From Modestobacter sp. VKM Ac-2977 (GTDB taxonomy: Bacteria > Actinomycetota > Actinomycetes > Mycobacteriales > Geodermatophilaceae), in assembly GCF_026968045.1 (NCBI RefSeq), contig NZ_JAPVBQ010000003.1:280060-344059 (forward strand): a stretch of DNA of 64,000 nucleotides. Direction: 5' to 3'. The notes beneath the pieces were generated by a model. The model was not told the origin of the DNA. It saw only the letters and a list, made by a program, of their open reading frames with translations, and made no database searches. This document shows, in pieces, positions 1 through 64,000 of the stretch. The first letter of the stretch is position 1, and every line of letters begins with the position of its first letter. Position numbers and translations under genes: made by a program.

Positions 1-302
1 CCGGCGAAGTACACCAGCGTGCTGGTCACGCTGACCTCGACGCCGGGGGCGTACTCGTCGGTGCCGCTGACCAGCAGGCCGACGGTGACGGCCGGGTTGA
101 TGTGCGCGCCGGAGCTCGCCCCGGCGAAGACGCCGGCGAAGACGGCGAGCCCCCAGCCGAAGATGATGACGATCCAGCCGCTGTTGTTGCCGTTGGTCTT
201 CGGCAGCACGACGTTGGCGACCACGCCGACGCCGAGCAGCAGCAGGATCCCGGTGCCGAGTACTTCACTGCCGAAGACGGTCCAGAGACCGACGGTGTCC
301 AC
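1..302 (-). CDS. glpF: MIP-family aquaporin / glycerol facilitator (3' end outside window)
   Basis: Reading leftward from a GTG at 302-300, the first ~100 residues contain two hydrophobic segments, a glycine-rich stretch (AGVFAGASSGAH) and the first MIP pore motif as HINPAVT. This identifies an aquaporin/glycerol-facilitator channel of the inner membrane that admits glycerol. A good ribosome site (GAGGAGCG) sits about 7 bases before the GTG. The gene lies downstream of glpK on the same strand with a 159-base gap, so it is probably the last gene of an iclR-glpK-glpF unit. The second NPA motif and C-terminus are beyond base 1. Water versus glycerol selectivity cannot be read from this fragment; glycerol is inferred from the neighbours. 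Confidence 0.85.
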   Translation of the reverse strand, partial: MDTVGLWTVFGSEVLGTGILLLLGVGVVANVVLPKTNGNNSGWIVIIFGWGLAVFAGVFAGASSGAHINPAVTVGLLVSGTDEYAPGVEVSVTSTLVYFA

Positions 303-461
303 GAGTAGGCGCTCCTCACGACGGGCCCGCAGCATCGCGGGCCGTGCTGATCCAGGACGGGCCTGTGGCGGTGGTCACCACGCGTCCCGTCGTGCGAGGA
401 CCGTAGGAGGCGCACTGTGAGCTGGACAACAGTCTCGGTGCGACATCGTCGGACGACGACC

Positions 462-1964
462 TCAGGGCGCTCCCCAGGCGATGCTCAGCTCCACGGCACG
501 TTCCCAGCGGGGGTACTCCGCGGTCAGCGCCCGCGCCCGCTCCGGCGTCGGCGTCCACTGCGCCGACCGGTGCCAGTTCCGGCGCAGCGCCTCGACGTCC
601 GACCACACCCCCACGGCCAGGCCGGCGGCGTAGGCGGCCCCGAGGGAGACCGTCTCCCCCACCATCGGCCGCACCACCGGGGTGTCCAGCGCGTCGGCGA
701 CGAACTGCATGAGCAGGTTGTTGGTGGTCATCCCGCCGTCCACCCGCAGGGCCGGCAACGACAGGCCGGAGTCGGCGGCCATCGCCTGCACCACGTCGCG
801 GGTCTGCCAGCCGGTGGCCTCCAGCACCGCACGGGCCAGGTGTCCCTTGGTGACGTAGGAGGTGAGCCCGGCCACCAGGCCGCGGGCCTCCCCCCGCCAG
901 TGCGGCGCCAGCAGCCCGGAGAACGCCGGGACGACGTAGCAGCCGCCGTTGTCGCCGACCGTGCGGGCGAGGGTCTCCACCTCCGCGGCCGAGCTGATCA
1001 GGCCCAGCCCGTCGCGCAGCCACTGCACCAGTGCGCCGGCGACGGCGACCGACCCCTCCAGCGCGTACCGGACCGGCTCCCCGGCCAGCTGGTAGGCCAC
1101 CGTGCTGATCGACCCGGACCGGGTGCGCACCAGCTCGGTGCCGGTGTTCTGCAGCAGGAAGCTGCCCGTGCCGTAGGTGCACTTGGCCTCGCCGGGGGCG
1201 AAACAGGCCTGGCCGAACAGCGCCGCCTGCTGGTCGCCCAGCGCTCCCGCGATCGGCAGCGCCCGGTTCAGCGCGGTGGCCGTGCCCAGGACGCCGACCG
1301 AGGGGCGGATCTCCGGCAGCATCTCCGCCGGGATGTCGAAGAAGGCGAGCAGGTCGGGGTCCCAGCGGCAGCTGCGCACGTCCATCAGCAGGGTGCGGCT
1401 GGCGTTGGTCACGTCGGTGACGTGGACCCCGCCGTCCGGCCCGCCGGTGAGGTTCCAGATCAGCCAGGTCTCCATGGTGCCGAACAGCAGCTCGCCGCGT
1501 TCGGCGCGCTCCCGGGCGCGGGGCACGTGGTCGAGGATCCAGCGCAGCCGCGGGCCGGAGAAGTAGCCGGCGATCGCCATGCCGCTGCGCTCGGCGACCA
1601 CGCCGGCGTCGGGCCGGGCGGCCAGCTCCGTCACCAGGTCGGCGGTGCGGGTGTCCTGCCAGACCAGCGCCCGGGTCACCGGCCGGCCGGTGACCCGGTC
1701 CCAGACCACGGTGGTCTCCCGCTGGTTGGCGATGCCCAGCGCCACGACGTCCCCGGCGTCGGGCACGTCGCCGAGCACCTGCGCGGCGGTCCGCTGGGTG
1801 TTCGCCCAGATCTCCATCGGGTCGTGCTCCACCCAGCCGGGGCGGGGGAAGTACTGGTGGTGCTCACGCTGGCGGACGGCGACCATCCGGCCGCCCCGGT
1901 CGAACACCAGCGACCGCGTCGACGTCGTCCCCTGGTCGACGGCCAGCACGTAGCGGTCAGCCAC
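462..1964 (-). CDS. glpK: Glycerol kinase
   Basis: This 500-residue FGGY-family sugar kinase phosphorylates glycerol with ATP to sn-glycerol 3-phosphate in the cytoplasm. The N-terminal phosphate-binding motif is clear (LAVDQGTTSTRSLVFD), followed by the family signatures WVEHDP, GIANQRETTVVWD and WQDTRT. The FGGY C-terminal signature region (VDGGMTTNNLLMQFVADAL) is near residue 390. Length matches the family. The start is GTG at 1964, which overlaps the end of the upstream iclR gene by eight bases, so the two are translationally coupled. glpF follows. The divergent glpD supplies the next step, oxidation of glycerol 3-phosphate. Confidence 0.97.
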   Translation of the reverse strand: MADRYVLAVDQGTTSTRSLVFDRGGRMVAVRQREHHQYFPRPGWVEHDPMEIWANTQRTAAQVLGDVPDAGDVVALGIANQRETTVVWDRVTGRPVTRALVWQDTRTADLVTELAARPDAGVVAERSGMAIAGYFSGPRLRWILDHVPRARERAERGELLFGTMETWLIWNLTGGPDGGVHVTDVTNASRTLLMDVRSCRWDPDLLAFFDIPAEMLPEIRPSVGVLGTATALNRALPIAGALGDQQAALFGQACFAPGEAKCTYGTGSFLLQNTGTELVRTRSGSISTVAYQLAGEPVRYALEGSVAVAGALVQWLRDGLGLISSAAEVETLARTVGDNGGCYVVPAFSGLLAPHWRGEARGLVAGLTSYVTKGHLARAVLEATGWQTRDVVQAMAADSGLSLPALRVDGGMTTNNLLMQFVADALDTPVVRPMVGETVSLGAAYAAGLAVGVWSDVEALRRNWHRSAQWTPTPERARALTAEYPRWERAVELSIAWGAP

Positions 1965-2652
1965 CGCCGTGCCCCAGCTCCCGGGAGACGGCGTGGGCGG
2001 CGTCGACGACCATGGCCAGCAGCAGGCTGCGGGGTACGCCGCGGGCGTCGAACAGCGAGGTCAGCGCCCCGCTGACCCCCAGCGCGGCGACCACCAGCCC
2101 GCCCGCGGCGCGCACGGGTGCAGCGATCGCACCCGTCCCGGGCTCGTGCTCGCCCCGCTCGGCCGCCCAGCCCTGGGCCCGCACCTCGGCCAGCTCGGGC
2201 GGGTGGGCGGCCCCGTGCGCCAGCAGCACCTTGCCCAGCGCGGTGTTGTGCGCAGGGAGGGCGGTGCCGACCTCGAGCACCTGCGCGGAGTCGTCGGGGC
2301 GGAAGACGTGGTGGACGACGACCACCTCCGTGCCGGCGAGGGTGGCCAGCCGCACCGCCTGCCCGCTGCGGGAGGCCAGGGCGTCGGCCCAGTTCGAGGA
2401 GCGGGCCCGCAGCTCGTTGACGTCCAGGGACGTGCCCAGCCGGAGCAGCCCGGGGCCCAGCGCGTAGCGGCCGGTGGCCGGGTCCTGCGCCACGAAGCCG
2501 ACGTGCAGCAGGGTGCGGAGCAGGCTGTGCGCAGTCGTCTTGGCCAGACCGACCGCCGCGGCGATGTCGGTGACACCCAGCGTGCCGCCGGAGCCGGCCA
2601 CCACGCGCAGGATCGCCGCTGCGCGCTCGATGGACTGCACGGTGCCCGGCAC
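1957..2652 (-). CDS. IclR-family regulator of the glycerol genes
   Basis: This ~231-residue protein has an N-terminal winged helix-turn-helix (VQSIERAAAIL at the start, then GLAKTTAHSLLRTLLHVGFV as the recognition region) and a C-terminal IclR effector domain (LPAHNTALGKVLLA, GAIAAPVRAAGGLVVAALGVSG). I placed the start at GTG 2652: it leaves the usual short arm before the HTH, and a TAGCGT -10-like element lies eight bases upstream, suggesting a leaderless message. The frame stays open to GTG 2700, so a longer form is possible. By position it resembles GylR of Streptomyces glycerol operons and probably represses glpKF and the divergent glpD through the palindrome at 2707-2725. The effector is not visible from sequence. 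Confidence 0.88.
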   Translation of the reverse strand: MPGTVQSIERAAAILRVVAGSGGTLGVTDIAAAVGLAKTTAHSLLRTLLHVGFVAQDPATGRYALGPGLLRLGTSLDVNELRARSSNWADALASRSGQAVRLATLAGTEVVVVHHVFRPDDSAQVLEVGTALPAHNTALGKVLLAHGAAHPPELAEVRAQGWAAERGEHEPGTGAIAAPVRAAGGLVVAALGVSGALTSLFDARGVPRSLLLAMVVDAAHAVSRELGHGGG

Positions 2653-2706
2653 GGCGCCCGACGCTAGGCCATCGCGGGCCCGGATGGTGACCCAGCGCAC
2701 GTGAGT

Positions 2707-2725
2707 TGTCCGACCATGTCAGACA
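2707..2725. promoter_or_regulatory. Putative IclR operator between iclR-glpK and glpD
   Basis: The inverted repeat TGTCCGAC-CAT-GTCAGACA has 8-base arms with one mismatch. It lies between the divergent iclR and glpD genes, 55 bases from the proposed iclR start. A TACCGT -10-like hexamer for glpD is at 2757-2762. It is the only strong dyad in this gap, so it is the natural binding site for the adjacent IclR protein. Confidence 0.55.
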
Positions 2726-2812
2726 GCGGCCGTCGACGGTCCGTCGCGCACCGCCCTACCGTGGGTGCATCGTGCGCCGTCGTCGGCGATGGCCCGTACC
2801 GAGGAGTTCGCA

Positions 2813-4543
2813 ATGACGGCAGTCCGCCCACTCGGCCCCGAACAGCGCGCCCAGGCCTGGGCCGACCTCGCGGCCGGTGACTTCGAGGTCCTGGTGATCG
2901 GCGGCGGGGTGACCGGCGCCGGTGTCGCGCTGGACGCGGCCACCCGCGGCCTCAAGACGGCGCTGGTCGAGGCCCGCGACTTCGCCAGCGGCACCTCCTC
3001 GCGCTCCTCCAAGCTGTTCCACGGCGGACTGCGCTACCTCGAGCAGTTCGACTTCGGGCTGGTGCGGGAGGCGCTGCACGAGCGCGACCTCTCGGTCAAC
3101 CGGATCGCCCCGCACCTGGTCAAGCCGGTGCCCTTCCTCTACCCGCTCACCCACCGCGGCTGGGAGCGGCCCTACGTCACCGCTGGGCTCGCGCTCTACG
3201 ACGGGCTGGCCCGGCTCGGCGCGCTGTCGGACCCGATGCCCGCGCAGAAGCACCTGACCCGCACCGGTGCCCGCCGGGTGTTCCCCGCCCTCAAGCCCGA
3301 CGCGTTCGTCGGTGCCGTCCGGTACTACGACGCCCAGGCCGACGACGCGCGGCACACCCTGACCGTGGCCCGCACCGCCGCCGCCTACGGGGCGACCGTG
3401 CTCAACTCCGCCGAGGTCGTCTCCTTCGAGCACGCCGGTGGCCGGGTGGTCGGGGCGAAGGTGCGCGACGTCGAGACCGGGAACGAGGTCGACGTCTGCA
3501 GCGAGGTGGTCGTCAACGCCACCGGGGTGTGGACCGACGACGTCCAGACCCTGGTCGGCGGCCGCGGCCGGTTCCACGTGCGCGCCAGCAAGGGCGTGCA
3601 CATCGTCGTCCCGCGCGACCGGATCAACGGCGAGGCCGGCCTGATCCTGCGCACGGAGAAGTCGGTGCTGTTCGTGATCCCGTGGGGCAGCCACTGGATC
3701 ATCGGGACGACCGACACCGACTGGGAGCTGGACAAGGCCCACCCGGCCGCCAGCAAGGCCGACATCGACTACATCCTCGAGCACGTCAACGAGGTGCTGT
3801 CGGTCCCGATCACACACGCCGACATCACCGGGGTCTACGCCGGGCTGCGCCCGCTGCTGTCCGGTGAGCAGGAGTCGACCAGCCAGCTCTCCCGGGAGCA
3901 CGCCGTGGCCCGGCCGATGCCCGGCGTCATCGCCGTCGCCGGCGGCAAGTACACGACCTACCGGCCGATGGCCGCCGACGCGGTGGACGCCGTGGCCGAG
4001 GACGTCACCCGCCGGGTCCCGCCGAGCGTCACCGAGAACATCCCGCTGGTCGGCGCCGAGGGCTACGCGGCGATGGTCAACTCCCTCGACGGGCTCTCCG
4101 ACCGGTGGGGCATCCCGCGCTTCCGCGCCGAGCACCTGCTCAACCGGTTCGGGTCGCTCACCCCCGAGGTGCTCGACCTGGCCGCCGACGCCCCCGAGCT
4201 GCTCGAGCCGGTGCCCGGCGCCGAGGAGTACCTGATGGTGGAGATGGTGTGGTCGGCCGCGCACGAGGCTGCGCTGCACCTGGACGACCTGCTGGCCCGG
4301 CGCACCCGGATCTCCATCGAGACCCCGCACCGTGGGGTCGACTCCGCCGCGCCGGTCGCCCGAGCCGTGGCCGGGGTGCTGGGCTGGGACGACGAGCGGA
4401 TCGCCAGCGAGGTGGACAGCTACACCGCCCGGGTGGAGGCCGAGCGGCGCTCGCAGGAGGCTGCCGACGACCAGGAGGCCGACGCCGCCCGGGTCGCCGC
4501 ACCGGACACCCGCGCCGTCGCCGTCGGCCGCGCCCTGGGCTGA
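2813..4543 (+). CDS. glpD: Aerobic glycerol-3-phosphate dehydrogenase
   Basis: This FAD enzyme oxidises sn-glycerol 3-phosphate to dihydroxyacetone phosphate at the membrane and passes electrons to quinone. The protein is 576 residues. It has an N-terminal Rossmann FAD motif (VLVIGGGVTGAGVALDAATRG), then FASGTSSRSSKLFHGGLRYLE, IIGTTDTDWE, and the conserved YAGLRPLL and GGKYTTYR segments before the C-terminal helical domain. The start is ATG 2813, because GAGGAG sits six bases upstream; an in-frame ATG at 2765 has no ribosome site. The C-terminal ~25 residues are acidic and alanine-rich and look unstructured. It is divergent from iclR-glpK-glpF and completes glycerol entry into glycolysis. Confidence 0.97.
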   Translation: MTAVRPLGPEQRAQAWADLAAGDFEVLVIGGGVTGAGVALDAATRGLKTALVEARDFASGTSSRSSKLFHGGLRYLEQFDFGLVREALHERDLSVNRIAPHLVKPVPFLYPLTHRGWERPYVTAGLALYDGLARLGALSDPMPAQKHLTRTGARRVFPALKPDAFVGAVRYYDAQADDARHTLTVARTAAAYGATVLNSAEVVSFEHAGGRVVGAKVRDVETGNEVDVCSEVVVNATGVWTDDVQTLVGGRGRFHVRASKGVHIVVPRDRINGEAGLILRTEKSVLFVIPWGSHWIIGTTDTDWELDKAHPAASKADIDYILEHVNEVLSVPITHADITGVYAGLRPLLSGEQESTSQLSREHAVARPMPGVIAVAGGKYTTYRPMAADAVDAVAEDVTRRVPPSVTENIPLVGAEGYAAMVNSLDGLSDRWGIPRFRAEHLLNRFGSLTPEVLDLAADAPELLEPVPGAEEYLMVEMVWSAAHEAALHLDDLLARRTRISIETPHRGVDSAAPVARAVAGVLGWDDERIASEVDSYTARVEAERRSQEAADDQEADAARVAAPDTRAVAVGRALG

Positions 4544-4549
4544 GCCCCG

Positions 4550-4574
4550 CTGGGATCAGGTGACCTGATCCCAG
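4550..4574. repeat. Perfect palindrome just downstream of glpD
   Basis: CTGGGATCAGG and CCTGATCCCAG form 11-base perfect arms separated by TGA, seven bases after the glpD stop. There is no T-run. It could be the first of two terminator hairpins or a protein site. Confidence 0.6.
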
Positions 4575-4612
4575 GGGGACCTACCCGGTGGCAGACCGCC
4601 GGGTAGGTCCCC
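4575..4612 (+). terminator. Hairpin terminator after glpD
   Basis: Two perfect 14-base arms (GGGGACCTACCCGG and CCGGGTAGGTCCCC) flank a 10-base loop. It directly follows the 4550-4574 palindrome and lies between glpD and the TetR gene. A strong stem without a U-tract is usual for actinobacterial terminators. Confidence 0.65.
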
Positions 4613-4667
4613 ACAGGGCCAGTCAGGAACCCTGGCCGGCCCGGCCGGCGTGACGTAGCTCGCGTGT

Positions 4668-4702
4668 CGATGCAGGGCTGTATCCAATACAGTCCTGCAT
4701 CG
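4668..4702. promoter_or_regulatory. TetR operator overlapping promoter and start codon
   Basis: This 35-base dyad has outer arms CGATGCAGG and CCTGCATCG, one mismatched pair, inner arms CTGTAT and ATACAG, and a CCA centre. It ends on the first base of the TetR gene's GTG at 4702. A TACAGT -10-like hexamer (4688-4693) lies inside it, eight bases before the GTG. A repressor bound here would block its own promoter. Confidence 0.72.
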
Positions 4703-5328
4703 TGACCGACGTCGACCTGCAACGGCCCAAGCGCCGTCGCGAGGCGACCGTCGAGCGACTGCTGGACGCCGCCCTGGAGACCTTCGCCGAGCAGGGCTTC
4801 GCCGCGGCCAGCGTCGAGGACATCTGCAGTCGCGCCGGGCTCACCCGCGGCGCCTTCTACTCCAGCTTCAAGACCAAGGACGAGCTGTTCGAGGCGTTGA
4901 TGACCCGCGAGGTCGAGCGGGACCTCGCGCGGGTCGCCGAGCTCCTCACCGGCCTCGCCGACGAGCCGGACCCCCTCGCCGCCGCGGTCGACCGGGTGCT
5001 GGGTGCCTTCCGCTGTGACCGCACCTGGGCCCTGGTGGTCACCGAGTACACGCTGCACGCCGCCCGGAACCCCGAGGCCGCCGAGGTGCTGCGCCGGCAC
5101 GACGACCAGCTCGGCAGCCGGCTCGCCGAGCTCGTCGACCGGATGGCCGCCGAGGCAGGGCTGACCTTCACCCTGCCGGCCGCCGACCTCATCGGGGCGG
5201 CCACCGCCTTGCTCAGCGGGCTCACCGTCATGTCGCTCACCGCGCAGGGTGACCTCGAGCCCCTGCGCCGCACCGCCCTGCTCTCCCTCGTCCGCGGCGC
5301 GGTGTCGCGCCCCTCGACCACCCCCTGA
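4702..5328 (+). CDS. TetR-family repressor of the adjacent MMPL exporter
   Basis: This 208-residue protein has a TetR helix-turn-helix at residues ~15-62 (RLLDAALETFAEQGFAAASVEDI then GLTRGAFYSSFKTKDELFEAL), followed by an all-helical ligand domain. The start is GTG 4702. No ribosome site precedes it, the operator ends on its first base, and TACAGT lies at the distance expected of a -10 for a leaderless transcript. It is followed after 22 bases by the MMPL transporter, so it most likely controls its own expression and that exporter in response to an exported or toxic lipophilic compound. The ligand is unknown. Confidence 0.9.
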   Translation: MTDVDLQRPKRRREATVERLLDAALETFAEQGFAAASVEDICSRAGLTRGAFYSSFKTKDELFEALMTREVERDLARVAELLTGLADEPDPLAAAVDRVLGAFRCDRTWALVVTEYTLHAARNPEAAEVLRRHDDQLGSRLAELVDRMAAEAGLTFTLPAADLIGAATALLSGLTVMSLTAQGDLEPLRRTALLSLVRGAVSRPSTTP

Positions 5329-5350
5329 CCGGCTGAACCCAGGAGAACCG

Positions 5351-7591
5351 ATGTCCACCCTGCTCTACCGGATCGGCCGCGCGGCCTATCGCCGTCGCGG
5401 GATCTTCTCCGTGGCCTGGCTCGCGGTCCTCGGCCTCGTCGTGACGCTCTTCCTCACCATCGGCGGGGAGTTCGACGACGAGTTCACCATCCCCGGCTCG
5501 GAGTCCCAGGCCGCGCTGGACCGGCTCGACGAGGTCTCCCCCGCAGCCGCCGGAGCCGGCGCGCAGTTGGTGTTCGTCGCCCCCGAGGGCGCCACGGTGG
5601 CCGACCCGCAGTACGCCGCCGCGATCGCGGAGACCGTGGCCGCAGCCGGGCAGGTCGACCAGGTCGCCGGGGTGCAGGACCCCTTCGCCACCCAGTCGAT
5701 CAGCCCGGACGGGCGCGCAGCCCTCGCGCCGGTGCAGTACTCGGTGCAGGGTCCCGAACTCGGCGAGACCGCCCTGGAGGACCTGCAGGCTGCCACCACC
5801 GCGGCCACCGACGCAGGCCTGGAGGTCGAGGTCGGCGGGGCCGCCTTCAACACCGGGGCGGTCACCGTCGGCCCCCTGGAGCTCATCGGCGTCGTGGTCG
5901 CCGTCCTGGTCCTCGTGATCACCTTCGGCTCGCTGCTCGCCGCCGGCATGAACCTGCTGACCGCGCTGGTCGGCGTGGGCATCGGGCTCACCGGGCTGCT
6001 GGCGACGTCCGGGCTGATCACGCTCTCCTCGACCGCCCCCACGCTGGCGCTGATGATCGGCCTGGCGGTCGGCATCGACTACACGCTGTTCATCCTGTCC
6101 CGGCACCGCTCCCAGCTGGCCGCCGGCATGGAACCCGAGGAGTCCGCGGGGCGGGCCGCCGGCACGGCCGGGTCCGCCGTGGTCTTCGCCGGCCTGACCG
6201 TGATCATCGCGCTCTCCGGTCTCGCCGTCGTCGGCATCCCGTTCCTCACCGTGATGGGCCTGGGTGCCGCCGGGACCGTGCTGGTCGCCGTCCTGGTCGC
6301 GCTCACCCTGCTGCCCGCGCTGCTGGGCTTCGCCGGCTCCCGGCTGGTGCCCAAGCCGGGGTCCCGCGCCGACCGTCGCGAGCGCGCGCTCGCCGAGCAC
6401 GACGGTGTACCGGCGCGCACCGGTGGCGCCCGCTGGGGCGCCTTCGTCACCCGCCGGCCGCTGCTCACCGTGCTGGTCACGGTCGTCGGCCTGCTGGTGA
6501 TCGCGATCCCCGCGCTGCAGCTGCGCCTGGCCCTGCCCGACGCCAGCACGGCGCCCGAGGAGAGCACCACCCGCCAGGCCTACGACGCGGTCAGCGAGTT
6601 CTTCGGCCCCGGGGCCAACGGCCCGCTCATCGTCTTCCTCGACGGGCTGGACCCGGCGACCGCCCAGCAGGCGGCGGGCCAGGCCGCCGCCGCGATCGGT
6701 GGCACGCCGACCGGGCAGCCCGGGGAGTTCACCGGTGGGCTGGACGACGTCGCCTTCGCCGCCCCCCAGGTGCTGGCCGACGGCACCGCCGCGATCGTCC
6801 AGGTGGTGCCGGAGAGCGGTCCGCAGGACGAGGCGACGACCGCGCTCGTGGCCGGGCTGCGTGACCTCGGGGACGACCTGGCGGCCGACACCGGCGCCGA
6901 CGTGACGGTGACCGGGCTGACCGCCGTCGCCATCGACGTCTCCGACCGGCTGGGCAACGCGCTGTTGCCGTTCACCCTGGTCGTCGTGGGCCTGGCGCTG
7001 GTCCTGCTGCTGCTGGTCTTCCGCTCGGTCCTGGTGCCGGTCAAGGCCGCGCTGGGCTTCCTGCTGTCGGTGGGCGCCTCGTTCGGCGCCGTCGTCGCGG
7101 TCTTCCAGTGGGGCTGGCTGATGGACGTCTTCGGCGTGCCGGCCACCGGACCGGTCATCAGCTTCATGCCGATCCTGCTGATGGCGGTCCTCTTCGGCCT
7201 GGCGATGGACTACGAGGTCTTCCTCGTGTCGCGGATGCGCGAGGAGTTCGTGCACGGGGCGGCCCCGCGGGTGGCGGTGGTCGCCGGCATGCGGCACGCC
7301 TCCCGGGTGGTGGTCGCGGCGGCGCTGATCATGTTCTCGGTCTTCGGCAGCTTCGTGACCATCGAGGACGTGACCGTCAAGGCGATCGCGTTCGGGCTGG
7401 CGGTCGGCGTCCTGGTGGACGCCTTCGTCGTCCGGATGACGCTGGTGCCCGCGGTGCTGGCGCTGCTGGGCCGCTCGGCCTGGTGGCTGCCGCGCTGGCT
7501 GGACCGGCTGCTGCCCGACCTGGACGTCGAGGGTGCCAAGCTCGGCCGGACCGTCGAGGCCGAGCGCACCCCGGAGCCGGTGGGCAGCTGA
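5351..7591 (+). CDS. MMPL-family (RND-type) membrane exporter
   Basis: This 746-residue inner-membrane protein has two MMPL repeats. Each has an isolated N-terminal membrane helix, an extracytoplasmic domain, and a five-helix block (GPLELIGVVVAVLVLVITFG onward near residue 175; FTLVVVGLALVLLLLVF near 545). The RND signature is present twice as GLAVGIDYTLFILSR and GLAMDYEVFLVSRMREEF, whose Asp-Tyr pairs are the expected proton-relay site. The start is ATG 5351 with AGGAGA upstream; a longer open frame extends back into tetR without a ribosome site. Such proteins export lipids, siderophores or drugs. Regulation by the upstream TetR protein is likely; the substrate cannot be read. Confidence 0.93.
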   Translation: MSTLLYRIGRAAYRRRGIFSVAWLAVLGLVVTLFLTIGGEFDDEFTIPGSESQAALDRLDEVSPAAAGAGAQLVFVAPEGATVADPQYAAAIAETVAAAGQVDQVAGVQDPFATQSISPDGRAALAPVQYSVQGPELGETALEDLQAATTAATDAGLEVEVGGAAFNTGAVTVGPLELIGVVVAVLVLVITFGSLLAAGMNLLTALVGVGIGLTGLLATSGLITLSSTAPTLALMIGLAVGIDYTLFILSRHRSQLAAGMEPEESAGRAAGTAGSAVVFAGLTVIIALSGLAVVGIPFLTVMGLGAAGTVLVAVLVALTLLPALLGFAGSRLVPKPGSRADRRERALAEHDGVPARTGGARWGAFVTRRPLLTVLVTVVGLLVIAIPALQLRLALPDASTAPEESTTRQAYDAVSEFFGPGANGPLIVFLDGLDPATAQQAAGQAAAAIGGTPTGQPGEFTGGLDDVAFAAPQVLADGTAAIVQVVPESGPQDEATTALVAGLRDLGDDLAADTGADVTVTGLTAVAIDVSDRLGNALLPFTLVVVGLALVLLLLVFRSVLVPVKAALGFLLSVGASFGAVVAVFQWGWLMDVFGVPATGPVISFMPILLMAVLFGLAMDYEVFLVSRMREEFVHGAAPRVAVVAGMRHASRVVVAAALIMFSVFGSFVTIEDVTVKAIAFGLAVGVLVDAFVVRMTLVPAVLALLGRSAWWLPRWLDRLLPDLDVEGAKLGRTVEAERTPEPVGS

Positions 7592-7596
7592 GCACA

Positions 7597-7630
7597 CCCG
7601 GTCCCGGTTCCACGTGGAACCGGGACCGGG
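7597..7630. repeat. 34-base perfect palindrome with parS-like core (site 1)
   Basis: The 14-base core GTTCCACGTGGAAC (7607-7620) is extended symmetrically to 34 bases without mismatch. It lies between the MMPL gene and the lyase gene. The outer part could act as a terminator hairpin. The core matches four other sites in this window and resembles ParB-binding parS. Confidence 0.7.
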
Positions 7631-7665
7631 GAGCAGGATGGGGGTCGACGGCGAGGAGGCCTGGC

Positions 7666-8607
7666 GTGAACGAGTTCGACCTGGTGCTGCCGACGGCGGT
7701 CGACGTCCGTGAGGTCGGGATGCGGGACGGGCTCCAGCTGGAGGACCCGGTCCCCCTGGCCGCCAAGCTGGCCATGCTCGAGTCGCTGGTGGCCACCGGC
7801 GTCCGGCGGATCGAGGTGACCTCCTTCGTCTCGCCGAAGGCGGTGCCCGCCCTGGCCGACGCCGACCAGGTCGCCGCGGAGCTGCACCGCTTCGACGGCG
7901 TGCACTTCTCCGCCCTGGTGGCCAACCCGCGGGGCGCGGTCCGGGCGGTCGACGCGGGGATCGCGCACCTGGAGTACGTGGTCTCCGCCGCCGACTCGCA
8001 CAGCCGCGCCAACGCCGGCCGCTCCACCGCCGAGGCCGTCGCCGCGGTGGGGCAGATCGCCGAGCTCGCCCACGGCGCCGGTGGCTCGCTGGAGGTCATC
8101 GTCGCCACGGCCTGGGACTGCCCGTTCGACGGGCGGACGCCGGTGGCCCGCACCGTCGACGTCACCCGGGCCGCGGTCACCGCCGGCGCCGACCAGCTGT
8201 GCCTGGGCGACACCATCGGCACGACCACCCCGGCGCGCGTGGTCCGGCTGCTGGACGAGGTCCGCCGGGCCTGCCCGGGTGTGCCGTTGGGCGTGCACTT
8301 CCACGACACCCGTGGCACCGGTCAGGCCAACGCCCTGGTGGCCCTGCAGGCCGGCGTCACCCAGCTCGACGCCTCCGTCGGCGGCCTGGGCGGGTGCCCG
8401 TTCGCGCCGGGCGCCAGCGGCAACATCGCCACCGAGGAGCTCGTCTACTGGCTGGCCGACGCCGACGTGGCGACCGGCATCGACCTGGACGCCGTCCTCG
8501 CCGCGGCCGCGGTCACCGAGCGGGCCGTCGGTCATCAGCTGCCCAGCTCCCTGTACCGGGCCGGTGGGCGCAACGCGCCCCGCGGCGCGGTGGTCAGCGG
8601 TGGGTGA
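7666..8607 (+). CDS. Hydroxymethylglutaryl-CoA lyase-like enzyme
   Basis: This 313-residue DRE-TIM metallolyase has the opening motif VREVGMRDGLQLE, a metal-binding region at VHFHDTRGTGQANAL, and the catalytic-cysteine loop GGLGGCPFAPGASGN near residue 245. These are hallmarks of HMG-CoA lyase, which splits HMG-CoA into acetyl-CoA and acetoacetate at the end of leucine breakdown; close homologues cleave related 3-hydroxyacyl-CoAs. The start is GTG 7666 with GAGGAGG eight bases upstream. No leucine-catabolic carboxylase or dehydrogenase genes flank it here, so the exact substrate is inferred from the family only. Confidence 0.88.
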   Translation: MNEFDLVLPTAVDVREVGMRDGLQLEDPVPLAAKLAMLESLVATGVRRIEVTSFVSPKAVPALADADQVAAELHRFDGVHFSALVANPRGAVRAVDAGIAHLEYVVSAADSHSRANAGRSTAEAVAAVGQIAELAHGAGGSLEVIVATAWDCPFDGRTPVARTVDVTRAAVTAGADQLCLGDTIGTTTPARVVRLLDEVRRACPGVPLGVHFHDTRGTGQANALVALQAGVTQLDASVGGLGGCPFAPGASGNIATEELVYWLADADVATGIDLDAVLAAAAVTERAVGHQLPSSLYRAGGRNAPRGAVVSGG

Positions 8608-8654
8608 CCGGTCGCACGGTGCCCCACCGGGTCGCGCGTGATGGGATCGACGGT

Positions 8655-9179
8655 GTGAACCCAGGAGCGGACGTCCCCCCAGCAGTGGTCGACCCCTCGG
8701 TGATGCGGAACGTGCTCGGGCACTTCGTCTCCGGGGTGACCGTGGTGACGGCGATGGCCGCCGACGGCCCGGTGGGCTTCACCTGCCAGTCGTTCAGCTC
8801 ACTGTCCCTGGACCCGCCGCTGGTCGCCTTCGCCCCGGCCCGCACGTCCCGCACCTGGCCGCTGCTGCGGGAGGCGGGCCGGTTCTGCGTCAACGTCCTG
8901 GCCGACGAGCAGAGCGGGCTGTCCCGGCAGTTCGCCCGCTCCGGCGCCGACAAGTACGCCGGCGTGCAGTGGGCGCCCAGCCCGCACGGCTCTCCCGTGC
9001 TCGCCGACGTCGTCGCCTGGATCGACAGCGAGCTGTGGGCCGAGTACGACGGCGGCGACCACATGATCGTCGTGGCGCGGGTGCTCGACCTCGGCGCCGA
9101 CGCCTCCCGCACGCCGCTGCTGTTCCACCGCGGCGCCTACGGCCTCCAGCAGGCGCGGCTGGACCCCGAGGAGAGCTAG
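8655..9179 (+). CDS. Flavin reductase family protein
   Basis: The ~174-residue protein carries the FMN-binding split-barrel fold of the flavin reductase (HpaC/DIM6-NTAB) family: VMRNVLGHFVSGVTVVTA, GFTCQSFSSLSLDPPLVAF, and FCVNVLADEQSGLSRQFA. Such enzymes reduce FMN or FAD with NAD(P)H and hand it to a partner monooxygenase, or act directly as flavin oxidoreductases. The C-terminal segment LLFHRGAYGLQ is also typical. The start is probably GTG 8655, with a later in-frame GTG at 8685 possible. No monooxygenase partner is next to it, so its client is unknown. Confidence 0.85.
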   Translation: MNPGADVPPAVVDPSVMRNVLGHFVSGVTVVTAMAADGPVGFTCQSFSSLSLDPPLVAFAPARTSRTWPLLREAGRFCVNVLADEQSGLSRQFARSGADKYAGVQWAPSPHGSPVLADVVAWIDSELWAEYDGGDHMIVVARVLDLGADASRTPLLFHRGAYGLQQARLDPEES

Positions 9180-9220
9180 CTGTGTTGTGCCATGACGTTA
9201 CTGGCACGCGCTAGCCGCAT

Positions 9221-9505
9221 CTACCGTGCGGGATGGGGGTCCGGTGGTGGGAGTCCGGCGCGGTAGTGAATGTCCGCGAGAGCGTCTCGCGGGATGTCCC
9301 CGGGGGACACCCGCTGCAGATCCCGGGGAGCGAACACGTGGAGACCAGTGCCCACCTGTACAACCAACAGCCCGCCGTAGGGCAGAGTCTCCCTGACCAC
9401 GCCGAAGGGCGGCTTGCCGTCCGCCTGGTCATCGCCGTGCGCGAGTATTCGCACGTAGTGCCCCTGCTTCAGGGTGCCTTCCTCGCTCCCGCCTGGCTCG
9501 ACCAT
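9221..9505 (-). CDS. Small hypothetical protein
   Basis: The 94-residue frame encodes a soluble, mixed-charge protein. Its middle (HYVRILAHGDDQADGKPPFGVV then YGGLLVVQVGTGLHVFAPRDLQRV) could form a small beta-barrel, but I recognise no family. The region is less GC-rich than its surroundings. The start is ATG 9505. There is no ribosome site, but TAGCCT lies six bases upstream, consistent with a leaderless transcript. The opposite strand is also open across this stretch (9233-9586). I prefer the minus strand for its amino-acid composition and start context, with limited certainty. Confidence 0.5.
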   Translation of the reverse strand: MVEPGGSEEGTLKQGHYVRILAHGDDQADGKPPFGVVRETLPYGGLLVVQVGTGLHVFAPRDLQRVSPGDIPRDALADIHYRAGLPPPDPHPAR

Positions 9506-9582
9506 TCGCGCAGGCTAACGCTCGATCGGTACGCCACCTACTGGCGGCTCTGCGTCGTCGACAACGTCATGGAGCAGTACAG

Positions 9583-11901
9583 CTAGCCGAACCGCAGGGC
9601 GATGACCGCGACGTCGTCGCGGCGGTCCGGGTCGGTGCCGACGGCGTGCAGGCACAGCGCTGCCGGGTCGTCGTCGACCGGGGCGTCGCTGAGTCGCTGG
9701 ACCAGTGCAGCGATCCCCTGGTCCATGTCCTGGCCGGGCCGCTCGATCAGCCCGTCGGTGTAGGCCACCAGCGTCGCCCCGGGCGGGATCTCCACCGCGC
9801 GGGACTGCCGCCGATGCGTCACGTCGACACCGATCAGCATCCCGGTGATCCCGTCGAGCATCTCGACCGTGCCGTCGACGTGGCGGAGCAGCAGCGGCGG
9901 GTGCCCGGCGTTGGCCAGCAGCAGGCGCCAGGGCTCCCCGTCGGTGCGGGGCCGCTCGACCCGGCCGTAGATCATCGTCGCCATCGGGGCCACGTGCAGG
10001 CCCTGCACCAGCCGGTCGACCCGGCCGAGGATCTCCCCCGGGTCGCCGTCACCGGCGTCCCAGGCGCAGGCCCGCAGCAGGCCGCGCAGGTGGCCCATCG
10101 CCGCGGCTGCCGCGACGTCGTGCCCGACGACGTCCCCGACGGCCAGGCCGACGCTGCCGTCGGGCAGGTGGAGCAGGTCGTAGAAGTCGCCACCGACGTC
10201 GGCGGAGCTCGAAGCACTGAGGTAGTGGGCCGCAGCCGTGACGCCGGGGATCGCCGGCAGCTGCGGCAGCAGCGAGCGCTGCAGCGTCTCGGCGACGGAG
10301 TGCTCCTGCTGGTACAGGCGGACGTTGTCCATCGCCATGGCGGCCCGACGGGAGAGGTCACGGGCCAGGTCGACGTCGTCGGTCCCGAACCGCCGGTCCT
10401 GGGTCTCGGCGACCAGGGTGAGCGCCCCGAGCGTGCGGCGGCGGGCGACCAGCGGCACGGTGAGCTGCGAGGAGGTGCCCAGCTCGGCCATCACCGCACG
10501 CAGCGCCGGGTCGGGGGCTGCTGCGAGCAGGATCTCGTCGGTGATCTCCGGGACCAGGACCGGCTCGCTCGACCGGAGCACCCGCCGGATGGGTGCGGCG
10601 TCGGGCAGGTCGGCGATGCGCAACGCGGCGAAGCGGCGCAGCTCCTCGGTCATCCCCCGCCGGTGGGCGGCCGAGGTGCCGGAGACCGAGCCGTGCTCGT
10701 CCACCAGGGTGAGGAACACCCAGTCGGCCAGCAGCGGGACGCAGAGGGAGGCCAGCCGATCGAGCAGGTCGTCCATGTCCAGGGTCGCGCTGAGCGTGCT
10801 GGTGGCCTCGGCCATCAGCGCCAGCCGGCTCTGTGCCTGCTCGGCCTCGACCCGGGCGGCGTCGGCGGCGGCGTGGGCCTCCTCGGCGTCCCGCCGGGCG
10901 GCCTGCTCGGCGGCGAACGCGGCCTGGCGGTCGTCCTCGACCCGGACCCGCTCGGTGACGTCGGTCTGCACGCCCACGAAGCTGACCAGCGTGCCCTCGC
11001 CGTCGAACACCGGCGTGATCGAGACCTGGTTCCAGAAGGCCGTGCCGTCCTTGCGGTAGTTGAGCAGCGTGGTGGTGACCGGCTGCTCGTCGCCCAGCGC
11101 CTGGCGGAGGTCGTCGATCGCCTTCCGCTCGGTCGCCGGGCCCTGCAGGAAGCGGCAGTTGCGGCCGACGCTCTCCTCGTAGCTGTAACCGCTGATCCGG
11201 CTGAACGAGGGGTTGACCCACACCAGCGGGTCGTCCTCCTGCCGCGGGTCGGTGATGGTGAAGGCGATGTCGGTGGCGACGACCGCGCGTTCCCGCAGCG
11301 TCTGCAGCTGCGTCTCGGGGTCCCTGCTGTCGCCGGGCTCGTCGAGCTCGAGGAAGACCACCAGCGACAGCCGTTGCTCGCTGTCGTCCCGGGAGAGCGG
11401 GAAACCGCTGACCCACAGCACCTGGTCGGGGTCGTCTCCGGCGTCGGCGGCGCGCTGGGCGTTGGAGCTGTCCCGGGGGCTGAGCCGGACGGCCTCGCCG
11501 GCGACCAACCGCCCGGCGGCGACGTCGGACAACGGGCCGGTGCTCTTCGCCAGCGGTGCACCGGAGAGGTCGGTGAGCCCCGCGGAGGCGCCCCAGGTGT
11601 CGATGGCGACCGGCAGGCGCACGTTGCCGGCGAGTTCGATGGCTGCGGCGTTGGCGTAGGTGACGGCGCCGTCGGTCTGGTCGATGACCAGGACGGCGAC
11701 CGGGACGTCGGAGAGCACCCCGGGCAGCGCGGCCTGGGCGCTCCGCTGGCTGTCCGTCCCGGAGACCGCTGCCTCGGCGGCACCGACGACCGACGCCTGC
11801 TGGCGGGTCTGCTCGGGCTGGTCGGGGCTGCTCGGCAGGGCATCGGCCAGTGCAGCGGCGGCTTCGCGGGGGACCGGGACCGGTCGCCTGTCGGACGGCA
11901 C
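9583..11901 (-). CDS. PAS-LOV-GAF-PP2C (SpoIIE/RsbU-type) phosphatase, putative blue-light sensor
   Basis: This 772-residue multidomain protein has a PAS-like domain (~60-190) and a second PAS (~205-320) bearing the LOV photoreceptor signature: GRNCRFLQ at 246-253 with photo-cysteine C249, flavin-contact asparagines N281 and N291 (NYRKDG...WNQVS), and Q312 in FVGVQTD. A charged alanine-rich coiled coil follows (~318-365), then a GAF domain (~365-530), then a PP2C/SpoIIE phosphatase domain (~540-772) with the metal-binding DVGGDFYD and GDVVGHD motifs. By family it would dephosphorylate an anti-sigma antagonist (RsbV/SpoIIAA type) on blue-light activation, switching on a stress sigma factor. 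No anti-sigma or STAS gene is nearby. The gene is monocistronic. Confidence 0.9.
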   Translation of the reverse strand: MPSDRRPVPVPREAAAALADALPSSPDQPEQTRQQASVVGAAEAAVSGTDSQRSAQAALPGVLSDVPVAVLVIDQTDGAVTYANAAAIELAGNVRLPVAIDTWGASAGLTDLSGAPLAKSTGPLSDVAAGRLVAGEAVRLSPRDSSNAQRAADAGDDPDQVLWVSGFPLSRDDSEQRLSLVVFLELDEPGDSRDPETQLQTLRERAVVATDIAFTITDPRQEDDPLVWVNPSFSRISGYSYEESVGRNCRFLQGPATERKAIDDLRQALGDEQPVTTTLLNYRKDGTAFWNQVSITPVFDGEGTLVSFVGVQTDVTERVRVEDDRQAAFAAEQAARRDAEEAHAAADAARVEAEQAQSRLALMAEATSTLSATLDMDDLLDRLASLCVPLLADWVFLTLVDEHGSVSGTSAAHRRGMTEELRRFAALRIADLPDAAPIRRVLRSSEPVLVPEITDEILLAAAPDPALRAVMAELGTSSQLTVPLVARRRTLGALTLVAETQDRRFGTDDVDLARDLSRRAAMAMDNVRLYQQEHSVAETLQRSLLPQLPAIPGVTAAAHYLSASSSADVGGDFYDLLHLPDGSVGLAVGDVVGHDVAAAAAMGHLRGLLRACAWDAGDGDPGEILGRVDRLVQGLHVAPMATMIYGRVERPRTDGEPWRLLLANAGHPPLLLRHVDGTVEMLDGITGMLIGVDVTHRRQSRAVEIPPGATLVAYTDGLIERPGQDMDQGIAALVQRLSDAPVDDDPAALCLHAVGTDPDRRDDVAVIALRFG

Positions 11902-11976
11902 TGCGCGATGTTACGAGAGGAGCTTCGGTTGCGCACCACAGAGCGCCGCTGGGCGGGAGGACGTCCCCCGCACGGG

Positions 11977-12507
11977 TCACCCGGTGCGGTCGGGCCCGTC
12001 GTCCTGGGCCTGGGCCTGGGCCTGGGCCTGGGCTTGGGCTTGGGGCTGGGCGACCCGGGACTGGTGGCGCAGCCACAGCAGCCCGAGCACCGGGAGCAGC
12101 AGGGGCACGTACCCGTAGCCCTGCCCGTAGCCGGACCAGACGGTGGCGTCCGGGAACGCCGCCGGGTCCAGCAGCGACAGCGTGCCCACCACGAGGACGC
12201 CGGCCAGTTCGATCGAGCAGGAGACCACGGCGGTGCGCCGGCCGCCGCGGCCGCCGCGGGCCAGCCCGATCGTGGCGATCACGTAGACCACCGCGGCGAG
12301 GGCCGACAGCAGGTAGGCCAGCGGCGCCTCGTCGAACTGGGTCGACAGCTGCACCGCCGCCCGGGCGCCCGCGGCGAGCGCGAACACCCCGTAGAGCGCC
12401 ACCAGCACCCGCCCGGGGCCGCGGGTCGTCCCCGGGGCGGCGCTCGTCGCTTCCTGGGCCGGCCGGCCCAGCGCGCCGCCGCCGGTGGCCCGACCCTCGT
12501 CAGCCAC
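11977..12507 (-). CDS. Integral membrane protein with Gln-Ala repeat tail
   Basis: The 176-residue protein has a polar N-terminus (1-32), about four membrane helices (VLVALYGVFALAAGARAA, LAYLLSALAAVVYVIATIGLA, VSCSIELAGVLVVGTLSLL, GYVPLLLPVLGLLWLRHQ) and a C-terminal tail of about seven Gln-Ala pairs. The tail is encoded by a hexanucleotide minisatellite at 12003-12051. I know this architecture only as an uncharacterised actinobacterial membrane protein. The start (12507) overlaps the end of the upstream membrane-protein gene by eight bases, so the two are probably co-translated and may form a complex. Confidence 0.75.
   Translation of the reverse strand: MADEGRATGGGALGRPAQEATSAAPGTTRGPGRVLVALYGVFALAAGARAAVQLSTQFDEAPLAYLLSALAAVVYVIATIGLARGGRGGRRTAVVSCSIELAGVLVVGTLSLLDPAAFPDATVWSGYGQGYGYVPLLLPVLGLLWLRHQSRVAQPQAQAQAQAQAQAQDDGPDRTG
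12003..12051. repeat. Hexanucleotide minisatellite (CCTGGG)n
   Basis: About eight near-perfect tandem copies of CCTGGG (late copies drift to CTTGGG) encode the Gln-Ala tail of the membrane protein. Six-base units keep the frame, so copy-number change would only alter tail length. Confidence 0.85.
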
Positions 12508-12865
12508 CGGTGACCTCCCAGAGGTCCAGCAGCCGCCAGAGCATCACCGCGACGGCCAGCGCGGCGACCCCGAGCACCGTGCCTGCCCAGCGGGTGGGTT
12601 CCGAGCGGGCCCACAGCAGGCCGGCCACCGGCAACAGCACCACGCTGATCAGGTAGGCGAGGAAGGTCGGCAGGTCCTCGGGCCGGTCGCCGCCGGCGAG
12701 TGCGGACACCGCCACGCCGAGCTGCACCAGCAGCAGGAGCTCCAGCAGCACGGCCCCGGCCAGGTGGGCGGTGCCGATCCGGCGGCGCAGCACCGTGCTC
12801 AGCCCCCCGAGGGCGGCCAGCACGACGGCGACCACGGTCGCGGCGACGACGAGCGGTGTGCTCAC
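12500..12865 (-). CDS. Small four-helix membrane protein
   Basis: The 121-residue protein has about four predicted membrane segments (STPLVVAATVVAVVLAALGG, AHLAGAVLLELLLLVQLGVAV, TFLAYLISVVLLPVAGLLWA, WAGTVLGVAALAVAVMLWRLL) and almost no soluble domain. It overlaps the following membrane-protein gene by eight bases, implying translational coupling. No enzyme or transporter motif is visible. The pair looks like one of the uncharacterised conserved membrane-protein pairs of Actinobacteria; function unknown. Confidence 0.75.
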   Translation of the reverse strand: MSTPLVVAATVVAVVLAALGGLSTVLRRRIGTAHLAGAVLLELLLLVQLGVAVSALAGGDRPEDLPTFLAYLISVVLLPVAGLLWARSEPTRWAGTVLGVAALAVAVMLWRLLDLWEVTGG

Positions 12866-12919
12866 CGGCGGCAGTCGGTCAGGGTGGGTGGCACGTGCCC
12901 ATCCTGCCCGGCGGCCGGA

Positions 12920-13912
12920 TCAGCGGTGCACGGTGGACATGTCCGGGTACCGGTCGCCGGCCGTGGCCCCGGCCGGTGCGGCCTCGTCGAGCGCCTGCAG
13001 GTCGTCGTCGGTGAGGACGACGTCGGCGGCGGCCGCGTTCTCCTCCAGGTAGCGGACCCGCTTGGTGCCGGGGATCGGCACGACCGCCGGGGCGCCGTCC
13101 CGGCCGGACCGGGCCATCACCCAGGCGAGGGCGAGCTGGGTGGCGGTGACGCCCTTGGCCGCGGCGAGCTCGCGGACCCGGTCGACGAGCTCCAGGTTCC
13201 GGGCGAACGCCTCGCCCTGGAAGCGGGGGTTGCGCCGGCGGAAGTCGTCGGGCTCGAGGTCGTCGACGCTGCGGATCTGCCCGGAGAGGAAGCCGCGGCC
13301 GATCGGCGAGTAGGCGACGAAGCCGATGCCCAGGTCCGCGCAGGTGGCCAGTACGCCGTCCTCCTCCGGGTCACGGGTCCACAGCGAGTACTCGGTCTGC
13401 AACGCCGTGATCGGGAGGACGGCGTGCGCCCGGCGGATGGTGTCGGGCGCGGCCTCGGAGATGCCGGCGTACCGGATCTTCCCCGCCTCCACCAGCTCGG
13501 CGAGCGCGCCCCAGGTCTCCTCGATCGGCACGGTCGTGTCGACCCGGTGCTGGTAGTAGAGGTCGATGACGTCGACGCCCAGCCGCTGCAGGGAGGCGTC
13601 GCAGGCCCGGTGCACGTACTCGGCGTGGCCGTTGATCCGGATGAAGGAACCGTCCTCGGCGCGCTCGTTGCCGAACTTGGTGGCCAGCACCACTTCGTCG
13701 CGGCGGCCGGCGATGGCCTGGCCGACGAGCCGTTCGTTCGTGAAGGGGCCGTACATGTCGGCCGTGTCGAGGAAGGTGACGCCGAGGTCGAGGGCCCGCC
13801 GGACGGTGCGCTCGGCCTCGGCCTGGTCGCCGGTGCCGTAGAACTCGCTCATCCCCATGCAGCCCAGGCCCTGGGCGGAGACGGTGAGGTCGCGGAGCAT
13901 GCGTGTCTGCAT
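12920..13912 (-). CDS. Aldo/keto reductase
   Basis: This 330-residue NADPH-dependent TIM-barrel oxidoreductase resembles the AKR13-type family. The catalytic tetrad is visible: Asp and Tyr in FLDTADMYG, Lys in LATKFG, and His in YYQHRVD. The NADP-phosphate region near the C-terminus reads [17 protein letters not shown]. The start is ATG 13912 (MQTRMLRDL), with GGCAGGAGGGGG directly upstream; an in-frame start 60 bases earlier lacks a ribosome site. The natural substrate is likely an aldehyde or ketone but cannot be named. It is divergent from the iron-uptake operon. Confidence 0.93.
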
Positions 13913-14007
13913 GGCCCCCTCCTGCCCGTTGACCGGGGGCCGCAACCCGCGCGGTGGGCGACCGGGTCCCACTGGGTGGGAGATCTGGCCGGTTCGGTCA
14001 CGAAAGG

Positions 14008-14023
14008 GTCACGGCGCCGTGAC
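14008..14023. promoter_or_regulatory. 16-base perfect palindrome between aldo/keto reductase and iron operon
   Basis: GTCACGGCGCCGTGAC is self-complementary. It is preceded by a direct repeat of its first part (GGTCACG at 13996-14002). It sits mid-way in a divergent intergenic region, a typical operator position. The regulator is unknown. Confidence 0.4.
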
Positions 14024-14040
14024 AGACGACGGTGCTGCTG

Positions 14041-14059
14041 ATTGGTTAGGCGGGCCTAA
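14041..14059. promoter_or_regulatory. DtxR/IdeR-type iron box
   Basis: The 19 bases match the consensus TTAGGTTAGGCTAACCTAA at 14 positions, including the GGTTAGGC and CCTAA blocks. The box lies 45 bases before the siderophore-binding lipoprotein gene, so the operon is probably repressed by an iron-loaded IdeR/DtxR homologue. Confidence 0.75.
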
Positions 14060-14103
14060 GTGAGGGCAGCCTCTCCTCAACGTGTCCGACCCTGGAGTCA
14101 CGC

Positions 14104-15069
14104 ATGTCCCGTACGTCCCGGCCGCTGGCTGCGACCGCCCTGTCCCTGACCGCCGTGCTGGCCCTCGGCGCCTGCGGTGGCGGCGAGGAAGAGGCTGCGG
14201 CCTCGACCGAGTCGAGCGACGCTCCCGCCGAGGTCACCGTCGCCCACGCCCAGGGCGAGGCCACCGTGCCGGTCGACCCCGAGACGGTCGTCGTCTTCGA
14301 CCTGGGTGTGCTCTCCACGCTCGACTCCCTCGGCGTCGAGGTGGACGGCGTCCCTGACGCCAGCTTCCCCGAGGCGCTGGCGGAGTACGGCGGCGACGAG
14401 TACGCCAAGGTCGGCTCGCTCTTCGAACCCGACTACGAGGCGGTCAACGCCCTCGAGCCCGACCTGATCATCGTCGGCGGCCGGTCTGCCGCGGTCTACC
14501 CGCAGCTCGCCGAGATCGCGCCGACGCTCGACCTGAGCGTCGACAACAACGACTTCATGGCCTCCTTCCGCGAGCGCACCATCGCGCTGGCCGAGGTGTT
14601 CGGCGCCGAGGACGACGTGACCGAGCGGCTCGACGCGATCGACGAGCGGGCGTCCGAGGTCTCCGAGGCGGCAGCGGGCGCCGGAGAGGGCCTGATCGTG
14701 CTCACCACCGGCGGCGAGGTCAGCGCCTACGGCCCCGGGTCCCGATTCGGTGGGCTGATCCACGACACCCTCGGGGTCACCCCGGCCGACGACGGCCTCA
14801 GCGACTCCACCCACGGTGACGCCGTCTCCTTCGAGTACATCGCCGAGACGGACCCGGACCTGCTGTACGTCATCGACCGGGACGCCACGATCGGTGAGTC
14901 CGGCGCGGCCGCTCAGGCGGTGCTGGACAACGAGCTGGTGCGCAGCACGACCGCCTGGTCCGACGACGCCGTCACCTACCTGGACGGCGCCGACTGGTAC
15001 CTCGCCCCGAACGGGCTGCCGAACGTCGAGCGGATGGTCGAGGAGATCGCCGAGAGCGTCGGCGCCTGA
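14104..15069 (+). CDS. Iron-siderophore ABC transporter substrate-binding lipoprotein
   Basis: The 321-residue protein has a lipoprotein signal peptide (LSLTAVLALGAC, lipobox LGAC with acylated Cys ~24), an acidic linker, and the class III periplasmic-binding (FecB/FepB) fold: VTVAHAQGEATVPVDPETVVVFD, YEAVNALEPDLIIVGGRSA, and a C-terminal lobe with DPDLLYVIDRD. It would sit on the outer face of the membrane and deliver ferric siderophore to the permease pair encoded next. It resembles the YclQ-type binding proteins of petrobactin-like systems. The iron box upstream shows likely iron repression. The siderophore is not determinable. Confidence 0.93.
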   Translation: MSRTSRPLAATALSLTAVLALGACGGGEEEAAASTESSDAPAEVTVAHAQGEATVPVDPETVVVFDLGVLSTLDSLGVEVDGVPDASFPEALAEYGGDEYAKVGSLFEPDYEAVNALEPDLIIVGGRSAAVYPQLAEIAPTLDLSVDNNDFMASFRERTIALAEVFGAEDDVTERLDAIDERASEVSEAAAGAGEGLIVLTTGGEVSAYGPGSRFGGLIHDTLGVTPADDGLSDSTHGDAVSFEYIAETDPDLLYVIDRDATIGESGAAAQAVLDNELVRSTTAWSDDAVTYLDGADWYLAPNGLPNVERMVEEIAESVGA

Positions 15070-15076
15070 TCACCGC

Positions 15077-16102
15077 ATGAGCGACACCCTCACCACCCGC
15101 GACGCCGCACCCTCCGACCAGGGGGTGCGGCGCCGCGGCGTGCAGCGCTGGCAGCTGGCTCTGGCCCTGCTCCTCGTCGCGGCCGGCGCGTTCGCCTCGC
15201 TGTTCATCGGGGTCACCGACCTCACCCCGCTGGACCTGCTGGATCCCGACGAGGCGCAGGCCCGCGTCTTCCTGGCCTCCCGGGTGCCACGACTGCTGGC
15301 GATCCTGCTGTCCGGGTCGGCGATGGCGGTGGCCGGGCTGGTGATGATGACGCTGACCCGCAACCGCTTCGTCTCCCCGCACACCGCCGGCACCACCGAG
15401 TGGGCCGGGCTGGGCATCGTCGTGGCCACCCTCTGGTTCGGCAGCAGCTCGCTGCTGGGCAAGATGGGCATCGCCGTGCTGTTCGCCCTGGTCGGCACCT
15501 GGGTCTTCCTCCGCCTGCTGCGGAGGATGGTCTTCACCGACATGATCGTCGTGCCGCTGGTCGGGATCATGCTGGGTGGCGTCGTCATCGCCGTCGCGAT
15601 GTTCCTGGCCTACCGCTTCGACCTGCTGCAGACCATGGACGCCTGGACCAACGGTGACTTCTCCGGTGTGGTGTCCGGGCGCTACGAGCTGCTGTGGGCG
15701 GTCGCCGCGGCGACCGTCGTCGCCTACGTGTTCGCCGACCGGTTCGCCGTCGCCGGGATGGGGGAGAGCTTCGCGGTCAACCTCGGGATCGCCTACGACC
15801 GCGTGGTCCGCACCGGGCTGGTCATCGTCTCGGTGGTGACCGCGATCGTCGTGGTCACCGTCGGGTCGATCCCCTTCCTCGGCCTGGTCGTGCCCAACCT
15901 GGTCACCATGCTGATGGGCGACCACCTGCGTCGGGTGCTGCCGGCCACCGCGCTGGCCGGGGCGGCGTTCGTGCTGGTCTGCGACGTCATCGGCCGCACG
16001 CTGCGGTACCCCTACGAGATCCCGGTCGGCAGCGTGGTGGGCGTGGTCGGTGGGGCGCTGTTCGTCGCGCTGCTGCTCCGCGCCCGGGGCAGGGGGGCCT
16101 GA
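15077..16102 (+). CDS. Iron-siderophore ABC transporter permease (first)
   Basis: The 341-residue FecCD-family permease has about nine to ten membrane helices and the typical motifs RVPRLLAILLSGSAMAVAGL (first coupling region) and VTVGSIPFLGLVVPNLVTMLMG near residue 260. It pairs with the next gene to form the membrane channel for ferric siderophore. The start is ATG 15077, seven bases after the lipoprotein stop. Its own TGA shares an A with the ATG of the second permease, indicating coupled translation. Confidence 0.93.
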   Translation: MSDTLTTRDAAPSDQGVRRRGVQRWQLALALLLVAAGAFASLFIGVTDLTPLDLLDPDEAQARVFLASRVPRLLAILLSGSAMAVAGLVMMTLTRNRFVSPHTAGTTEWAGLGIVVATLWFGSSSLLGKMGIAVLFALVGTWVFLRLLRRMVFTDMIVVPLVGIMLGGVVIAVAMFLAYRFDLLQTMDAWTNGDFSGVVSGRYELLWAVAAATVVAYVFADRFAVAGMGESFAVNLGIAYDRVVRTGLVIVSVVTAIVVVTVGSIPFLGLVVPNLVTMLMGDHLRRVLPATALAGAAFVLVCDVIGRTLRYPYEIPVGSVVGVVGGALFVALLLRARGRGA

Positions 16103-17112
16103 TGGCCGCCCCCGTCCGCTCCTCCCCGCGCCGCGACGGCATCGCGACCGAGCACCAGCGTGCCGTGCGCCGCCGGCGGGTGCTGCTGCTCCTCGGCGCA
16201 CTGGCGCTCGTCCTGGCCGGGCTGTTCCTGACCGTGGGCGTCGCCGGCTCGTGGGAGTTCGCCCTCCGGATGCGCAGCCGCCGGCTCGCCGCCATGGTCG
16301 TCGTGGGCATCGCCGTGGCCGTCGCGACCGTGCTGTTCCAGACGGTGACGAACAACCGCATCCTGACCCCGTCGATCATGGGGTTCGACTCGCTGTTCGT
16401 GCTCATCCAGACCGCCGGGGTCTTCTGGTTCGGGGCCGCGGTGATCAGCGGGGCCGACGTGCGGCTGCGCTTCGCCGTCGACCTGGTCCTGCTCGTCGGG
16501 TTCGGGGCGCTGCTCCACCGGCTGCTGTTCGGCCGCAGTCAGCGGGACCTCTATGTGCTGGTGCTCGTCGGCGTGGTGCTCGGCACCCTGTTCACCAGCC
16601 TGACGCTGCTGGTGTCCCGGCTGATCGACCCGAACGAGTTCATCACCCTGCAGGACCTGCTGTTCGCCAGCTTCAACGGCATCGACACCCAGCTCCTCAC
16701 CCTGACCGCGGTCATCCTGGCGGCCGTGCTGCTCGGCGTGGTGCGGCTGCTGCCGCAGCTGGACGTCGTCGCCCTGGGCCAGGACACCGCGATCGGGCTC
16801 GGGGTCGAGCACCGCCGGGTGGTCAACCAGGCGCTGCTGGCGATGGCCGTGCTGGTCGGGGTGTCCACCGCGCTGGTCGGGCCGCTCACGTTCCTCGGGC
16901 TGCTGGTCGCCAACCTGGCCCGCCAGCTGCTGGGCACCCATCGGCACGCCTGGACGGTGCCCGGGGCCAGCCTGCTGGCGGTGATCGCGCTGATCGGCGG
17001 GCAGCTGGTGCTCGAGCAGGTCTTCGGCTTCAACTCCAGCCTGTCGATCGTCATCAACTTCGTGGGCGGCATCGTCTTCATCGCCCTGCTCACCCGGGAG
17101 CCCCGCCAATGA
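16102..17112 (+). CDS. Iron-siderophore ABC transporter permease (second)
   Basis: The 336-residue FecCD-type permease has a basic cytoplasmic N-terminus, membrane helices from residue ~27, RMRSRRLAAMVVVGIAVAVA, a gating segment LLFASFNGIDTQLL, and VGPLTFLGLLVANLARQLLG near residue 255. The pattern is closest to YclO-type subunits. The start ATG 16102 overlaps the upstream stop (TGATG). Together with the first permease and the ATPase it forms a complete importer. Confidence 0.92.
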   Translation: MAAPVRSSPRRDGIATEHQRAVRRRRVLLLLGALALVLAGLFLTVGVAGSWEFALRMRSRRLAAMVVVGIAVAVATVLFQTVTNNRILTPSIMGFDSLFVLIQTAGVFWFGAAVISGADVRLRFAVDLVLLVGFGALLHRLLFGRSQRDLYVLVLVGVVLGTLFTSLTLLVSRLIDPNEFITLQDLLFASFNGIDTQLLTLTAVILAAVLLGVVRLLPQLDVVALGQDTAIGLGVEHRRVVNQALLAMAVLVGVSTALVGPLTFLGLLVANLARQLLGTHRHAWTVPGASLLAVIALIGGQLVLEQVFGFNSSLSIVINFVGGIVFIALLTREPRQ

Positions 17113-17125
17113 GAGGGCACGGCCT

Positions 17126-17884
17126 GTGATCCGCATCGAGAACGTGACCAAGTCCTACGGCGACACCCGGGTCGTCGACGACGTCAGCCTGGAGATCCCC
17201 GCCGGGGGGATCACCTCGGTCATCGGCGCCAACGGCGCCGGGAAGTCGACGCTGCTGTCGATCGTGGCCAGGTTGCTGGCGCCGGACACCGGCCGGGTCA
17301 CCGTCGACGGGCTGGACGTGCGGACGACGCCGGGGCCGGAGCTCGCCCGCCGGCTGGCAGTGCTGCGCCAGGAGAACTCCATGTCGGTGCGGCTGACCGT
17401 GCGCGAGCTGGTCGCGTTCGGCCGGTTCCCGCACTGCGGTGGCCGGTTGACGCCGGAGGACCGCAGGCTGGTCGACGAGGCGATCGACTGGTTCGACCTG
17501 GAGCCGTTCGCCGACCGGCACCTGGACCAGCTCTCCGGCGGCCAACGGCAGCGGGCCTACGTGGCGATGGTGCTGTGCCAGGGCACCGACTACGTGCTCC
17601 TGGACGAGCCCCTGAACAACCTGGACATGAAGCACGCCGTCGGCATGATGCGGATGCTCCGCCGGATGGCCACCGAGCTGGGCAAGACGGTGGTCCTGGT
17701 GGTGCACGACATCAACTTCGCCTCCGCCTACTCCGACCGGATCGTGGCGATGCGCGACGGACACGTGGTCGCCGAGGGGCCGACGCCTGAGCTGATGGAG
17801 CCCGCAGTCCTCCGGAAGGTCTTCGACGTCGAGGTCGACGTGCACGAGATCGCCGGGCAGCGGGTCGGCGTCTTCTGGTCTTGA
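17126..17884 (+). CDS. Iron-siderophore ABC transporter ATP-binding protein
   Basis: The 252-residue ABC ATPase has Walker A GANGAGKST, Q-loop LAVLRQENS, signature LSGGQRQRAYVAM, Walker B YVLLDEPLNNLD and the switch histidine VVHDINFA. It powers import through the two preceding permeases. The start is GTG 17126, 13 bases after the second permease. It is the last gene of the iron operon; a parS-like palindrome follows 45 bases later. Confidence 0.95.
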   Translation: MIRIENVTKSYGDTRVVDDVSLEIPAGGITSVIGANGAGKSTLLSIVARLLAPDTGRVTVDGLDVRTTPGPELARRLAVLRQENSMSVRLTVRELVAFGRFPHCGGRLTPEDRRLVDEAIDWFDLEPFADRHLDQLSGGQRQRAYVAMVLCQGTDYVLLDEPLNNLDMKHAVGMMRMLRRMATELGKTVVLVVHDINFASAYSDRIVAMRDGHVVAEGPTPELMEPAVLRKVFDVEVDVHEIAGQRVGVFWS

Positions 17885-17928
17885 CGCTCCCCGCCCCGGC
17901 GGAGCCGGCGCGGCCACCGACGGCCCCC

Positions 17929-17946
17929 CGGTTCCACGTGGAACCG
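17929..17946. repeat. parS-like palindrome (site 2)
   Basis: The core GTTCCACGTGGAAC (17931-17944) is perfect and extends to 18 bases. It is intergenic, between the iron-uptake ATPase and ngg. The same core occurs at 7607. Confidence 0.7.
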
Positions 17947-17977
17947 ACCGGAAACGTCGGTCGCCTACGGTGGACCG

Positions 17978-19744
17978 GTGACCAGCGCACCCCGGAGGTT
18001 GGCCGGCCACCGCACCCGTCGCGAGGTCGGCGCGGCGTTCAGCAGCCGTTCCTGGCAACGGCCCGCAGCGCACGAGCGCGCGGGCATGCAGGACGACGTC
18101 GTCCTGGACATGGGCTGGGGCCGGCTGGTGTTCGGCCAGACCTTCGACGACCTCTCCGGCGTGCTCGCCGCGCTGCGGGCCGAGGAGTCCGGGCGGCGGG
18201 ACATCTGCGTCTACCCCTGGGACCCGCAGGTGCTGGTCGGGATGGCGCCGGACGAGCTCTTCATCGACCCGTCCTTCGTCTACCGGTTGCCGTTGCACCG
18301 CTACCGCCCGCGGGAGGAGGTCATCCGCGGGGTCTTCGTGCGCACGGTGACCTCCGCGGCCGAGATGGACCGGATCAACGAGCTCTACGCCCGCGCCGGC
18401 ATGGTCACCGGCGACCCCGCCACCATGTGGCGCAACCACCGCACCCGCACCTTCACCTACCTGGTCGCCGAGGACACCCGCACCGGGCAGGTCATCGGCA
18501 CGGTCACCGGCGTCGACCACGAGCTGGCGCTCGGCGACCCCGACCGCGGCGCCAGCCTGTGGTGCCTGGCCGTCGACGCGCAGGACGCCCCGGCGGGCGC
18601 CGGCGAGGCGCTGGTGCGGGTGCTGGCCGAGCGCTACGCGGCGCGGGGCCGGGCACACCTGGACCTCTCGGTCATGCACGACAACCGCGCGGCGATCGCG
18701 CTCTACCGCAAGCTGGGCTTCTCCCGGATCTCCGCGGTCTGCGTCAAGCGGAAGAACCCGATCAACACCCCGCTGTTCGCCGCTCCCCCGCCCGGCCTGA
18801 ACGAGCTCAACCCCTACGCGCGGATCATCGCCGACGAGGCACTGCGCCGCGGGATCCGGGTGGAGGTCACCGATGCCGCCTTCGGTGAGCTGCGGCTGGC
18901 ACTCGGCGGGCGCACGGTGCTGACCCGGGAGTCGCTGTCGGAGTTCACCTCCGCGGTGGCGATGAGCCGGTGCGACGACAAGCGGGTGACCCGCCGGATC
19001 ATGGACCGGGCCGGGGTCCGGGTGCCCCGCGGCGCCGTGGTGGCCGACGGCGCGGACACACCCGCCCGGCAGCTGCTGGCCGACTGCGGCGCCGTGGTGG
19101 TCAAGCCCGCGCGCGGGGAGCAGGGCAAGGGCATCACCGTGGGCGTCCGCGACGAGCCGGCGCTGGAGCGGGCCCTCGCGCTCGCCGTGCAGTACTGCCC
19201 CGACGTCCTGGTCGAGGAGCTCGTCGCCGGGGACGACCTGCGGGTCGTGGTGATCGACCACCGGGTGGTCGCCGCTGCGCTCCGCCGGCCGGCCGAGGTG
19301 GTCGGCGACGGCCGGCAGGACGTCGCCGCGCTGGTCCGGGAGACCAGCCGCCGCCGGCAGCGGGCCACCGGCGGGGAGTCGAGCATCCCGCTGGACGACG
19401 CCACCACCGAGGTGGTCGCCGCCGCCGGGCACACCCTGGACGACGTCCTCCCCCGCGGCGAGCGGCTGCGGGTGCGGCGGACGGCGAACCTGCACACCGG
19501 CGGCACGATCGACGACGTCACCGACCGGCTGCACCCCGACATCGCGGCGGCGGCCGTGCGGGCCAGCCGGGCCATCGGCATCCCGGTGACCGGGCTGGAC
19601 TTCATGGTCCCGGACGTCGCGGGCCCCGAGCACGTGTTCATCGAGGCCAACGAGCGGCCCGGGCTGGCCAACCACGAGCCCCAGCCGACCGTGGCCCGCT
19701 TCGTCGACCTGCTGTTCCCCGAGACGCACGGGGCGAGCCGCTGA
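17978..19744 (+). CDS. ngg: N-acetylglutaminylglutamine synthetase-like GNAT/ATP-grasp fusion
   Basis: The 588-residue protein has an N-terminal GNAT acetyltransferase domain (~115-265; LWCLAVDAQDAPAGAGEALV, DNRAAIALYRKLGF) and a C-terminal ATP-grasp ligase domain (~290-585; VVVKPARGEQGKGITVGV, FIEANERPGLANHEP). This fusion and its length fit NAGG synthetase, which makes the core of the osmoprotectant N-acetylglutaminylglutamine amide. Characterised systems also need an asparagine-synthetase-like amidotransferase (asnO), normally adjacent; none is in this window. The start is GTG 17978. It is coupled to crcB1 (CTGA overlap) and lies just upstream of trehalose genes. Another dipeptide product is possible. 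Confidence 0.82.
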   Translation: MTSAPRRLAGHRTRREVGAAFSSRSWQRPAAHERAGMQDDVVLDMGWGRLVFGQTFDDLSGVLAALRAEESGRRDICVYPWDPQVLVGMAPDELFIDPSFVYRLPLHRYRPREEVIRGVFVRTVTSAAEMDRINELYARAGMVTGDPATMWRNHRTRTFTYLVAEDTRTGQVIGTVTGVDHELALGDPDRGASLWCLAVDAQDAPAGAGEALVRVLAERYAARGRAHLDLSVMHDNRAAIALYRKLGFSRISAVCVKRKNPINTPLFAAPPPGLNELNPYARIIADEALRRGIRVEVTDAAFGELRLALGGRTVLTRESLSEFTSAVAMSRCDDKRVTRRIMDRAGVRVPRGAVVADGADTPARQLLADCGAVVVKPARGEQGKGITVGVRDEPALERALALAVQYCPDVLVEELVAGDDLRVVVIDHRVVAAALRRPAEVVGDGRQDVAALVRETSRRRQRATGGESSIPLDDATTEVVAAAGHTLDDVLPRGERLRVRRTANLHTGGTIDDVTDRLHPDIAAAAVRASRAIGIPVTGLDFMVPDVAGPEHVFIEANERPGLANHEPQPTVARFVDLLFPETHGASR

Positions 19745-20124
19745 CCGGCTACGTCGCCGCCGCCCTCGGCGGGGCGCTCGGTGCGCTGGCCCGCTGGAGC
19801 GTGGCCGACGCGCTCCCCTCCCCCGCCGGGAGCTGGCCGTGGGCCACGCTGCTGGTCAACCTCACCGGGTGTGCGCTGATCGGCGGCCTGCTGGCGGTCC
19901 TGCTGGCGCGACGCCCGGACTCCCGGTGGCTGCGGCCGTTCCTGGCCACCGGGGTGCTCGGTGGGTACACGACGTTCTCCACCTTCGCGGTCGAGACCGT
20001 GCAGCTGGCCGAGGCCGGCGCCGTCGCCCTCGCCGTCGGCTACGTGCTGGTCTCGGTCGTCGGGGGCGTGCTGGCGGTGGTCGCCGGGCTGACCGCCGGC
20101 CGCGCGGTGGTGGGCCGGCCGTGA
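19741..20124 (+). CDS. crcB: Fluoride channel CrcB/Fluc, subunit 1
   Basis: The 127-residue four-helix membrane protein of the Fluc family expels fluoride. Family motifs are present: ALGGALGALARW, WATLLVNLTGCALIGGLLA, and the signature GVLGGYTTFSTFAVET. The frame has no ATG, GTG or TTG before the first helix. The CTG at 19741, overlapping the ngg stop as CTGA, is the only start that keeps the helix; the first GTG (19801) would delete it. It is followed by a second Fluc gene with a GTGA overlap, the arrangement seen in heterodimeric channels. Confidence 0.88.
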   Translation: MTGYVAAALGGALGALARWSVADALPSPAGSWPWATLLVNLTGCALIGGLLAVLLARRPDSRWLRPFLATGVLGGYTTFSTFAVETVQLAEAGAVALAVGYVLVSVVGGVLAVVAGLTAGRAVVGRP

Positions 20125-20474
20125 CGGCGCTGTGGGTGGCGCTGGGGGCCCTGGCCGGTGCACCGCTGCGGCTCCTCGCCGACCGGGTGGCCACCGCCCG
20201 CCGGGGCCCGGGCAGCGTGCTGGGGACGCTGACGGTCAACGTGCTGGGCAGCGCCGTCCTCGGCGTGCTGCTGGGCCGGTCCGACGTCTCCCCCGCCGTC
20301 CTGGCGCTGGTGGGCACCGGTTTCTGCGGCACCCTCACCACCTTCTCCACCTTCGGCTGGGACGTCGTCCGGCTGGTGGAGGAGCGCGCCGTCCTGCGGT
20401 CGCTCGGCTACGTCGCCGCCTCCCTGCTGCTCGGGCTGGGCGCCGCGGCGGCCGGTTTCCTGCTCTCCCGCTGA
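20121..20474 (+). CDS. crcB: Fluoride channel CrcB/Fluc, subunit 2
   Basis: The 117-residue Fluc-family membrane protein has four predicted helices: LWVALGALAGAPLRLLADR, VLGTLTVNVLGSAVLGVLLG, then GTGFCGTLTTFSTFGWDVV as the pore signature. The start GTG 20121 overlaps the crcB1 stop as GTGA. Two tandem, non-identical Fluc genes usually make an antiparallel heterodimer, so crcB1 and crcB2 probably act together to lower cytoplasmic fluoride. Confidence 0.9.
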   Translation: MTALWVALGALAGAPLRLLADRVATARRGPGSVLGTLTVNVLGSAVLGVLLGRSDVSPAVLALVGTGFCGTLTTFSTFGWDVVRLVEERAVLRSLGYVAASLLLGLGAAAAGFLLSR

Positions 20475-20554
20475 ACTGCGGTGAGCGCCCGAGGGGCCGT
20501 GTCGCCTAGGGTCAGCGCGGGATGAGTGGATCAACGCGCACCGGAGGAGACCAG

Positions 20555-21946
20555 GTGGAGGCCGACAGCCCGGTGGTGGTGGTGGCGAACCGCCTGCCCG
20601 TCGACCAGGTGACCGACCCCGACGGGACGACGCGCTACCAGCGCAGCCCCGGCGGCCTGGTCACCGCGCTGGAGCCCTTCGTCGCCGGTCGCGGCGGCGC
20701 CTGGGTCGGCTGGTCGGGCGCAGCGGGCGACGCCCCCGAGCCCTTCGAGTCCGGCGGCATGTCGCTGGTGCCGGTGCCGTTGTCGGAGGAGGAGGTGGAC
20801 CGCTACTACGAGGGGTTCTCCAACGCCTCGCTGTGGCCGCTGTACCACGACGTCGTCGAGAAGCCGGAGTACCACCGCAAGTGGTGGGACGCCTACGTCC
20901 AGGTCAACAAGCGGTTCGCCGACCGGGCCGCCGAGGTGGCTGCCGAGGGCGCGATCGTCTGGGTGCACGACTACCAGCTGCAGCTGGTGCCGGCCATGCT
21001 GCGGCAGCAGCGCCCCGACCTGACCATCGGCTTCTTCCTGCACATCCCGTTCCCGCCCTACGAGCTGTTCACCCAGCTGCCGTGGCGCTCGGCGATCATC
21101 GAGGGGCTGCTCGGCGCCGACCTGATCGGCTTCCAGCAGCCGTCGGCGGCCAGCAACTTCGTCAACCTCGCCCGGCGGCTGCACGACCTGCAGTGCAAGG
21201 GCAACACCATCTCCTACGAGGGCCGCACGGTCACCGCCAAGGCGTTCCCGATCTCCATCGACGTGGCCGCCTTCGACGAGCTCGCCCGCACCCCGGAGGT
21301 GCTGGCCCGGGCCGCGGAGATCCGCGAGGAGCTGGGCCAGCCGGACAAGATCGTCCTCGGCGTCGACCGGCTCGACTACACCAAGGGCATCGGGGTGCGC
21401 CTGGAGGCGTTCGAGGAGCTGCTCGAGGACGGCGCCCTGGAGGCCCCGTCGACGGTCCTCGTGCAGGTGGCCACCCCCAGCCGCGAGCGGGTCGAGCACT
21501 ACGTGACGATGCGCGAGACCATCGAGCAGCAGGTCGGGCACATCAACGGCGTCTACGGCTCGATGGCCGGGCCGGCCGTGCACTACTTCAACCAGTCGAT
21601 GCCCCGCGAGGAGCTGGCCGCGATGTACCGCGCGGCCGACGTCATGCTGGTCACGCCCTACCGCGACGGGATGAACCTGGTCGCCAAGGAGTACGTCGCC
21701 GCCCGCGGTGACGACCGCGGCGTGCTGGTGCTGAGCGAGTTCGCCGGAGCCGCCGCCGAGCTCAAGCAGGCGCTGCTGGTCAACCCGCACGACATCACCG
21801 GGGTGAAGGCGCAGCTGCTGCGCGCGCTGCGGATGGAGCCGGCCGAGAGCGCGAAGCGGATGAAGGCGATGCGCCGGTACGTCACCAAGCACGACCTCGA
21901 CCACTGGGCGAACTCGTTCTTCGAGTCCCTGCAGGCGCAGGCATGA
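20555..21946 (+). CDS. otsA: Trehalose-6-phosphate synthase
   Basis: This GT-B glycosyltransferase (family GT20) joins UDP-glucose (or GDP-glucose) and glucose 6-phosphate to trehalose 6-phosphate. Motifs seen: [55 protein letters not shown], and [13 protein letters not shown] near the C-terminus. I favour GTG 20555 because GGAGGAGA lies just upstream; an in-frame ATG at 20522 has a poor ribosome site. The ATG of otsB overlaps its end as ATGA. Trehalose is a desiccation and osmotic protectant, matching the upstream ngg. Confidence 0.96.
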
Positions 21947-22686
21947 CGACCGCCCTCGACCAGGCGCTGGACGAGCTGGCCGGACGCCGTCCGCTGCTGC
22001 TGGCCAGCGACTACGACGGCGTGCTGGCCCGGCTGCGGGACGACCCGGCCGCGGCGGTGCCCGAGGCCGGTGTCGGCGAGCTGCTCGCCCGGCTGGCGGC
22101 CGTCGACGGGGTGACCGTCGCGCTGGTGAGCGGCCGCGGGGTGGCCGACCTGCAGGCGACCAGCGGGCTGACCGGGCCGTTCCGCTGGGTGGGCAGTCAC
22201 GGCGCGGAGTTCGACGGGCCGCTCACCGGTGACCTCGCCGTCCGGCGTGACCAGCTCGCCGCGGCGCTCGCCCCGCTGGTCGAGGCCGTCCCCGGTGCCC
22301 GGCTGGAGCACAAGCCGGCCGGTGCCGCGGTGCACGTGCGCACCGTCGCCGACCGTGCGGCGGCCGACCGGCTGCTCGCCGACGTCGCCGCCGGCCCGGG
22401 AGCCGACCCTGCGCTCACCGCCAAGCCGGGCAAGGACGTGCTGGAGCTGGCGGTCACCGATGCCGACAAGGGGTCGGCCCTGCTCCGGCTGCGCGCGGAG
22501 CTGGGCGCCCAGGGGGCGCTGTACCTCGGCGACGACGTCACCGACGAGGACGGCTTCCGCGCCCTGGCGCCGGACGGCGTGACGGTCAAGGTCGGGGACG
22601 GCGACACCGCCGCGGTCCACCGGGTGCCCGACCTGGACGGTGTGCGCGCCGTCCTCGAGCGGTTGGCTGCGGCCCTGCGCGCCTGA
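21943..22686 (+). CDS. otsB: Trehalose-6-phosphate phosphatase
   Basis: The 247-residue HAD-superfamily enzyme removes phosphate from trehalose 6-phosphate. The nucleophile motif is [11 protein letters not shown] (usual DxDG variant), motif II is VALVSGRG, the cap includes [11 protein letters not shown], and the metal motif is [15 protein letters not shown]. It is coupled to otsA by ATGA overlap. A clear hairpin at 22738-22773 ends the unit. Confidence 0.95.
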
Positions 22687-22737
22687 ACCGGTCGCCCCAC
22701 CGGCCTCAGCAGGCCGTTCTCATCCCCTGCTCCCCCA

Positions 22738-22773
22738 CTGTGACCGTCGGCCCTCCCGGGTCGGCGGTCACAG
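22738..22773 (+). terminator. Hairpin terminator after otsB
   Basis: Perfect 9-base arms CTGTGACCG and CGGTCACAG, 51 bases after the otsB stop, enclose a GC-rich loop with further pairing. Confidence 0.6.
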
Positions 22774-23012
22774 TCGTCTCCGGGGCTGCCGATTCGTCAC
22801 ATCACGCCGTGGTCTCGCGTCCTGACCAGGTCGGACGCTGATCCGCGGCCATTGTCGACATGGGCATGAAACACCATTTCAGACCCATGGAATGGCAATT
22901 AAGAAAAGGCGAGTGCTCGCCCGGAGTTCACCTTCAGGTGGTCCGGCGGGCGCCGATGAAGCCATCGCTGTGTGGGGCAGGCCCCACGGCGCACCAAGGG
23001 GAAGAGGCAGGC
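22774..23012 (+). promoter_or_regulatory. cheA leader with an AT-rich dyad
   Basis: This gap holds a marked low-GC pocket (~22850-22910). Within it is a 31-base dyad at 22859-22889 with outer arms CATGGG/CCCATG and inner arms TGAAA/TTTCA. The sequence GGCAATTAAGAAAAGG follows directly. The dyad is a candidate operator or RNA hairpin for the chemotaxis operon. No good -10/-35 pair for the main sigma factor stands out. Confidence 0.45.
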
Positions 23013-25502
23013 GTGGAAGGTCTGGACGACATCGTCGAGGAGTTCCTCGTGGAGAGCCACGAGAACCTCGACCAGCTGGACCAGGATCTGGTCGCCCTGG
23101 AGCAGGACCCCCGTTCACGGGACCGGCTCTCGAGCATCTTCCGGACCATCCACACGATCAAGGGCACCAGCGGCTTCCTGGCCTTCAACCGGCTGGAGGA
23201 GGTCGCGCACGTCGGGGAGAACCTGCTGTCCCGGCTGCGGGACGGCGCCCTGGAGCTGACCCCCAGGCGCACCGACGCACTGCTGCAGATGGTCGACACC
23301 ATCCGCGCCCTGCTCGCCGCCATCGAGGCCTCCGGCGGTGAGGGCTCCGTCGTGGTCGCCGACACCGTCGCCACGCTCAGCGCCGTCCTCGAGGACACCC
23401 CCGCGGCCGCTGCGCCCGAGCCGCAGGCCGCGCCCGAGTCGGAGGCCACACCGGCCGCCGAGCCCGCCCCCGCCGAGCCCGCCCCCGCCAAGCGCGTGGC
23501 GGCCAAGAAGGCGCCGGCCAAGAAGGCCGCACCGAAGACCCCGCGCGCCGCCAAGGCCCCCGCGCCGGTCGTCCCCAAGCCGGCCCCGGTGCCGGCCGCC
23601 GAGATGCTCCCGGTCGCACCGCCCGCGCCGGCTCCGGCCGTCGACGTCCCGAAGGAGGTCCCCATGGAGGTCCCGGTGGCCCAAGCCCCCGCCGAAGCCC
23701 CCGCCTTCCCCCCGGCCGCGGCCGAGCTCGCGCCGGAGCCCGGTGAGGAGCGCGCCGGTGCCCAGCCCGGCCGCCGGGCCGTGGCCGACAGCACCATCCG
23801 GGTCGACGTCGACCTGCTCGACGCCCTGATGCTGCTCGTCGGCGAGCTGGTGCTGACCCGCAACCAGATCGTCCAGTACGTCGGCCGGCAGACCGACCAG
23901 GACCTGGTCCGGGCCTCCCAGCGGCTGAACCTGATCGCCAGTGAGCTGCAGGAGGGCGTCATGAAGACGCGCATGCAGCCGATCGACCACATCTGGAGCA
24001 AGCTCCCCCGCGTCGTCCGTGACCTCGGGCTGCAGTGCGGCAAGTCGGTCCGCCTGGAGATGGAGGGCCGGGAGACCGAGCTGGACAAGACCCTGCTCGA
24101 GGCGGTCAAGGACCCGCTGACCCACCTGGTCCGCAACTCCGTCGACCACGGCGTCGAGCCGGTCGCGGCCCGCACGGCCGCCGGCAAGCCGGCCGAGGGC
24201 GTCCTGACCCTGCGGGCCCGGCACGAGAGCGGCCAGGTCGTGGTCGAGGTCGCCGACGACGGCGCCGGGATCGACCCGGTCAAGATCGGCGCCAAGGCCG
24301 TCGAGCGCGGGCTGCTCACCCCGGACGCGCTGTCCCGGATGAGCCCGGCCGACATCCTGCAGCTGGTCTTCCTGCCCGGCTTCTCCACCGCCGCTGCGGT
24401 CACGAACGTCTCCGGCCGCGGGGTCGGGATGGACGTGGTCAAGACCAACATCGAGTCCATCGGCGGCACCATCGAGGTCGAGTCGGTGCCCGGGCGCGGC
24501 ACCTGCACCCGGCTCCGCATCCCGCTGACCCTGGCGATCGTCCCGGCGCTGACCATCGAGTGCGCCGGCGACCGTTACGCCATCCCGCAGATCAGCCTGC
24601 AGGAGCTCGTCGCCCTGGACGCCGAGAAGGCCGCGGCAGCCGTCGAGGAGGTCGGTGGGGCGTCGGTCTACCGGCTCCGTGGCGAGCTGCTGCCGCTGGT
24701 GCACCTGGCCGACGTCCTGGGCCTGCCCTCCGACCGGCACGACGGCCACGTGGTCATCGCGGTGCTCCGCTCGGAAGGGCGCCGCTTCGGGCTGGTCGTC
24801 GACCGGGTCATCAACACCGAGGAGATCGTCGTCAAGGCGGTCGGTGGCCAGATGAAGGCCATCGGGCTGTACTCCGGGGCCACCGTGCTCGGGGACGGCG
24901 CAGTCGCGCTCATCCTCGACGTCCAGGCGCTCGCCCGCCGGGCGCTGCGCGCCGAGACCGCGGAGCGCCAGGAGGCCCGGGTGGCCGCCAGCGTCAGCGT
25001 CGCCGTCCAGGAGCGGCAGCGGATGCTCCTCGCGGCCATCGGCGGCGGCCGGCGGGTCGCCATCCCGCTGGACACGGTCACCCGGCTGGAGCAGGTGCGC
25101 AGCGAGACCGTCGAGCGCGTGGGCTCCCGCGAGGTGGTCCAGTACCGCGGCGCGATCCTGCCGATCGTCCGGCTCGACCGGCACCTGGGCGCGTTCGGCG
25201 ACACCGAGCGGGAGACGCTGGAGGTCATCGTCTACGCCGACCACGGGCGGAGCGTGGCGATCGTGGTCGAGGAGATCCTCGACATCGTCGACGGCGAGGC
25301 CTCGGTGCACAGCGACATCGACGACCTCGGCCTGCTCGGTTCGGCCGTCATCGGCGACCGCGTCACCGAGCTGCTCGACGTCCGGGCGGCCATCCTCGCC
25401 GCCGACCCGGCGTTCTACACCACGGCCCCGGCCGCCTTCCCCTCCCCCGATGCGTTCGACTTCGACGACGCCGGGTCCACCGCTCCCCTGATGGAGGTCT
25501 GA
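23013..25502 (+). CDS. cheA: Chemotaxis histidine kinase CheA with two CheW-like domains
   Basis: The 829-residue kinase reads receptor state and phosphorylates CheY and CheB. Domains: HPt (1-~125; phospho-acceptor H47 in TIHTIKGTSGF), a Pro/Ala-rich linker (~128-257) instead of a P2 domain, dimerisation P3 (TIRVDVDLLDALMLLVGELVL), ATPase P4 with N-box HLVRNSVDHGVE, DDGAGID and GRGVGMDVV, then two successive CheW-type P5 domains (from ~505 and ~665). The linker carries Lys-Ala-Pro repeats (~159-181) like a histone-H1 tail. The start is GTG 23013 with GGGGAAGAGG upstream; an open frame extends 51 codons further without a ribosome site. Confidence 0.95.
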   Translation: MEGLDDIVEEFLVESHENLDQLDQDLVALEQDPRSRDRLSSIFRTIHTIKGTSGFLAFNRLEEVAHVGENLLSRLRDGALELTPRRTDALLQMVDTIRALLAAIEASGGEGSVVVADTVATLSAVLEDTPAAAAPEPQAAPESEATPAAEPAPAEPAPAKRVAAKKAPAKKAAPKTPRAAKAPAPVVPKPAPVPAAEMLPVAPPAPAPAVDVPKEVPMEVPVAQAPAEAPAFPPAAAELAPEPGEERAGAQPGRRAVADSTIRVDVDLLDALMLLVGELVLTRNQIVQYVGRQTDQDLVRASQRLNLIASELQEGVMKTRMQPIDHIWSKLPRVVRDLGLQCGKSVRLEMEGRETELDKTLLEAVKDPLTHLVRNSVDHGVEPVAARTAAGKPAEGVLTLRARHESGQVVVEVADDGAGIDPVKIGAKAVERGLLTPDALSRMSPADILQLVFLPGFSTAAAVTNVSGRGVGMDVVKTNIESIGGTIEVESVPGRGTCTRLRIPLTLAIVPALTIECAGDRYAIPQISLQELVALDAEKAAAAVEEVGGASVYRLRGELLPLVHLADVLGLPSDRHDGHVVIAVLRSEGRRFGLVVDRVINTEEIVVKAVGGQMKAIGLYSGATVLGDGAVALILDVQALARRALRAETAERQEARVAASVSVAVQERQRMLLAAIGGGRRVAIPLDTVTRLEQVRSETVERVGSREVVQYRGAILPIVRLDRHLGAFGDTERETLEVIVYADHGRSVAIVVEEILDIVDGEASVHSDIDDLGLLGSAVIGDRVTELLDVRAAILAADPAFYTTAPAAFPSPDAFDFDDAGSTAPLMEV

Positions 25503-25503
25503 C

Positions 25504-25956
25504 ATGAGCACCGCGACCGAAGCCTGGACCGTGCCGGCGACCAGTCAGCTCGCCACCTTCTGGCTGGACGGCGACCTCTACGGCGTCGAGGTCGAGCACG
25601 TCCAGGAGGTGCTGCGCAGCCAGAGCATCACCCGGGTGCCGCTGGCACCGCCGGCCGTCGCCGGCCTGATCAACCTGCGCGGCCAGGTCGTCACCGCGAT
25701 CGAGCTGCGGGAGCGGCTCGGCCGGCCGGCCCGCCCGGAGGGTGAGCAGCCCGTCGTGATCGTCGTCCGGCTGCACGGCGAGGCGGTCAGCCTGCTGGTC
25801 GACAGCATCGCCGACGTCGTGGACGTCGACGTCCGCGACTTCGAGGCCCCGCCGGACACGCTCGACGGTGCGGCCCGCGAGCTGATCCGGGGCGCCTACA
25901 AGCTCTCCGGCCAGCTGCTCCTCGCCCTCGACGTGAACCGCGCCGTCGGCACCTGA
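25504..25956 (+). CDS. cheW: Chemotaxis adaptor CheW
   Basis: The 150-residue CheW-fold protein (TFWLDGDLYGVEVEHVQEVL; VAGLINLRGQVVTAIELRERLG; SLLVDSIADVVDVD) couples receptors to CheA. It begins one base after the cheA stop and is followed by a long hairpin (25963-26010) and then four receptor genes. No second cheW gene is present, so CheA's extra CheW domain may share the adaptor role. Confidence 0.95.
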   Translation: MSTATEAWTVPATSQLATFWLDGDLYGVEVEHVQEVLRSQSITRVPLAPPAVAGLINLRGQVVTAIELRERLGRPARPEGEQPVVIVVRLHGEAVSLLVDSIADVVDVDVRDFEAPPDTLDGAARELIRGAYKLSGQLLLALDVNRAVGT

Positions 25957-25962
25957 TCCCCT

Positions 25963-26010
25963 CCCCGCTGCTCCCCTCCGCTCCGCAGGTCTGCGAGGGG
26001 AGCAGCGGGG
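25963..26010 (+). terminator. Perfect 16-base hairpin between cheW and mcp1
   Basis: The arms at 25963-25978 and 25995-26010 are fully complementary (CTGCTCCCC/GGGGAGCAG core) around a 16-base loop. It begins seven bases after the cheW stop. It would terminate or attenuate transcription before the receptor genes. Confidence 0.7.
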
Positions 26011-26069
26011 ACCGATCGCTCTGAACCGCCATCCCCACCCCGATCCGCTCCCCTACCTGGAGACAGTCC

Positions 26070-27677
26070 ATGAGCACCACAGCTCTTCCCCCTCGGCGGC
26101 TCGGGTGGTTCGCCGACCGACCGATCGGCGTCAAGATCGGGGCGGTCGTCGCCCTGCTCGCCCTCGTCGTCCTCGGCACGAACGCGCTGGCGATCGGCCG
26201 GATCAACGACATGCGCGACGGTCAGGAGGCGATCTACACCGAGAACCTCAAGCCGCTGAACGAGCTGGCGGCCATCCAGCGGGCCGTGGCGGCCTACCGC
26301 TCCCGCGTCCTGCAGTACCCCGTCTACTCCGCCGCGGACCGCCCGAAGATCCTCCAGCAGGCACAGGAGAAGCTGGCCGACCTGCGCGCCGCCTCGGACG
26401 CGTACGCCCCCCACGCCGTGAACCAGGCAGCTCTCGACACCTTCGAGGCGTCCTTCGGTCAGTTCGTCCAGCTCAACGAGACCCAGCTGGTGCCGGCCGC
26501 CGACGCCGGTGACCTGGCGACCTTCGGCCTGGTGTACCAGAACACCGCCGCTCAGATCGTCATCGACTTCTCCCAGGCGATGGAGGACGAGGGCGTGGCG
26601 CAGTCGGAGGTGGCCGCCGACCGCAACGCCGAAGCCGCCGCCGCCGCGGATCGGGCGATCACGAACCTGCTCGTGACGGCGCTGGTCGGCATCCTGGTCG
26701 CCGGCGGCTTGGCCTTCCTGGTCGTCCGCCGCATCCTCGCCACGGTCGGCTCGGTGCAGCGCTCGGTGCAGGCGATGGCCGACGGTGACCTGACCGTGCT
26801 GCCCGAGGCGCGCGACCGGGACGAGATCGGCCAGATGGCCGAGTCGCTCGCCGCCGCGCAGGTCAACCTCCGCTCGGTGATGGCCTCCGTCGTCGCCTCG
26901 TCCGACGCAGTGGCTGCCGCCTCGGAGGAGCTGTCGGCGTCCTCGGCGCAGATCTCCGCCTCGGCGGAAGAGACCTCCGCGCAGTCCGGCGTCGTATCCG
27001 CCGCGGCGGACGAGGTCAGCCGCAACGTCGCCACCGTCGCGGCCGGTGCCGAGCAGATGGGTGCCTCGATCCGGGAGATCAGCCAGAACGCGAACGAGGC
27101 GGCCCGGGTGGCGGCTCAGGCGGTGGCCGAGGCGGAGACGACGAACGCGACGGTGATGAAGCTGGGTGACTCCTCGCGGGAGATCGGCAACGTGATCAAG
27201 GTGATCACCTCGATCGCGGAGCAGACGAACCTGCTGGCGCTCAACGCCACGATCGAAGCGGCGCGGGCCGGTGAGGCGGGCAAGGGCTTCGCGGTGGTGG
27301 CCAACGAGGTGAAGGAGCTGGCGCAGGAGACGGCGCGGGCGACGGAGGACATCGCGCGGCGGGTGGAGGCCATCCAGGGCGACACGACGGGTGCGGTGTC
27401 GGCGATCGGTCGGATCTCGGAGATCATCGGCTCGATCAACGACTTCCAGCTGACCATCGCCAGCGCGGTGGAGGAGCAGACCGCGACCACCAACGAGATG
27501 TCCCGGTCGGTGCAGGAGGCCGCCGGCGGCTCCACGGAGATCGCCACGAACATCACCGGTGTCTCCACGGCAGCGTCGTCCACCACCCAGGCACTGGGCC
27601 AGACCCGGCAGGCCGTGGACGAGCTCTCCCGGATGGCCAGCGACCTGCGCACCACGGTGGCCCGCTTCTCCTACTGA
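26070..27677 (+). CDS. Methyl-accepting chemotaxis protein 1
   Basis: The 535-residue receptor has TM1 at ~20-43, an extracytoplasmic helical (four-helix-bundle-like) sensor ~44-195, TM2 ~197-219, HAMP ~220-272, and a methylation/signalling domain whose tip reads [20 protein letters not shown]. No CheR-tethering pentapeptide is present; it ends VARFSY. The ligand is unknown. Ribosome site CTGGAGA precedes the ATG. The last ~320 bases of the signalling domain are almost identical in DNA to those of the next three receptors. Confidence 0.95.
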
Positions 27678-27710
27678 CGCCTCTCCCGAGAGGCCGGAAC
27701 CGCACGACTT

Positions 27711-27758
27711 CCGCGGCCGCTGTCTCGCCCCCTTCCCCGGGCGAGGCGGCGGCCGCGG
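27711..27758 (+). terminator. Interrupted hairpin after mcp1
   Basis: Outer arms CCGCGGCCGC and GCGGCCGCGG and inner arms CTCGCCC and GGGCGAG are separated by a 3x3 internal loop, with an 8-base apical loop. It lies 34 bases after the mcp1 stop. Confidence 0.6.
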
Positions 27759-28042
27759 TGCTGTTCCCCCTCTCACTCCCGAGTCGACAAAGAGCCGACC
27801 GAGAGCGTTCGTCGACCATTCTCGGCGCCGTTCAACGACACGTGCGTCACAGCGGTACCAACCATTACCGGATCCACCACCATTGCTCGTGCAGCACCCT
27901 CCGGAGAAGCCAGGACGACGACGTGCGGGCTGATCCGAGAATGCGGTCCACCGCCGACCCGGAGAAATCAGCGCACCCTTGCCGGGCCGGTGCAATCGTT
28001 CTCATCCGCGCTCCACCGCCGTTCCTGACCAGGAGACCCGCC
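27759..28042 (+). promoter_or_regulatory. mcp2 upstream region
   Basis: This gap is less GC-rich than coding DNA. It holds GTCGACAAAG (27783-27792) and CATTACCGGATC (27863-27874), which recur upstream of mcp3 at almost the same spacing. An AGGAGA ribosome site precedes mcp2. These blocks probably belong to its promoter. Confidence 0.4.
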
Positions 28043-29638
28043 ATGCACTCCCCCGCCCCGACCGGCCCGCTGAGCTGGTTCGCCGACCGCCGGCTCGCCG
28101 TGAAGTTCGGCATCATGATCGGCGTCGTCGTCCTGGCCTTCGGTGTGCTGGTCGCCGCGATGCTGACCTCGAACGCCACCGTCCGGGACGCCAGTGCGCA
28201 CCTGGCCGAGCTGGACGAGGCGGCCGAGCTCGTGCTGCAGCTGGACACCCGGGCCAGTGAGCTGAAGGTGGACGGCCTGAAGGCCCTGGTGAACCCCACC
28301 CCCGCCGACCAGCTGGTCGACGTGACCGACGACGTGGCAACGGCGGACGCGCTGCTGGACGAGCTCCGGGACGTCCCGCTGACCGGCGCCAGCGCTGCTG
28401 CCGCAGCGGCCGTGCAGTCGACCTTCGGCGACTACCAGCAGGCGCTCACGGCGTTCGTGCAGGCGGCCGTGGCCGACCAGGTCGGCATGCGGGCGCGGTT
28501 CGAGGAGATCCAGGTCGCCAACGACCTCACCGACGGGGCGGTCGGCGAGGCCAAGGACGCGCTCGCGGCGGAGTCTGCGACGGCCCAGGCCGAGCTGGAC
28601 GCCGCGATCACCCAGGGGGCCCGCACCGGTGAGATCGCCGCAGCCCTGGGGCTGGTGGCGATCCTGGTCATCTGCCTGCTCACCCAGCGTTCGCTGGCCC
28701 GGCCGCTGCGGCGGGTGCAGGCGTCGCTGGAGGCCATGGCGACCGGTGACCTGACCGTGGACTCCGCCGTCTCCTCCCGGGACGAGGTCGGCCAGATGGC
28801 GGTCGCGCTGGGCACCGCGCAGGAGCACCTGCGTGCGGTGATCGCCTCGGTCGCCGCGTCCTCGGATGCGGTGGCGGCTGCCTCGGAGGAGCTGTCGGCG
28901 TCCTCGGCGCAGATCTCGTCCTCGGCGGAGGAGACCTCGGCGCAGTCCGGGGTCGTCTCGGCTGCTGCCGAGGAGGTGTCCCGCAGCGTGGCGACGGTGG
29001 CGGCGGGTGCCGACGAGATGAGCTCGGCGATCCGGGAGATCAGTCAGAGCGTGAACGAGGCCACCCGGGTCGCCGCCCAGGCCGTGAGCGAGGCGGAGAC
29101 CACCACGCAGACCATCACCAAGCTCGGCACGTCGTCGCAGGAGATCGGCGCGGTCGTGAAGGCGATCACCTCGATCGCGGAGCAGACGAACCTGCTGGCG
29201 TTGAACGCCACGATCGAGGCGGCGCGTGCTGGTGAGGCGGGCAAGGGGTTCGCGGTGGTGGCGAACGAGGTGAAGGAGCTGGCGCAGGAGACGGCGCGGG
29301 CGACGGAGGACATCGCGCGGCGCGTGGAGGCGATCCAGGGCGACACGACGGGTGCGGTGTCGGCGATCGGGCGGATCAGCGAGATCATCGGGTCGATCAA
29401 CGACTTCCAGCTGACCATCGCCTCCGCGGTGGAGGAGCAGACGGCCACCACCAACGAGATGTCCCGGTCGGTGCAGGAAGCCGCCGGCGGGTCGACGGAG
29501 ATCGCCACGAACATCACCGGTGTCTCGGCGGCGGCCACCTCGACCACTCAGGCGCTGGGGCAGACGCGGCAGGCGGTGGACGAGCTGTCCCGGATGGCCA
29601 GCGACCTGCGGGGCAGCGTGGCCCGATTCACCTACTGA
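28043..29638 (+). CDS. Methyl-accepting chemotaxis protein 2
   Basis: The 531-residue receptor has TM1 ~20-42 ([22 protein letters not shown]), an alanine-rich helical sensor ~43-192, TM2 ~196-213, HAMP, and the canonical signalling hairpin ([21 protein letters not shown]). It ends VARFTY with no CheR-tether motif. The start is ATG 28043 with AGGAGA upstream; the frame is open further back but crosses the intergenic elements. It shares an N-terminal WFADR motif with mcp1. Confidence 0.95.
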
Positions 29639-29649
29639 CCGCTCGGTCA

Positions 29650-29692
29650 CGACGGCCGGCACCTCTCCCGTATCGAGAGGTGCCGGCCGTCG
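29650..29692 (+). terminator. Perfect 18-base hairpin after mcp2
   Basis: The arms 29650-29667 and 29675-29692 (CGACGGCCGG.../...CCGGCCGTCG) are fully complementary around a 7-base loop, 11 bases after the mcp2 stop. Confidence 0.75.
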
Positions 29693-30018
29693 TCGTCGGT
29701 GCGTCGCGAGGACCCGCGACGACCATTCCAGGATGTCGACACGAACACCCCGATCATCCGTGAGCGCGCTTCCTGGCGGCCCGAGCGGCGCTTTCTTCTC
29801 GCCGTCCAGCTCATCCGGGCATGTCGACAAAGGCGCACCGATGATCGGTTGGTGCACTTTGTTGCGCACGCCATGCGACACGCCAAAAAAACGGCACTTC
29901 GCATTACCGGATCGATCACGATGGTCCTCATCCACCGCGCGCAGACGAATGCGATCGATGGAGCGAACGGCCAGGTCGCCCCCCTCCCCCGCACAGTGAA
30001 CGAACCCAGGAGAAGAAC
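29693..30018 (+). promoter_or_regulatory. mcp3 upstream region
   Basis: This is an AT-richer stretch. It contains GTCGACAAAG (29823-29832), a small dyad CCGAT-G-ATCGG (~29838-29848), a run of seven A (~29884-29891) and CATTACCGGATC (29902-29913). The first and last blocks match the mcp2 leader. I see no open frame that looks like a gene. Confidence 0.4.
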
Positions 30019-31635
30019 ATGTCCGTCAGCCAGCTGGCCCGTACCACCTCGTGGTGGGGCGACCGAGGAGTGAAGACCAAGATCCTCACGGCCGTGGCCG
30101 TTCCCGTGGTCGCCGCAGGCGCGATCGGGGTCCTCGGCATGCAGTCCATGTCCGAGGCCACCTCGAGGGCCGAGGTGCTCTACGAGAACAACCTGAAGAG
30201 CATCGCGGCCGCGGGGGACATGAACCGCAGGATCAGCGACATGCGGGTGCTCGCTCGGGACGCGATCCTCTCCACGGACCCCGCGGACGCCCAGGTCAAC
30301 CTGGACCAGCTGGACCCCTTGCTCGCGGAGTTCGACTCGTTCGCCGAGGCGTACGCCGCCGGCGGGCTGGGGGAGGGGCGAGCGAAGGCCTACGACCACC
30401 TGGTCGCGACCGTGGACGAGTACGTCACCTTCCAGAAGACCGTGCTGGCGCCGCTGGCCCTGACCGGGGACGTCCAGGGGTGGATCGTCGCGAACGACAC
30501 GGGCGGTAGGCCGCTGGTCGAGGCGATGACCGAGGACATCCGTGACCTCCGGGAACGGGAGGACGCGGCCGCCGCGGAGCGGTTCGAGGAGATCAGCGCC
30601 TCCGCCAGCTCCCAGGCGACGACGTCGATGGTCATCCTGGCGGTCGCAGTGCTGGTCGCGCTGGCGGTGGGGTTGTTCGTGGCGGTCGGGATCGCCCGGG
30701 CCACCCGCAGGGTCCAGCTGGTCACCGAGGCGCTGGCCGGTGGTGACCTGACCGTCACGAGTGGCTTGACGACGCAGGACGAGCTCGGCCAGATGGGGGC
30801 CTCGCTGGACGCGGCCGTGAGCGAGCTGCGCGGGGTGATGGCGGCGGTCGTGGCCAACGCCGACGCGGTGGCAGCGTCCTCGGAGGAGCTGTCGGCGTCC
30901 TCGGCGCAGATCTCGTCCTCGGCGGAGGAGACCGCAGCGCAGTCCGGGGTCGTCTCGGCCGCCGCGGACGAGGTCAGCCGGAACGTGGCCACGGTGGCGG
31001 CGGGTGCGGAGGAGATGGGCGCGTCGATCCGGGAGATCTCGCAGAACGCGAACGAGGCGGCGCGGGTGGCGGCGCAGGCGGTGGCGGAGGCGGAGGCGAC
31101 GACGGTGACGATCACCAAGCTGGGCACCTCCTCCAAGGAGATCGGTGCGGTGGTGAAGGCGATCACCTCGATCGCGGAGCAGACGAACCTGCTGGCGCTC
31201 AACGCCACGATCGAGGCCGCCCGGGCCGGTGAGGCGGGCAAGGGCTTCGCGGTGGTGGCCAACGAGGTGAAGGAGCTGGCGCAGGAGACGGCGCGGGCGA
31301 CGGAGGACATCGCGCGGCGGGTGGAGGCGATCCAGGGTGACACCTCCGGTGCGGTGTCGGCGATCGGGCGGATCTCGGAGATCATCGGGTCGATCAACGA
31401 CTTCCAGCTGACCATCGCCAGTGCGGTGGAGGAGCAGACGGCCACGACGAACGAGATGTCGCGGTCGGTGCAGGAGGCGGCCAGCGGCTCCACGGAGATC
31501 GCCAACAACATCACCGGCGTCTCGACCGCCGCCGACTCGACCACCGAGGCGCTGTCGCAGACCCGGCAGGCCGTCGACGAGCTGTCCCGGATGGCCAGTG
31601 ACATGCGGGGGAGCGTGGCCCGCTTCACCTACTGA
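30019..31635 (+). CDS. Methyl-accepting chemotaxis protein 3
   Basis: The 538-residue receptor has TM1 ~22-42, a four-helix-bundle-like sensor (~43-198; [25 protein letters not shown] resembles 4HB_MCP), TM2 ~200-222, HAMP ~223-275, and the conserved signalling domain. It ends VARFTY. The ATG is preceded by AGGAGAAGA. The sensor half differs strongly from mcp1 and mcp2 while the signalling half is nearly the same at DNA level. Confidence 0.95.
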
Positions 31636-31665
31636 GGCAGGCCCCCGGGGAGGGGCGCCACCGCA

Positions 31666-31706
31666 CAGCAGGGCCGCACGGACACCGCGTCCGTGCGGCC
31701 CTGCTG
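31666..31706 (+). terminator. Perfect 18-base hairpin after mcp3
   Basis: The arms 31666-31683 and 31689-31706 (CAGCAGGGCC.../...GGCCCTGCTG) are fully complementary with a 5-base loop, 30 bases after the mcp3 stop. The remaining 240 bases before mcp4 show no gene. Confidence 0.75.
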
Positions 31707-31946
31707 CGTCCCGGCCCGGTCATCAGCAGCGGGTGTCGACTCGTCGTCCCCTGGCGGTGGTCGTCGGTCTTTCTGCTGGTCGACGGCGCGACACGCGCTG
31801 CAGACGGCCGGTCACGCCGGCCCGCTGCCCGACGATCTGCGGGACGAAACCGAGTCACACGCGCCCCACGGCTCCCACGCGTGACCGGCCGTCACACCCC
31901 CGACCGACGGACCGGTCGGACCAGATCGAGCCCAGGAGGCCCCTTC

Positions 31947-33551
31947 GTGAGCGCACCATCCGTCCTCGCCCGGTTCCGGCTGCAGGGGATCCTGGCCAAG
32001 ATCGTCGCCACCGTGGGCCTGGCAGTGCTCGTGGCCGTCGGGGTGGGGCTGGTCGGGCTGCGCAGCCTGGGGGAGTCGGCCGACACCACCGAGGCCATGT
32101 ACCAGGACGAGCTGGTCGGCACCGTCGACGTCGAGGCCGTACGAGGTGAGCTCTACGCACTGCGGCTGTCGGCGGTGGACTACGCGGTGGCGACCGACCC
32201 CCTGGAGAAGCAGAGCTACATGGGCGACCGGCAGGCCGCGTACCAGGGCCTGGCGCGCGCGGCGTCGCACTACCTGGCGACCAACCCGACCTCCCGGAGC
32301 CGGGACCTGATCGACCACGCCCTGGCCGAGGTGAACGAGTTCAAGGCCGTGATGCCCGCCCTGGACGACCTGGCCGACGCTGGTGACCTGGCGGCGTGGT
32401 CGGCGGCCCGGTCCGCCCAGGCCGACCCGATCGCCGAGTCGATCCTGGCCGACCTGGACGAGCTCGCGACGTTGCGCCAGGACAACGCAGCGGCCAGCGC
32501 GGCCGACGCGCGGACGTCCTACCAGGAGACCCGCTGGGTGCTGGTCGGCGTGATCGTCGTCGGAGCCGCCGTGGCGCTGGCGATCGGGGTGCTGGTCGCC
32601 CGCCGGATCACCGCCGGGCTGCGCCGGGTGCAGCACGCCGCCGAGGGGCTCGCTGCCGGCGACCTGACCCGCACGGCCGACGTGGCGTCCCGGGACGAGG
32701 TGGGCCGGACGGCGGTGGCGCTGGACGGCGCGATGACCCAGCTGCGGTCGGTGATGGCCTCGGTGGTCGCGTCGGCTGATGCGGTGGCGGCGTCGTCGGA
32801 GGAGCTGAGCGCGTCGTCGGCGCAGATCTCGTCGTCGGCGGAGGAGACGTCGGCGCAGTCGGGCGTGGTCTCGGCTGCGGCCGAGGAGGTGTCGCGGAAC
32901 GTGGCGACGGTGGCCGCTGGTGCCGAGGAGATGGGGGCCTCGATCCGGGAGATCAGCCAGAACGCGAACGAGGCCGCGCGGGTGGCCGCGTCGGCGGTGG
33001 GTGAGGCCGAGGCGACGACGGCGACGATCACGCAGCTGGGGATCTCCTCCAAGGAGATCGGGGCGGTGGTGAAGGCGATCACCTCGATCGCGGAGCAGAC
33101 GAACCTGCTGGCGCTGAACGCCACGATCGAGGCGGCGCGGGCTGGTGAGGCGGGCAAGGGGTTCGCGGTGGTGGCGAACGAGGTGAAGGAGCTGGCGCAG
33201 GAGACGGCTCGGGCGACGGAGGACATCGCGCGGCGGGTCGAGGCGATCCAGGGCGACACCGGCAAGGCGATCGAGGCCATCGGTGGGATCAGCGCGGTGA
33301 TCGGGTCGATCAACGACTTCCAGCTGACCATCGCCTCTGCGGTGGAGGAGCAGACGGCGACGACGAACGAGATGTCGCGGTCGGTGCAGGAAGCGGCCGG
33401 CGGGTCGACGGAGATCGCCACGAACATCACCGGTGTCTCGGCGGCGGCCAGCTCCACCACCCAGGCCCTCGGCCAGACCCGGCAGGCCGTGGACGAGCTG
33501 TCCCGGATGGCCAGTGACCTGCGGGGGAGCGTGGCCCGCTTCACCTACTGA
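31947..33551 (+). CDS. Methyl-accepting chemotaxis protein 4
   Basis: The 534-residue receptor has TM1 ~14-36, a helical sensor with [23 protein letters not shown] near its start (4HB-like), TM2 ~196-218, HAMP, and the shared signalling domain ending VARFTY. The start is GTG 31947, chosen because CCCAGGAGG lies just upstream; the frame is open for 22 codons before it. Part of its signalling domain differs from the others just after the tip ([16 protein letters not shown] replaces [15 protein letters not shown]). Confidence 0.95.
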
Positions 33552-33603
33552 GCGAACAGTTTGAACAATCAGTGACGGGGCACTGACCGTCCGGCTGCAA
33601 CGC

Positions 33604-33647
33604 GCGGAGGTCACCCGCTCGCCGTCCCGCGAGCGGGTGACCTCCGC
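33604..33647 (+). terminator. Perfect 19-base hairpin after mcp4
   Basis: The arms 33604-33622 and 33629-33647 (GCGGAGGTCA.../...TGACCTCCGC) are fully complementary with a 6-base loop. This is the strongest of the receptor-spacer hairpins. Confidence 0.78.
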
Positions 33648-33704
33648 ATGGCGTTGCTGCCCGGGCCCCCAGCACGATGGCCTGACCACTTCCTTGGAGG
33701 CGAC

Positions 33705-34616
33705 GTGCCCTACTCCCTGGTCAGCGCTGCGACGCTCGGCTTCGACCTCGTCCGACTGCCCGCCGGTGGCCAGGTCGCCGACGTCCTGGTGACCGGCATC
33801 GGTGCCGACGCCGCCACCTTGCACCGGATCGCCGCGGCGCACCCCGCCGCCGGCCGCCCCGACGGCGAGCGCGCGGCCCTCGCCGTCCGCGCCCGCCGGG
33901 CCCATGAACTCGCTGCCGGTGGCGTCCCCCAGCTGCGCGACCTGACCGACCCGGGTGGTGGCGACGACCGGTCCGCCCGCCTGGTCGCCCTGCTCGAGCG
34001 GGGCACGATCGGCAACACCCCGGCCCTGGAGCGGCTGGTGCGCGACGACGTCCTCGGCCCGGAGCACCCCGTCGTGGCCGACCTCGACCCGGCCGTGGCG
34101 GCCCAGGCCGCCGACGTGCTGGCCGACGCCGCCACCGGTTGGTGGGCCTCGGACGCACTCGACGCCCCCACGCGGCAGGAGCTGACCGGCCCGTTCGCCA
34201 CCGCTACCGCCTGGGAGCCGGGCCCGCGGCCCGACCTGGGCCCGGCTGCCCCCGGTGTCGCGGCGTTCTTCGCGGAGCTGCGCGGACTGGACGAGGCCGG
34301 CCGCCGGCAGTGGCGGCTGGCCGTCGACGCCGGGCGCGCGCAGCGTCGTCCCTGGGCCGCGGCGATGCACGGTGCCGCGTGGGCCGCGCACGTCTCCGGC
34401 CGCACCCGCACCCTCGCCGCTGTCCAGCTGATGACCGTCGGGGTCTTCGCCGAGGCCGGCTTCTCCCCGCGGGACGGCGCCGAGGGCGTCTGGAACGCGC
34501 TGGCCGGCTGCGTGCAGGGCCTGGCCATGGCCGACCTGCTGGACGAGGAGTCCCTCGCCGTGTTGGGTGGCCCGTGGACCACGGTGACCGGGCGGTCCCT
34601 CCCCCTCGCGGGGTGA
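33705..34616 (+). CDS. Hypothetical protein inside the chemotaxis cluster
   Basis: The ~303-residue soluble protein belongs to no family I recognise. It is rich in Ala, Gly and Arg, has no membrane segment and no CheC/CheX or receiver motif. Its second half contains tryptophan-bearing helices (ATGWWASDAL, AAMHGAAWAAHVSGRTRTLAAVQLM, GVWNALAGCVQGLAMADLL). The start is GTG 33705 with GGAGG four bases upstream; the frame is open to an ATG at 33648 abutting the preceding hairpin, which I consider less likely. It lies between the receptors and the cheB promoter, on the same strand. Confidence 0.7.
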   Translation: MPYSLVSAATLGFDLVRLPAGGQVADVLVTGIGADAATLHRIAAAHPAAGRPDGERAALAVRARRAHELAAGGVPQLRDLTDPGGGDDRSARLVALLERGTIGNTPALERLVRDDVLGPEHPVVADLDPAVAAQAADVLADAATGWWASDALDAPTRQELTGPFATATAWEPGPRPDLGPAAPGVAAFFAELRGLDEAGRRQWRLAVDAGRAQRRPWAAAMHGAAWAAHVSGRTRTLAAVQLMTVGVFAEAGFSPRDGAEGVWNALAGCVQGLAMADLLDEESLAVLGGPWTTVTGRSLPLAG

Positions 34617-34651
34617 ATCCGGATGGATCCGTAGTACACGCCTGAATCCGC

Positions 34652-34678
34652 TCAAGGCCCGGCCCCCGATGCCGATAC
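34652..34678 (+). promoter_or_regulatory. FliA/WhiG (sigma-28-like) promoter for cheB operon
   Basis: TCAA (34652-34655), a 15-base spacer, then GCCGATAC (34671-34678) match the sigma-28 consensus TAAA-N15-GCCGATAA with one difference in each element. It lies 48 bases before the cheB GTG, outside any gene. Confidence 0.6.
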
Positions 34679-34725
34679 AGCTCTAGAGCGGCCCACCGGC
34701 CGGCACATCGGCTGCGGGGGAACGC

Positions 34726-35865
34726 GTGGAACAGATCAGGGTGATGGTCGTCGACGACTCCGTCGTCGTCCGCAAGATCGTGACGGACGTGCTGTCCGAG
34801 GACCCGATGATCACCGTCGTCGGCACCGCGCCGAACGGTCGGCTGGCCGTGGCCAAGCTCGAGCAGCTCAAGCCCGACCTGGTCACGATGGACATCGAGA
34901 TGCCGGAGATGAACGGCATCGAGGCGGTGCGCGCCATCCGCAGTCGTGCGGGCGGTCAGACGTACAGCCGGGTGCCGATCATCATGTTCAGCACGCTGAC
35001 CGAGCGCGGTGCCTCCGCGACCCTGGACGCGCTGTCCGCCGGCGCCAACGAGTACGTGACCAAGCCGGCCAACGTCGGCAGCGTCGCGCAGTCGATGGAG
35101 AGCGTCCGGCAGCAGCTCATCCCGAAGATCAAGGCCCTCACCGGCCGGCCGCAGAGCAGTGGCCCCGCGGCCGCCCCGGTCGCCGCGCCGGTCGCCGTCC
35201 GCCCGCCGGTGGCGCGCACCCGCGCCCCCAAGGAGCCGGCCGTGCTCGTGATCGGCTCCTCCACCGGTGGCCCCGAGGCGCTCACCAAGGTGCTGCCGCT
35301 GCTGCCGGCCTCGCTGCCGGTGCCGGTGCTGCTGGTGCAGCACATGCCCCCCGTCTTCACCCGGCAGTTCGCCCAGCGGCTCGACCGGCTCTGCCCGCTC
35401 ACCGTGGTCGAGGCCACCGACGGCACCCCGCTGGTGCCCGGCACCGTGCACATCGCCCCCGGTGACTTCCACCTGACCGTGGGAACCAGCGGTGCCAACA
35501 AGCGGACGGCGCTGAACCAGGCGCCGCCGGAGAACTTCTGCCGGCCCGCCGTCGACGTCCTCTTCCGCTCGGCCGTGGCCGCCTTCGACGGCGCCGTGCT
35601 CGGCGTCGTGCTGACCGGCATGGGCTCCGACGGGCGCATCGGCGCCGGGCAGATCCGGGACGCCGGCGGCACCGTCGTCGCCCAGGACCAGGCCACCTCC
35701 GTGGTCTGGGGCATGCCCGGTGCGGTCACCCAGGCCGGCTTCGCCGACGAGGTGCTCCCGCTGGGCCGGATCGCCGAGGCGATCGTCCGACTGCTCCCGA
35801 CCCCACGCCCGGCCGCCAGCTTCGCCGCTGCCCGGGCCGCTGCCCCGATGGGAGGCCGGCGATGA
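34726..35865 (+). CDS. cheB: Protein-glutamate methylesterase/deamidase CheB
   Basis: The 379-residue protein has a receiver domain (VMVVDDSVVVRKIV; phospho-site in LVTMDIEMPEMNG; Lys in YVTKP), an alanine/proline linker (~140-170), and a methylesterase domain with catalytic Ser in GSSTGGPEAL, His in LVQHMPP and Asp in LTGMGSDG. It removes receptor methyl groups when phosphorylated by CheA, giving adaptation. The start is GTG 34726. It heads a tight six-gene run to 38422 and overlaps cheR by ATGA. Confidence 0.96.
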   Translation: MEQIRVMVVDDSVVVRKIVTDVLSEDPMITVVGTAPNGRLAVAKLEQLKPDLVTMDIEMPEMNGIEAVRAIRSRAGGQTYSRVPIIMFSTLTERGASATLDALSAGANEYVTKPANVGSVAQSMESVRQQLIPKIKALTGRPQSSGPAAAPVAAPVAVRPPVARTRAPKEPAVLVIGSSTGGPEALTKVLPLLPASLPVPVLLVQHMPPVFTRQFAQRLDRLCPLTVVEATDGTPLVPGTVHIAPGDFHLTVGTSGANKRTALNQAPPENFCRPAVDVLFRSAVAAFDGAVLGVVLTGMGSDGRIGAGQIRDAGGTVVAQDQATSVVWGMPGAVTQAGFADEVLPLGRIAEAIVRLLPTPRPAASFAAARAAAPMGGRR

Positions 35866-36686
35866 CCCTCACCGCCACCAGCTTCGACTGGGTGCGCCAG
35901 CTGGTGCACCGCGAGAGCGCGATCGTCCTGCAGCCCGGCAAGGAGTACCTGGTCGAGGCCCGGCTGCTGCCGATGGCCCAGCAGCGCGGCCTGTCCGGGG
36001 TCAGCGAGCTCGTCGAGTCCGTGCGCAGCCGGCCGGACCCGGCGACCACCCGGCGGATCGTCGAGGCGCTCACCACGAACGAGACGTCCTGGTTCCGCGA
36101 CGGCGACCCGTTCACCGCGCTGACCAGCACGGTGCTGCCGCAGCTGCTGGCCGCCCGCCGGCCCGACGAGCGGCTGCAGATCTGGTCGGCGGCCTGCTCC
36201 AGCGGGCAGGAGGCGTACACGATCGCCATGCTGCTGTCCGACGCGATGCCCAACGCCACCACCCGGGTGTCGATCACCGCGACCGACCTGTCCCAGAAGA
36301 TGGTGGAGCGCACCCGCGCCGGCCGGTTCAGCCAGCTGGAGGTCAACCGGGGGTTGCCCGCCACCATGCTGGTGCGGCACTTCACCCGCAGCGGGAACGA
36401 GTGGGAGATCGCCCCGGCGCTGCGCCGGATGATCACCGCGACCGAGTGCAACCTGGCCGCGCCGCTGCCCCGGATGGGCCCCTTCGACGTGGTCTACCTG
36501 CGCAACGTCCTCATCTACTTCGACCTGCCCACCAAGCAGGCGATCCTCACCCGAGTCCGCCAGCTCATGCGCCCCGACGGGTGGCTGTTCCTCGGTGCTG
36601 CGGAGACCACGCTCGGGGTCGACGAGAACTGGGAGCGGGTCGTCCTCGGCCGCGGCTCCGCCTACCGCCCGCGAAAGGGAGCCTGA
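35862..36686 (+). CDS. cheR: Chemotaxis methyltransferase CheR
   Basis: The 274-residue SAM-dependent enzyme methylates receptor glutamates. An N-terminal helical domain (~1-80) is followed by TNETSWFRDGDPF and the SAM-binding core (LQIWSAACSSGQEAYTIAML; VSITATDLSQ; FDVVYLRNVLIYF). It overlaps cheB (ATGA). Lack of a pentapeptide tether in the four receptors suggests CheR acts without tethering. Confidence 0.95.
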   Translation: MTLTATSFDWVRQLVHRESAIVLQPGKEYLVEARLLPMAQQRGLSGVSELVESVRSRPDPATTRRIVEALTTNETSWFRDGDPFTALTSTVLPQLLAARRPDERLQIWSAACSSGQEAYTIAMLLSDAMPNATTRVSITATDLSQKMVERTRAGRFSQLEVNRGLPATMLVRHFTRSGNEWEIAPALRRMITATECNLAAPLPRMGPFDVVYLRNVLIYFDLPTKQAILTRVRQLMRPDGWLFLGAAETTLGVDENWERVVLGRGSAYRPRKGA

Positions 36687-36688
36687 CC

Positions 36689-37084
36689 GTGCGAGCTCTG
36701 GTGATCGACGATTCCCGCGCCATGCGGCGCATCGTCGGCAGCATCCTCAAGGACTTCGGATACGAGGTGCGTGAGGCCGGAGACGGCCAGCAGGCCCTCG
36801 ACGCGCTGCAGGAGGGGAAGGCCGAGGGCTGGGTCCCCGACCTGTGCTGCATCGACTGGAACATGCCGGTGATGGACGGGCTGCAGTTCGTCATGGCGGT
36901 CCGCGCCAACCCCGACTTCCGCCAGGTGACGCTGATGATGGTCACCACGGAGAGCGAGACCGGCCAGATCGTCAAGGCGCTGGCCGCCGGTGCCCACGAG
37001 TACCTGATCAAGCCGTTCACCGCCGACGCGCTCCGCGACAAGCTGGCGCTGCTCGGCCTGCTCCCCGAGGAGGTGTCCGCGTGA
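36689..37084 (+). CDS. cheY: CheY-type response regulator 1
   Basis: This 131-residue stand-alone receiver has the acidic pair and phospho-Asp in IDWNMPVMDG, Thr in MMVTTESE, and Lys in YLIKPF. It starts at GTG 36689 three bases after cheR, and its stop overlaps cheX. It would carry the CheA signal to the flagellar switch or act as a phosphate sink; a second CheY lies two genes on. Confidence 0.93.
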   Translation: MRALVIDDSRAMRRIVGSILKDFGYEVREAGDGQQALDALQEGKAEGWVPDLCCIDWNMPVMDGLQFVMAVRANPDFRQVTLMMVTTESETGQIVKALAAGAHEYLIKPFTADALRDKLALLGLLPEEVSA

Positions 37085-37581
37085 CCCTGCAGGAAGCCCA
37101 GCCGATCAGCGCGCTGCTGGACCAGGAGACGGTGCAGAGCATCGCCGACGAGATCTGGCCGGCGCTGGTCGGTGACGGCGAGGCGTTCGTGCCCGTCCCG
37201 GTCGCACCGCCGGCCGAGGTGGTCAGCGCGTGGGTGACGATCAGCGGCCCGTGGGACGGCGCCGTCGTCCTCACCTGCGCGCCGGCCACCGCCGAGGCGC
37301 TCGCGGAGAGCGTCCTGATGACCCGGCCGCCCACGGTCGTGGACGACGAGGACGTCGCCGACGCGCTCGGCGAACTCGCCAACGTGCTCGGCGGCAACAT
37401 CAAGTCCGTCCTGCCGGGGCCCTCCAGCCTCGGCCTCCCCCAGATCGGTTCCGCGCCCACCACCGGGCGGCTGGACGACGTCTGCCGCGTCAACGGTCAG
37501 TGGCGCGGACAGAGCCTGACCATCACCGTGCAGGGCGCCACCGAGGCGCCGCACCCGAGCGGAACTGAGGTGCCGCAGTGA
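37081..37581 (+). CDS. cheX: CheX/CheC-like CheY-P phosphatase
   Basis: The 166-residue protein shows the CheC/CheX/FliY signature helix ALGELANVLGGNIKSVL with the catalytic E98 and N101 pair (ExxN). These enzymes dephosphorylate CheY. Start GTG 37081 overlaps the cheY1 stop (GTGA) and its end overlaps cheY2 (GTGA), so expression is tightly coupled. The C-terminal ~25 residues are polar and may be disordered. Confidence 0.8.
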   Translation: MTLQEAQPISALLDQETVQSIADEIWPALVGDGEAFVPVPVAPPAEVVSAWVTISGPWDGAVVLTCAPATAEALAESVLMTRPPTVVDDEDVADALGELANVLGGNIKSVLPGPSSLGLPQIGSAPTTGRLDDVCRVNGQWRGQSLTITVQGATEAPHPSGTEVPQ

Positions 37582-37940
37582 AGATCCTGGTGACCGACGA
37601 CAGCCGTGTCATGCGGCAGATCGTGATCCGCACCCTCCGGCAGGCGGGCTACGACGACCACGACATCGTCGAGGCCGTCGACGGACGCGACGCGTTCGAC
37701 AAGGTCGGGTCGGAGAAGCCCGACCTGGTGCTCTCGGACTGGAACATGCCCGAGATGACCGGCATCGAGTGCCTGGAGGCGCTGCGCGCCTCGGGCTCGC
37801 AGGTGCCCTTCGGCTTCGTGACCTCGGAGGGCTCGCCGGAGATGCGGGAGAAGGCGGCCAACGCCGGCGCCCTCTTCCTCATCGCCAAGCCGTTCAACGA
37901 GGACACGTTCAAGGAAGCCCTGGACGGGGTGATCGCATGA
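37578..37940 (+). CDS. cheY: CheY-type response regulator 2
   Basis: This 120-residue receiver has the conserved DD (VTDDSRVMRQIV), phospho-Asp in LSDWNMPEMTG, Ser/Thr in FVTSEGS and Lys in IAKPF. It overlaps cheX and the following CheX-like gene. It differs clearly in sequence from CheY1, so it is unlikely to be redundant. Confidence 0.93.
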   Translation: MKILVTDDSRVMRQIVIRTLRQAGYDDHDIVEAVDGRDAFDKVGSEKPDLVLSDWNMPEMTGIECLEALRASGSQVPFGFVTSEGSPEMREKAANAGALFLIAKPFNEDTFKEALDGVIA

Positions 37941-38422
37941 CCGCCCCCGCACCGGCGCTCCTGCCCAACCCCAAGGACGTCCGCGACCTGCTGGAGGGGC
38001 TGTTCGGCAAGGACGTCACCGTCGCCCCGGGCGACCCGGTGTCGCTCAACGACAAGCCGGCCGTCGCCGTCTACGTCGACCCGACGATGGCCACCACAGC
38101 CCTCTGCCTGGTCGACATCCGCCTCGCCGCCTGGCTGGCCGGGGCGCTGGCCCTGCTCCCCAAGGGCGGGCTCGAGGACGCCATCGACGAGGGTGAGCTC
38201 TCGGAGATGCACCTGGAGGTCGTCTACGAGGTGGTGAACGTGGCCGCCGCGCTGTTCAACGGCGGGGGCGTCAACCACTCGAAGCTCTACAAGCTGCACG
38301 CACCGGGGGAGTCGATCCCGGGGGACATCGCCGGCCTGGCTGCGGCGTTCAACCGGATCGACCTCAAGGTCGACGTGGCCGGCTACGGCTCGGGCAACAT
38401 GTCCATCGTGATGGCGCACTGA
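37937..38422 (+). CDS. Second CheX-like protein
   Basis: The 161-residue protein has a CheC/CheX-like fold signature around EVVYEVVNVAAALFNG, giving an ExxN pair (E98, N101) as in the first CheX. The rest differs and includes KLYKLHAPGESIPGDIAGL. It overlaps cheY2 by ATGA and is the last gene of the operon before a large terminator. It is probably a phosphatase or binding partner for CheY2. The assignment rests on the short motif and the repeated gene order, so it is moderate. Confidence 0.65.
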   Translation: MTAPAPALLPNPKDVRDLLEGLFGKDVTVAPGDPVSLNDKPAVAVYVDPTMATTALCLVDIRLAAWLAGALALLPKGGLEDAIDEGELSEMHLEVVYEVVNVAAALFNGGGVNHSKLYKLHAPGESIPGDIAGLAAAFNRIDLKVDVAGYGSGNMSIVMAH

Positions 38423-38447
38423 GCTCCACGTACGACCAGCAGGACCC

Positions 38448-38505
38448 GGACGACCAGGGGAGCGGGACCGGTGCGCGAGCACCGGACCCGCTCCCCTGGT
38501 CGTCC
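38448..38505 (+). terminator. Long terminator closing the chemotaxis region
   Basis: Outer arms of 19 bases (38448-38466 and 38487-38505) and inner arms of 7 bases (CCGGTGC/GCACCGG) are separated by one A-A mismatch and capped by a GCGA tetraloop. It lies 25 bases after the last stop. Confidence 0.82.
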
Positions 38506-38513
38506 GTCCGTGG

Positions 38514-39449
38514 TCAGCGACCGCGGGCGGCCGCCTCGCGCACCGCGTCGGTGATCGCCCGGATGCCCTCCGCCGTCCAGAGCAGGGAGTCGTGGTCGGT
38601 GCCGGGCACCTCGCGGGCGGTCACGTCGGCCTCGCCGAGCTGCATCGGCTCCAGCCGCACCTCGTCGTAGAGGCCGGGCACCTCGCCCTGCATGCCGCGG
38701 GTGGCCCAGAGCAGGGTCGCCGGCACCGGGAGGTCGGTGGTGGCCTCGAGCACCACCTGGTTGCGGAGCATGTCCGCGCCGTCGACCCGGACCGCCTCGT
38801 GCACCACCGCGCTGCGCAGCTCCGGGGGCGTGCCGGTGAGGTCGCGGACGAAGAACGCGGACACCGGCGGGTCGTCGACCCACCGGCCCACCGTCGGGTG
38901 CCCGGACCAGAAGTCCCGGACGGCGGGGAGGTCGGGGAACGTGCGGTCCAGCCGGTCCAGGGTCGGCCCGAGGAAGGCGCCGAGCATCGCGTCGGTGTCC
39001 GCGGCCGGCGGGACGGCGAAGGGCAGGCCGCCGTCGACCAGCACCAGCCCGTGCACCATGTCCCGCGCCACCCCGGCGGTGGCCAGCGCGGCGACGAACC
39101 CGCCCATCGAGTGGCCGACGAGCACGGTCGCGTCGGCCCCGGCCTGGGCGTCGGCGCCGAACCGGTCGAGCAGCGCGGCGAGGTCCGCGGCGTGCACGGA
39201 CAGGCCGTAGGGACCGGGGAGCCCGGCGCTGCCGGCCCGCCCCCGCAGGTCGGGGGCGACCACCTCGCACTCGCCGGCCAGGGCCGCCGCAACCGGTCCC
39301 CAGACCGCGGCGTTCCCGGTGATGCCGTGGACCAGCACGACCAGCGGGGCCCCCGGGGCGTCGGCCGCCCAGTACAGGGCGGCGAGCTCACCGCCCTCGA
39401 CCGGGACGGTGATCTCCTCGGGGGAGCGGACGTCGGGAGGGGTGCTCAC
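38514..39449 (-). CDS. Alpha/beta hydrolase
   Basis: The 311-residue alpha/beta-hydrolase-fold enzyme has an oxyanion segment VLVHGITGNAAVW, nucleophile elbow VGHSMGGFVAAL, a lid region with tryptophans, and the C-terminal catalytic His in VPGTDHDSLLW. I start it at GTG 39449 (VSTPPDVRSP). The frame runs back to ATG 39494, but that extension encodes the parS-like site (FHVQ), so it is probably not protein-coding. Ester or epoxide substrate unknown. Confidence 0.88.
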   Translation of the reverse strand: MSTPPDVRSPEEITVPVEGGELAALYWAADAPGAPLVVLVHGITGNAAVWGPVAAALAGECEVVAPDLRGRAGSAGLPGPYGLSVHAADLAALLDRFGADAQAGADATVLVGHSMGGFVAALATAGVARDMVHGLVLVDGGLPFAVPPAADTDAMLGAFLGPTLDRLDRTFPDLPAVRDFWSGHPTVGRWVDDPPVSAFFVRDLTGTPPELRSAVVHEAVRVDGADMLRNQVVLEATTDLPVPATLLWATRGMQGEVPGLYDEVRLEPMQLGEADVTAREVPGTDHDSLLWTAEGIRAITDAVREAAARGR

Positions 39450-39478
39450 CCGCGCCACCCTGCCGTCCCGGCGTCGAG

Positions 39479-39492
39479 GTTGCACGTGGAAC
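39479..39492. repeat. parS-like site (site 3)
   Basis: GTTGCACGTGGAAC, one position away from the perfect palindrome at sites 1 and 2. It lies between the hydrolase start and the end of the AAA ATPase gene. Confidence 0.65.
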
Positions 39493-39513
39493 ACGACTCG
39501 ATCGCGTGCGGGA

Positions 39514-40704
39514 CTACTCCGGGGCGTGCCGGAGCAGGTAGCGGCCGAAGTGCGGGACGGTGAAGGCGATCTGGCCGCGCTCGGCGGAGTAGACCAGGCC
39601 CTTCTTGATCAGTGAGTCGCGGGCGGGGGAGAGGGAGGCCGGCTTGCGACCGAGGGTGACCGCGACGTCGGAGGTGCCCACCGCGGCGCCGGTCGGGCCG
39701 CCGAGCTCGGCCATCGCGTGCATGTACTCCCGCTCGGCGGGGGTGGCCCGGTCGTAGCGGGAGCCGAAGAAGCCCACCGCGAGCTCGGCCTCGGCGGCCG
39801 GTGCGGCCATCGCCACGTCGTCGGCGGTGATCGGCGAGGCGGCGGCGACGTCCCAGGTGACCTTGCCGTAGGCCTGCACGAAGTAGGGGTAGCCGTCGGC
39901 GGCGGCGTAGAGGGCGTCCAGCGCAGCGGTGTCGAACTCGACGTCCTCCCGCTCGGCCGGCGCCAGCAGCGCCCGGTCGGCGGCGGGCCGGTCCAGCCGG
40001 TCGATCCTCAGGTAGCGGAACAGCCGTTCGGAGTAGCTCTTCGAGGCGCTCAGGACGGCGGGCAGGTGGGGGAGTCCGGCGCCGACGACGATCAGCGGCG
40101 AGCCCTGCTGGGAGAGCTCGTGGCAGGCGGCGCAGATCGCCGAGACGTCGTCGGTCTGCACGTCCTGCATCTCGTCGATGAACAGCGCCACGCCCTTGCC
40201 CACGTCGGCGGCGAGGCCGGCCACGTCGCTGAGCAGCTCGACCAGGTCGATCTCCATGTCGCCGGAGTCGGCACGGCCGGTGGTGGCCGGCACGTCGATG
40301 CCGGGCTGCCAGCGGTCGCGCACCTTCGCATCAGCAGGTGCCTGCCGCTGCGCGAAGGCCTTCAGCGTGCCCAGGACGGCGTCGGTGGACTCCTGGTCGG
40401 GGTGGCGCAGCTCGCGCAGCGCCATGTGCAGCGCGGCCGACAGCGGCCGGCGCAGCGACTGGTCCGGTCGGGCCTCGATCTTCCCGGTGCCCCAGCCGCG
40501 GGTGATCGCCGCGGAGCGCAGCTGGTTGAGCAGCACGGTCTTGCCGACACCCCGCAGCCCGGTGAGCACCAGGGAACGCTCCGGCCGCCCGCGCGCGATC
40601 CGTTCCAGGACGACGTCGAAGGCCGACAGCTCGGTGTCCCGGCCGGCCAGCTCGGGCGGGCGCTGGCCGGCGCCGGGGGCGTACGGGTTCCGGACGGGGT
40701 CCAT
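39514..40704 (-). CDS. AAA ATPase (ORC1/Cdc6-like fold) with C-terminal winged helix
   Basis: The 396-residue protein has Walker A GLRGVGKTVLLNQL near residue 52, Walker B VALFIDEMQDVQ near 170, a sensor-like VVGAGLPHLP, and a C-terminal winged-helix region (GRKPASLSPARDSLIKKGLVYSAERGQIAFTVPHFGRYLL). The opening RNPYAPGAGQRPPELAGRD is shared by a widespread but poorly studied actinobacterial family. The start is ATG 40704; TAGGGT lies seven bases upstream, suggesting a leaderless message. A long dyad (40740-40797) and an SOS box (40878-40893) lie upstream, hinting at damage-inducible control. DNA binding is inferred from the winged helix. Confidence 0.88.
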   Translation of the reverse strand: MDPVRNPYAPGAGQRPPELAGRDTELSAFDVVLERIARGRPERSLVLTGLRGVGKTVLLNQLRSAAITRGWGTGKIEARPDQSLRRPLSAALHMALRELRHPDQESTDAVLGTLKAFAQRQAPADAKVRDRWQPGIDVPATTGRADSGDMEIDLVELLSDVAGLAADVGKGVALFIDEMQDVQTDDVSAICAACHELSQQGSPLIVVGAGLPHLPAVLSASKSYSERLFRYLRIDRLDRPAADRALLAPAEREDVEFDTAALDALYAAADGYPYFVQAYGKVTWDVAAASPITADDVAMAAPAAEAELAVGFFGSRYDRATPAEREYMHAMAELGGPTGAAVGTSDVAVTLGRKPASLSPARDSLIKKGLVYSAERGQIAFTVPHFGRYLLRHAPE

Positions 40705-40739
40705 GTCGAGCACCCTATGCCGGTGTCTTGCTGTCGGGT

Positions 40740-40797
40740 TAGAGACCGTTAGACGACGGCATCGACCGCCGTCTCGACCTCCGTCTGACCGTCTCTA
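40740..40797. promoter_or_regulatory. Imperfect long dyad at the AAA ATPase promoter
   Basis: The arms 40740-40759 and 40778-40797 pair at 16 of 20 positions (TAGAGAC...AGACG type). The dyad abuts the predicted -35 region. Related TTAGACGA and GTCTAG words recur at 41826-41851. Confidence 0.4.
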
Positions 40798-40877
40798 GCA
40801 GTGATCCTAGACAGCGCGATACGGCGTCAGACGGACCTCGAGGAGTCGCGGCGACGGCGATGACGCTACCACGGTGT

Positions 40878-40893
40878 TCGAACGCGTGTTCGA
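40878..40893. promoter_or_regulatory. LexA SOS box
   Basis: TCGAACGCGTGTTCGA has both TCGAAC/GTTCGA half-sites of the actinobacterial SOS box with the proper 4-base spacer. It lies ~175 bases upstream of the AAA ATPase and just beyond the end of the VTT-family gene. Confidence 0.7.
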
Positions 40894-40908
40894 ACAGACC
40901 TCTTCTCG

Positions 40909-41643
40909 TCAGGCTTCCGGGCCGCCGGCGCCGGCCGGTCGCCGACGACGGTGGGTGGCCACCCCCAGGGCCACGAGGGCCACGGTGAGCGGGACCAGGC
41001 TCGCCAGCAGGGGGACCGCGCCGCGCCCGGCCGCGCCCACCGTCGCCCCGATCGACACGTGCAGCACGGTGCCCGGCACCAGGCCCAGTGCGGTGCCTGC
41101 CAGGTGGTCGCGCCACCGCATGCCGGACAGCCCGGCGGCGTAGCTGACCACGGTGAACGGCACGACCGGCGTGAGCCGGCCGATCAGCACGGCGACGAAC
41201 CCGCGCTCGGACAGCAGCGCGTCGGCCCGGGCCAGCCGCGGCCCGGCCAGCCGGGTGACCACCTCCCGGCCGAGCCGGCGGGCGAGCAGGAACCCGGCGG
41301 CGGCGCCGAGGACGCCACTGGTCAGCGCCAGGGCGAGGCCGCCCCAGAACCCGGCGAGGACGCCGGCGAGCAGGGAGAGCGCGGTGCGGGGGACCGGCGC
41401 GAGCGTGGCCACCGCCAGACCGGCGACGAGGGTCGCCCAGCCGAAGGGGCCGGCGTCGGCGAGCCAGTCGCGCAGGGTGGCGACGTCGGGGAGGTCGGCC
41501 GTGAGCGTGATGGCGCCACCGGCCACGACCAGGGTGACCAGCAGCAGGGCGCGACGCGCCGTCCGGGCGGGCAGTCGGCGCAGTCCGGCGGTCGGCCGAC
41601 GGGGGAGTGGCGCCACGGCTGGGTCCTGCGGCGGCGCGCTCAC
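40909..41643 (-). CDS. TVP38/TMEM64 (VTT/DedA superfamily) membrane protein
   Basis: The 244-residue membrane protein has about six hydrophobic helices and the VTT-domain signature GRLTPVVPFTVVSYAAGLSGMRWRDHL near residue 155, including the re-entrant FWGGLALALTSGVLGAAAGFLLARRLGR. Members help lipid scrambling or membrane homeostasis. It is on the same strand as the AAA ATPase, with a 204-base gap that holds the SOS box, so they are probably separate transcripts. Confidence 0.88.
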   Translation of the reverse strand: MSAPPQDPAVAPLPRRPTAGLRRLPARTARRALLLVTLVVAGGAITLTADLPDVATLRDWLADAGPFGWATLVAGLAVATLAPVPRTALSLLAGVLAGFWGGLALALTSGVLGAAAGFLLARRLGREVVTRLAGPRLARADALLSERGFVAVLIGRLTPVVPFTVVSYAAGLSGMRWRDHLAGTALGLVPGTVLHVSIGATVGAAGRGAVPLLASLVPLTVALVALGVATHRRRRPAGAGGPEA

Positions 41644-41852
41644 CGGCCCAGTCTCCCAGCGCAGCGCCCCGCCGGGGGGCGACTCCCGGCGGGGCGCGCG
41701 ATGACCGGTCCGGGCGGGCGCCTCGCGGCGACCGGACCGACTGCCCGGGACAACGAGCGGCAGACTCGGTGGTTCCCCACCGGATCGTGGGACATGCAGC
41801 TCTGTCGGGCCGTCTGCCGATGTCTAGCGACGACGCGAGAATCGGTTAGACG

Positions 41853-42287
41853 ATGGGAGTCCCGCCCATCGTGATCAGTGCGCGTTACCGTGCCGCCGTG
41901 GCCACGATCGGCAAGTTCGCCGTCCGCGTCGTCGTGCTCGCGGCGATCATCTTCGCCGTGACCCGGCTCGTCGAGGGGATCGAGGTGATCGGCAACCCGA
42001 CCGGCTTCTTCGGCGAGACCGGCACCTACCTCTGGGTCGCGCTGCTGTTCGCGCTGGTCAACTCCATCGTCGGGCCGATCGTCCGGCTGCTGGCGCTGCC
42101 GTTCGTGATCCTCACCCTGGGCCTGTTCCTGCTGGTGATCAACGCGGCGATGCTCGGCCTCACCGCGGCACTGTCCGACCGGTTCACCGTCGACGGCTTC
42201 CTGGCCGCCTTGTTCGGCGGGTTCCTCATCGCCCTCTTCAGCTGGATCGCCGAGCTGGTGCTGCCGTTGAAGGTGCGCGGCCACTAG
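41853..42287 (+). CDS. Phage holin family IV-like membrane protein
   Basis: The ~144-residue protein has four membrane helices and the holin-IV (PF04020-type) pattern: VVVLAAIIFAVTRLVEGIEV, YLWVALLFALVNSIVGPIVRLLALPFVILTLGLF, and a last helix FLAALFGGFLIALFSWIAELVL. Despite the name these are ordinary chromosomal proteins of Actinobacteria with unknown role. A leaderless start at GTG 41898 is possible because TACCGT lies six bases upstream; that would give 129 residues and begin VATIGKFAV. Confidence 0.85.
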   Translation: MGVPPIVISARYRAAVATIGKFAVRVVVLAAIIFAVTRLVEGIEVIGNPTGFFGETGTYLWVALLFALVNSIVGPIVRLLALPFVILTLGLFLLVINAAMLGLTAALSDRFTVDGFLAALFGGFLIALFSWIAELVLPLKVRGH

Positions 42288-42298
42288 CGTCGGTGAGC

Positions 42299-45200
42299 AT
42301 GGCTCGTCTGGGTTCGGAGTCCGAACGGTCCACGCGCATCCCGACCGGTCCGGGGGGCGACAGCGCCCAGGTCCCCCCGGGTGGCGGGACGGGTGACGCG
42401 CCCGTCGACAGCCCTGTCGACAGCCCTGTCGACATGGCCTCGCTGGAGGCGGCGCAGGAGGAGAAGCGGCGACTGTTGGACCGGGCGGCCACCGCGGCAC
42501 GCGGGCTGCTGACCGACCAGGGCGCCCTCCCGGCCGGCGTCCAGTCGGCCGACACCCCGGTGCTGCTGCACCGCTTCTACGCCGGCGAGCCGGCCGCGGA
42601 GGTGGTCGGCCACGACCCCGCGGACCTGGCTGCCCTCGCGCTGGGGCACCTCCGGCTGGCGGCCTCCCGCCGGCCGGGCACCCCGGTCGTCGACGTCCAC
42701 CGCACGGACGGCGGACGGGCCGTGCTCCGCGTCGTCGTCGACGACATGCCGTTCCTCGTCGACTCGGTGACCGCCGAGGTGACCCGGCAGGGCATCGCCC
42801 CCGACCACGTCGTGCACCCGGTCGTGGTCGTCCGGCGGGACGCCGACGGCGCGCTGGTCGCCTTCTGCGACAGCGCCGACGCCGCCACCTGCGGTGCCGA
42901 CGCGATCGCCGAGTCCTGGATGTCCGTCGTCCTCTCCGGGCAGGTCGACGAGGAGGCCGCCGCCGACCTGCTGGCCGGGATCGGTGCGGTGCTCGACGAC
43001 GTCCGCCGCTCGCACACCGACGCCGACGCCCTGGCCGGGCGGGCCGGGGAGATCGCCGACGCGCTGGACCGCCTGCCGGCGCCCGAGGACGCCGGCCACC
43101 CCGCCGACGACCCGGCCGAGGCCGCAGCACTGCTCCGCTGGCTGACCCGGGGCAACTTCCTCTTCCTCGGCGCCCGCACCGTCGAGCTGGTCGGGGACGC
43201 CGCCGAGCCGGCGGTCGACGTGGTCGCCGGCTCCGAGCTCGGCGTGCTGCGCAGCTCCCCCGCGCGAGCCACCTCGGTGGCGCCGGCCGCGCTGGCCGCA
43301 CCCGGCGCGGTGGCCGCCCGCCGGGTCCGGATCACCAAGGGCGACGCCCGGTCCACCGTGCAGCGCCCCGCCTGGCTGGACCTGGTCGTCGTCGACCTGC
43401 CCAGCGACTCGCCGGGCAGCCGGGGCCGTCAGCACCTCCTGGTGGGCCTGTTCCCGAACGAGGCGTACACCAGCAGCGTCCGGGACGTGCCGCTGGTCCG
43501 GCGGACCGCCGACGCCGTGCTGGCGCGCTCAGGGGTGCCCGCCGACAGCCACTCGGGCAAGCAGCTGCTCGACGTCCTGGAGACCTATCCGCGCGACGAG
43601 CTGCTGCAGGTCGACGTCGACGAGCTGCTGCCGGTGGCGCTGGCCGTGCTGCACCTGCGGGAGCGCCGACAGACCCGGTTGTTCCTGCGCCGCGACCCGT
43701 TCGGCCGGTTCTTCTCCGCCCTCGTCTACCTGCCGCGCGACCGGTACACCACGCAGGTCCGGCTGACCATGCAGCGCCTCCTGCTGGAACACCTGGGCGG
43801 CACCCACGTCGAGTTCACGGTCCGGTCCAGCGAGTCGGTGCTCACCCGCCTGCACTTCGTCGTCCGGGTGCCGGTGAGCCGGCGGGGTGGCGCGTCGCTG
43901 CCCGACGTCGACGTGCCGGCTCTGGAGGCGGCGCTGGCAGCGGCGGCCCGCAGCTGGACCGACGACCTGGCCGAGGCCCTGGCCGCGCGGCACGGGAGCG
44001 ACGCGCCCCGGCTGCTGGCCCGGGTCGCGGACGCCTTCCCCGCGGCCTACCAGGAGGAGTTCCCGGCGCAGGTCGCCGTGGAGGACCTCGCGCGGCTGGA
44101 CCGGCTGGCCCCCGGTGGGCTGGACCTGCGGTTGCGGGCGCCGGCCGGCCCGGAAGGGGAGCGCCGGCTGACCGTGTACCGGGTGGGGGAGCGGCTGCTG
44201 CTGTCCGACGTGCTGCCGGTGCTGCAGCACATGGGCGTCGACGTGCTCGACGAGCGGCCCTACGAGATCGACCGGATCGGCGCCCCGCTGGCCTGGGTGT
44301 ACGACTTCGGCCTGGCGTCGCCGACCGTCGAGGTGCCCTTCGCCGGCACGCTGCCCGAGCGCTTCACCGACACGATCACCGCCGTCTGGGCCGGCCGCGC
44401 GGAGGACGACGCCCTCAACTCCCTGGTGCTGCTGGCCGGGCTGACCTGGCGGCAGGTGGCCGTGCTGCGCGCCTACGTGCAGTGGCTGCGCCAGGGTGGG
44501 CTGCCCTTCGGCCAGTCCTACGTGCAGGAGACGCTCGCCGCGCACCCGGGGATCGTGGCCCGGCTGGTCGCGCTGTTCGAGACCCGGTTCCACCCCGACC
44601 GGTCGGCGGGCCGCGAGGCGCGCACCACCGCCCTGGTCGAGTCGCTGACCGCGGCGATCGGCGAGGTGGCCTCCCTGGACGCCGACCGGGTCCTGTCCTC
44701 GCTGCTGGCCGCCGTCCGGGCGACCCTGCGGACGACGGCGTACACGGCCGGCGTCTTCACCGAGGGCGCCCCGCTGGCGCTCAAGCTGGACCCCTCCGCC
44801 GTCCCGGACCTGCCCGAGCCCCGGCCGGCGCGCGAGGTGTGGGTCAGCTCGCCGCAGGTGCTCGGTGTGCACCTGCGCTTCGGTGCGGTGGCCCGCGGCG
44901 GGCTGCGCTGGAGCGACCGGCGGGAGGACCTGCGCACCGAGGTGCTCGGCCTGGTCAAGGCGCAGACGGTGAAGAACACCGTGATCGTGCCGACCGGGGC
45001 CAAGGGCGGCTTCGTGGTGCTGCGGGGACCGGGCGAGGGCGCCTCCCGCGACGAGGTGCTCGCCGAGGGCAAGGCTCGCTACACCCAGTTCATCGGTGCG
45101 CTGCTGGCGCTCACCGACAACCTGGTCGAGGGAACCGTGGTCCCGCCGGAGCGGGTCGTCCGGCACGACGGCGACGACACCTACCTGGTGGTCGCCGCGG

Positions 45201-47317
45201 ACAAGGGGACGGCGACCTTCTCCGACCTGGCCAACTCGGTGGCGATCGAGCGCGGGTTCTGGCTGGGCGACGCGTTCGCCTCCGGCGGCTCGGTCGGCTA
45301 CGACCACAAGGCGATGGGCATCACCGCCCGCGGCGCCTGGGAGTCGGTGACCCGGCACTTCCGCGAGCTCGGGGTCGACGTGCAGGCCCAGGAGGTCACC
45401 GTCGTGGGCGTCGGCGACATGTCCGGCGACGTGTTCGGCAACGGCATGCTGCTGTCCGAGCAGCTGCGGCTGGTGGCCGCCTTCGACCACCGGCACGTCT
45501 TCGTCGACCCGACCCCGGACGCCGCTGTCTCCTTCGCCGAGCGCCGGCGGCTGTTCGAGCTGCCGCGTTCCTCCTGGGCCGACTACGACCGCTCGCTGAT
45601 CAGCGCCGGTGGCGGGGTGTGGCCGCGGACGGCGAAGTCCGTGCCGGTGTCCGCCCCGATGCGCGCGGCGCTGGGGCTGGCCGACGACGTGGCGGCCCTG
45701 AGCCCGCCCGAGCTGGTGCGCGCGGTGCTGCTGGCCCCGGTCGACCTGCTGTTCAACGGCGGGATCGGCACCTACGTGAAGGCCGCCGGGGAGAGCGCGC
45801 TGGACGTGGGGGACAAGGCCAACGACGCGGTGCGGGTCGACGGCGGCCAGCTGCGGGTCCGGGTGGTCGGCGAGGGCGGCAACCTGGGCCTGACCCAGCG
45901 GGGGCGGATCGAGTACGCGCTGGCCGGGGGGCGGGTGAACACCGACGCGATCGACAACTCCGCCGGCGTCGACACCTCCGACCACGAGGTCAACATCAAG
46001 ATCGCGCTGAACCGGGTGGTCGACGAGGGGCGCCTGGAACCGGACGACCGGGCTCGGCTGCTGGAGGAGATGACCGACCAGGTGGCCGCGGCCGTGCTCG
46101 GGGACAACTACGCGCAGAACGCGACGCTGGCCACCGAGTGCGCCGCATCGCGAGGGCTGCTCGACGCCCACCAGCGCTACCTGCGGGCCCTGGAGCGGGC
46201 CGGCCGGCTCGACCGTGCCGTGGAGGCGCTCCCCGACGACCGGGCGTTGGCCGAGCGCCGCCGCGACGGTCAGGCCCTGACCGGACCCGAGCTGTCCGCG
46301 CTGCTGGCCTACGCCAAGATCGAGGCCGGCGACGCGGTGCTGGACTCGGGGTTGCCCGACGACCCGGCGCTGGCCGAGCTGCTCGAGGACTACTTCCCGA
46401 CCGCACTGCGTGCCCGCTTCCCGACCGCGCTGACCAGCCACCCGCTCCGGCGGGAGATCGTGGCCACGGTGCTGAGCAACCGGGCGGTCAACACCGCTGG
46501 GGTCACCGGGCTGTTCCGGCTGGGTGAGGAGACCGGTGCCCCGGTCGCCGCAGTGGTGCGGGCGCACACCGTCGCCCGGGCGGTCTTCGACGTCGACCGG
46601 CTGTGGGACGCCCCCAGGGACCTGGACAACCGGGTGCCGGCCGCCACGCAGGTGCGACTGCGCACCGAGGGGACCCGGCTGGCCGAGCGGACCACCCGCT
46701 GGCTGTTGCGGATCCCCGAGCTCACCGCGGAGCCGGCGGCCACGCTGGCCCCGGTGATCGAGCGGTTCGCCGGGCCGGTCGCCGAGGTCCGTGCCGGCCT
46801 GCCCGGCTGGCTGCTGGGTGCCGACGCCGAGGCCTACGCCGAGCGGGCCGCGGAGCTGCGGGCCGCCGGCGTCCCACCGGAGCTGGCCGCCGAGGTCGCC
46901 GCGGCGCCGCTGCTGCCGACGGCGCTGGACCTGGCGGTGGTGGCCGAGGACACCGGTGCCCCCATCGCGCTGGCCGCGCAGGTGTCGCAGTGCCTGGCCG
47001 AGCGGCTGGCCCTGGTGCCGCTGCGGGAGCTGGTCATCGAGCTGCCCCGGGACCGGCGCTGGCCGTCGATGGCCCGGGCGAGCCTGCGGGACGACCTGGC
47101 CACCGAGCAGGCGACGCTCACCGCCGACGTGCTGGGCCTGCGGAGGTCCGATCGCGAAGAAGCGGCCGACCTGGTCGAGCGGTGGGTCGATGACTGGGAC
47201 GTCGCCCAGCAGCGGGCCGCGGCGCAGCTGGCCGACCTGGCCTCCGGTGACCGGCACGAGCTGGCCGAGCTGCTGGTCGCGGTCCGCACGCTGCGGGGGC
47301 TGCGCAGCCGCCGCTGA
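42299..47317 (+). CDS. gdh: NAD-specific glutamate dehydrogenase, large (~180 kDa) type
   Basis: This ~1,672-residue enzyme oxidatively deaminates glutamate to 2-oxoglutarate. An N-terminal regulatory region with ACT-like segments ([20 protein letters not shown]) precedes the catalytic core at ~870-1210, with [24 protein letters not shown], the lysine motif [10 protein letters not shown] and the NAD-binding [15 protein letters not shown]. A long helical C-terminal domain follows. Start ATG 42299 has TAGCGT eight bases upstream (leaderless), overlapping the preceding gene's stop. Residues ~37-45 repeat PVDS, encoded by a 12-base tandem repeat (42404-42432). In mycobacteria this type is controlled by GarA; no such gene is in the window. 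Confidence 0.96.
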   Translation: [1672 protein letters not shown]

Positions 47318-47367
47318 GGCCCCACCTGCTCGCGACACGCCGAGGAGAGTGAGTGGAGCGCTGATCG

Positions 47368-47838
47368 GTGGGGCACAACCGGCCTGTGAAGACCGTCGTG
47401 ATCGCCACCCTCGGTGGCCTGCTGACCCTCGCCGGCATCGCGCTGCTGGTGCTGCCCGGCCCGGGGTTCGTGCTCGTCGCCGCCGGGCTGGCGGTGCTGG
47501 CCACCCGGTTCGCCTGGGCGAAGAAGCCGCTGGACTACGCCCAGGACAAGGCCGTGGCGGGCGTCGAGGAGGTCGGCCGCAGCCCCTGGCGGGCCGCCGG
47601 CGCCGTCCTCGCCGCCCTCGCCCTGGTCGCCGTCGGGGCGCTGGTGCTCGCCGGGGTGGAGTTGCCGTTCACGAACGCCCTGACCGCCGTCGTGCTGGTC
47701 GCCTCCGGGCTGTTCCTCGTGGGCACGGTGGTCTTCGCCCGCAAGCACGAGCACACCATGGAGGCCCGGGCCCACCGCCCGGCCGGGGTGGCAGGCACCG
47801 ACGGCGCCTACCGCGTCGTCCCGTCCAGCCAGGACTGA
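47368..47838 (+). CDS. PGPGW-domain (TIGR02611-like) membrane protein
   Basis: The 156-residue membrane protein begins with a helix running into LLVLPGPGFVLVAAGLAVLATRFAWAKK, the PGPGW-family signature, then a short amphipathic stretch and two more helices (AAGAVLAALALVAVGALVLAG; ALTAVVLVASGLFLVGTVVFA). The tail is cytoplasmic and polar. The start is GTG 47368 (GTGGGGCACAACC). Function is unknown; it may be read through from gdh, 50 bases upstream. Confidence 0.82.
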   Translation: MGHNRPVKTVVIATLGGLLTLAGIALLVLPGPGFVLVAAGLAVLATRFAWAKKPLDYAQDKAVAGVEEVGRSPWRAAGAVLAALALVAVGALVLAGVELPFTNALTAVVLVASGLFLVGTVVFARKHEHTMEARAHRPAGVAGTDGAYRVVPSSQD

Positions 47839-47847
47839 CCTCCGGGC

Positions 47848-49269
47848 TCAGCCCAGGTCGGGACGGCGCCGGCCGAAGCCGGTGGCCTGCTCGAACGCGT
47901 GCCCGACCTCCAGCACCCGGCGGTCGGCCCGCGGCGCACCGATGACCTGCAGGCCCACCGGGAGGCCGTCGGGGGTGAACCCGCCGGGCACAGACAGTGC
48001 GGGGCACCCGGTCGCCGAGATCAGCGTGCAGGAGCGCATCCATCCCAGGTAGTCGTCCTGGGGGACGCCGGCGACCTCGGTCGGGTACTCCTGCTCGACC
48101 GGGAACGGCAGCACCTGGGTGGTCGGCGCCAGCAGCACGTCGTAGCGCTCGAAGAACGCCACGACCCGTTCGAAGAGCGCGGTGTGCGCCACCTCCGCGC
48201 GGCCGACGTCGGCGCCGGTCAGCGCGGCCCCGCGGGCGGCGTTCCAGCGGATCGTCTCCTTCACCTGGTCCGGGTGCTCGCGCACCAGGTCACCGAAGCT
48301 CGCCTCGAACAGCCAGGCGCGCAGCACGCCGAACGCCTCGTCGGCGCCGGCCAGGTCGGGGCAGTCCTCCTCGACGGTGGCGCCCAGGTCGCGGAAGACC
48401 CCGAGCTGCTCCATCAGCACGCCGGTGATCGCCGGGTCGACCGGCACCTGACCGCCCAGGTCGGGGGCCCACGCCACGCGCAGGCCGGTCAGCTCGGTCG
48501 GCAGTGGTGCGGCGAACGGGGCGCCGGGGTCGTTCAGCGAGATCGGCACCCGCGGGTCGGAGCCGGCCAGCGCGGACAGCCCCAGGGCGACGTCGGCGAC
48601 GGTGCGGCCCATCGGCCCCTGCACCGACAGCTGCGACCAGCCGATCGCGGCAGGGTGGGTGGGCACCCGGCCGGGCGTGGGGCGCAGGCCGACGACGTTG
48701 CAGAACGCCGCCGGGTTGCGCAGCGAGCCCCCCATGTCGCTGCCCTCGGCGATCGGCACCAGGCCCGCGGCCAGCGCCGCGGCCGCGCCGCCGGAAGACC
48801 CGCCGGCGGACAGGCCGTGCCGGTAGGGGTTGTGGGTCGCACCGAACAGGGTGTTGAAGGTGTGCGAGCCGGCCGCGAACTCCGGCACGTTCGTCTTGCC
48901 GACCCGGATCGCCCCGGCAGCCCGCAACCGGGCGACCACCAGCTCGTCGCGGGCCGGGACCGTCTCGGCGTGCAGCGGGGAGCCCCAGGTGGTGCGCATG
49001 CCACCGGTGGCGTGGGTGTCCTTGTGCGCGACCGGCAGGCCGTGCAGCGGACCGACCGGCCCACCCGCGGCGAGCCGGGCGTCGGCGGCGTCGGCCGCGG
49101 CCCGGGCGCCCTCGGCGTCCAGGGTGACGATCGCGTTGAGCTCGGGGTTCAGCCGCTCGATCCGGTCGAGGTGGGCGTCCATCAACTCCCGGGCAGACAC
49201 CTCCCGGTCGCGGACCAGCGCGGCCAGCTCGGTCGCCGGACGGGTGCACAGGTCGTCGACGTCACTCAC
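47848..49269 (-). CDS. Amidase signature family enzyme
   Basis: The 473-residue amidase hydrolyses a carboxamide or amide-linked substrate. The Ser-cisSer-Lys triad is visible: Lys in LPVAHKDTHATGG, and the two serines in the glycine-rich signature GGSSGGAAAALAAGLVPIAEGSDMGGS. It resembles stand-alone amidases more than GatA: no gatB or gatC is adjacent, and it begins directly with the fold. It converges with the PGPGW gene with nine bases between stops. Substrate unknown. Confidence 0.92.
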   Translation of the reverse strand: MSDVDDLCTRPATELAALVRDREVSARELMDAHLDRIERLNPELNAIVTLDAEGARAAADAADARLAAGGPVGPLHGLPVAHKDTHATGGMRTTWGSPLHAETVPARDELVVARLRAAGAIRVGKTNVPEFAAGSHTFNTLFGATHNPYRHGLSAGGSSGGAAAALAAGLVPIAEGSDMGGSLRNPAAFCNVVGLRPTPGRVPTHPAAIGWSQLSVQGPMGRTVADVALGLSALAGSDPRVPISLNDPGAPFAAPLPTELTGLRVAWAPDLGGQVPVDPAITGVLMEQLGVFRDLGATVEEDCPDLAGADEAFGVLRAWLFEASFGDLVREHPDQVKETIRWNAARGAALTGADVGRAEVAHTALFERVVAFFERYDVLLAPTTQVLPFPVEQEYPTEVAGVPQDDYLGWMRSCTLISATGCPALSVPGGFTPDGLPVGLQVIGAPRADRRVLEVGHAFEQATGFGRRRPDLG

Positions 49270-49311
49270 CCGGGCGACGGTAGCGGGTCCTTCAGCGCTG
49301 AGGAACCTCGG

Positions 49312-50070
49312 TCAACGGGTCACGGCCGCTGCCGGGACGACGAGGGTGAGTTCGGTGCCGCCGTCGTGTTCCACGTGCAACCCCGCGCGGCGCAGCAGCG
49401 CCCGCAGTCGGACGACGGAGTCCGGCTCGGCGGTGGTCGTCGCCAGCAGCCGGGCCAGCCGGCCCTTGTGCGCCTTGTTGAAGTGGCTGACCACCGCCCG
49501 GGTGCCGTCGGGGCGTTCGCTGAGCACCTGCACGGTGACCGCGTCAGGGACGGGGGCCAGCTCGGCGTAGGCCCCGGACCGCAGGTCGACCACCAGGTCG
49601 TCCACGCCGGCCAGCACGTCGGTGAGCACGGGCTTCCAGAGCGACCGCAGCGTCGGCAGCCCGGGCAGGGAGCTGCCGGCGGAGAGCCGGTAGGCAGGGA
49701 CGGCGTCGTCGGCGCGCAGCAGGCCGAACAGCGCCGACCCCACCGCCAACCGCCCGGCGGCCCGGCGGCGCTGCGCGCGGGTCAGCGACTGGACGTCCAG
49801 GGCGTCGTAGAGGACGCCGGTGTAGCGCTCGATCGCCGGCATCGTCGGGCTGGTGCGCAGTGCGGCGTTGCGGGCGATCTCGCCGTCCTGGGCGGGGGAG
49901 AGGCCGAGCGCGGCCCGGGCGGCCGGGACGTCGGCAGCGAGGCTCGCCACCGCCGCCACCAACTGCTCCCGGAGGGGGTTCAGCTCCGGGGTGCCGAGGG
50001 CACTCGGGTCCAGCGGGGCGCCGTCCCCACCCGGGTGCTTGGTCTCCGACGGCGGCAGCAGGACGAGCAC
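49312..50070 (-). CDS. yaaA: Peroxide stress protein YaaA
   Basis: The 252-residue UPF0246/YaaA protein opens with the family hallmark LVLLPPSETK and contains ERYTGVLYDAL, SALFGLLRADDAVPAYRLSAGSSLP, WKPVL, VDLRSGAYAEL and VSHFNKAHKGRLAR. YaaA limits free iron and protects DNA during peroxide stress in E. coli. The start is GTG 50070; TACCGT lies nine bases before it, so the message is probably leaderless. Its C-terminal codons include a parS-like site (49368-49381, encoding LHVE). Confidence 0.93.
   Translation of the reverse strand: MLVLLPPSETKHPGGDGAPLDPSALGTPELNPLREQLVAAVASLAADVPAARAALGLSPAQDGEIARNAALRTSPTMPAIERYTGVLYDALDVQSLTRAQRRRAAGRLAVGSALFGLLRADDAVPAYRLSAGSSLPGLPTLRSLWKPVLTDVLAGVDDLVVDLRSGAYAELAPVPDAVTVQVLSERPDGTRAVVSHFNKAHKGRLARLLATTTAEPDSVVRLRALLRRAGLHVEHDGGTELTLVVPAAAVTR
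49368..49381. repeat. parS-like site (site 4), inside yaaA
   Basis: GTTCCACGTGCAAC is the exact reverse complement of sites 3 and 5. It is the only one of the five inside a clear coding region, near the 3' end of yaaA. Confidence 0.65.
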
Positions 50071-50199
50071 GAGGAGGAACGGTAGGTGACCGCGCCCGCC
50101 GTGTTCGTGGGCGGCCCTGGGTCGCGTGATCTACCGTTCGGCGACCGCTGCGTTCGCAGTGCAGGTCGGTGGGCCGGTGAGGACAGGGGGTGACGGCAG

Positions 50200-51051
50200 G
50201 TGCTCGTGCTCGACAGCGCTGCCGTCTCCACCCGTGGCCCCCGCCCGGACAACCAGGACTCCGCGGTCGCCGGCCCCCAGCTGATCGCCATCGCCGACGG
50301 GGTGGGCGGCAACGTCGGTGGAGCGGTCGCCTCCTCGCTGGTGGTGAACTGGCTGGCCCCGCTGGCCACCGGCAGCACCGGTGAGGGCGCCGACGACCCG
50401 GTGCGGATCGTGGCGAGCGCGAACGAGCGGATCCGGGCGGCCTACACCGAGCGTCCCCGGCTGCGGACGATGGCGACCACGATGACCGCGCTGCACATCG
50501 ACGCCCAGGGGTTGGCGCTGCTGCACATCGGCGACTCCCGCGGCTACCTGCTGCAGGACGGCGAGCTCCAGCAGGTCAGCACCGACCACACGTTGGTCCA
50601 GGCGCTGATCGACGCCGGCTCCCTCACCCCGGCCGAGGCGAAGGTGCACCCGCAGCGCTCGGCGGTCTACGCCGCACTGCACGGCGCGGACGACGACGTC
50701 GCCGCGGTCGACGTGCTCCGGCTGGACGCGCGCCCCGGTGACCGGGTGATGGTCTGCTCCGACGGGCTGTCCGACGTCGTCCCGGCGGCCGTGCTGTGCG
50801 ACCTGCTGGCCGCCGACGGCACGCCCGCCCAGGCCGCCGCGCGGCTGCGGGACGCCGCGCTGGCCGGGCCGCCCACCGACAACATCACCGTCGTCGTCGC
50901 CGACGTCCTGGAGGCCGGGGCCGATGGCGGCCCGGTCCGGGTGTGCACGTTCGGCGCCGCCACCGAGCTCCGTGAGGAGACCGCCGAGGCGCTGGAGGCC
51001 GTCTGGCCCGGCCCGGTGCCGGTCGGCCTGGTCCAGCACCGCCCCCGCTGA
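50200..51051 (+). CDS. PP2C-type serine/threonine phosphatase
   Basis: The 283-residue PPM/PP2C phosphatase has metal-binding motifs RGPRPDNQD, IAIADGVGGN, LLHIGDSRGYLL, VMVCSDGLSDVV and a C-terminal DNITVVVADVL. It lacks a membrane anchor and FHA domain. It probably removes phosphate from serine/threonine-kinase substrates. The start is GTG 50200, with AGGGGG about nine bases upstream. It is divergent from yaaA and ends just before the spl remnant on the other strand. Confidence 0.93.
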   Translation: MLVLDSAAVSTRGPRPDNQDSAVAGPQLIAIADGVGGNVGGAVASSLVVNWLAPLATGSTGEGADDPVRIVASANERIRAAYTERPRLRTMATTMTALHIDAQGLALLHIGDSRGYLLQDGELQQVSTDHTLVQALIDAGSLTPAEAKVHPQRSAVYAALHGADDDVAAVDVLRLDARPGDRVMVCSDGLSDVVPAAVLCDLLAADGTPAQAAARLRDAALAGPPTDNITVVVADVLEAGADGGPVRVCTFGAATELREETAEALEAVWPGPVPVGLVQHRPR

Positions 51052-51058
51052 GGTCCTT

Positions 51059-51826
51059 TCAGGTCCAGTAGAGCAACCGGGCGGCGGGGAGCCGGTCGGC
51101 GATCGCGCCGGTGAACCAGCTGCGCAGTTCTCCCATGGTGTCGCGCGGGTAGACGTGCTTCACGGCCCCGTACTTCCCGCGCTTGGTGGTCCGCGCGGCC
51201 TCGTCCGTCTCCAGCTTCGTCCGCGGGTACCAGTCGGTCAGCGTCGCCTTGCTCCCCGGCGTTCACCGAGAAGCGCAGCCGGGTCCGGCCGCCGTGCGGC
51301 AGGTCGATCAGGCCGGCGACGTCGTCGAACTCGGTGGTGGCCCGTAGCTGCACCGGCCCGGCCCAGTCGTGGCTGCCGATGTGCGTGATCGCCGTGGCCA
51401 GCCCGCTGGTCAGGTGCTCCAGCGCGAGCGGGTCGGTGTAGCAGGAGGCCTCGAACGTCGTCCCCTCGCCGACGCGGGCGGCGGATCCGGAGGTGACGGT
51501 GCCGTGCCCGACGTAGCCGTCCAGGCCCGCCAGTGCCTCGTCGAGATCGGCGTACACCCGGGTGATCGGCGGCCCGGACAGCGAGCCAGCGAGGTAGCAG
51601 TACTGGCAGCGCGCCGGGCAGCCGATCGCCACGCAGCAGTCGATGTCGCTGACCCCGGCGGCCTCCAGCTGGCCCAGCACCCGCAGCCCGGACGGGCGCT
51701 CGGCCGCAGAACGGGTGACGAGGACCCGGGACGGCGTCCAGAGCCGGTCGGCGTGGGAGCCGTGTCGGGTCGAACGGCGGTGAGCGGGGGGGGGGTGACG
51801 GGAGCGGTGCGCGCGGTGGGCATCAC
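51059..51826 (-). pseudogene. splB: Broken spore-photoproduct-lyase-like radical SAM gene
   Basis: The N-terminal half reads RLWTPSRVLVTRSAAERPSGLR then DCCVAIGCPARCQYCYL, the SPL radical-SAM cluster motif (CxxxCxxC), up to TRLRFSVNAG. There (~51255) the reading frame changes. The authentic SPL C-terminus resumes in another frame: LTDWYPRTKLETDEAARTTKRGKYG to LPAARLLYWT and a stop at 51059-51061. Compared with SplB about 110-130 residues between the halves are missing, including the centre of the barrel. A run of ten G (51786-51795) also shifts the frame at the N-terminus. The gene is therefore an internal-deletion pseudogene. Confidence 0.8.
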
Positions 51827-51861
51827 CTGGTGCCAGGGCCCCCGGACAGCCGTCCTTCCGT

Positions 51862-53352
51862 TCAGGCGGCGCGTCGCCGGACGAGGTCGCGATGGGCCAT
51901 CAGCGCCCAGACGACGTGCTGCAGGTCCATCCGCTCGCCGTCAGAGGGGAGGGCCGCGGGCAGCAGGTGCGGGGACGGGAGCAGTGACGTCAGCCCGTCG
52001 GCGGCGGTCCCGCGGAACCGTTCCCCGGTGTCGGACCACGGCCGCCCGCCGTCCGGGGCCACGGCGATCAGTCGGCCGCCACGCCGGCTGAGCACCAGGT
52101 CGTGGTCGTGGACCAGCCCGTGGTCGACGTCGCAGAGCAGGACGAGGTTGGAGACGTCGGTGCGGCCGCCGTGCAGCCAGTGCCGCAGGTGATGGGCGTG
52201 CAGACGTTCCGGCCTCGTCTCTTCGCAGCCGGGTCGCGCACAGCCACCGTCGCGGAGCAGCAGTGCCCGGCGCTGGGCGCGGGTGGCGTATCGCCGCGAC
52301 CGGCCCTGGGCCAGCACCTCGGGGCCGTCGGTGACGATCGCGGTGACGGCCGCGTCGCAGGCCAGCCGCCGGGCCTGCGACGGCGTGAGGGCCGGGCCGC
52401 CTTCCAACGCGGCCCGCCCGGCGGCCTCGTCGTCGGCGAGCACGGCGGCGTCCACGACGACGACCACCTCGCGACGGGGCGGGTCCCCAGCGCGGCGGTC
52501 GGCATCGGCAGCCGCCGCGGCCAGCTGGGTCATCGCCCGGCAGCGGCGCTCGGTGGTCACCGCCCGCGGCTCCACCTCGTCCTCTGCCGGTCCTGGAACG
52601 CCGCCAGCCACATCCCCTGCCAGTTCCGGGCCGCCGGCGGGTTCCGGGCCGTCCGCCAGTTCCGGGGCGCCTGCCAGGGCGGCCTGGGTGCGGCGACGGG
52701 CGGCTCGTTCCCGGCGGGCGTCCCGTTCGGCGAGCGACTCGATCGCGGCGAGGAACTCGGCGCCGTGTTCGGCTTCCAGCCGGACCTGTACCGAGATCAT
52801 CCCGTCGTCCTCGGTCCACCAGGAGAACCGCCGCCGGTCGGCCACCCGGCCCGCATCGACGTCGTCGGCCCGGCGCCACGCCCGCACGGTGCGCTCCACC
52901 TGGGAGGCGGTGGCGTGCCGGGCGAACTCGACGAGCTCGGCCTCGGTGCCCGGCTCGGCGACCCGGGTCAGCGCGCGCACCTTCGAGTAGGAGAGCTCAC
53001 CGGCGGAGAAGGCGGCGCTTGTGAGGGGCAGCCCGCGCAGTGCCCGCGCCACCCGGACGTGTTGCCGGGCCGTCCCCGGCGTCAGCGAGCACTTCCAGGC
53101 CAGCCAGTGCGCGCACGAGGTGATGCCGACGCCTCCCCAGCCCTCCCGCTCGTCGAACTCGGCGACCAGCCGCAGCCAGGAAGCCGTCGCCGCCGCCAGC
53201 TGCACCGCACCGGCGCAGATGCGATCACCGAGCGCTTCGATCGGCTCCACCGACTCGACCGGCTGCCTCGGCTCGACCGGCTCGACCGCGGCGGGGGCGA
53301 CGACGGACAGCGGCAGGGGGGTCACCAGCGCATCGATCATGTGTTCGAACAT
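51862..53352 (-). CDS. DUF222/HNH endonuclease (13E12-type)
   Basis: The ~496-residue protein has an N-terminal DUF222 region (~40-330; HWLAWKCSLTPGTARQHVRVARALRGLP, YSKVRALTRVA) and a C-terminal HNH nuclease motif (CARPGCEETRPERLHAHHLRHWLHGGRTDVSNLVLLCDVDH) with two CxxC-like cysteines and the catalytic histidines. A Pro/Glu/Gly-rich repeat linker (PELAxGPEPAGGPELAG) interrupts DUF222. Such genes are multicopy and SOS-linked in mycobacteria. The start is ATG 53352 (MFEHMIDAL) or ATG 53340. An SOS box lies exactly over these codons, and TATGTT (53349-53354) would suit a leaderless start at 53340. Confidence 0.88.
   Translation of the reverse strand: MFEHMIDALVTPLPLSVVAPAAVEPVEPRQPVESVEPIEALGDRICAGAVQLAAATASWLRLVAEFDEREGWGGVGITSCAHWLAWKCSLTPGTARQHVRVARALRGLPLTSAAFSAGELSYSKVRALTRVAEPGTEAELVEFARHATASQVERTVRAWRRADDVDAGRVADRRRFSWWTEDDGMISVQVRLEAEHGAEFLAAIESLAERDARRERAARRRTQAALAGAPELADGPEPAGGPELAGDVAGGVPGPAEDEVEPRAVTTERRCRAMTQLAAAAADADRRAGDPPRREVVVVVDAAVLADDEAAGRAALEGGPALTPSQARRLACDAAVTAIVTDGPEVLAQGRSRRYATRAQRRALLLRDGGCARPGCEETRPERLHAHHLRHWLHGGRTDVSNLVLLCDVDHGLVHDHDLVLSRRGGRLIAVAPDGGRPWSDTGERFRGTAADGLTSLLPSPHLLPAALPSDGERMDLQHVVWALMAHRDLVRRRAA
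53333..53348. promoter_or_regulatory. Near-consensus SOS box over the HNH gene start
   Basis: On the gene's strand TCGAACACATGATCGA differs at one position from the mycobacterial LexA consensus TCGAACACATGTTCGA. It covers the first codons, so LexA binding would block initiation. Confidence 0.65.
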
Positions 53353-53388
53353 AGCCGGGGCCACCGACGGAACTGCAGCTCAGTCGCG

Positions 53389-53414
53389 CGGGACGGTTCC
53401 GCGGAACCGTCCCG
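53389..53414. repeat. 26-base perfect palindrome upstream of the HNH gene
   Basis: Centred on TTCCGCGGAA, the sequence is self-complementary over 26 bases (arms CGGGACGGTTCCG/CGGAACCGTCCCG). A half-site (GCGGAACCGTTCC) recurs inside the HNH gene near its 3' end (~52012-52024). Confidence 0.75.
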
Positions 53415-53488
53415 GCAACGCCGGCGGAGGGGCTCGCCGAGTCGACGGTGCAGTGCGGCCGGCGCACCGGCGCCACGAGTGAGCTGGG

Positions 53489-54292
53489 TCAGTCGGCCAG
53501 GTCGACGACCACCGGGGCGTGGTCGCTGGCGCCCTTGCCCTTGCGCTCCTCGCGGTCGATCCGGGCGCCGGTGACCCGCTGGGCCAGCGTCGGCGAGCCG
53601 AGCACGAAGTCGATCCGCATCCCCTCGCGGCGGGGGAAGCGCAGCTGGGTGTAGTCCCAGTACGTGTAGACGCCCGGCCCTGGGGTGTACGGCCGGACGA
53701 CGTCGGTGAACCCGGCGTCGACCACGCCGCGGAACGCGGCCCGCTCGGGCTCGGAGACGTGCGTGGAGTGGCTGAACACCGAGATGTCCCAGACGTCGTC
53801 GTCCTGCGGGGCGATGTTCCAGTCACCGACCAGCGCCACCTGCGCCTCGGCGTCCTCGGTGAGCCACCCGCCGGCGTGCACCCGCAGCGCTTCCAGCCAC
53901 TCGAGCTTGTACTGCAGGTGCGGGTCGGTGAGCGTGCGACCGTTCGGCACGTACAGGCTCCACACCCGCACGCCGCCGCACGTGGCGCCGAGCGCCCGAG
54001 CCTCCTGGGCCGGCTCGACGCCCTCCTTCGACGACCACGAGGGCATCCCCGGGAAGCCGACCTGGACGTCGCTGAGCCCGACGCGGGACAGCAGGGCGAC
54101 GCCGTTCCACTGCGAGTGGCCGACGTGCGCGACGTCGTAGCCCAGCGCCCGGAACCGGTCCTCCGGGAACTGCTCGTCCTTGCACTTGGTCTCCTGCAGC
54201 GCCAGGACGTCGACGTCACTGCGCTGCAGCCAGGCCTCCACCCGGTCGACTCGGCTGCGGATGGAGTTGACGTTCCAGGTGGCCAGGCGCAC
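53489..54292 (-). CDS. xthA: Exodeoxyribonuclease III
   Basis: The 267-residue AP endonuclease/3'-5' exonuclease acts in base excision repair. Exonuclease-endonuclease-phosphatase motifs are intact: LATWNVNSIRSR at the N-terminus, LALQETKCKDEQFP (metal-binding Glu), YVPNGR, VGDWNIAPQDDDVWD, RIDFVLGS and the final GASDHAPVVVDL catalytic His. The start is GTG 54292 (VRLATWNV); the frame is open much further upstream but that part overlaps the desaturase region in another frame. It lies between the HNH gene and the desaturase on the same strand. Confidence 0.96.
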   Translation of the reverse strand: MRLATWNVNSIRSRVDRVEAWLQRSDVDVLALQETKCKDEQFPEDRFRALGYDVAHVGHSQWNGVALLSRVGLSDVQVGFPGMPSWSSKEGVEPAQEARALGATCGGVRVWSLYVPNGRTLTDPHLQYKLEWLEALRVHAGGWLTEDAEAQVALVGDWNIAPQDDDVWDISVFSHSTHVSEPERAAFRGVVDAGFTDVVRPYTPGPGVYTYWDYTQLRFPRREGMRIDFVLGSPTLAQRVTGARIDREERKGKGASDHAPVVVDLAD

Positions 54293-54324
54293 GGACGCCG
54301 AGCCTAGGCGAGCGCGCTCCTCCC

Positions 54325-55287
54325 TCAGGCCTGGGGCAGGGGGGTGAGCGCGGTGTCCTGGCGGGCCTGCATGCGGGTGCGCATCCGGTCCCGGCTCTCC
54401 ACGAACTTGGTGGCCTGGGCGTCCAGTCCGGCCAGGAACTGGGCCAGCTCCTCGCGGGCCTGCTCGCCCTCCGGACCCAGGTTGGTGCGCTCGAAGACCT
54501 TCCACGCGCGCAGCACGGGCTGGATGACCTCGTCGTGGTGCAGGCGCAGGTCGTAGATGCCGGCCTTGGCGATGAGCACGGAGTTCTTGCGGAAGCCGGC
54601 CATGGTGGCGCCGGGCATCTCGAAGCGCATGACCTCGTCGGCGACCGCTCGCATGGTCTTGTCCGGCTCGATCTCGAACGCCGCGGAGACGATGTTCCGG
54701 TAGAAGACCATGTGCAGGTTCTCGTCCTTGGCGATCCGGGCGAGCAGCTTGTCGGCGATCGGGTCGCCGGTGGCCTTGCCGGTGTTGCGGTGGCTCACCC
54801 GGGTGGCGAGCTCCTGGAAGGAGACGTAGGCGACCGCCTCGAGCGGGGTCTTGTCCCCCGAGTCGTAGCCGGAGGTCATGTAGTCCATCCGGGCGCGCTC
54901 GAGCTCGACGGGGTCGACCCCGCGGGTGACGACGAGGTAGTCGCGCAGCGCGATGCCGTGCCGGTTCTCCTCCGCCGTCCAGCGGCCGACCCAGGTGCCC
55001 CAGGCGCCGTCCCGGCCGAAGCGGGTGGCGATCTCCCGGTGGTAGCTGGGGAGGTTGTCCTCGGTCAGCAGGTTGGTGAACATGGCCGCCTTGGCGGTCT
55101 CGTCCAGCCGGGACTGCTCCGGCGACCAGTCCTCGCCGCCGAGGAAGGCGAAGTCGCGCCCCTCCGACCACGGGACGTAGTCGTGCGGGTGCCATTCCTG
55201 GGCCAGCCCGATGTGCCGGTTCAGGTTCTCCTCGACCACCGGCTCGAGCTCGGTGAGCAGTGCTGCCTCGCGCGACGTGTGGGACAC
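54325..55287 (-). CDS. Acyl-[acyl-carrier-protein] desaturase (soluble diiron)
   Basis: The 320-residue ferritin-like desaturase (type 2, DesA1/DesA2-like) introduces a cis double bond into acyl-ACP. Iron ligands are seen in two pairs: WTAEENRHG (ExxH) and AKDENLHMVFY (ExxH), with additional Glu in the preceding helices (FTNLLTEDN; SFQELATRVSHRN). The N-terminus HIGLAQEWHPHDYVPW is typical. It would adjust membrane fluidity in the cytoplasm. The start is ATG 55287 with a GAGGAGGTCGATC ribosome site. No adjacent regulator is seen. Confidence 0.93.
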   Translation of the reverse strand: MSHTSREAALLTELEPVVEENLNRHIGLAQEWHPHDYVPWSEGRDFAFLGGEDWSPEQSRLDETAKAAMFTNLLTEDNLPSYHREIATRFGRDGAWGTWVGRWTAEENRHGIALRDYLVVTRGVDPVELERARMDYMTSGYDSGDKTPLEAVAYVSFQELATRVSHRNTGKATGDPIADKLLARIAKDENLHMVFYRNIVSAAFEIEPDKTMRAVADEVMRFEMPGATMAGFRKNSVLIAKAGIYDLRLHHDEVIQPVLRAWKVFERTNLGPEGEQAREELAQFLAGLDAQATKFVESRDRMRTRMQARQDTALTPLPQA

Positions 55288-55530
55288 GATCGACCTCCTC
55301 GGTCTGGTACCTGCGGTGGGGTGACCTGCGGACGGTGACGACGGCGCAGCCGATCGCGATCACACCTGACCCTTCCGTACCCGAGGACGCCCACACCAGA
55401 CATGCGGGTGTGACCGGCCTCACGACCTCGCTCTCCCGGGGGGTGAGACCGTCCCGAGGCCCCGTGATACGTGCCCGAAACGGTGCGATCATGGCCAGAT
55501 GACCGGTCATGGGACGCGTGGGGCTGCCGC

Positions 55531-57111
55531 GTGAGCGACGACTCAGACGTCCAGCGGGGCGGCCGGCGCACGGTGCGTGGCTTCGGGCCGGCCCTGCTGC
55601 TCACCGTGGTCGGTGCCCTGGTGCCCGGGTCCGCCTTCCTGGCCACCGGACGGCGACGCCTCGGTGCGGTGGTCGTCGTGGTGTTCATGGTGCTGCTCGG
55701 CGCAGTGGCCTACCTGGCCACCACGGGCCTGCGCGACGTGATCCAGGTGGCCGTCGACTCCGCGGCCCTGCGGTGGGTGGTCGGCGGCATCATCGCCCTC
55801 GCGGTGGCGTGGCTGCTCGTCGTCCTGATCGGTTACGCCCTGCTGTTGCCACGCCGCACCCGGGGCTGGCAGCACGTGGTCGGTGCGGTCGTTGTGCTGG
55901 CTCTCTGTGCGGCGGTGGTCGTCCCCGCCGCGTGGGCGGTTCGCATCGCCAACGCCCAGGCCGAGCTGCTCGACAGCGTGTTCGCCGACCGGGACAGCGC
56001 CACCGTCACCGACTCGCCCGACGGGGCCGACCCGTTCGGCGACCGGGAGGAGGTCAACTTCCTGCTGCTGGGCGGGGACGGCGGCGAGGGTCGCGACGGG
56101 GTCCGCACCGACACGGTGATCGTCGCCAACGTGCAGACCGACACCGGCGAGACCACGCTGTTCAGCCTGCCCCGCAACCTGCAGGAACTGCCCTTCCCCG
56201 AGGACAGCCCGCTGGGCGAGGTGTACCCCGACGGGTTCGACGCCGGGAGCGAAAGCGAGAGCCTGCTCAACGCCGTCTACCGCAACGGCCCGGCCTGGTA
56301 CCCCGACGTCCTGGGCCCCACCGACGACCCGGGCGCCGACTTCCTGAAGCTCGGCGTGGGCGAGGCGCTCGGCCTGCAGATCGACTACTACGTGCTGGTC
56401 AACCTGGACGGCTTCAGCCGGCTGGTCGACGCGCTCGGCGGCATCGACGTGAACGTGAACTACTACGTGCCGATCGGGGGCGAGCCCACGCTCGAGATCC
56501 TGCCCGACGACTACATCGAGCCGGGCCCGGACCAGCACATGGACGGCGAGCGCGCACTCGACTACGCCCGTGGCCGGTTCGGCCTCACCGACTACCAGCG
56601 GATGGACCGCCAGCGGTGCGTGATCAGCGAGATCGTCGAGGCCGCCGATCCGATGACCCTGCTCAGCCGGTTCCAGCAGCTGGCCGCGACCACGCAGGAC
56701 ATCGTCTCCACCGACGTGCCGCAGTCCCGGCTGGACGACCTGGTCGACCTGGCGTTCAAGGTGAAGGACGCCGAGATCCGCAGCGTCGTCTTCGACGACA
56801 CGGTGATCGACCCGGCCTACCCGGACTACGACCGGATCCGGACGCTGGTGCAGCAGGCGCTGGGCAACTCGTCGGACACCCCGTCCGCGGACACCTCGCC
56901 GGCCCCGAGCACCCCGGCCGAGAGCACCCCGGCCGAGGAGGACGCGACCGAGGACGGGGCTGCGCCGTCCCCCACGTCGTCGGCCGGCGCGACCAGCGCC
57001 GCGCCGGCGGAGCCGGACCCGGCCGCCGAGGTCAGCGACGCCTGCGCCTACGACCCGGCGCAGGCGCGGGCCGCCCGCGCGGAGGGGGAGCCCCCGACCC
57101 GCAACGGCTGA
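55531..57111 (+). CDS. LytR-CpsA-Psr (LCP) family protein
   Basis: The 526-residue protein has an N-terminus with about four hydrophobic helices (residues ~12-135), more than the single anchor of classical LCPs, followed by the extracytoplasmic LCP domain (~170-440). It includes RTDTVIVANV, the lipid-phosphate-binding SLPRNLQE, and GGIDVNVNY, DYARGRF and YQRMDRQR. LCP enzymes transfer undecaprenyl-linked glycopolymers to peptidoglycan. The C-terminal ~80 residues are a Ser/Thr/Pro/Ala-rich low-complexity tail with repeated STPAE, and include one Cys near the end. The start is GTG 55531. It converges with lutC. Confidence 0.92.
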   Translation: MSDDSDVQRGGRRTVRGFGPALLLTVVGALVPGSAFLATGRRRLGAVVVVVFMVLLGAVAYLATTGLRDVIQVAVDSAALRWVVGGIIALAVAWLLVVLIGYALLLPRRTRGWQHVVGAVVVLALCAAVVVPAAWAVRIANAQAELLDSVFADRDSATVTDSPDGADPFGDREEVNFLLLGGDGGEGRDGVRTDTVIVANVQTDTGETTLFSLPRNLQELPFPEDSPLGEVYPDGFDAGSESESLLNAVYRNGPAWYPDVLGPTDDPGADFLKLGVGEALGLQIDYYVLVNLDGFSRLVDALGGIDVNVNYYVPIGGEPTLEILPDDYIEPGPDQHMDGERALDYARGRFGLTDYQRMDRQRCVISEIVEAADPMTLLSRFQQLAATTQDIVSTDVPQSRLDDLVDLAFKVKDAEIRSVVFDDTVIDPAYPDYDRIRTLVQQALGNSSDTPSADTSPAPSTPAESTPAEEDATEDGAAPSPTSSAGATSAAPAEPDPAAEVSDACAYDPAQARAARAEGEPPTRNG

Positions 57112-57116
57112 CGCCG

Positions 57117-57746
57117 TCAGCCGGCCAGCACGACCAGCAGGGTCCGCGGGCCGTGTACGCCCTCGACCCGCTGGAGCTCGATGTCGCTGGTGGCCGAGGG
57201 GCCGCTGACCATGGTGAGCGGGCGCAGCGGGTCCAGCCGGGCCAGCCCCTCGGGCACGCTGCCCACCACCTGGTCGGCGGTCACCACGCAGACCAGGCAG
57301 TCCGGCAACAGCGACAGCGCCCGCCGCCCGCAGGCCGGTGAGCCGTCGAGCACCAGGGTGCCGGTCTCGGCGATCGCCACCGCCACCGCGGTGACCGAGG
57401 CGGCCCGGTCGGCGAGCTGCACCGCGGGGCGGTCGTCGTCGACGTCGCAGCCGGTCGGCCGCCAGTCCCCGGCCAGCCCGGGGGCGACGACGACGTCGCC
57501 GGCCGCCCACCCGGCACCCAGTCCCTGGTCCAGGGCGGCCCGCACGGTGGCGCCGACCTCGGCGGGGGAGCAGCGCAGCACCGTGGCCCGGTAGTCCTCC
57601 ACCCGGTCGACCAGCAACTCCAGCAGCTCCGGGTCGCCGGCCGGGCGGCCGTCGGTCAGCCGGTAGTCGCGGACCACCTCGTCGGGCGTCGTCCGGTCCG
57701 CGCCCAGGGCCTGGCGCACCCGGGACAGCACCTCGTCGCGCGCGCT
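57117..57746 (-). CDS. lutC: Lactate utilization protein C (LUD domain)
   Basis: The 209-residue LUD-domain protein (AVAIAETGTLVLDGSPACGRRALSLLPDCLVCVV; final GPSATSDIELQRVEGVHGPRTLLVVL) is the third subunit of the LutABC L-lactate oxidising complex. The start is GTG 57746, with GGGAGG at good distance. The frame extends to 57788, but those codons are the parS-like site (FHVQH) and are probably non-coding. It follows lutB after a 58-base gap. Confidence 0.92.
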   Translation of the reverse strand, partial: SARDEVLSRVRQALGADRTTPDEVVRDYRLTDGRPAGDPELLELLVDRVEDYRATVLRCSPAEVGATVRAALDQGLGAGWAAGDVVVAPGLAGDWRPTGCDVDDDRPAVQLADRAASVTAVAVAIAETGTLVLDGSPACGRRALSLLPDCLVCVVTADQVVGSVPEGLARLDPLRPLTMVSGPSATSDIELQRVEGVHGPRTLLVVLAG

Positions 57747-57766
57747 CACCGTCGTCCTCCCGTCGT

Positions 57767-57780
57767 GTTGCACGTGGAAC
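57767..57780. repeat. parS-like site (site 5)
   Basis: GTTGCACGTGGAAC, identical to site 3, in the short gap between lutB and lutC. Confidence 0.65.
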
Positions 57781-57804
57781 GTCGGCACGGGGAGCCCTGC
57801 CCGG

Positions 57805-59286
57805 TCACGACCCGTGCTCCCGGACCCAGGACTCCACGAACGTCTCCTTCGGCGGGGTGGGCAGGTCGCGGCTGCGGGTCCAGCCGGAGACCGGCGGGGG
57901 CAGGGCGTTGGGCAGCGTGGGCCTCCCGCGGGCGATCAGCCGGCCCAGCCGGGACGCCCGCTGGGCCAGGTGCCACAGCCGGGGGTGCGACATGACCTTC
58001 GCCAGACCGCGGAAGGCGACCGCCTCCGCGGTCGGCCGCTCCTGGGCCTCGACGTGCTCGCCGCGCAGGTGCACCAGGATCGAGGGGATGTCGATCGCCA
58101 CCGGGCAGACGTCGTAGCAGGCGCCGCAGAGCGAGGAGGCGAACGGCAGGGAGGCGTTGTCCTCCACCCCGGTCAGCATCGGCGAGAGGACCGCACCGAT
58201 CGGCCCCGGGTAGACGGAGCCGTAGGAGTGCCCGCCGGCCCGCTCGTACACCGGGCAGACGTTCAGGCAGGCCGAGCAGCGGATGCAGTGCAGTGCCTCG
58301 CGGCCCACCTCGTCGGCGAGGACCGCGGTACGGCCGTTGTCCAGCAGCACCAGGTGGAACTCCTGCGGCCCGTCCCCGGGGGTCACGCCGGCCCACGTCG
58401 AGGTGTAGGGGTTCATCCGCTCGCCGGTGGAGGAGCGCGGCAGCAGCTGCAGGAAGACCTCGAGGTCGCGCCAGGTGGGCACCACCTTCTCGATGCCCAT
58501 GACGGTGATCAGGGTCTCCGGCAGGGTCAGGCACATCCGCCCGTTGCCCTCGCTCTCCACCACGGTGAGCGTGCCGGTCTCGGCGACGGCGAAGTTCGCG
58601 CCGCTGACGGCCACCCGGGCGCGGAGGAACCGTTCGCGCAGGTGGGTGCGGGCGGCCATCGCCAGCTGGCGGGGGTCGTCGGTGAGGTCGGGGTCGACGC
58701 CGGGGATGGTGCGGGCGAAGATCTCCCGGATCTCGGCGCGGTTCTTGTGGATCGCCGGCACCAGGATGTGCGACGGCTTGTCCTCCCCCAGCTGCACGAT
58801 CAGCTCGGCCAGGTCGGTCTCGAAGACGTCCAGCCCGGCGGCCTCCAGCGCCTCGTTCAGGCCGATCTCCTGGGTGGCCATCGACTTGACCTTGACCACC
58901 TCGGTGGTGCCGGTGGCCTGCACCAGCCGGGTGACGATCTCGTTGGCCTCGTTCGCGTCCCGGGCCCAGTGGACGACGCCGCCGCGGGCGGTGACCTGGC
59001 GTTCCAGCTCCTCGAGGTGCTCGTCGAGCCGGGCCATCGTCGCGGCCTTCAGCGCCCGGCCGGCCTCGCGCAGCTGCGCCCAGTCGGGCAGCTCGTCGAC
59101 CACCTTGGCCCGCTTGCCGCGGATGGTGCTGGTGGCGTGGCCCAGGTTGGCCCGCAGCTGCCCGTCGCGCAGGGCCCCGCGGGCGGCGTCCGGGAAGGAC
59201 TGGTCGCCGCGCAGGTGCCCCACTCCGCGGGGAGCGGTGGGCAGGCCGAGGAAGGTCGGGGCCTTCGGCGGGACGGTGGCGGTCAT
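57805..59286 (-). CDS. lutB: Lactate utilization iron-sulfur protein B
   Basis: The 493-residue protein has an N-terminal LUD-type domain (~60-300; VVKVKSMATQEIGLNEALEAAG; AVAETGTLTVVESEGNGR) and two 4Fe-4S cysteine motifs, CIRCSACLNVCPVY (~325) and CGACYDVCPVAIDIP (~375), plus a C-terminal helical region. With LutA and LutC it oxidises L-lactate to pyruvate at the membrane. Its ATG overlaps the lutA stop (ATGA, 59283-59286). Confidence 0.95.
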   Translation of the reverse strand: MTATVPPKAPTFLGLPTAPRGVGHLRGDQSFPDAARGALRDGQLRANLGHATSTIRGKRAKVVDELPDWAQLREAGRALKAATMARLDEHLEELERQVTARGGVVHWARDANEANEIVTRLVQATGTTEVVKVKSMATQEIGLNEALEAAGLDVFETDLAELIVQLGEDKPSHILVPAIHKNRAEIREIFARTIPGVDPDLTDDPRQLAMAARTHLRERFLRARVAVSGANFAVAETGTLTVVESEGNGRMCLTLPETLITVMGIEKVVPTWRDLEVFLQLLPRSSTGERMNPYTSTWAGVTPGDGPQEFHLVLLDNGRTAVLADEVGREALHCIRCSACLNVCPVYERAGGHSYGSVYPGPIGAVLSPMLTGVEDNASLPFASSLCGACYDVCPVAIDIPSILVHLRGEHVEAQERPTAEAVAFRGLAKVMSHPRLWHLAQRASRLGRLIARGRPTLPNALPPPVSGWTRSRDLPTPPKETFVESWVREHGS

Positions 59287-60056
59287 GCCGACACCGCCGG
59301 GGCGGTCTGCTGGTCGGGGGTCACTGCTTCCTCCGTCGAGGCGAGGATCTCGGCCAGGTGCACCGTGCGGGTGCCGGCCCGGAGCCGGGAGAGGCCGCCG
59401 CCGATGTGCATCAGGCAGGAGGCGTCCCCGGCGGTGCAGACCTCGGCGTGCGTGCCCAGGACGTTGGCCATCTTGTCGGTGAGCATCGCGGTGGAGGTGT
59501 CGGCGTTCTTCACCGCGAAGGTGCCGCCGAAGCCGCAGCACTGCTCGGCGCCGGGCAGCTCGACCAGCTCCAGCCCGCGCACCGCCCGCAGCAGCTGGTA
59601 GGGCCGGTCGCCCACCTTCAGCAGCCGCAGTGAGTGGCAGGTCGGGTGGTAGGTGACCCGGTGCGGGTAGTAGGCGCCGACGTCGGTCACCCCGAGCACG
59701 TCCACCAGGAACTGGGACAGCTCGTAGGTGCGCCCGGCCAGCTCCTCCGCCTCGTCGGCGAGCCGGTGCTCACCGGCCCGGCGGGCGACCGCGGCCTGCT
59801 GGTGGTGGATGGAGGCCACGCAGGACCCCGACGGCGCCACGATCGCCTCGGCGCCGGCGAAGGCCCGCACGTGGTTGGCGACGATCGGCACCGCCTCCCG
59901 GCGGTACCCGGTGTTGACGTGCATCTGCCCGCAGCAGGACTGCCCCGGCGGGACCACGACCTCGTGTCCGAGCCGCTGCAGCAGCGTGGCGGTGGCCCGG
60001 GCCACCGAGGGGGTCAGGGTGTCCACCAGGCAGGTGGCGAAGAGCGCGACCTTCAC
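59283..60056 (-). CDS. lutA: Lactate utilization protein A
   Basis: The 257-residue protein has two CCG (cysteine-rich) domains: GQSCCGQMHVNTG with APSGSCVA in the first half and GAEQCCGFGGTFAVKN with TAGDASCLMHIGG in the second. These bind iron-sulfur clusters in LutA/GlpC-type electron-transfer subunits. The start is ATG 60056, 15 bases after the LacI gene's stop, so lutABC and the regulator are probably one transcript. Confidence 0.94.
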   Translation of the reverse strand: MKVALFATCLVDTLTPSVARATATLLQRLGHEVVVPPGQSCCGQMHVNTGYRREAVPIVANHVRAFAGAEAIVAPSGSCVASIHHQQAAVARRAGEHRLADEAEELAGRTYELSQFLVDVLGVTDVGAYYPHRVTYHPTCHSLRLLKVGDRPYQLLRAVRGLELVELPGAEQCCGFGGTFAVKNADTSTAMLTDKMANVLGTHAEVCTAGDASCLMHIGGGLSRLRAGTRTVHLAEILASTEEAVTPDQQTAPAVSA

Positions 60057-60071
60057 GGGCGGCTCCTCCTC

Positions 60072-61106
60072 TCAGCTCGCGACGGTCGGGCGGAGTCGCC
60101 GGACCGTGCTGGACTCGCGGACGACGAGCATCGGCTCGAAGACGGGTTGGTCGTGCTGGTGGCCCTCGCCCGCAGCCTCGTCCAGCAACAGCTCCGCCGC
60201 GCGGCGACCGAGTTCCTGGCGGGGCTTGCGGACCGAGGTCAACGGGACGGCGGCGGCCGCGGCGTAGTCGATGTCGTCGTAGCCGACGATGGCGAAGTCG
60301 TCGGGCACCCGGACCTGGTGCCGCACCATCTCCTGGAGCACCCCCATCGCCAGCAGGTCGTTCGCGCAGACGGCGGCGGTGGGGCGCTGCCCGGCGGGCA
60401 GGCCGATGATGCGGGACGCGGCCTCGCGGCCACCGGCGACGGTGAGCGTCCCGGGGGTGATGACGGCGAGCGCATCGTCGGACCCGGTGCCCTCGCGGAC
60501 AGCGGCGACGACCCCCTGGTACCGCTCCTGCAGCTGGGGCAGCCCCTCGGGGCCGCCGATGAAGGCGATCCGGCGGTGCCCGCTCTCGAGCAGGTGGCCG
60601 GCGGCCAGCCGGCCGCCGAGGACGTCGTCGACGGCCACAGCACACTGGTCGGGGCCGGGTGCGCGGCGGTCGAGCAGCACGACCGGGACGCCGCGTTGCC
60701 GCAGCGTCTCGATCTGCGGGGAGAGCTCCGCGGTCGGGGTGAGCACGACCCCCCGCACCCGCTGCTCGGTGAGCACCTCCAGGTGGGCGGCCTCCTTGGC
60801 CGGCCGGCCGTCGGAGTTGCACAAGATCACCGACAGCCCCTGCGCGTTGGCCACCTCTTCGACCCCGCGGGCGACGTCGGTGAAGAACGGGTTGGCGATG
60901 TCCAGCACGACCAGCCCGATGGTGCGGCTGCGGCCGGCCCGGAGGTGGCGGGCCGACTCGTTGCGCACGAAGCCCAGCGCGGTGATCGCGCTCAGCACGC
61001 GTTCCCGCGTCCCGGGGCTGACCGTGTCGGGCCGGTTGAGGACGTTGCTGACCGTGCCGACCGAGACCCCGGCGTGGACGGCGACGTCGCGGATGCTGGC
61101 GGTCAG
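60072..61106 (-). CDS. LacI-family repressor of the rhamnose/lactate genes
   Basis: The ~344-residue regulator has an N-terminal LacI helix-turn-helix (SIRDVAVHAGVSVGTVSNVLNRPDTVS) and hinge (GFVRNESARHLRAGRSRTIGLVV), then a periplasmic-binding-type effector domain (IANPFFTDVARGVEEVA; VPDDFAIVGYDDIDYA). No ATG, GTG or TTG exists between the upstream in-frame TAG and the HTH. CTG 61106, preceded by GAGGGGG, is the only start that keeps the DNA-binding domain; the first GTG (60998) would remove it. It is divergent from rhaM and probably binds the palindrome at 61181-61192. Effector likely a rhamnose-pathway intermediate (inference). Confidence 0.88.
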   Translation of the reverse strand: MTASIRDVAVHAGVSVGTVSNVLNRPDTVSPGTRERVLSAITALGFVRNESARHLRAGRSRTIGLVVLDIANPFFTDVARGVEEVANAQGLSVILCNSDGRPAKEAAHLEVLTEQRVRGVVLTPTAELSPQIETLRQRGVPVVLLDRRAPGPDQCAVAVDDVLGGRLAAGHLLESGHRRIAFIGGPEGLPQLQERYQGVVAAVREGTGSDDALAVITPGTLTVAGGREAASRIIGLPAGQRPTAAVCANDLLAMGVLQEMVRHQVRVPDDFAIVGYDDIDYAAAAAVPLTSVRKPRQELGRRAAELLLDEAAGEGHQHDQPVFEPMLVVRESSTVRRLRPTVAS

Positions 61107-61135
61107 CGCTGCCCCCTCGGTTCCCGGCCGGCCCG

Positions 61136-61192
61136 TTGACCGCTCGCACTGAGCATCCTACTGTGGCCCACAGCACCTTGTGAATCGTTTCA
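61136..61192 (+). promoter_or_regulatory. rhaM promoter with LacI-type operator
   Basis: TTGACC (61136-61141) and TACTGT (61159-61164) are separated by exactly 17 bases, a good housekeeping promoter. A perfect CTGTGG-C-CCACAG dyad overlaps the -10 (61161-61173). TGAATCGTTTCA (61181-61192), with the central CG typical of LacI-family operators, lies just after the expected transcript start. Confidence 0.7.
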
Positions 61193-61205
61193 GCGAGGAG
61201 GGCTC

Positions 61206-61565
61206 GTGCCCCGCGTCTGCTTCACCCTCCAGGTCCGGCCCGACCGGCTCGAGGAGTACCGCGCGCGGCACGCCGCCGTGTGGCCGGAGATGCTCCGCGC
61301 GCTCCGGGACGCCGGCTGGCGCGACTACCAGCTCTTCCTGCGCGACGACGGCCTGCTCGTCGGCACCGTGGTGACCGACGACCTCGACGCCGCCCAGGCC
61401 GCCGTGGACGCCGCCGCGGTCAGCGCCCGCTGGGAGGCCGAGATGGCCCCCTTCTTCGAGACCGGGGACGGCCGCGGCAAGTCCTCACTCGACCTCGTCT
61501 TCGACCTCGACGCCCAGCTGCGGGCCGCCGGGGAGCACCCCACGACGAACGGAGAGACCCCGTGA
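61206..61565 (+). CDS. rhaM: L-rhamnose mutarotase
   Basis: The 119-residue dimeric alpha/beta-barrel protein interconverts rhamnose anomers. The family motif VRPDRLEEYRARHAAVWPEML contains the catalytic His, followed by GWRDYQLFL and the conserved tryptophan in ARWEAEMAPFF. The start is GTG 61206 with GAGGAGG upstream. Its stop overlaps rhaI (GTGA). Confidence 0.93.
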   Translation: MPRVCFTLQVRPDRLEEYRARHAAVWPEMLRALRDAGWRDYQLFLRDDGLLVGTVVTDDLDAAQAAVDAAAVSARWEAEMAPFFETGDGRGKSSLDLVFDLDAQLRAAGEHPTTNGETP

Positions 61566-62749
61566 CCACCGACCCCAGCGCCCAGGACCTCCGCGCCCGG
61601 GCGCTCGCCGCCCTGGCCGAGCAGACCATCGAGCTGCCCTCCTGGGCGTTCGGCAACGCCGGCACCCGGTTCAAGGTCTTCAGCACCCCCGGCGTCCCGC
61701 GCGACCCGTTCGAGAAGATCAGCGACGCCGCCCAGGTGCACCGGCACACCGGCGTCGCCCCGCGGGTCTCGCTGCACATCCCGTGGGACCTCGTCGACGA
61801 CTTCGGGAAGCTGGCCGAGCACGCCACCGACGAGGGCGTCTCGATCGGCGCGATCAACTCGAACCTGTTCCAGGCCGACGAGTACAAGCTCGGGTCGCTG
61901 ACCCACGCCGACCCGGCCGTGCGGGCCAAGGCCGTGGCCCACCACGTGCAGTGCATCGACGTCATGCGGGCCACCGGCTCCACCGACCTGAAGATCTGGC
62001 TGCCCGACGGCACCAACTACCCGGGCCAGGACGACATCACCGACCGCCAGGAGCGGCTCGCGGAGTCACTGCAGCAGATCTACGCCGAGCTGGACCCCGA
62101 GCACCGGCTGATCCTCGAGTACAAGTTCTACGAGCCGTACTTCTACACGATGGACATCCCCGACTGGGGCACCTCGCTGCTGCACTGCCTGGCCCTCGGC
62201 GAGCAGGCGAAGGTCGTGCTGGACACCGGCCACCACGCGCCGAACACCAACATCGAGTTCATCGTCGCCCAGCTGCTGCGGGTCGGCCGGCTCGGTGCCT
62301 TCGACTTCAACTCCCGCTTCTACGGGGACGACGACCTGATCGTGGGCGCGGCCGACCCGTTCCAGCTGTTCCGGATCATGAACGAGATCGTCCGGGCCGA
62401 CGCGCTCCGCCCGGACTCCGGCGTCAACTTCATGCTCGACCAGTGCCACAACATCGAGCCGAAGATCCCCGGCCAGATCCGCTCGGTGATGAACGTCCAG
62501 GAGGCCACCGCCAAGGCGCTGCTGGTCGACCGCGAGGCGCTGCGGACGGCGCAGCGCAGCGGTGACGTGCTCGGCGCGAACGGCGCGCTGATGGACGCCT
62601 ACAACACCGACGTCCGCCCGCTGCTCGCCGAGCTGCGCGAGTCCCAGGGCCTGCCCGCCGACCCGTACGCCGCCTACGCCCGCTCCGGCCACCAGGAGCA
62701 GATCGCCACCGAGCGCGTGGGGGGCCAGCAGGCCTCCTGGGGCGCCTGA
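61562..62749 (+). CDS. rhaI: L-rhamnose isomerase
   Basis: The 395-residue TIM-barrel sugar isomerase is of the Pseudomonas-stutzeri/actinobacterial RhaI type, converting L-rhamnose to L-rhamnulose. Seen: PSWAFGNAGTRFKVF, HIPWDL, AINSNLFQ, KIWLPDGTNYPGQ, the metal-ligand stretch LEYKFYEPYFY, VLDTGHHAPNTNIEF, FDFNSRFYGDDDL and LDQCHNIEPK. The start GTG 61562 overlaps the rhaM stop. Confidence 0.96.
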   Translation: MTTDPSAQDLRARALAALAEQTIELPSWAFGNAGTRFKVFSTPGVPRDPFEKISDAAQVHRHTGVAPRVSLHIPWDLVDDFGKLAEHATDEGVSIGAINSNLFQADEYKLGSLTHADPAVRAKAVAHHVQCIDVMRATGSTDLKIWLPDGTNYPGQDDITDRQERLAESLQQIYAELDPEHRLILEYKFYEPYFYTMDIPDWGTSLLHCLALGEQAKVVLDTGHHAPNTNIEFIVAQLLRVGRLGAFDFNSRFYGDDDLIVGAADPFQLFRIMNEIVRADALRPDSGVNFMLDQCHNIEPKIPGQIRSVMNVQEATAKALLVDREALRTAQRSGDVLGANGALMDAYNTDVRPLLAELRESQGLPADPYAAYARSGHQEQIATERVGGQQASWGA

Positions 62750-62770
62750 ACGACGACGAAGGACGACGAG

Positions 62771-64000
62771 ATGACGAACCCCGTGGTCAGTGACCTGCTC
62801 GCCCGCTCCAACCGGCTGGGCGAGGACCCGCGCAACACCAACTACGCCGGCGGCAACACCTCCGCGGCCGGCACCGAGACCGACCCGGTGACCGGGCAGC
62901 CGGTCGAGCTGCTCTGGGTGAAGGGCTCCGGCGGCGACCTCGGCACGCTGAAGGAACCCGGCCTGGCCGTCCTCCGGCTGGACCGGCTGCGCTCGCTGGT
63001 CGACGTCTACCCCGGCGTCGACCGCGAGGACGAGATGGTCGCCGCGTTCGACTACTGCCTGCACGGCCGCGGCGGGGCCGCGCCGAGCATCGACACCGCG
63101 ATGCACGGGCTGGTCCGCGCTGCGCACGTCGACCACCTGCACCCCGACTCCGGCATCGCGCTGGCCACCGCCGCCGACGGCGAGGCGCTGACCCGGGAGT
63201 GCTTCGGCGACCGCGTGGTCTGGGTGCCGTGGCGCCGTCCCGGGTTCCAGCTGGGGCTGGACATCGCCGAGATCGCGGAGAAGAACCCGCAGGCCATCGG
63301 CGCCGTCCTGGGCGGGCACGGCATCACCGCCTGGGCCGACACCAGCGAGCAGTGCGAGGCCAACTCGCTGGAGATCATCCGGACGGCGGAGCGGTTCCTC
63401 GCCGAGCGCGGCCGGCCGCAGCCCTTCGGTGTGCCGCTGCCCGGGTACGAGGCGCTGCCGGAGGCCGAGCGACGGGCCAAGGCGGCTGCCCTCTTCCCGG
63501 TGGTCCGCGGCCTGGCCTCGACCGACAAGCCGCAGGTCGGGCACCTCACCGACTCCGACGTCGTGCTGGACTTCCTCGCCTCCGCCGAGCACCCGCGGCT
63601 GGCGGCGCTGGGCACCTCCTGCCCCGACCACTTCCTGCGCACCAAGGTGCGCCCGCTGGTGGTCGACCTACCGGCGTCCGCCCCGGTCGAGGACGTCGTC
63701 GCCCGGCTGGAGGAGCTGCACGAGGCCTACCGCGCCGACTACGCGGCCTACTACTCCCGGCACGCGGGCCCGGACTCCCCCGCCATGCGCGGCGCGGACC
63801 CGGCGATCGTGCTGGTGCCCGGTGTCGGCATGTTCAGCTTCGGGGCGAACAAGCAGACCGCCCGGGTCGCCGGTGAGTTCTACGTCAACGCGATCAACGT
63901 GATGCGCGGCGCCGAATCGGTCTCCACCTACGCGCCGATCGACGAGAGCGAGAAGTTCCGGATCGAGTACTGGGCGCTGGAGGAGGCCAAGCTCGCCCGG
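62771..64000 (+). CDS. rhaEW: Bifunctional rhamnulose-1-phosphate aldolase / dehydrogenase (3' end outside window)
   Basis: Starting at ATG 62771 and open for 410 codons to the window edge, the protein begins with a class II aldolase/adducin domain: NTNYAGGNTSAAG, LWVKGSGGDLGTL, DEMVAAFDYCLHG, the zinc-type HVDHLHPDSGIALATA, and AVLGGHGITAWADTS. Homologues are ~680-residue fusions that continue into a short-chain dehydrogenase oxidising lactaldehyde; the linker-like GVGMFSFGANKQTARVAGEFYVNAINVM is reached here. The upstream GGACGACGAG is a modest ribosome site. It would yield DHAP and L-lactate, feeding LutABC. Confidence 0.9.
   Translation, partial: MTNPVVSDLLARSNRLGEDPRNTNYAGGNTSAAGTETDPVTGQPVELLWVKGSGGDLGTLKEPGLAVLRLDRLRSLVDVYPGVDREDEMVAAFDYCLHGRGGAAPSIDTAMHGLVRAAHVDHLHPDSGIALATAADGEALTRECFGDRVVWVPWRRPGFQLGLDIAEIAEKNPQAIGAVLGGHGITAWADTSEQCEANSLEIIRTAERFLAERGRPQPFGVPLPGYEALPEAERRAKAAALFPVVRGLASTDKPQVGHLTDSDVVLDFLASAEHPRLAALGTSCPDHFLRTKVRPLVVDLPASAPVEDVVARLEELHEAYRADYAAYYSRHAGPDSPAMRGADPAIVLVPGVGMFSFGANKQTARVAGEFYVNAINVMRGAESVSTYAPIDESEKFRIEYWALEEAKLAR

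Follow-up and report, generated by a model that had tools for sequence, protein, structure and literature searches.

The minus-strand gene at 9583..11901 of the window, the 64,000-nucleotide stretch of DNA analysed here, encodes a 772-residue protein in which an N-terminal PAS domain (PAS1), a LOV domain, a helical coil, a GAF domain and a PP2C/SpoIIE phosphatase domain follow one another, and in which the length of the coil varies among homologues almost exclusively in steps of seven residues. We consider it likely that this protein is a soluble, presumably dimeric PP2C phosphatase driven by its LOV domain, with the coil as transmission shaft and a putative RsbV-like STAS protein as substrate; flavin binding, dimerization, light control, its direction and the substrate are predicted features of this reading. 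It is the best explanation in view of the LOV residues and fold, the PP2C fold and motifs, the two connecting helices, the heptad rule, the phase kept by paralogues, and the precedents of RsbU and YF1.

All elements described here lie on the minus strand, in one open reading frame that starts with GTG. PAS1 (residues ~61-187; 11341..11721) is marked by a weaker Pfam PAS_8 match (64-98) and by a predicted model that has a PAS-like order of strands and helices, with pLDDT mostly 75-92. The LOV domain (residues 204-317; 10951..11292; Pfam PAS_9 at 222-317, E = 5e-23) is followed by a single predicted helix, residues 316-371 (10789..10956), which forms the coil leading to the GAF domain (residues 375-523; 10333..10779; Pfam, E = 6e-12). 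A second helix of nearly constant length among aligned homologues (residues 507-543; 10273..10383) runs from GAF into the phosphatase domain, which spans residues 552-772 by fold (9586..10248) and 580-771 by the Pfam SpoIIE match (E = 1e-37, 130 bits). The AlphaFold2 model containing these six elements was built from 64 sequences (mean pLDDT 84.6) and superseded one from a shallower alignment (mean pLDDT 73, poor LOV); it is a model of the monomer, and its comparison as a whole with known folds bears mostly on LOV and PP2C and hardly on PAS1 and GAF. The order LOV, helical coil, GAF, PP2C proposed in the first-pass annotation is thus borne out jointly by Pfam domains, predicted helix 316-371 and fold matches, and its assignment of the host to the actinobacteria also stands, the DNA being Modestobacter-like. 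A scan of 9100-13000 for sigma-70-type promoters found none, and actinobacterial promoters need not fit such a pattern. The open reading frame at 9233-9586 on the plus strand was set aside as probably not a gene, having no Pfam match and no match in 20 neighbourhoods.

The second PAS domain is a LOV domain, as had been claimed from the letters alone. A motif pattern search located GRNCRFLQ at residues 246-253 (11143..11166), with the codon of C249 at 11155-11157. All the named positions were verified, and the photo-cysteine C249 and the flavin contacts N281, N291 and Q312, as assigned in the first-pass annotation, are conserved: among 120 homologues, C249 is cysteine in all 118 rows that carry a residue there, and N281, N291 and Q312 are kept in 119, 117 and 118 rows, respectively. 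The two rows without C249 are a contig fragment that begins past it (L130) and a protein without the LOV motif (L207). The fold is that of a LOV-type PAS domain and accompanies the GxNCRFLQ motif with its adduct cysteine and the conserved flavin contacts; the predicted domain superimposes at 0.6 Å on 4nxb over 104 residues and on 9vf8 over 105. A sequence search of the PDB returned LOV domains as top matches (best E = 7.5e-31), and the best NCBIfam models over this stretch were of the YtvA-family and blue-light histidine-kinase types, all scoring below their whole-protein cut-offs. A degenerate LOV-motif pattern hit four sites in the 4.3 Mb genome, one of them in this gene, and none when run backward as a control. 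The LOV assignment is far beyond chance and the reading is secure.

A LOV domain may bind flavin and yet hardly respond to light in function, serving instead as a dimer scaffold or a redox/flavin sensor while PAS1 and GAF act as the working inputs. Both of these domains are indeed present and conserved, and invariant columns across 30 family loci amount to 35% in PAS1 and 25% in GAF, with 50% in LOV. However, a scaffold would not need the adduct cysteine, which is retained in all 118 rows covering its column, with the flavin contacts at 117-119 of 120, distant families included. We therefore regard a LOV domain largely indifferent to light as improbable.

In the phosphatase domain, the acidic PP2C motifs are intact (GGDFYD, GDVVGHD, YTDGL and D762 D763), and certain of their acidic residues presumably bind metal. 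The predicted fold is nearest to Rv1364c of Mycobacterium tuberculosis (3ke6; Z = 29.2, 2.0 Å over 218 residues, 31% identity), the closest solved PP2C domain. The first-pass annotation had spoken of an RsbU-type phosphatase; the RsbU/SpoIIE-like PP2C domain is there, but a strict RsbU it is not, because no RsbU_N (PF08673) turned up when the protein was scanned with Pfam or when the genome was searched, with a positive Bacillus subtilis control. As in B. subtilis RsbU, a helical linker leads to PP2C. The protein keeps the order PAS, coil, PP2C if LOV is taken as the PAS and GAF as an insertion, and the layout is closer to RsbP or Rv1364c than to strict RsbU. Compared with B. subtilis RsbP (PMC12143880, PMC3183031), which shares that order, LOV replaces a plain PAS, and PAS1 and GAF are added. 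Rv1364c is described as carrying RsbW-like and STAS parts of its own (PMC12143880), whereas the 772-residue protein stops at PP2C. The suggestion that a GAF between LOV and output is unusual did not hold up, as nine of 17 scanned SpoIIE proteins of this genome have the layout PAS, GAF, PP2C (an 18th match, locus L018, was left out of the count). Elsewhere in the window, a 285-residue frame at 50281-50907 on the plus strand gives a weak SpoIIE/PP2C match (25 bits).

LOV-SpoIIE proteins as a kind are already in print: a survey of bacterial LOV proteins names SpoIIE phosphatases among their typical outputs and includes LOV-SpoIIE (LOV-PP2C) proteins with the same sensor and output (PMC4844311). 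The present protein differs from these in having PAS1 before and GAF after LOV, and the accessible sections of that survey contain neither such a layout nor a linker analysis.

The central observation concerns the coil, whose length was measured from D314, the aspartate of the D-V-T that ends LOV, to L362 just before GAF. Proteins were collected from 135 loci, and 15 that duplicated another throughout their last 400 residues were removed, leaving 120. Ten lengths occur among these homologues (13, 20, 27, 34, 37, 41, 48, 55, 62 and 69), and 118 of the 120 leave a remainder of 6 modulo 7; L207, with length 13, and the fragment L130 are counted within the 118. The two exceptions, L100 and L267, both have length 37. 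Lengths were measured with alignment anchors, as a text-pattern version had missed nine of 120 known lengths; a cruder text-anchor count, with 34 of 69 rows measurable (duplicates included), also placed all in one class modulo 7. None of the other moduli tried for the coil (2-6, 8-11 and 14) approaches the modulo-7 effect. L100 and L267 are natural cases in which to look for changed or inverted signalling, or for gene decay; according to the search, the L100 match contains one stop codon.

Since the homologues are related, the independence of these observations is measured by counting changes on a tree and not by the figure of 118. On a tree from which the coil columns were excluded (a quick method with one substitution model), the coil changed length at least 26 times and phase twice. 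The corresponding counts of length changes and of changes modulo 7 in six other variable segments were 36 and 32, 42 and 38, 25 and 23, 23 and 20, 14 and 14, and 19 and 19. Two heptad positions, spaced 3 and 4 apart, are alanine in 82% and 56% of cases, like an Ala-rich coiled coil. The connection from GAF to PP2C, on the other hand, is nearly constant in the 120 homologues, with 56-59 residues from 483 to 541 and 29 or 30 from 541 to 570. Judged from these sequences, the heptad-step lengths support a single coiled coil, uninterrupted and locked in register, as the putative transmission shaft.

Steps of seven residues might also reflect a mutational habit, in which repetitive DNA duplicates or drops 21-base units, and not selection of register. 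Unit duplication does occur, as seen in the longest coil (L099), where a 21-base unit is repeated in tandem 4.7 times with 76% matches. Across 116 coils, amino-acid identity is raised at lag 7 (0.30) and lag 14 (0.29) relative to other lags (0.10-0.20), but neither codon choice nor third bases show a seven-residue period, a test past which ancient duplications could nevertheless have decayed. In addition, the coil of the gene at 9583-11901 has no 21-base array, and short paralogue coils without such repeats keep the same phase. We accordingly give little credence to a purely mutational origin and read the rule as reflecting selection for register, with duplication probably supplying the heptads.

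The same phase is kept in paralogues with other sensors. Among 55 other GAF-PP2C homologues, 45 have a measurable anchor at the end of a PAS domain (D/E/N-x-T/S), and all 45 leave remainder 6, with lengths of 13 to 48; many are close relatives, 34 of the 45 having length 20. The remaining ten were unmeasurable (GAF in the place of PAS in five, Pro-rich linkers in four, a gap in one), and one measured row (L177) took an upstream anchor, giving 41 instead of 20 with an unchanged remainder. Only one of the 55 has a LOV-like motif anywhere, and in a control alignment no row has cysteine at column 249. As paralogues with a non-LOV PAS obey the same phase, the coil rule alone does not prove that light is the signal, a point in favour of the above reading in which LOV is a scaffold. 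We lean slightly towards a general design for actinobacterial sensor-GAF-PP2C proteins, in which a PAS-type sensor, LOV or not, would be joined through a coil with a free number of heptads and a fixed phase; sensors may have been swapped and shafts resized by whole heptads, so that light and other signals would pass through one register.

Several published systems provide a context for this rule. RsbU is activated through linker helices, a mode that has been proposed to extend to PP2C proteins in general; according to this proposal, which builds on AlphaFold models and on RsbU of B. subtilis, linker helices, when ordered, bring the phosphatase domains together as a pair (PMC12143880). In the LOV kinase YF1, the polarity of the light response is set by linker length modulo 7, and the same paper describes heptad periodicities in a number of LOV and phytochrome families (PMC6798134). 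LadC linkers fall into two clusters 14 residues apart (PMC10396304). YF1 and LadC resemble the present family in having LOV, a D-(I/V)-(T/S) start and a coil with these length relations, but their outputs are a histidine kinase and a diguanylate cyclase, respectively, in place of GAF-PP2C with ten natural lengths. The signaling helix (S-helix), which lies between sensory domains or between a sensor and outputs that include PP2C, likewise allows different heptad numbers (PMC1592074); where the S-helix has its central ERT signature, the coil of the 9583-11901 gene has EQA (AEQAAR) and some homologues have ERT (AERTAR). Natural phytochrome-kinase linkers occupy several registers (PMC11164954), and the single register of the LOV-GAF coil is tighter by that comparison. 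A literature search, with most subscription journals lying outside its coverage, brought up nothing on LOV-GAF-PP2C proteins or on the lengths of their linkers; within the literature covered, the LOV-to-GAF length rule was not found in print.

We suggest how a LOV-driven phosphatase of this kind would work. Blue light would produce a cysteinyl-flavin adduct at C249, and the resulting change in the LOV core would be passed to the helix emerging from the domain after D314-V-T. This helix would continue as a coiled coil, parallel and rich in alanine, up to GAF, whose last helix would pass the signal to the PP2C domains, with their pairing setting activity; PAS1 and GAF may provide further inputs. 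The likely substrate would be a phosphorylated STAS anti-anti-sigma protein of the RsbV type. As to direction, we lean weakly, and as a guess, towards light switching the phosphatase on. Several points weigh against the mechanism: the GAF between LOV and output could act alone, L100 and L267 break the phase, no STAS or anti-sigma gene is adjacent, and the gene is dispensable.

The phosphatase might be light-controlled and nevertheless act on a target other than a general-stress RsbV; this could be another STAS protein or a non-STAS protein with a role in, say, development or cell-cell signalling. Domain searches of the genome give 18 SpoIIE, nine STAS and 23 HATPase_c_2 matches (13 of the latter over the cut-off), which leaves the pairing open, and in the neighbourhood examined no STAS or anti-sigma gene adjoins 9583-11901. 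However, the closest solved phosphatase domain by both sequence and fold is that of Rv1364c, a regulator of SigF, and candidate partners exist in the genome on a contig other than that of the phosphatase gene: an RsbV-like STAS gene lies at 500422-500703 of contig C9, and an RsbW-like gene 1.4 kb further along overlaps a SigB/F/G sigma factor gene (296 bits). A different target therefore seems to us possible but rather unlikely. The genome thus offers a route to a stress-type sigma factor, to which the gene at 9583-11901 may be linked.

The gene is widespread in its family. A search matched 103 of 112 family genomes at E ≤ 1e-60, and an orthologue reaching into the LOV part was found in about 72 of the 112, counting one with a partial frame (G097) and one matched in two pieces of one frame (G062). 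The other 31 matching genomes comprise one with paralogues only (G082) and 30 with weaker matches (best E = 1e-67 to 1e-84), whose coverage, among the matches listed, is of GAF-PP2C. Of 394 genomes sampled across the class, 18, including its own, matched at E ≤ 1e-90, extending to five further families; distant relatives with matches include Kineococcus, Pseudonocardia, Nocardioides and a Rubrobacteraceae MAG. G102 and G100 belong to the same genus as the host genome, and the remaining close relatives that have names are Geodermatophilaceae.

Upstream of the phosphatase gene lie two small minus-strand genes without Pfam match, at 11977-12507 and 12500-12865, which overlap each other. Both adjoin the phosphatase gene in 20 of 20 orthologue loci fetched, and a convergent flavin reductase gene does so in 17; in two of the three loci without the reductase (L063 and L078) the gene lies near a contig end. 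We considered these neighbours as operon partners, and the reductase as a supplier of flavin to LOV, and dropped the idea, as they also stand together in all 11 genomes examined out of the approximately 40 in the family without an orthologue; the neighbours mark the locus and are no evidence of shared function. Ten of these 11 loci have no trace of the phosphatase gene. In the other, that of a close relative (G104; L288, G104:C49, ~3318-3986), residues 54-110 and 581-771 remain, the latter spread over three frames, with LOV-GAF gone; barring an error in the draft assembly, this is a decayed copy. The retained neighbours and this remnant suggest that the gene is probably ancestral at the locus and dispensable, and its absence from about 40 of 112 family genomes likewise argues for dispensability.

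The heptad rule bears on the open question of how bacterial PP2C phosphatases are switched by their sensors: it provides independent evolutionary evidence for a selected, register-sensitive coil across a large group of sensor-linked PP2C phosphatases. As a LOV-driven member would be switchable with light, the idea of coupling through the linker becomes directly testable, and a LOV-PP2C protein could become a tool as a light-controlled Ser/Thr phosphatase.

Other candidate photoreceptors are encoded in the same genome. A second photoreceptor phosphatase (L110:15429-17813, minus strand; SpoIIE match at G000:C1, 881949-882533) combines PAS_2-GAF-PHY, a phytochrome, with SpoIIE, so that PP2C outputs may receive red as well as blue light signals. 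The genome's three other LOV motifs (L118, L119 and L120, at G000:C9:529931, C10:177392 and C1:1550566) lie in EAL-DICT-LOV proteins, which are probable blue-light c-di-GMP enzymes. Together, the phytochrome-PP2C, the LOV-PP2C and the three LOV-EAL proteins would give red and blue inputs to two signalling networks. Two of the EAL-DICT-LOV proteins carry GGDEF after LOV; the third has none in the open reading frame scanned.
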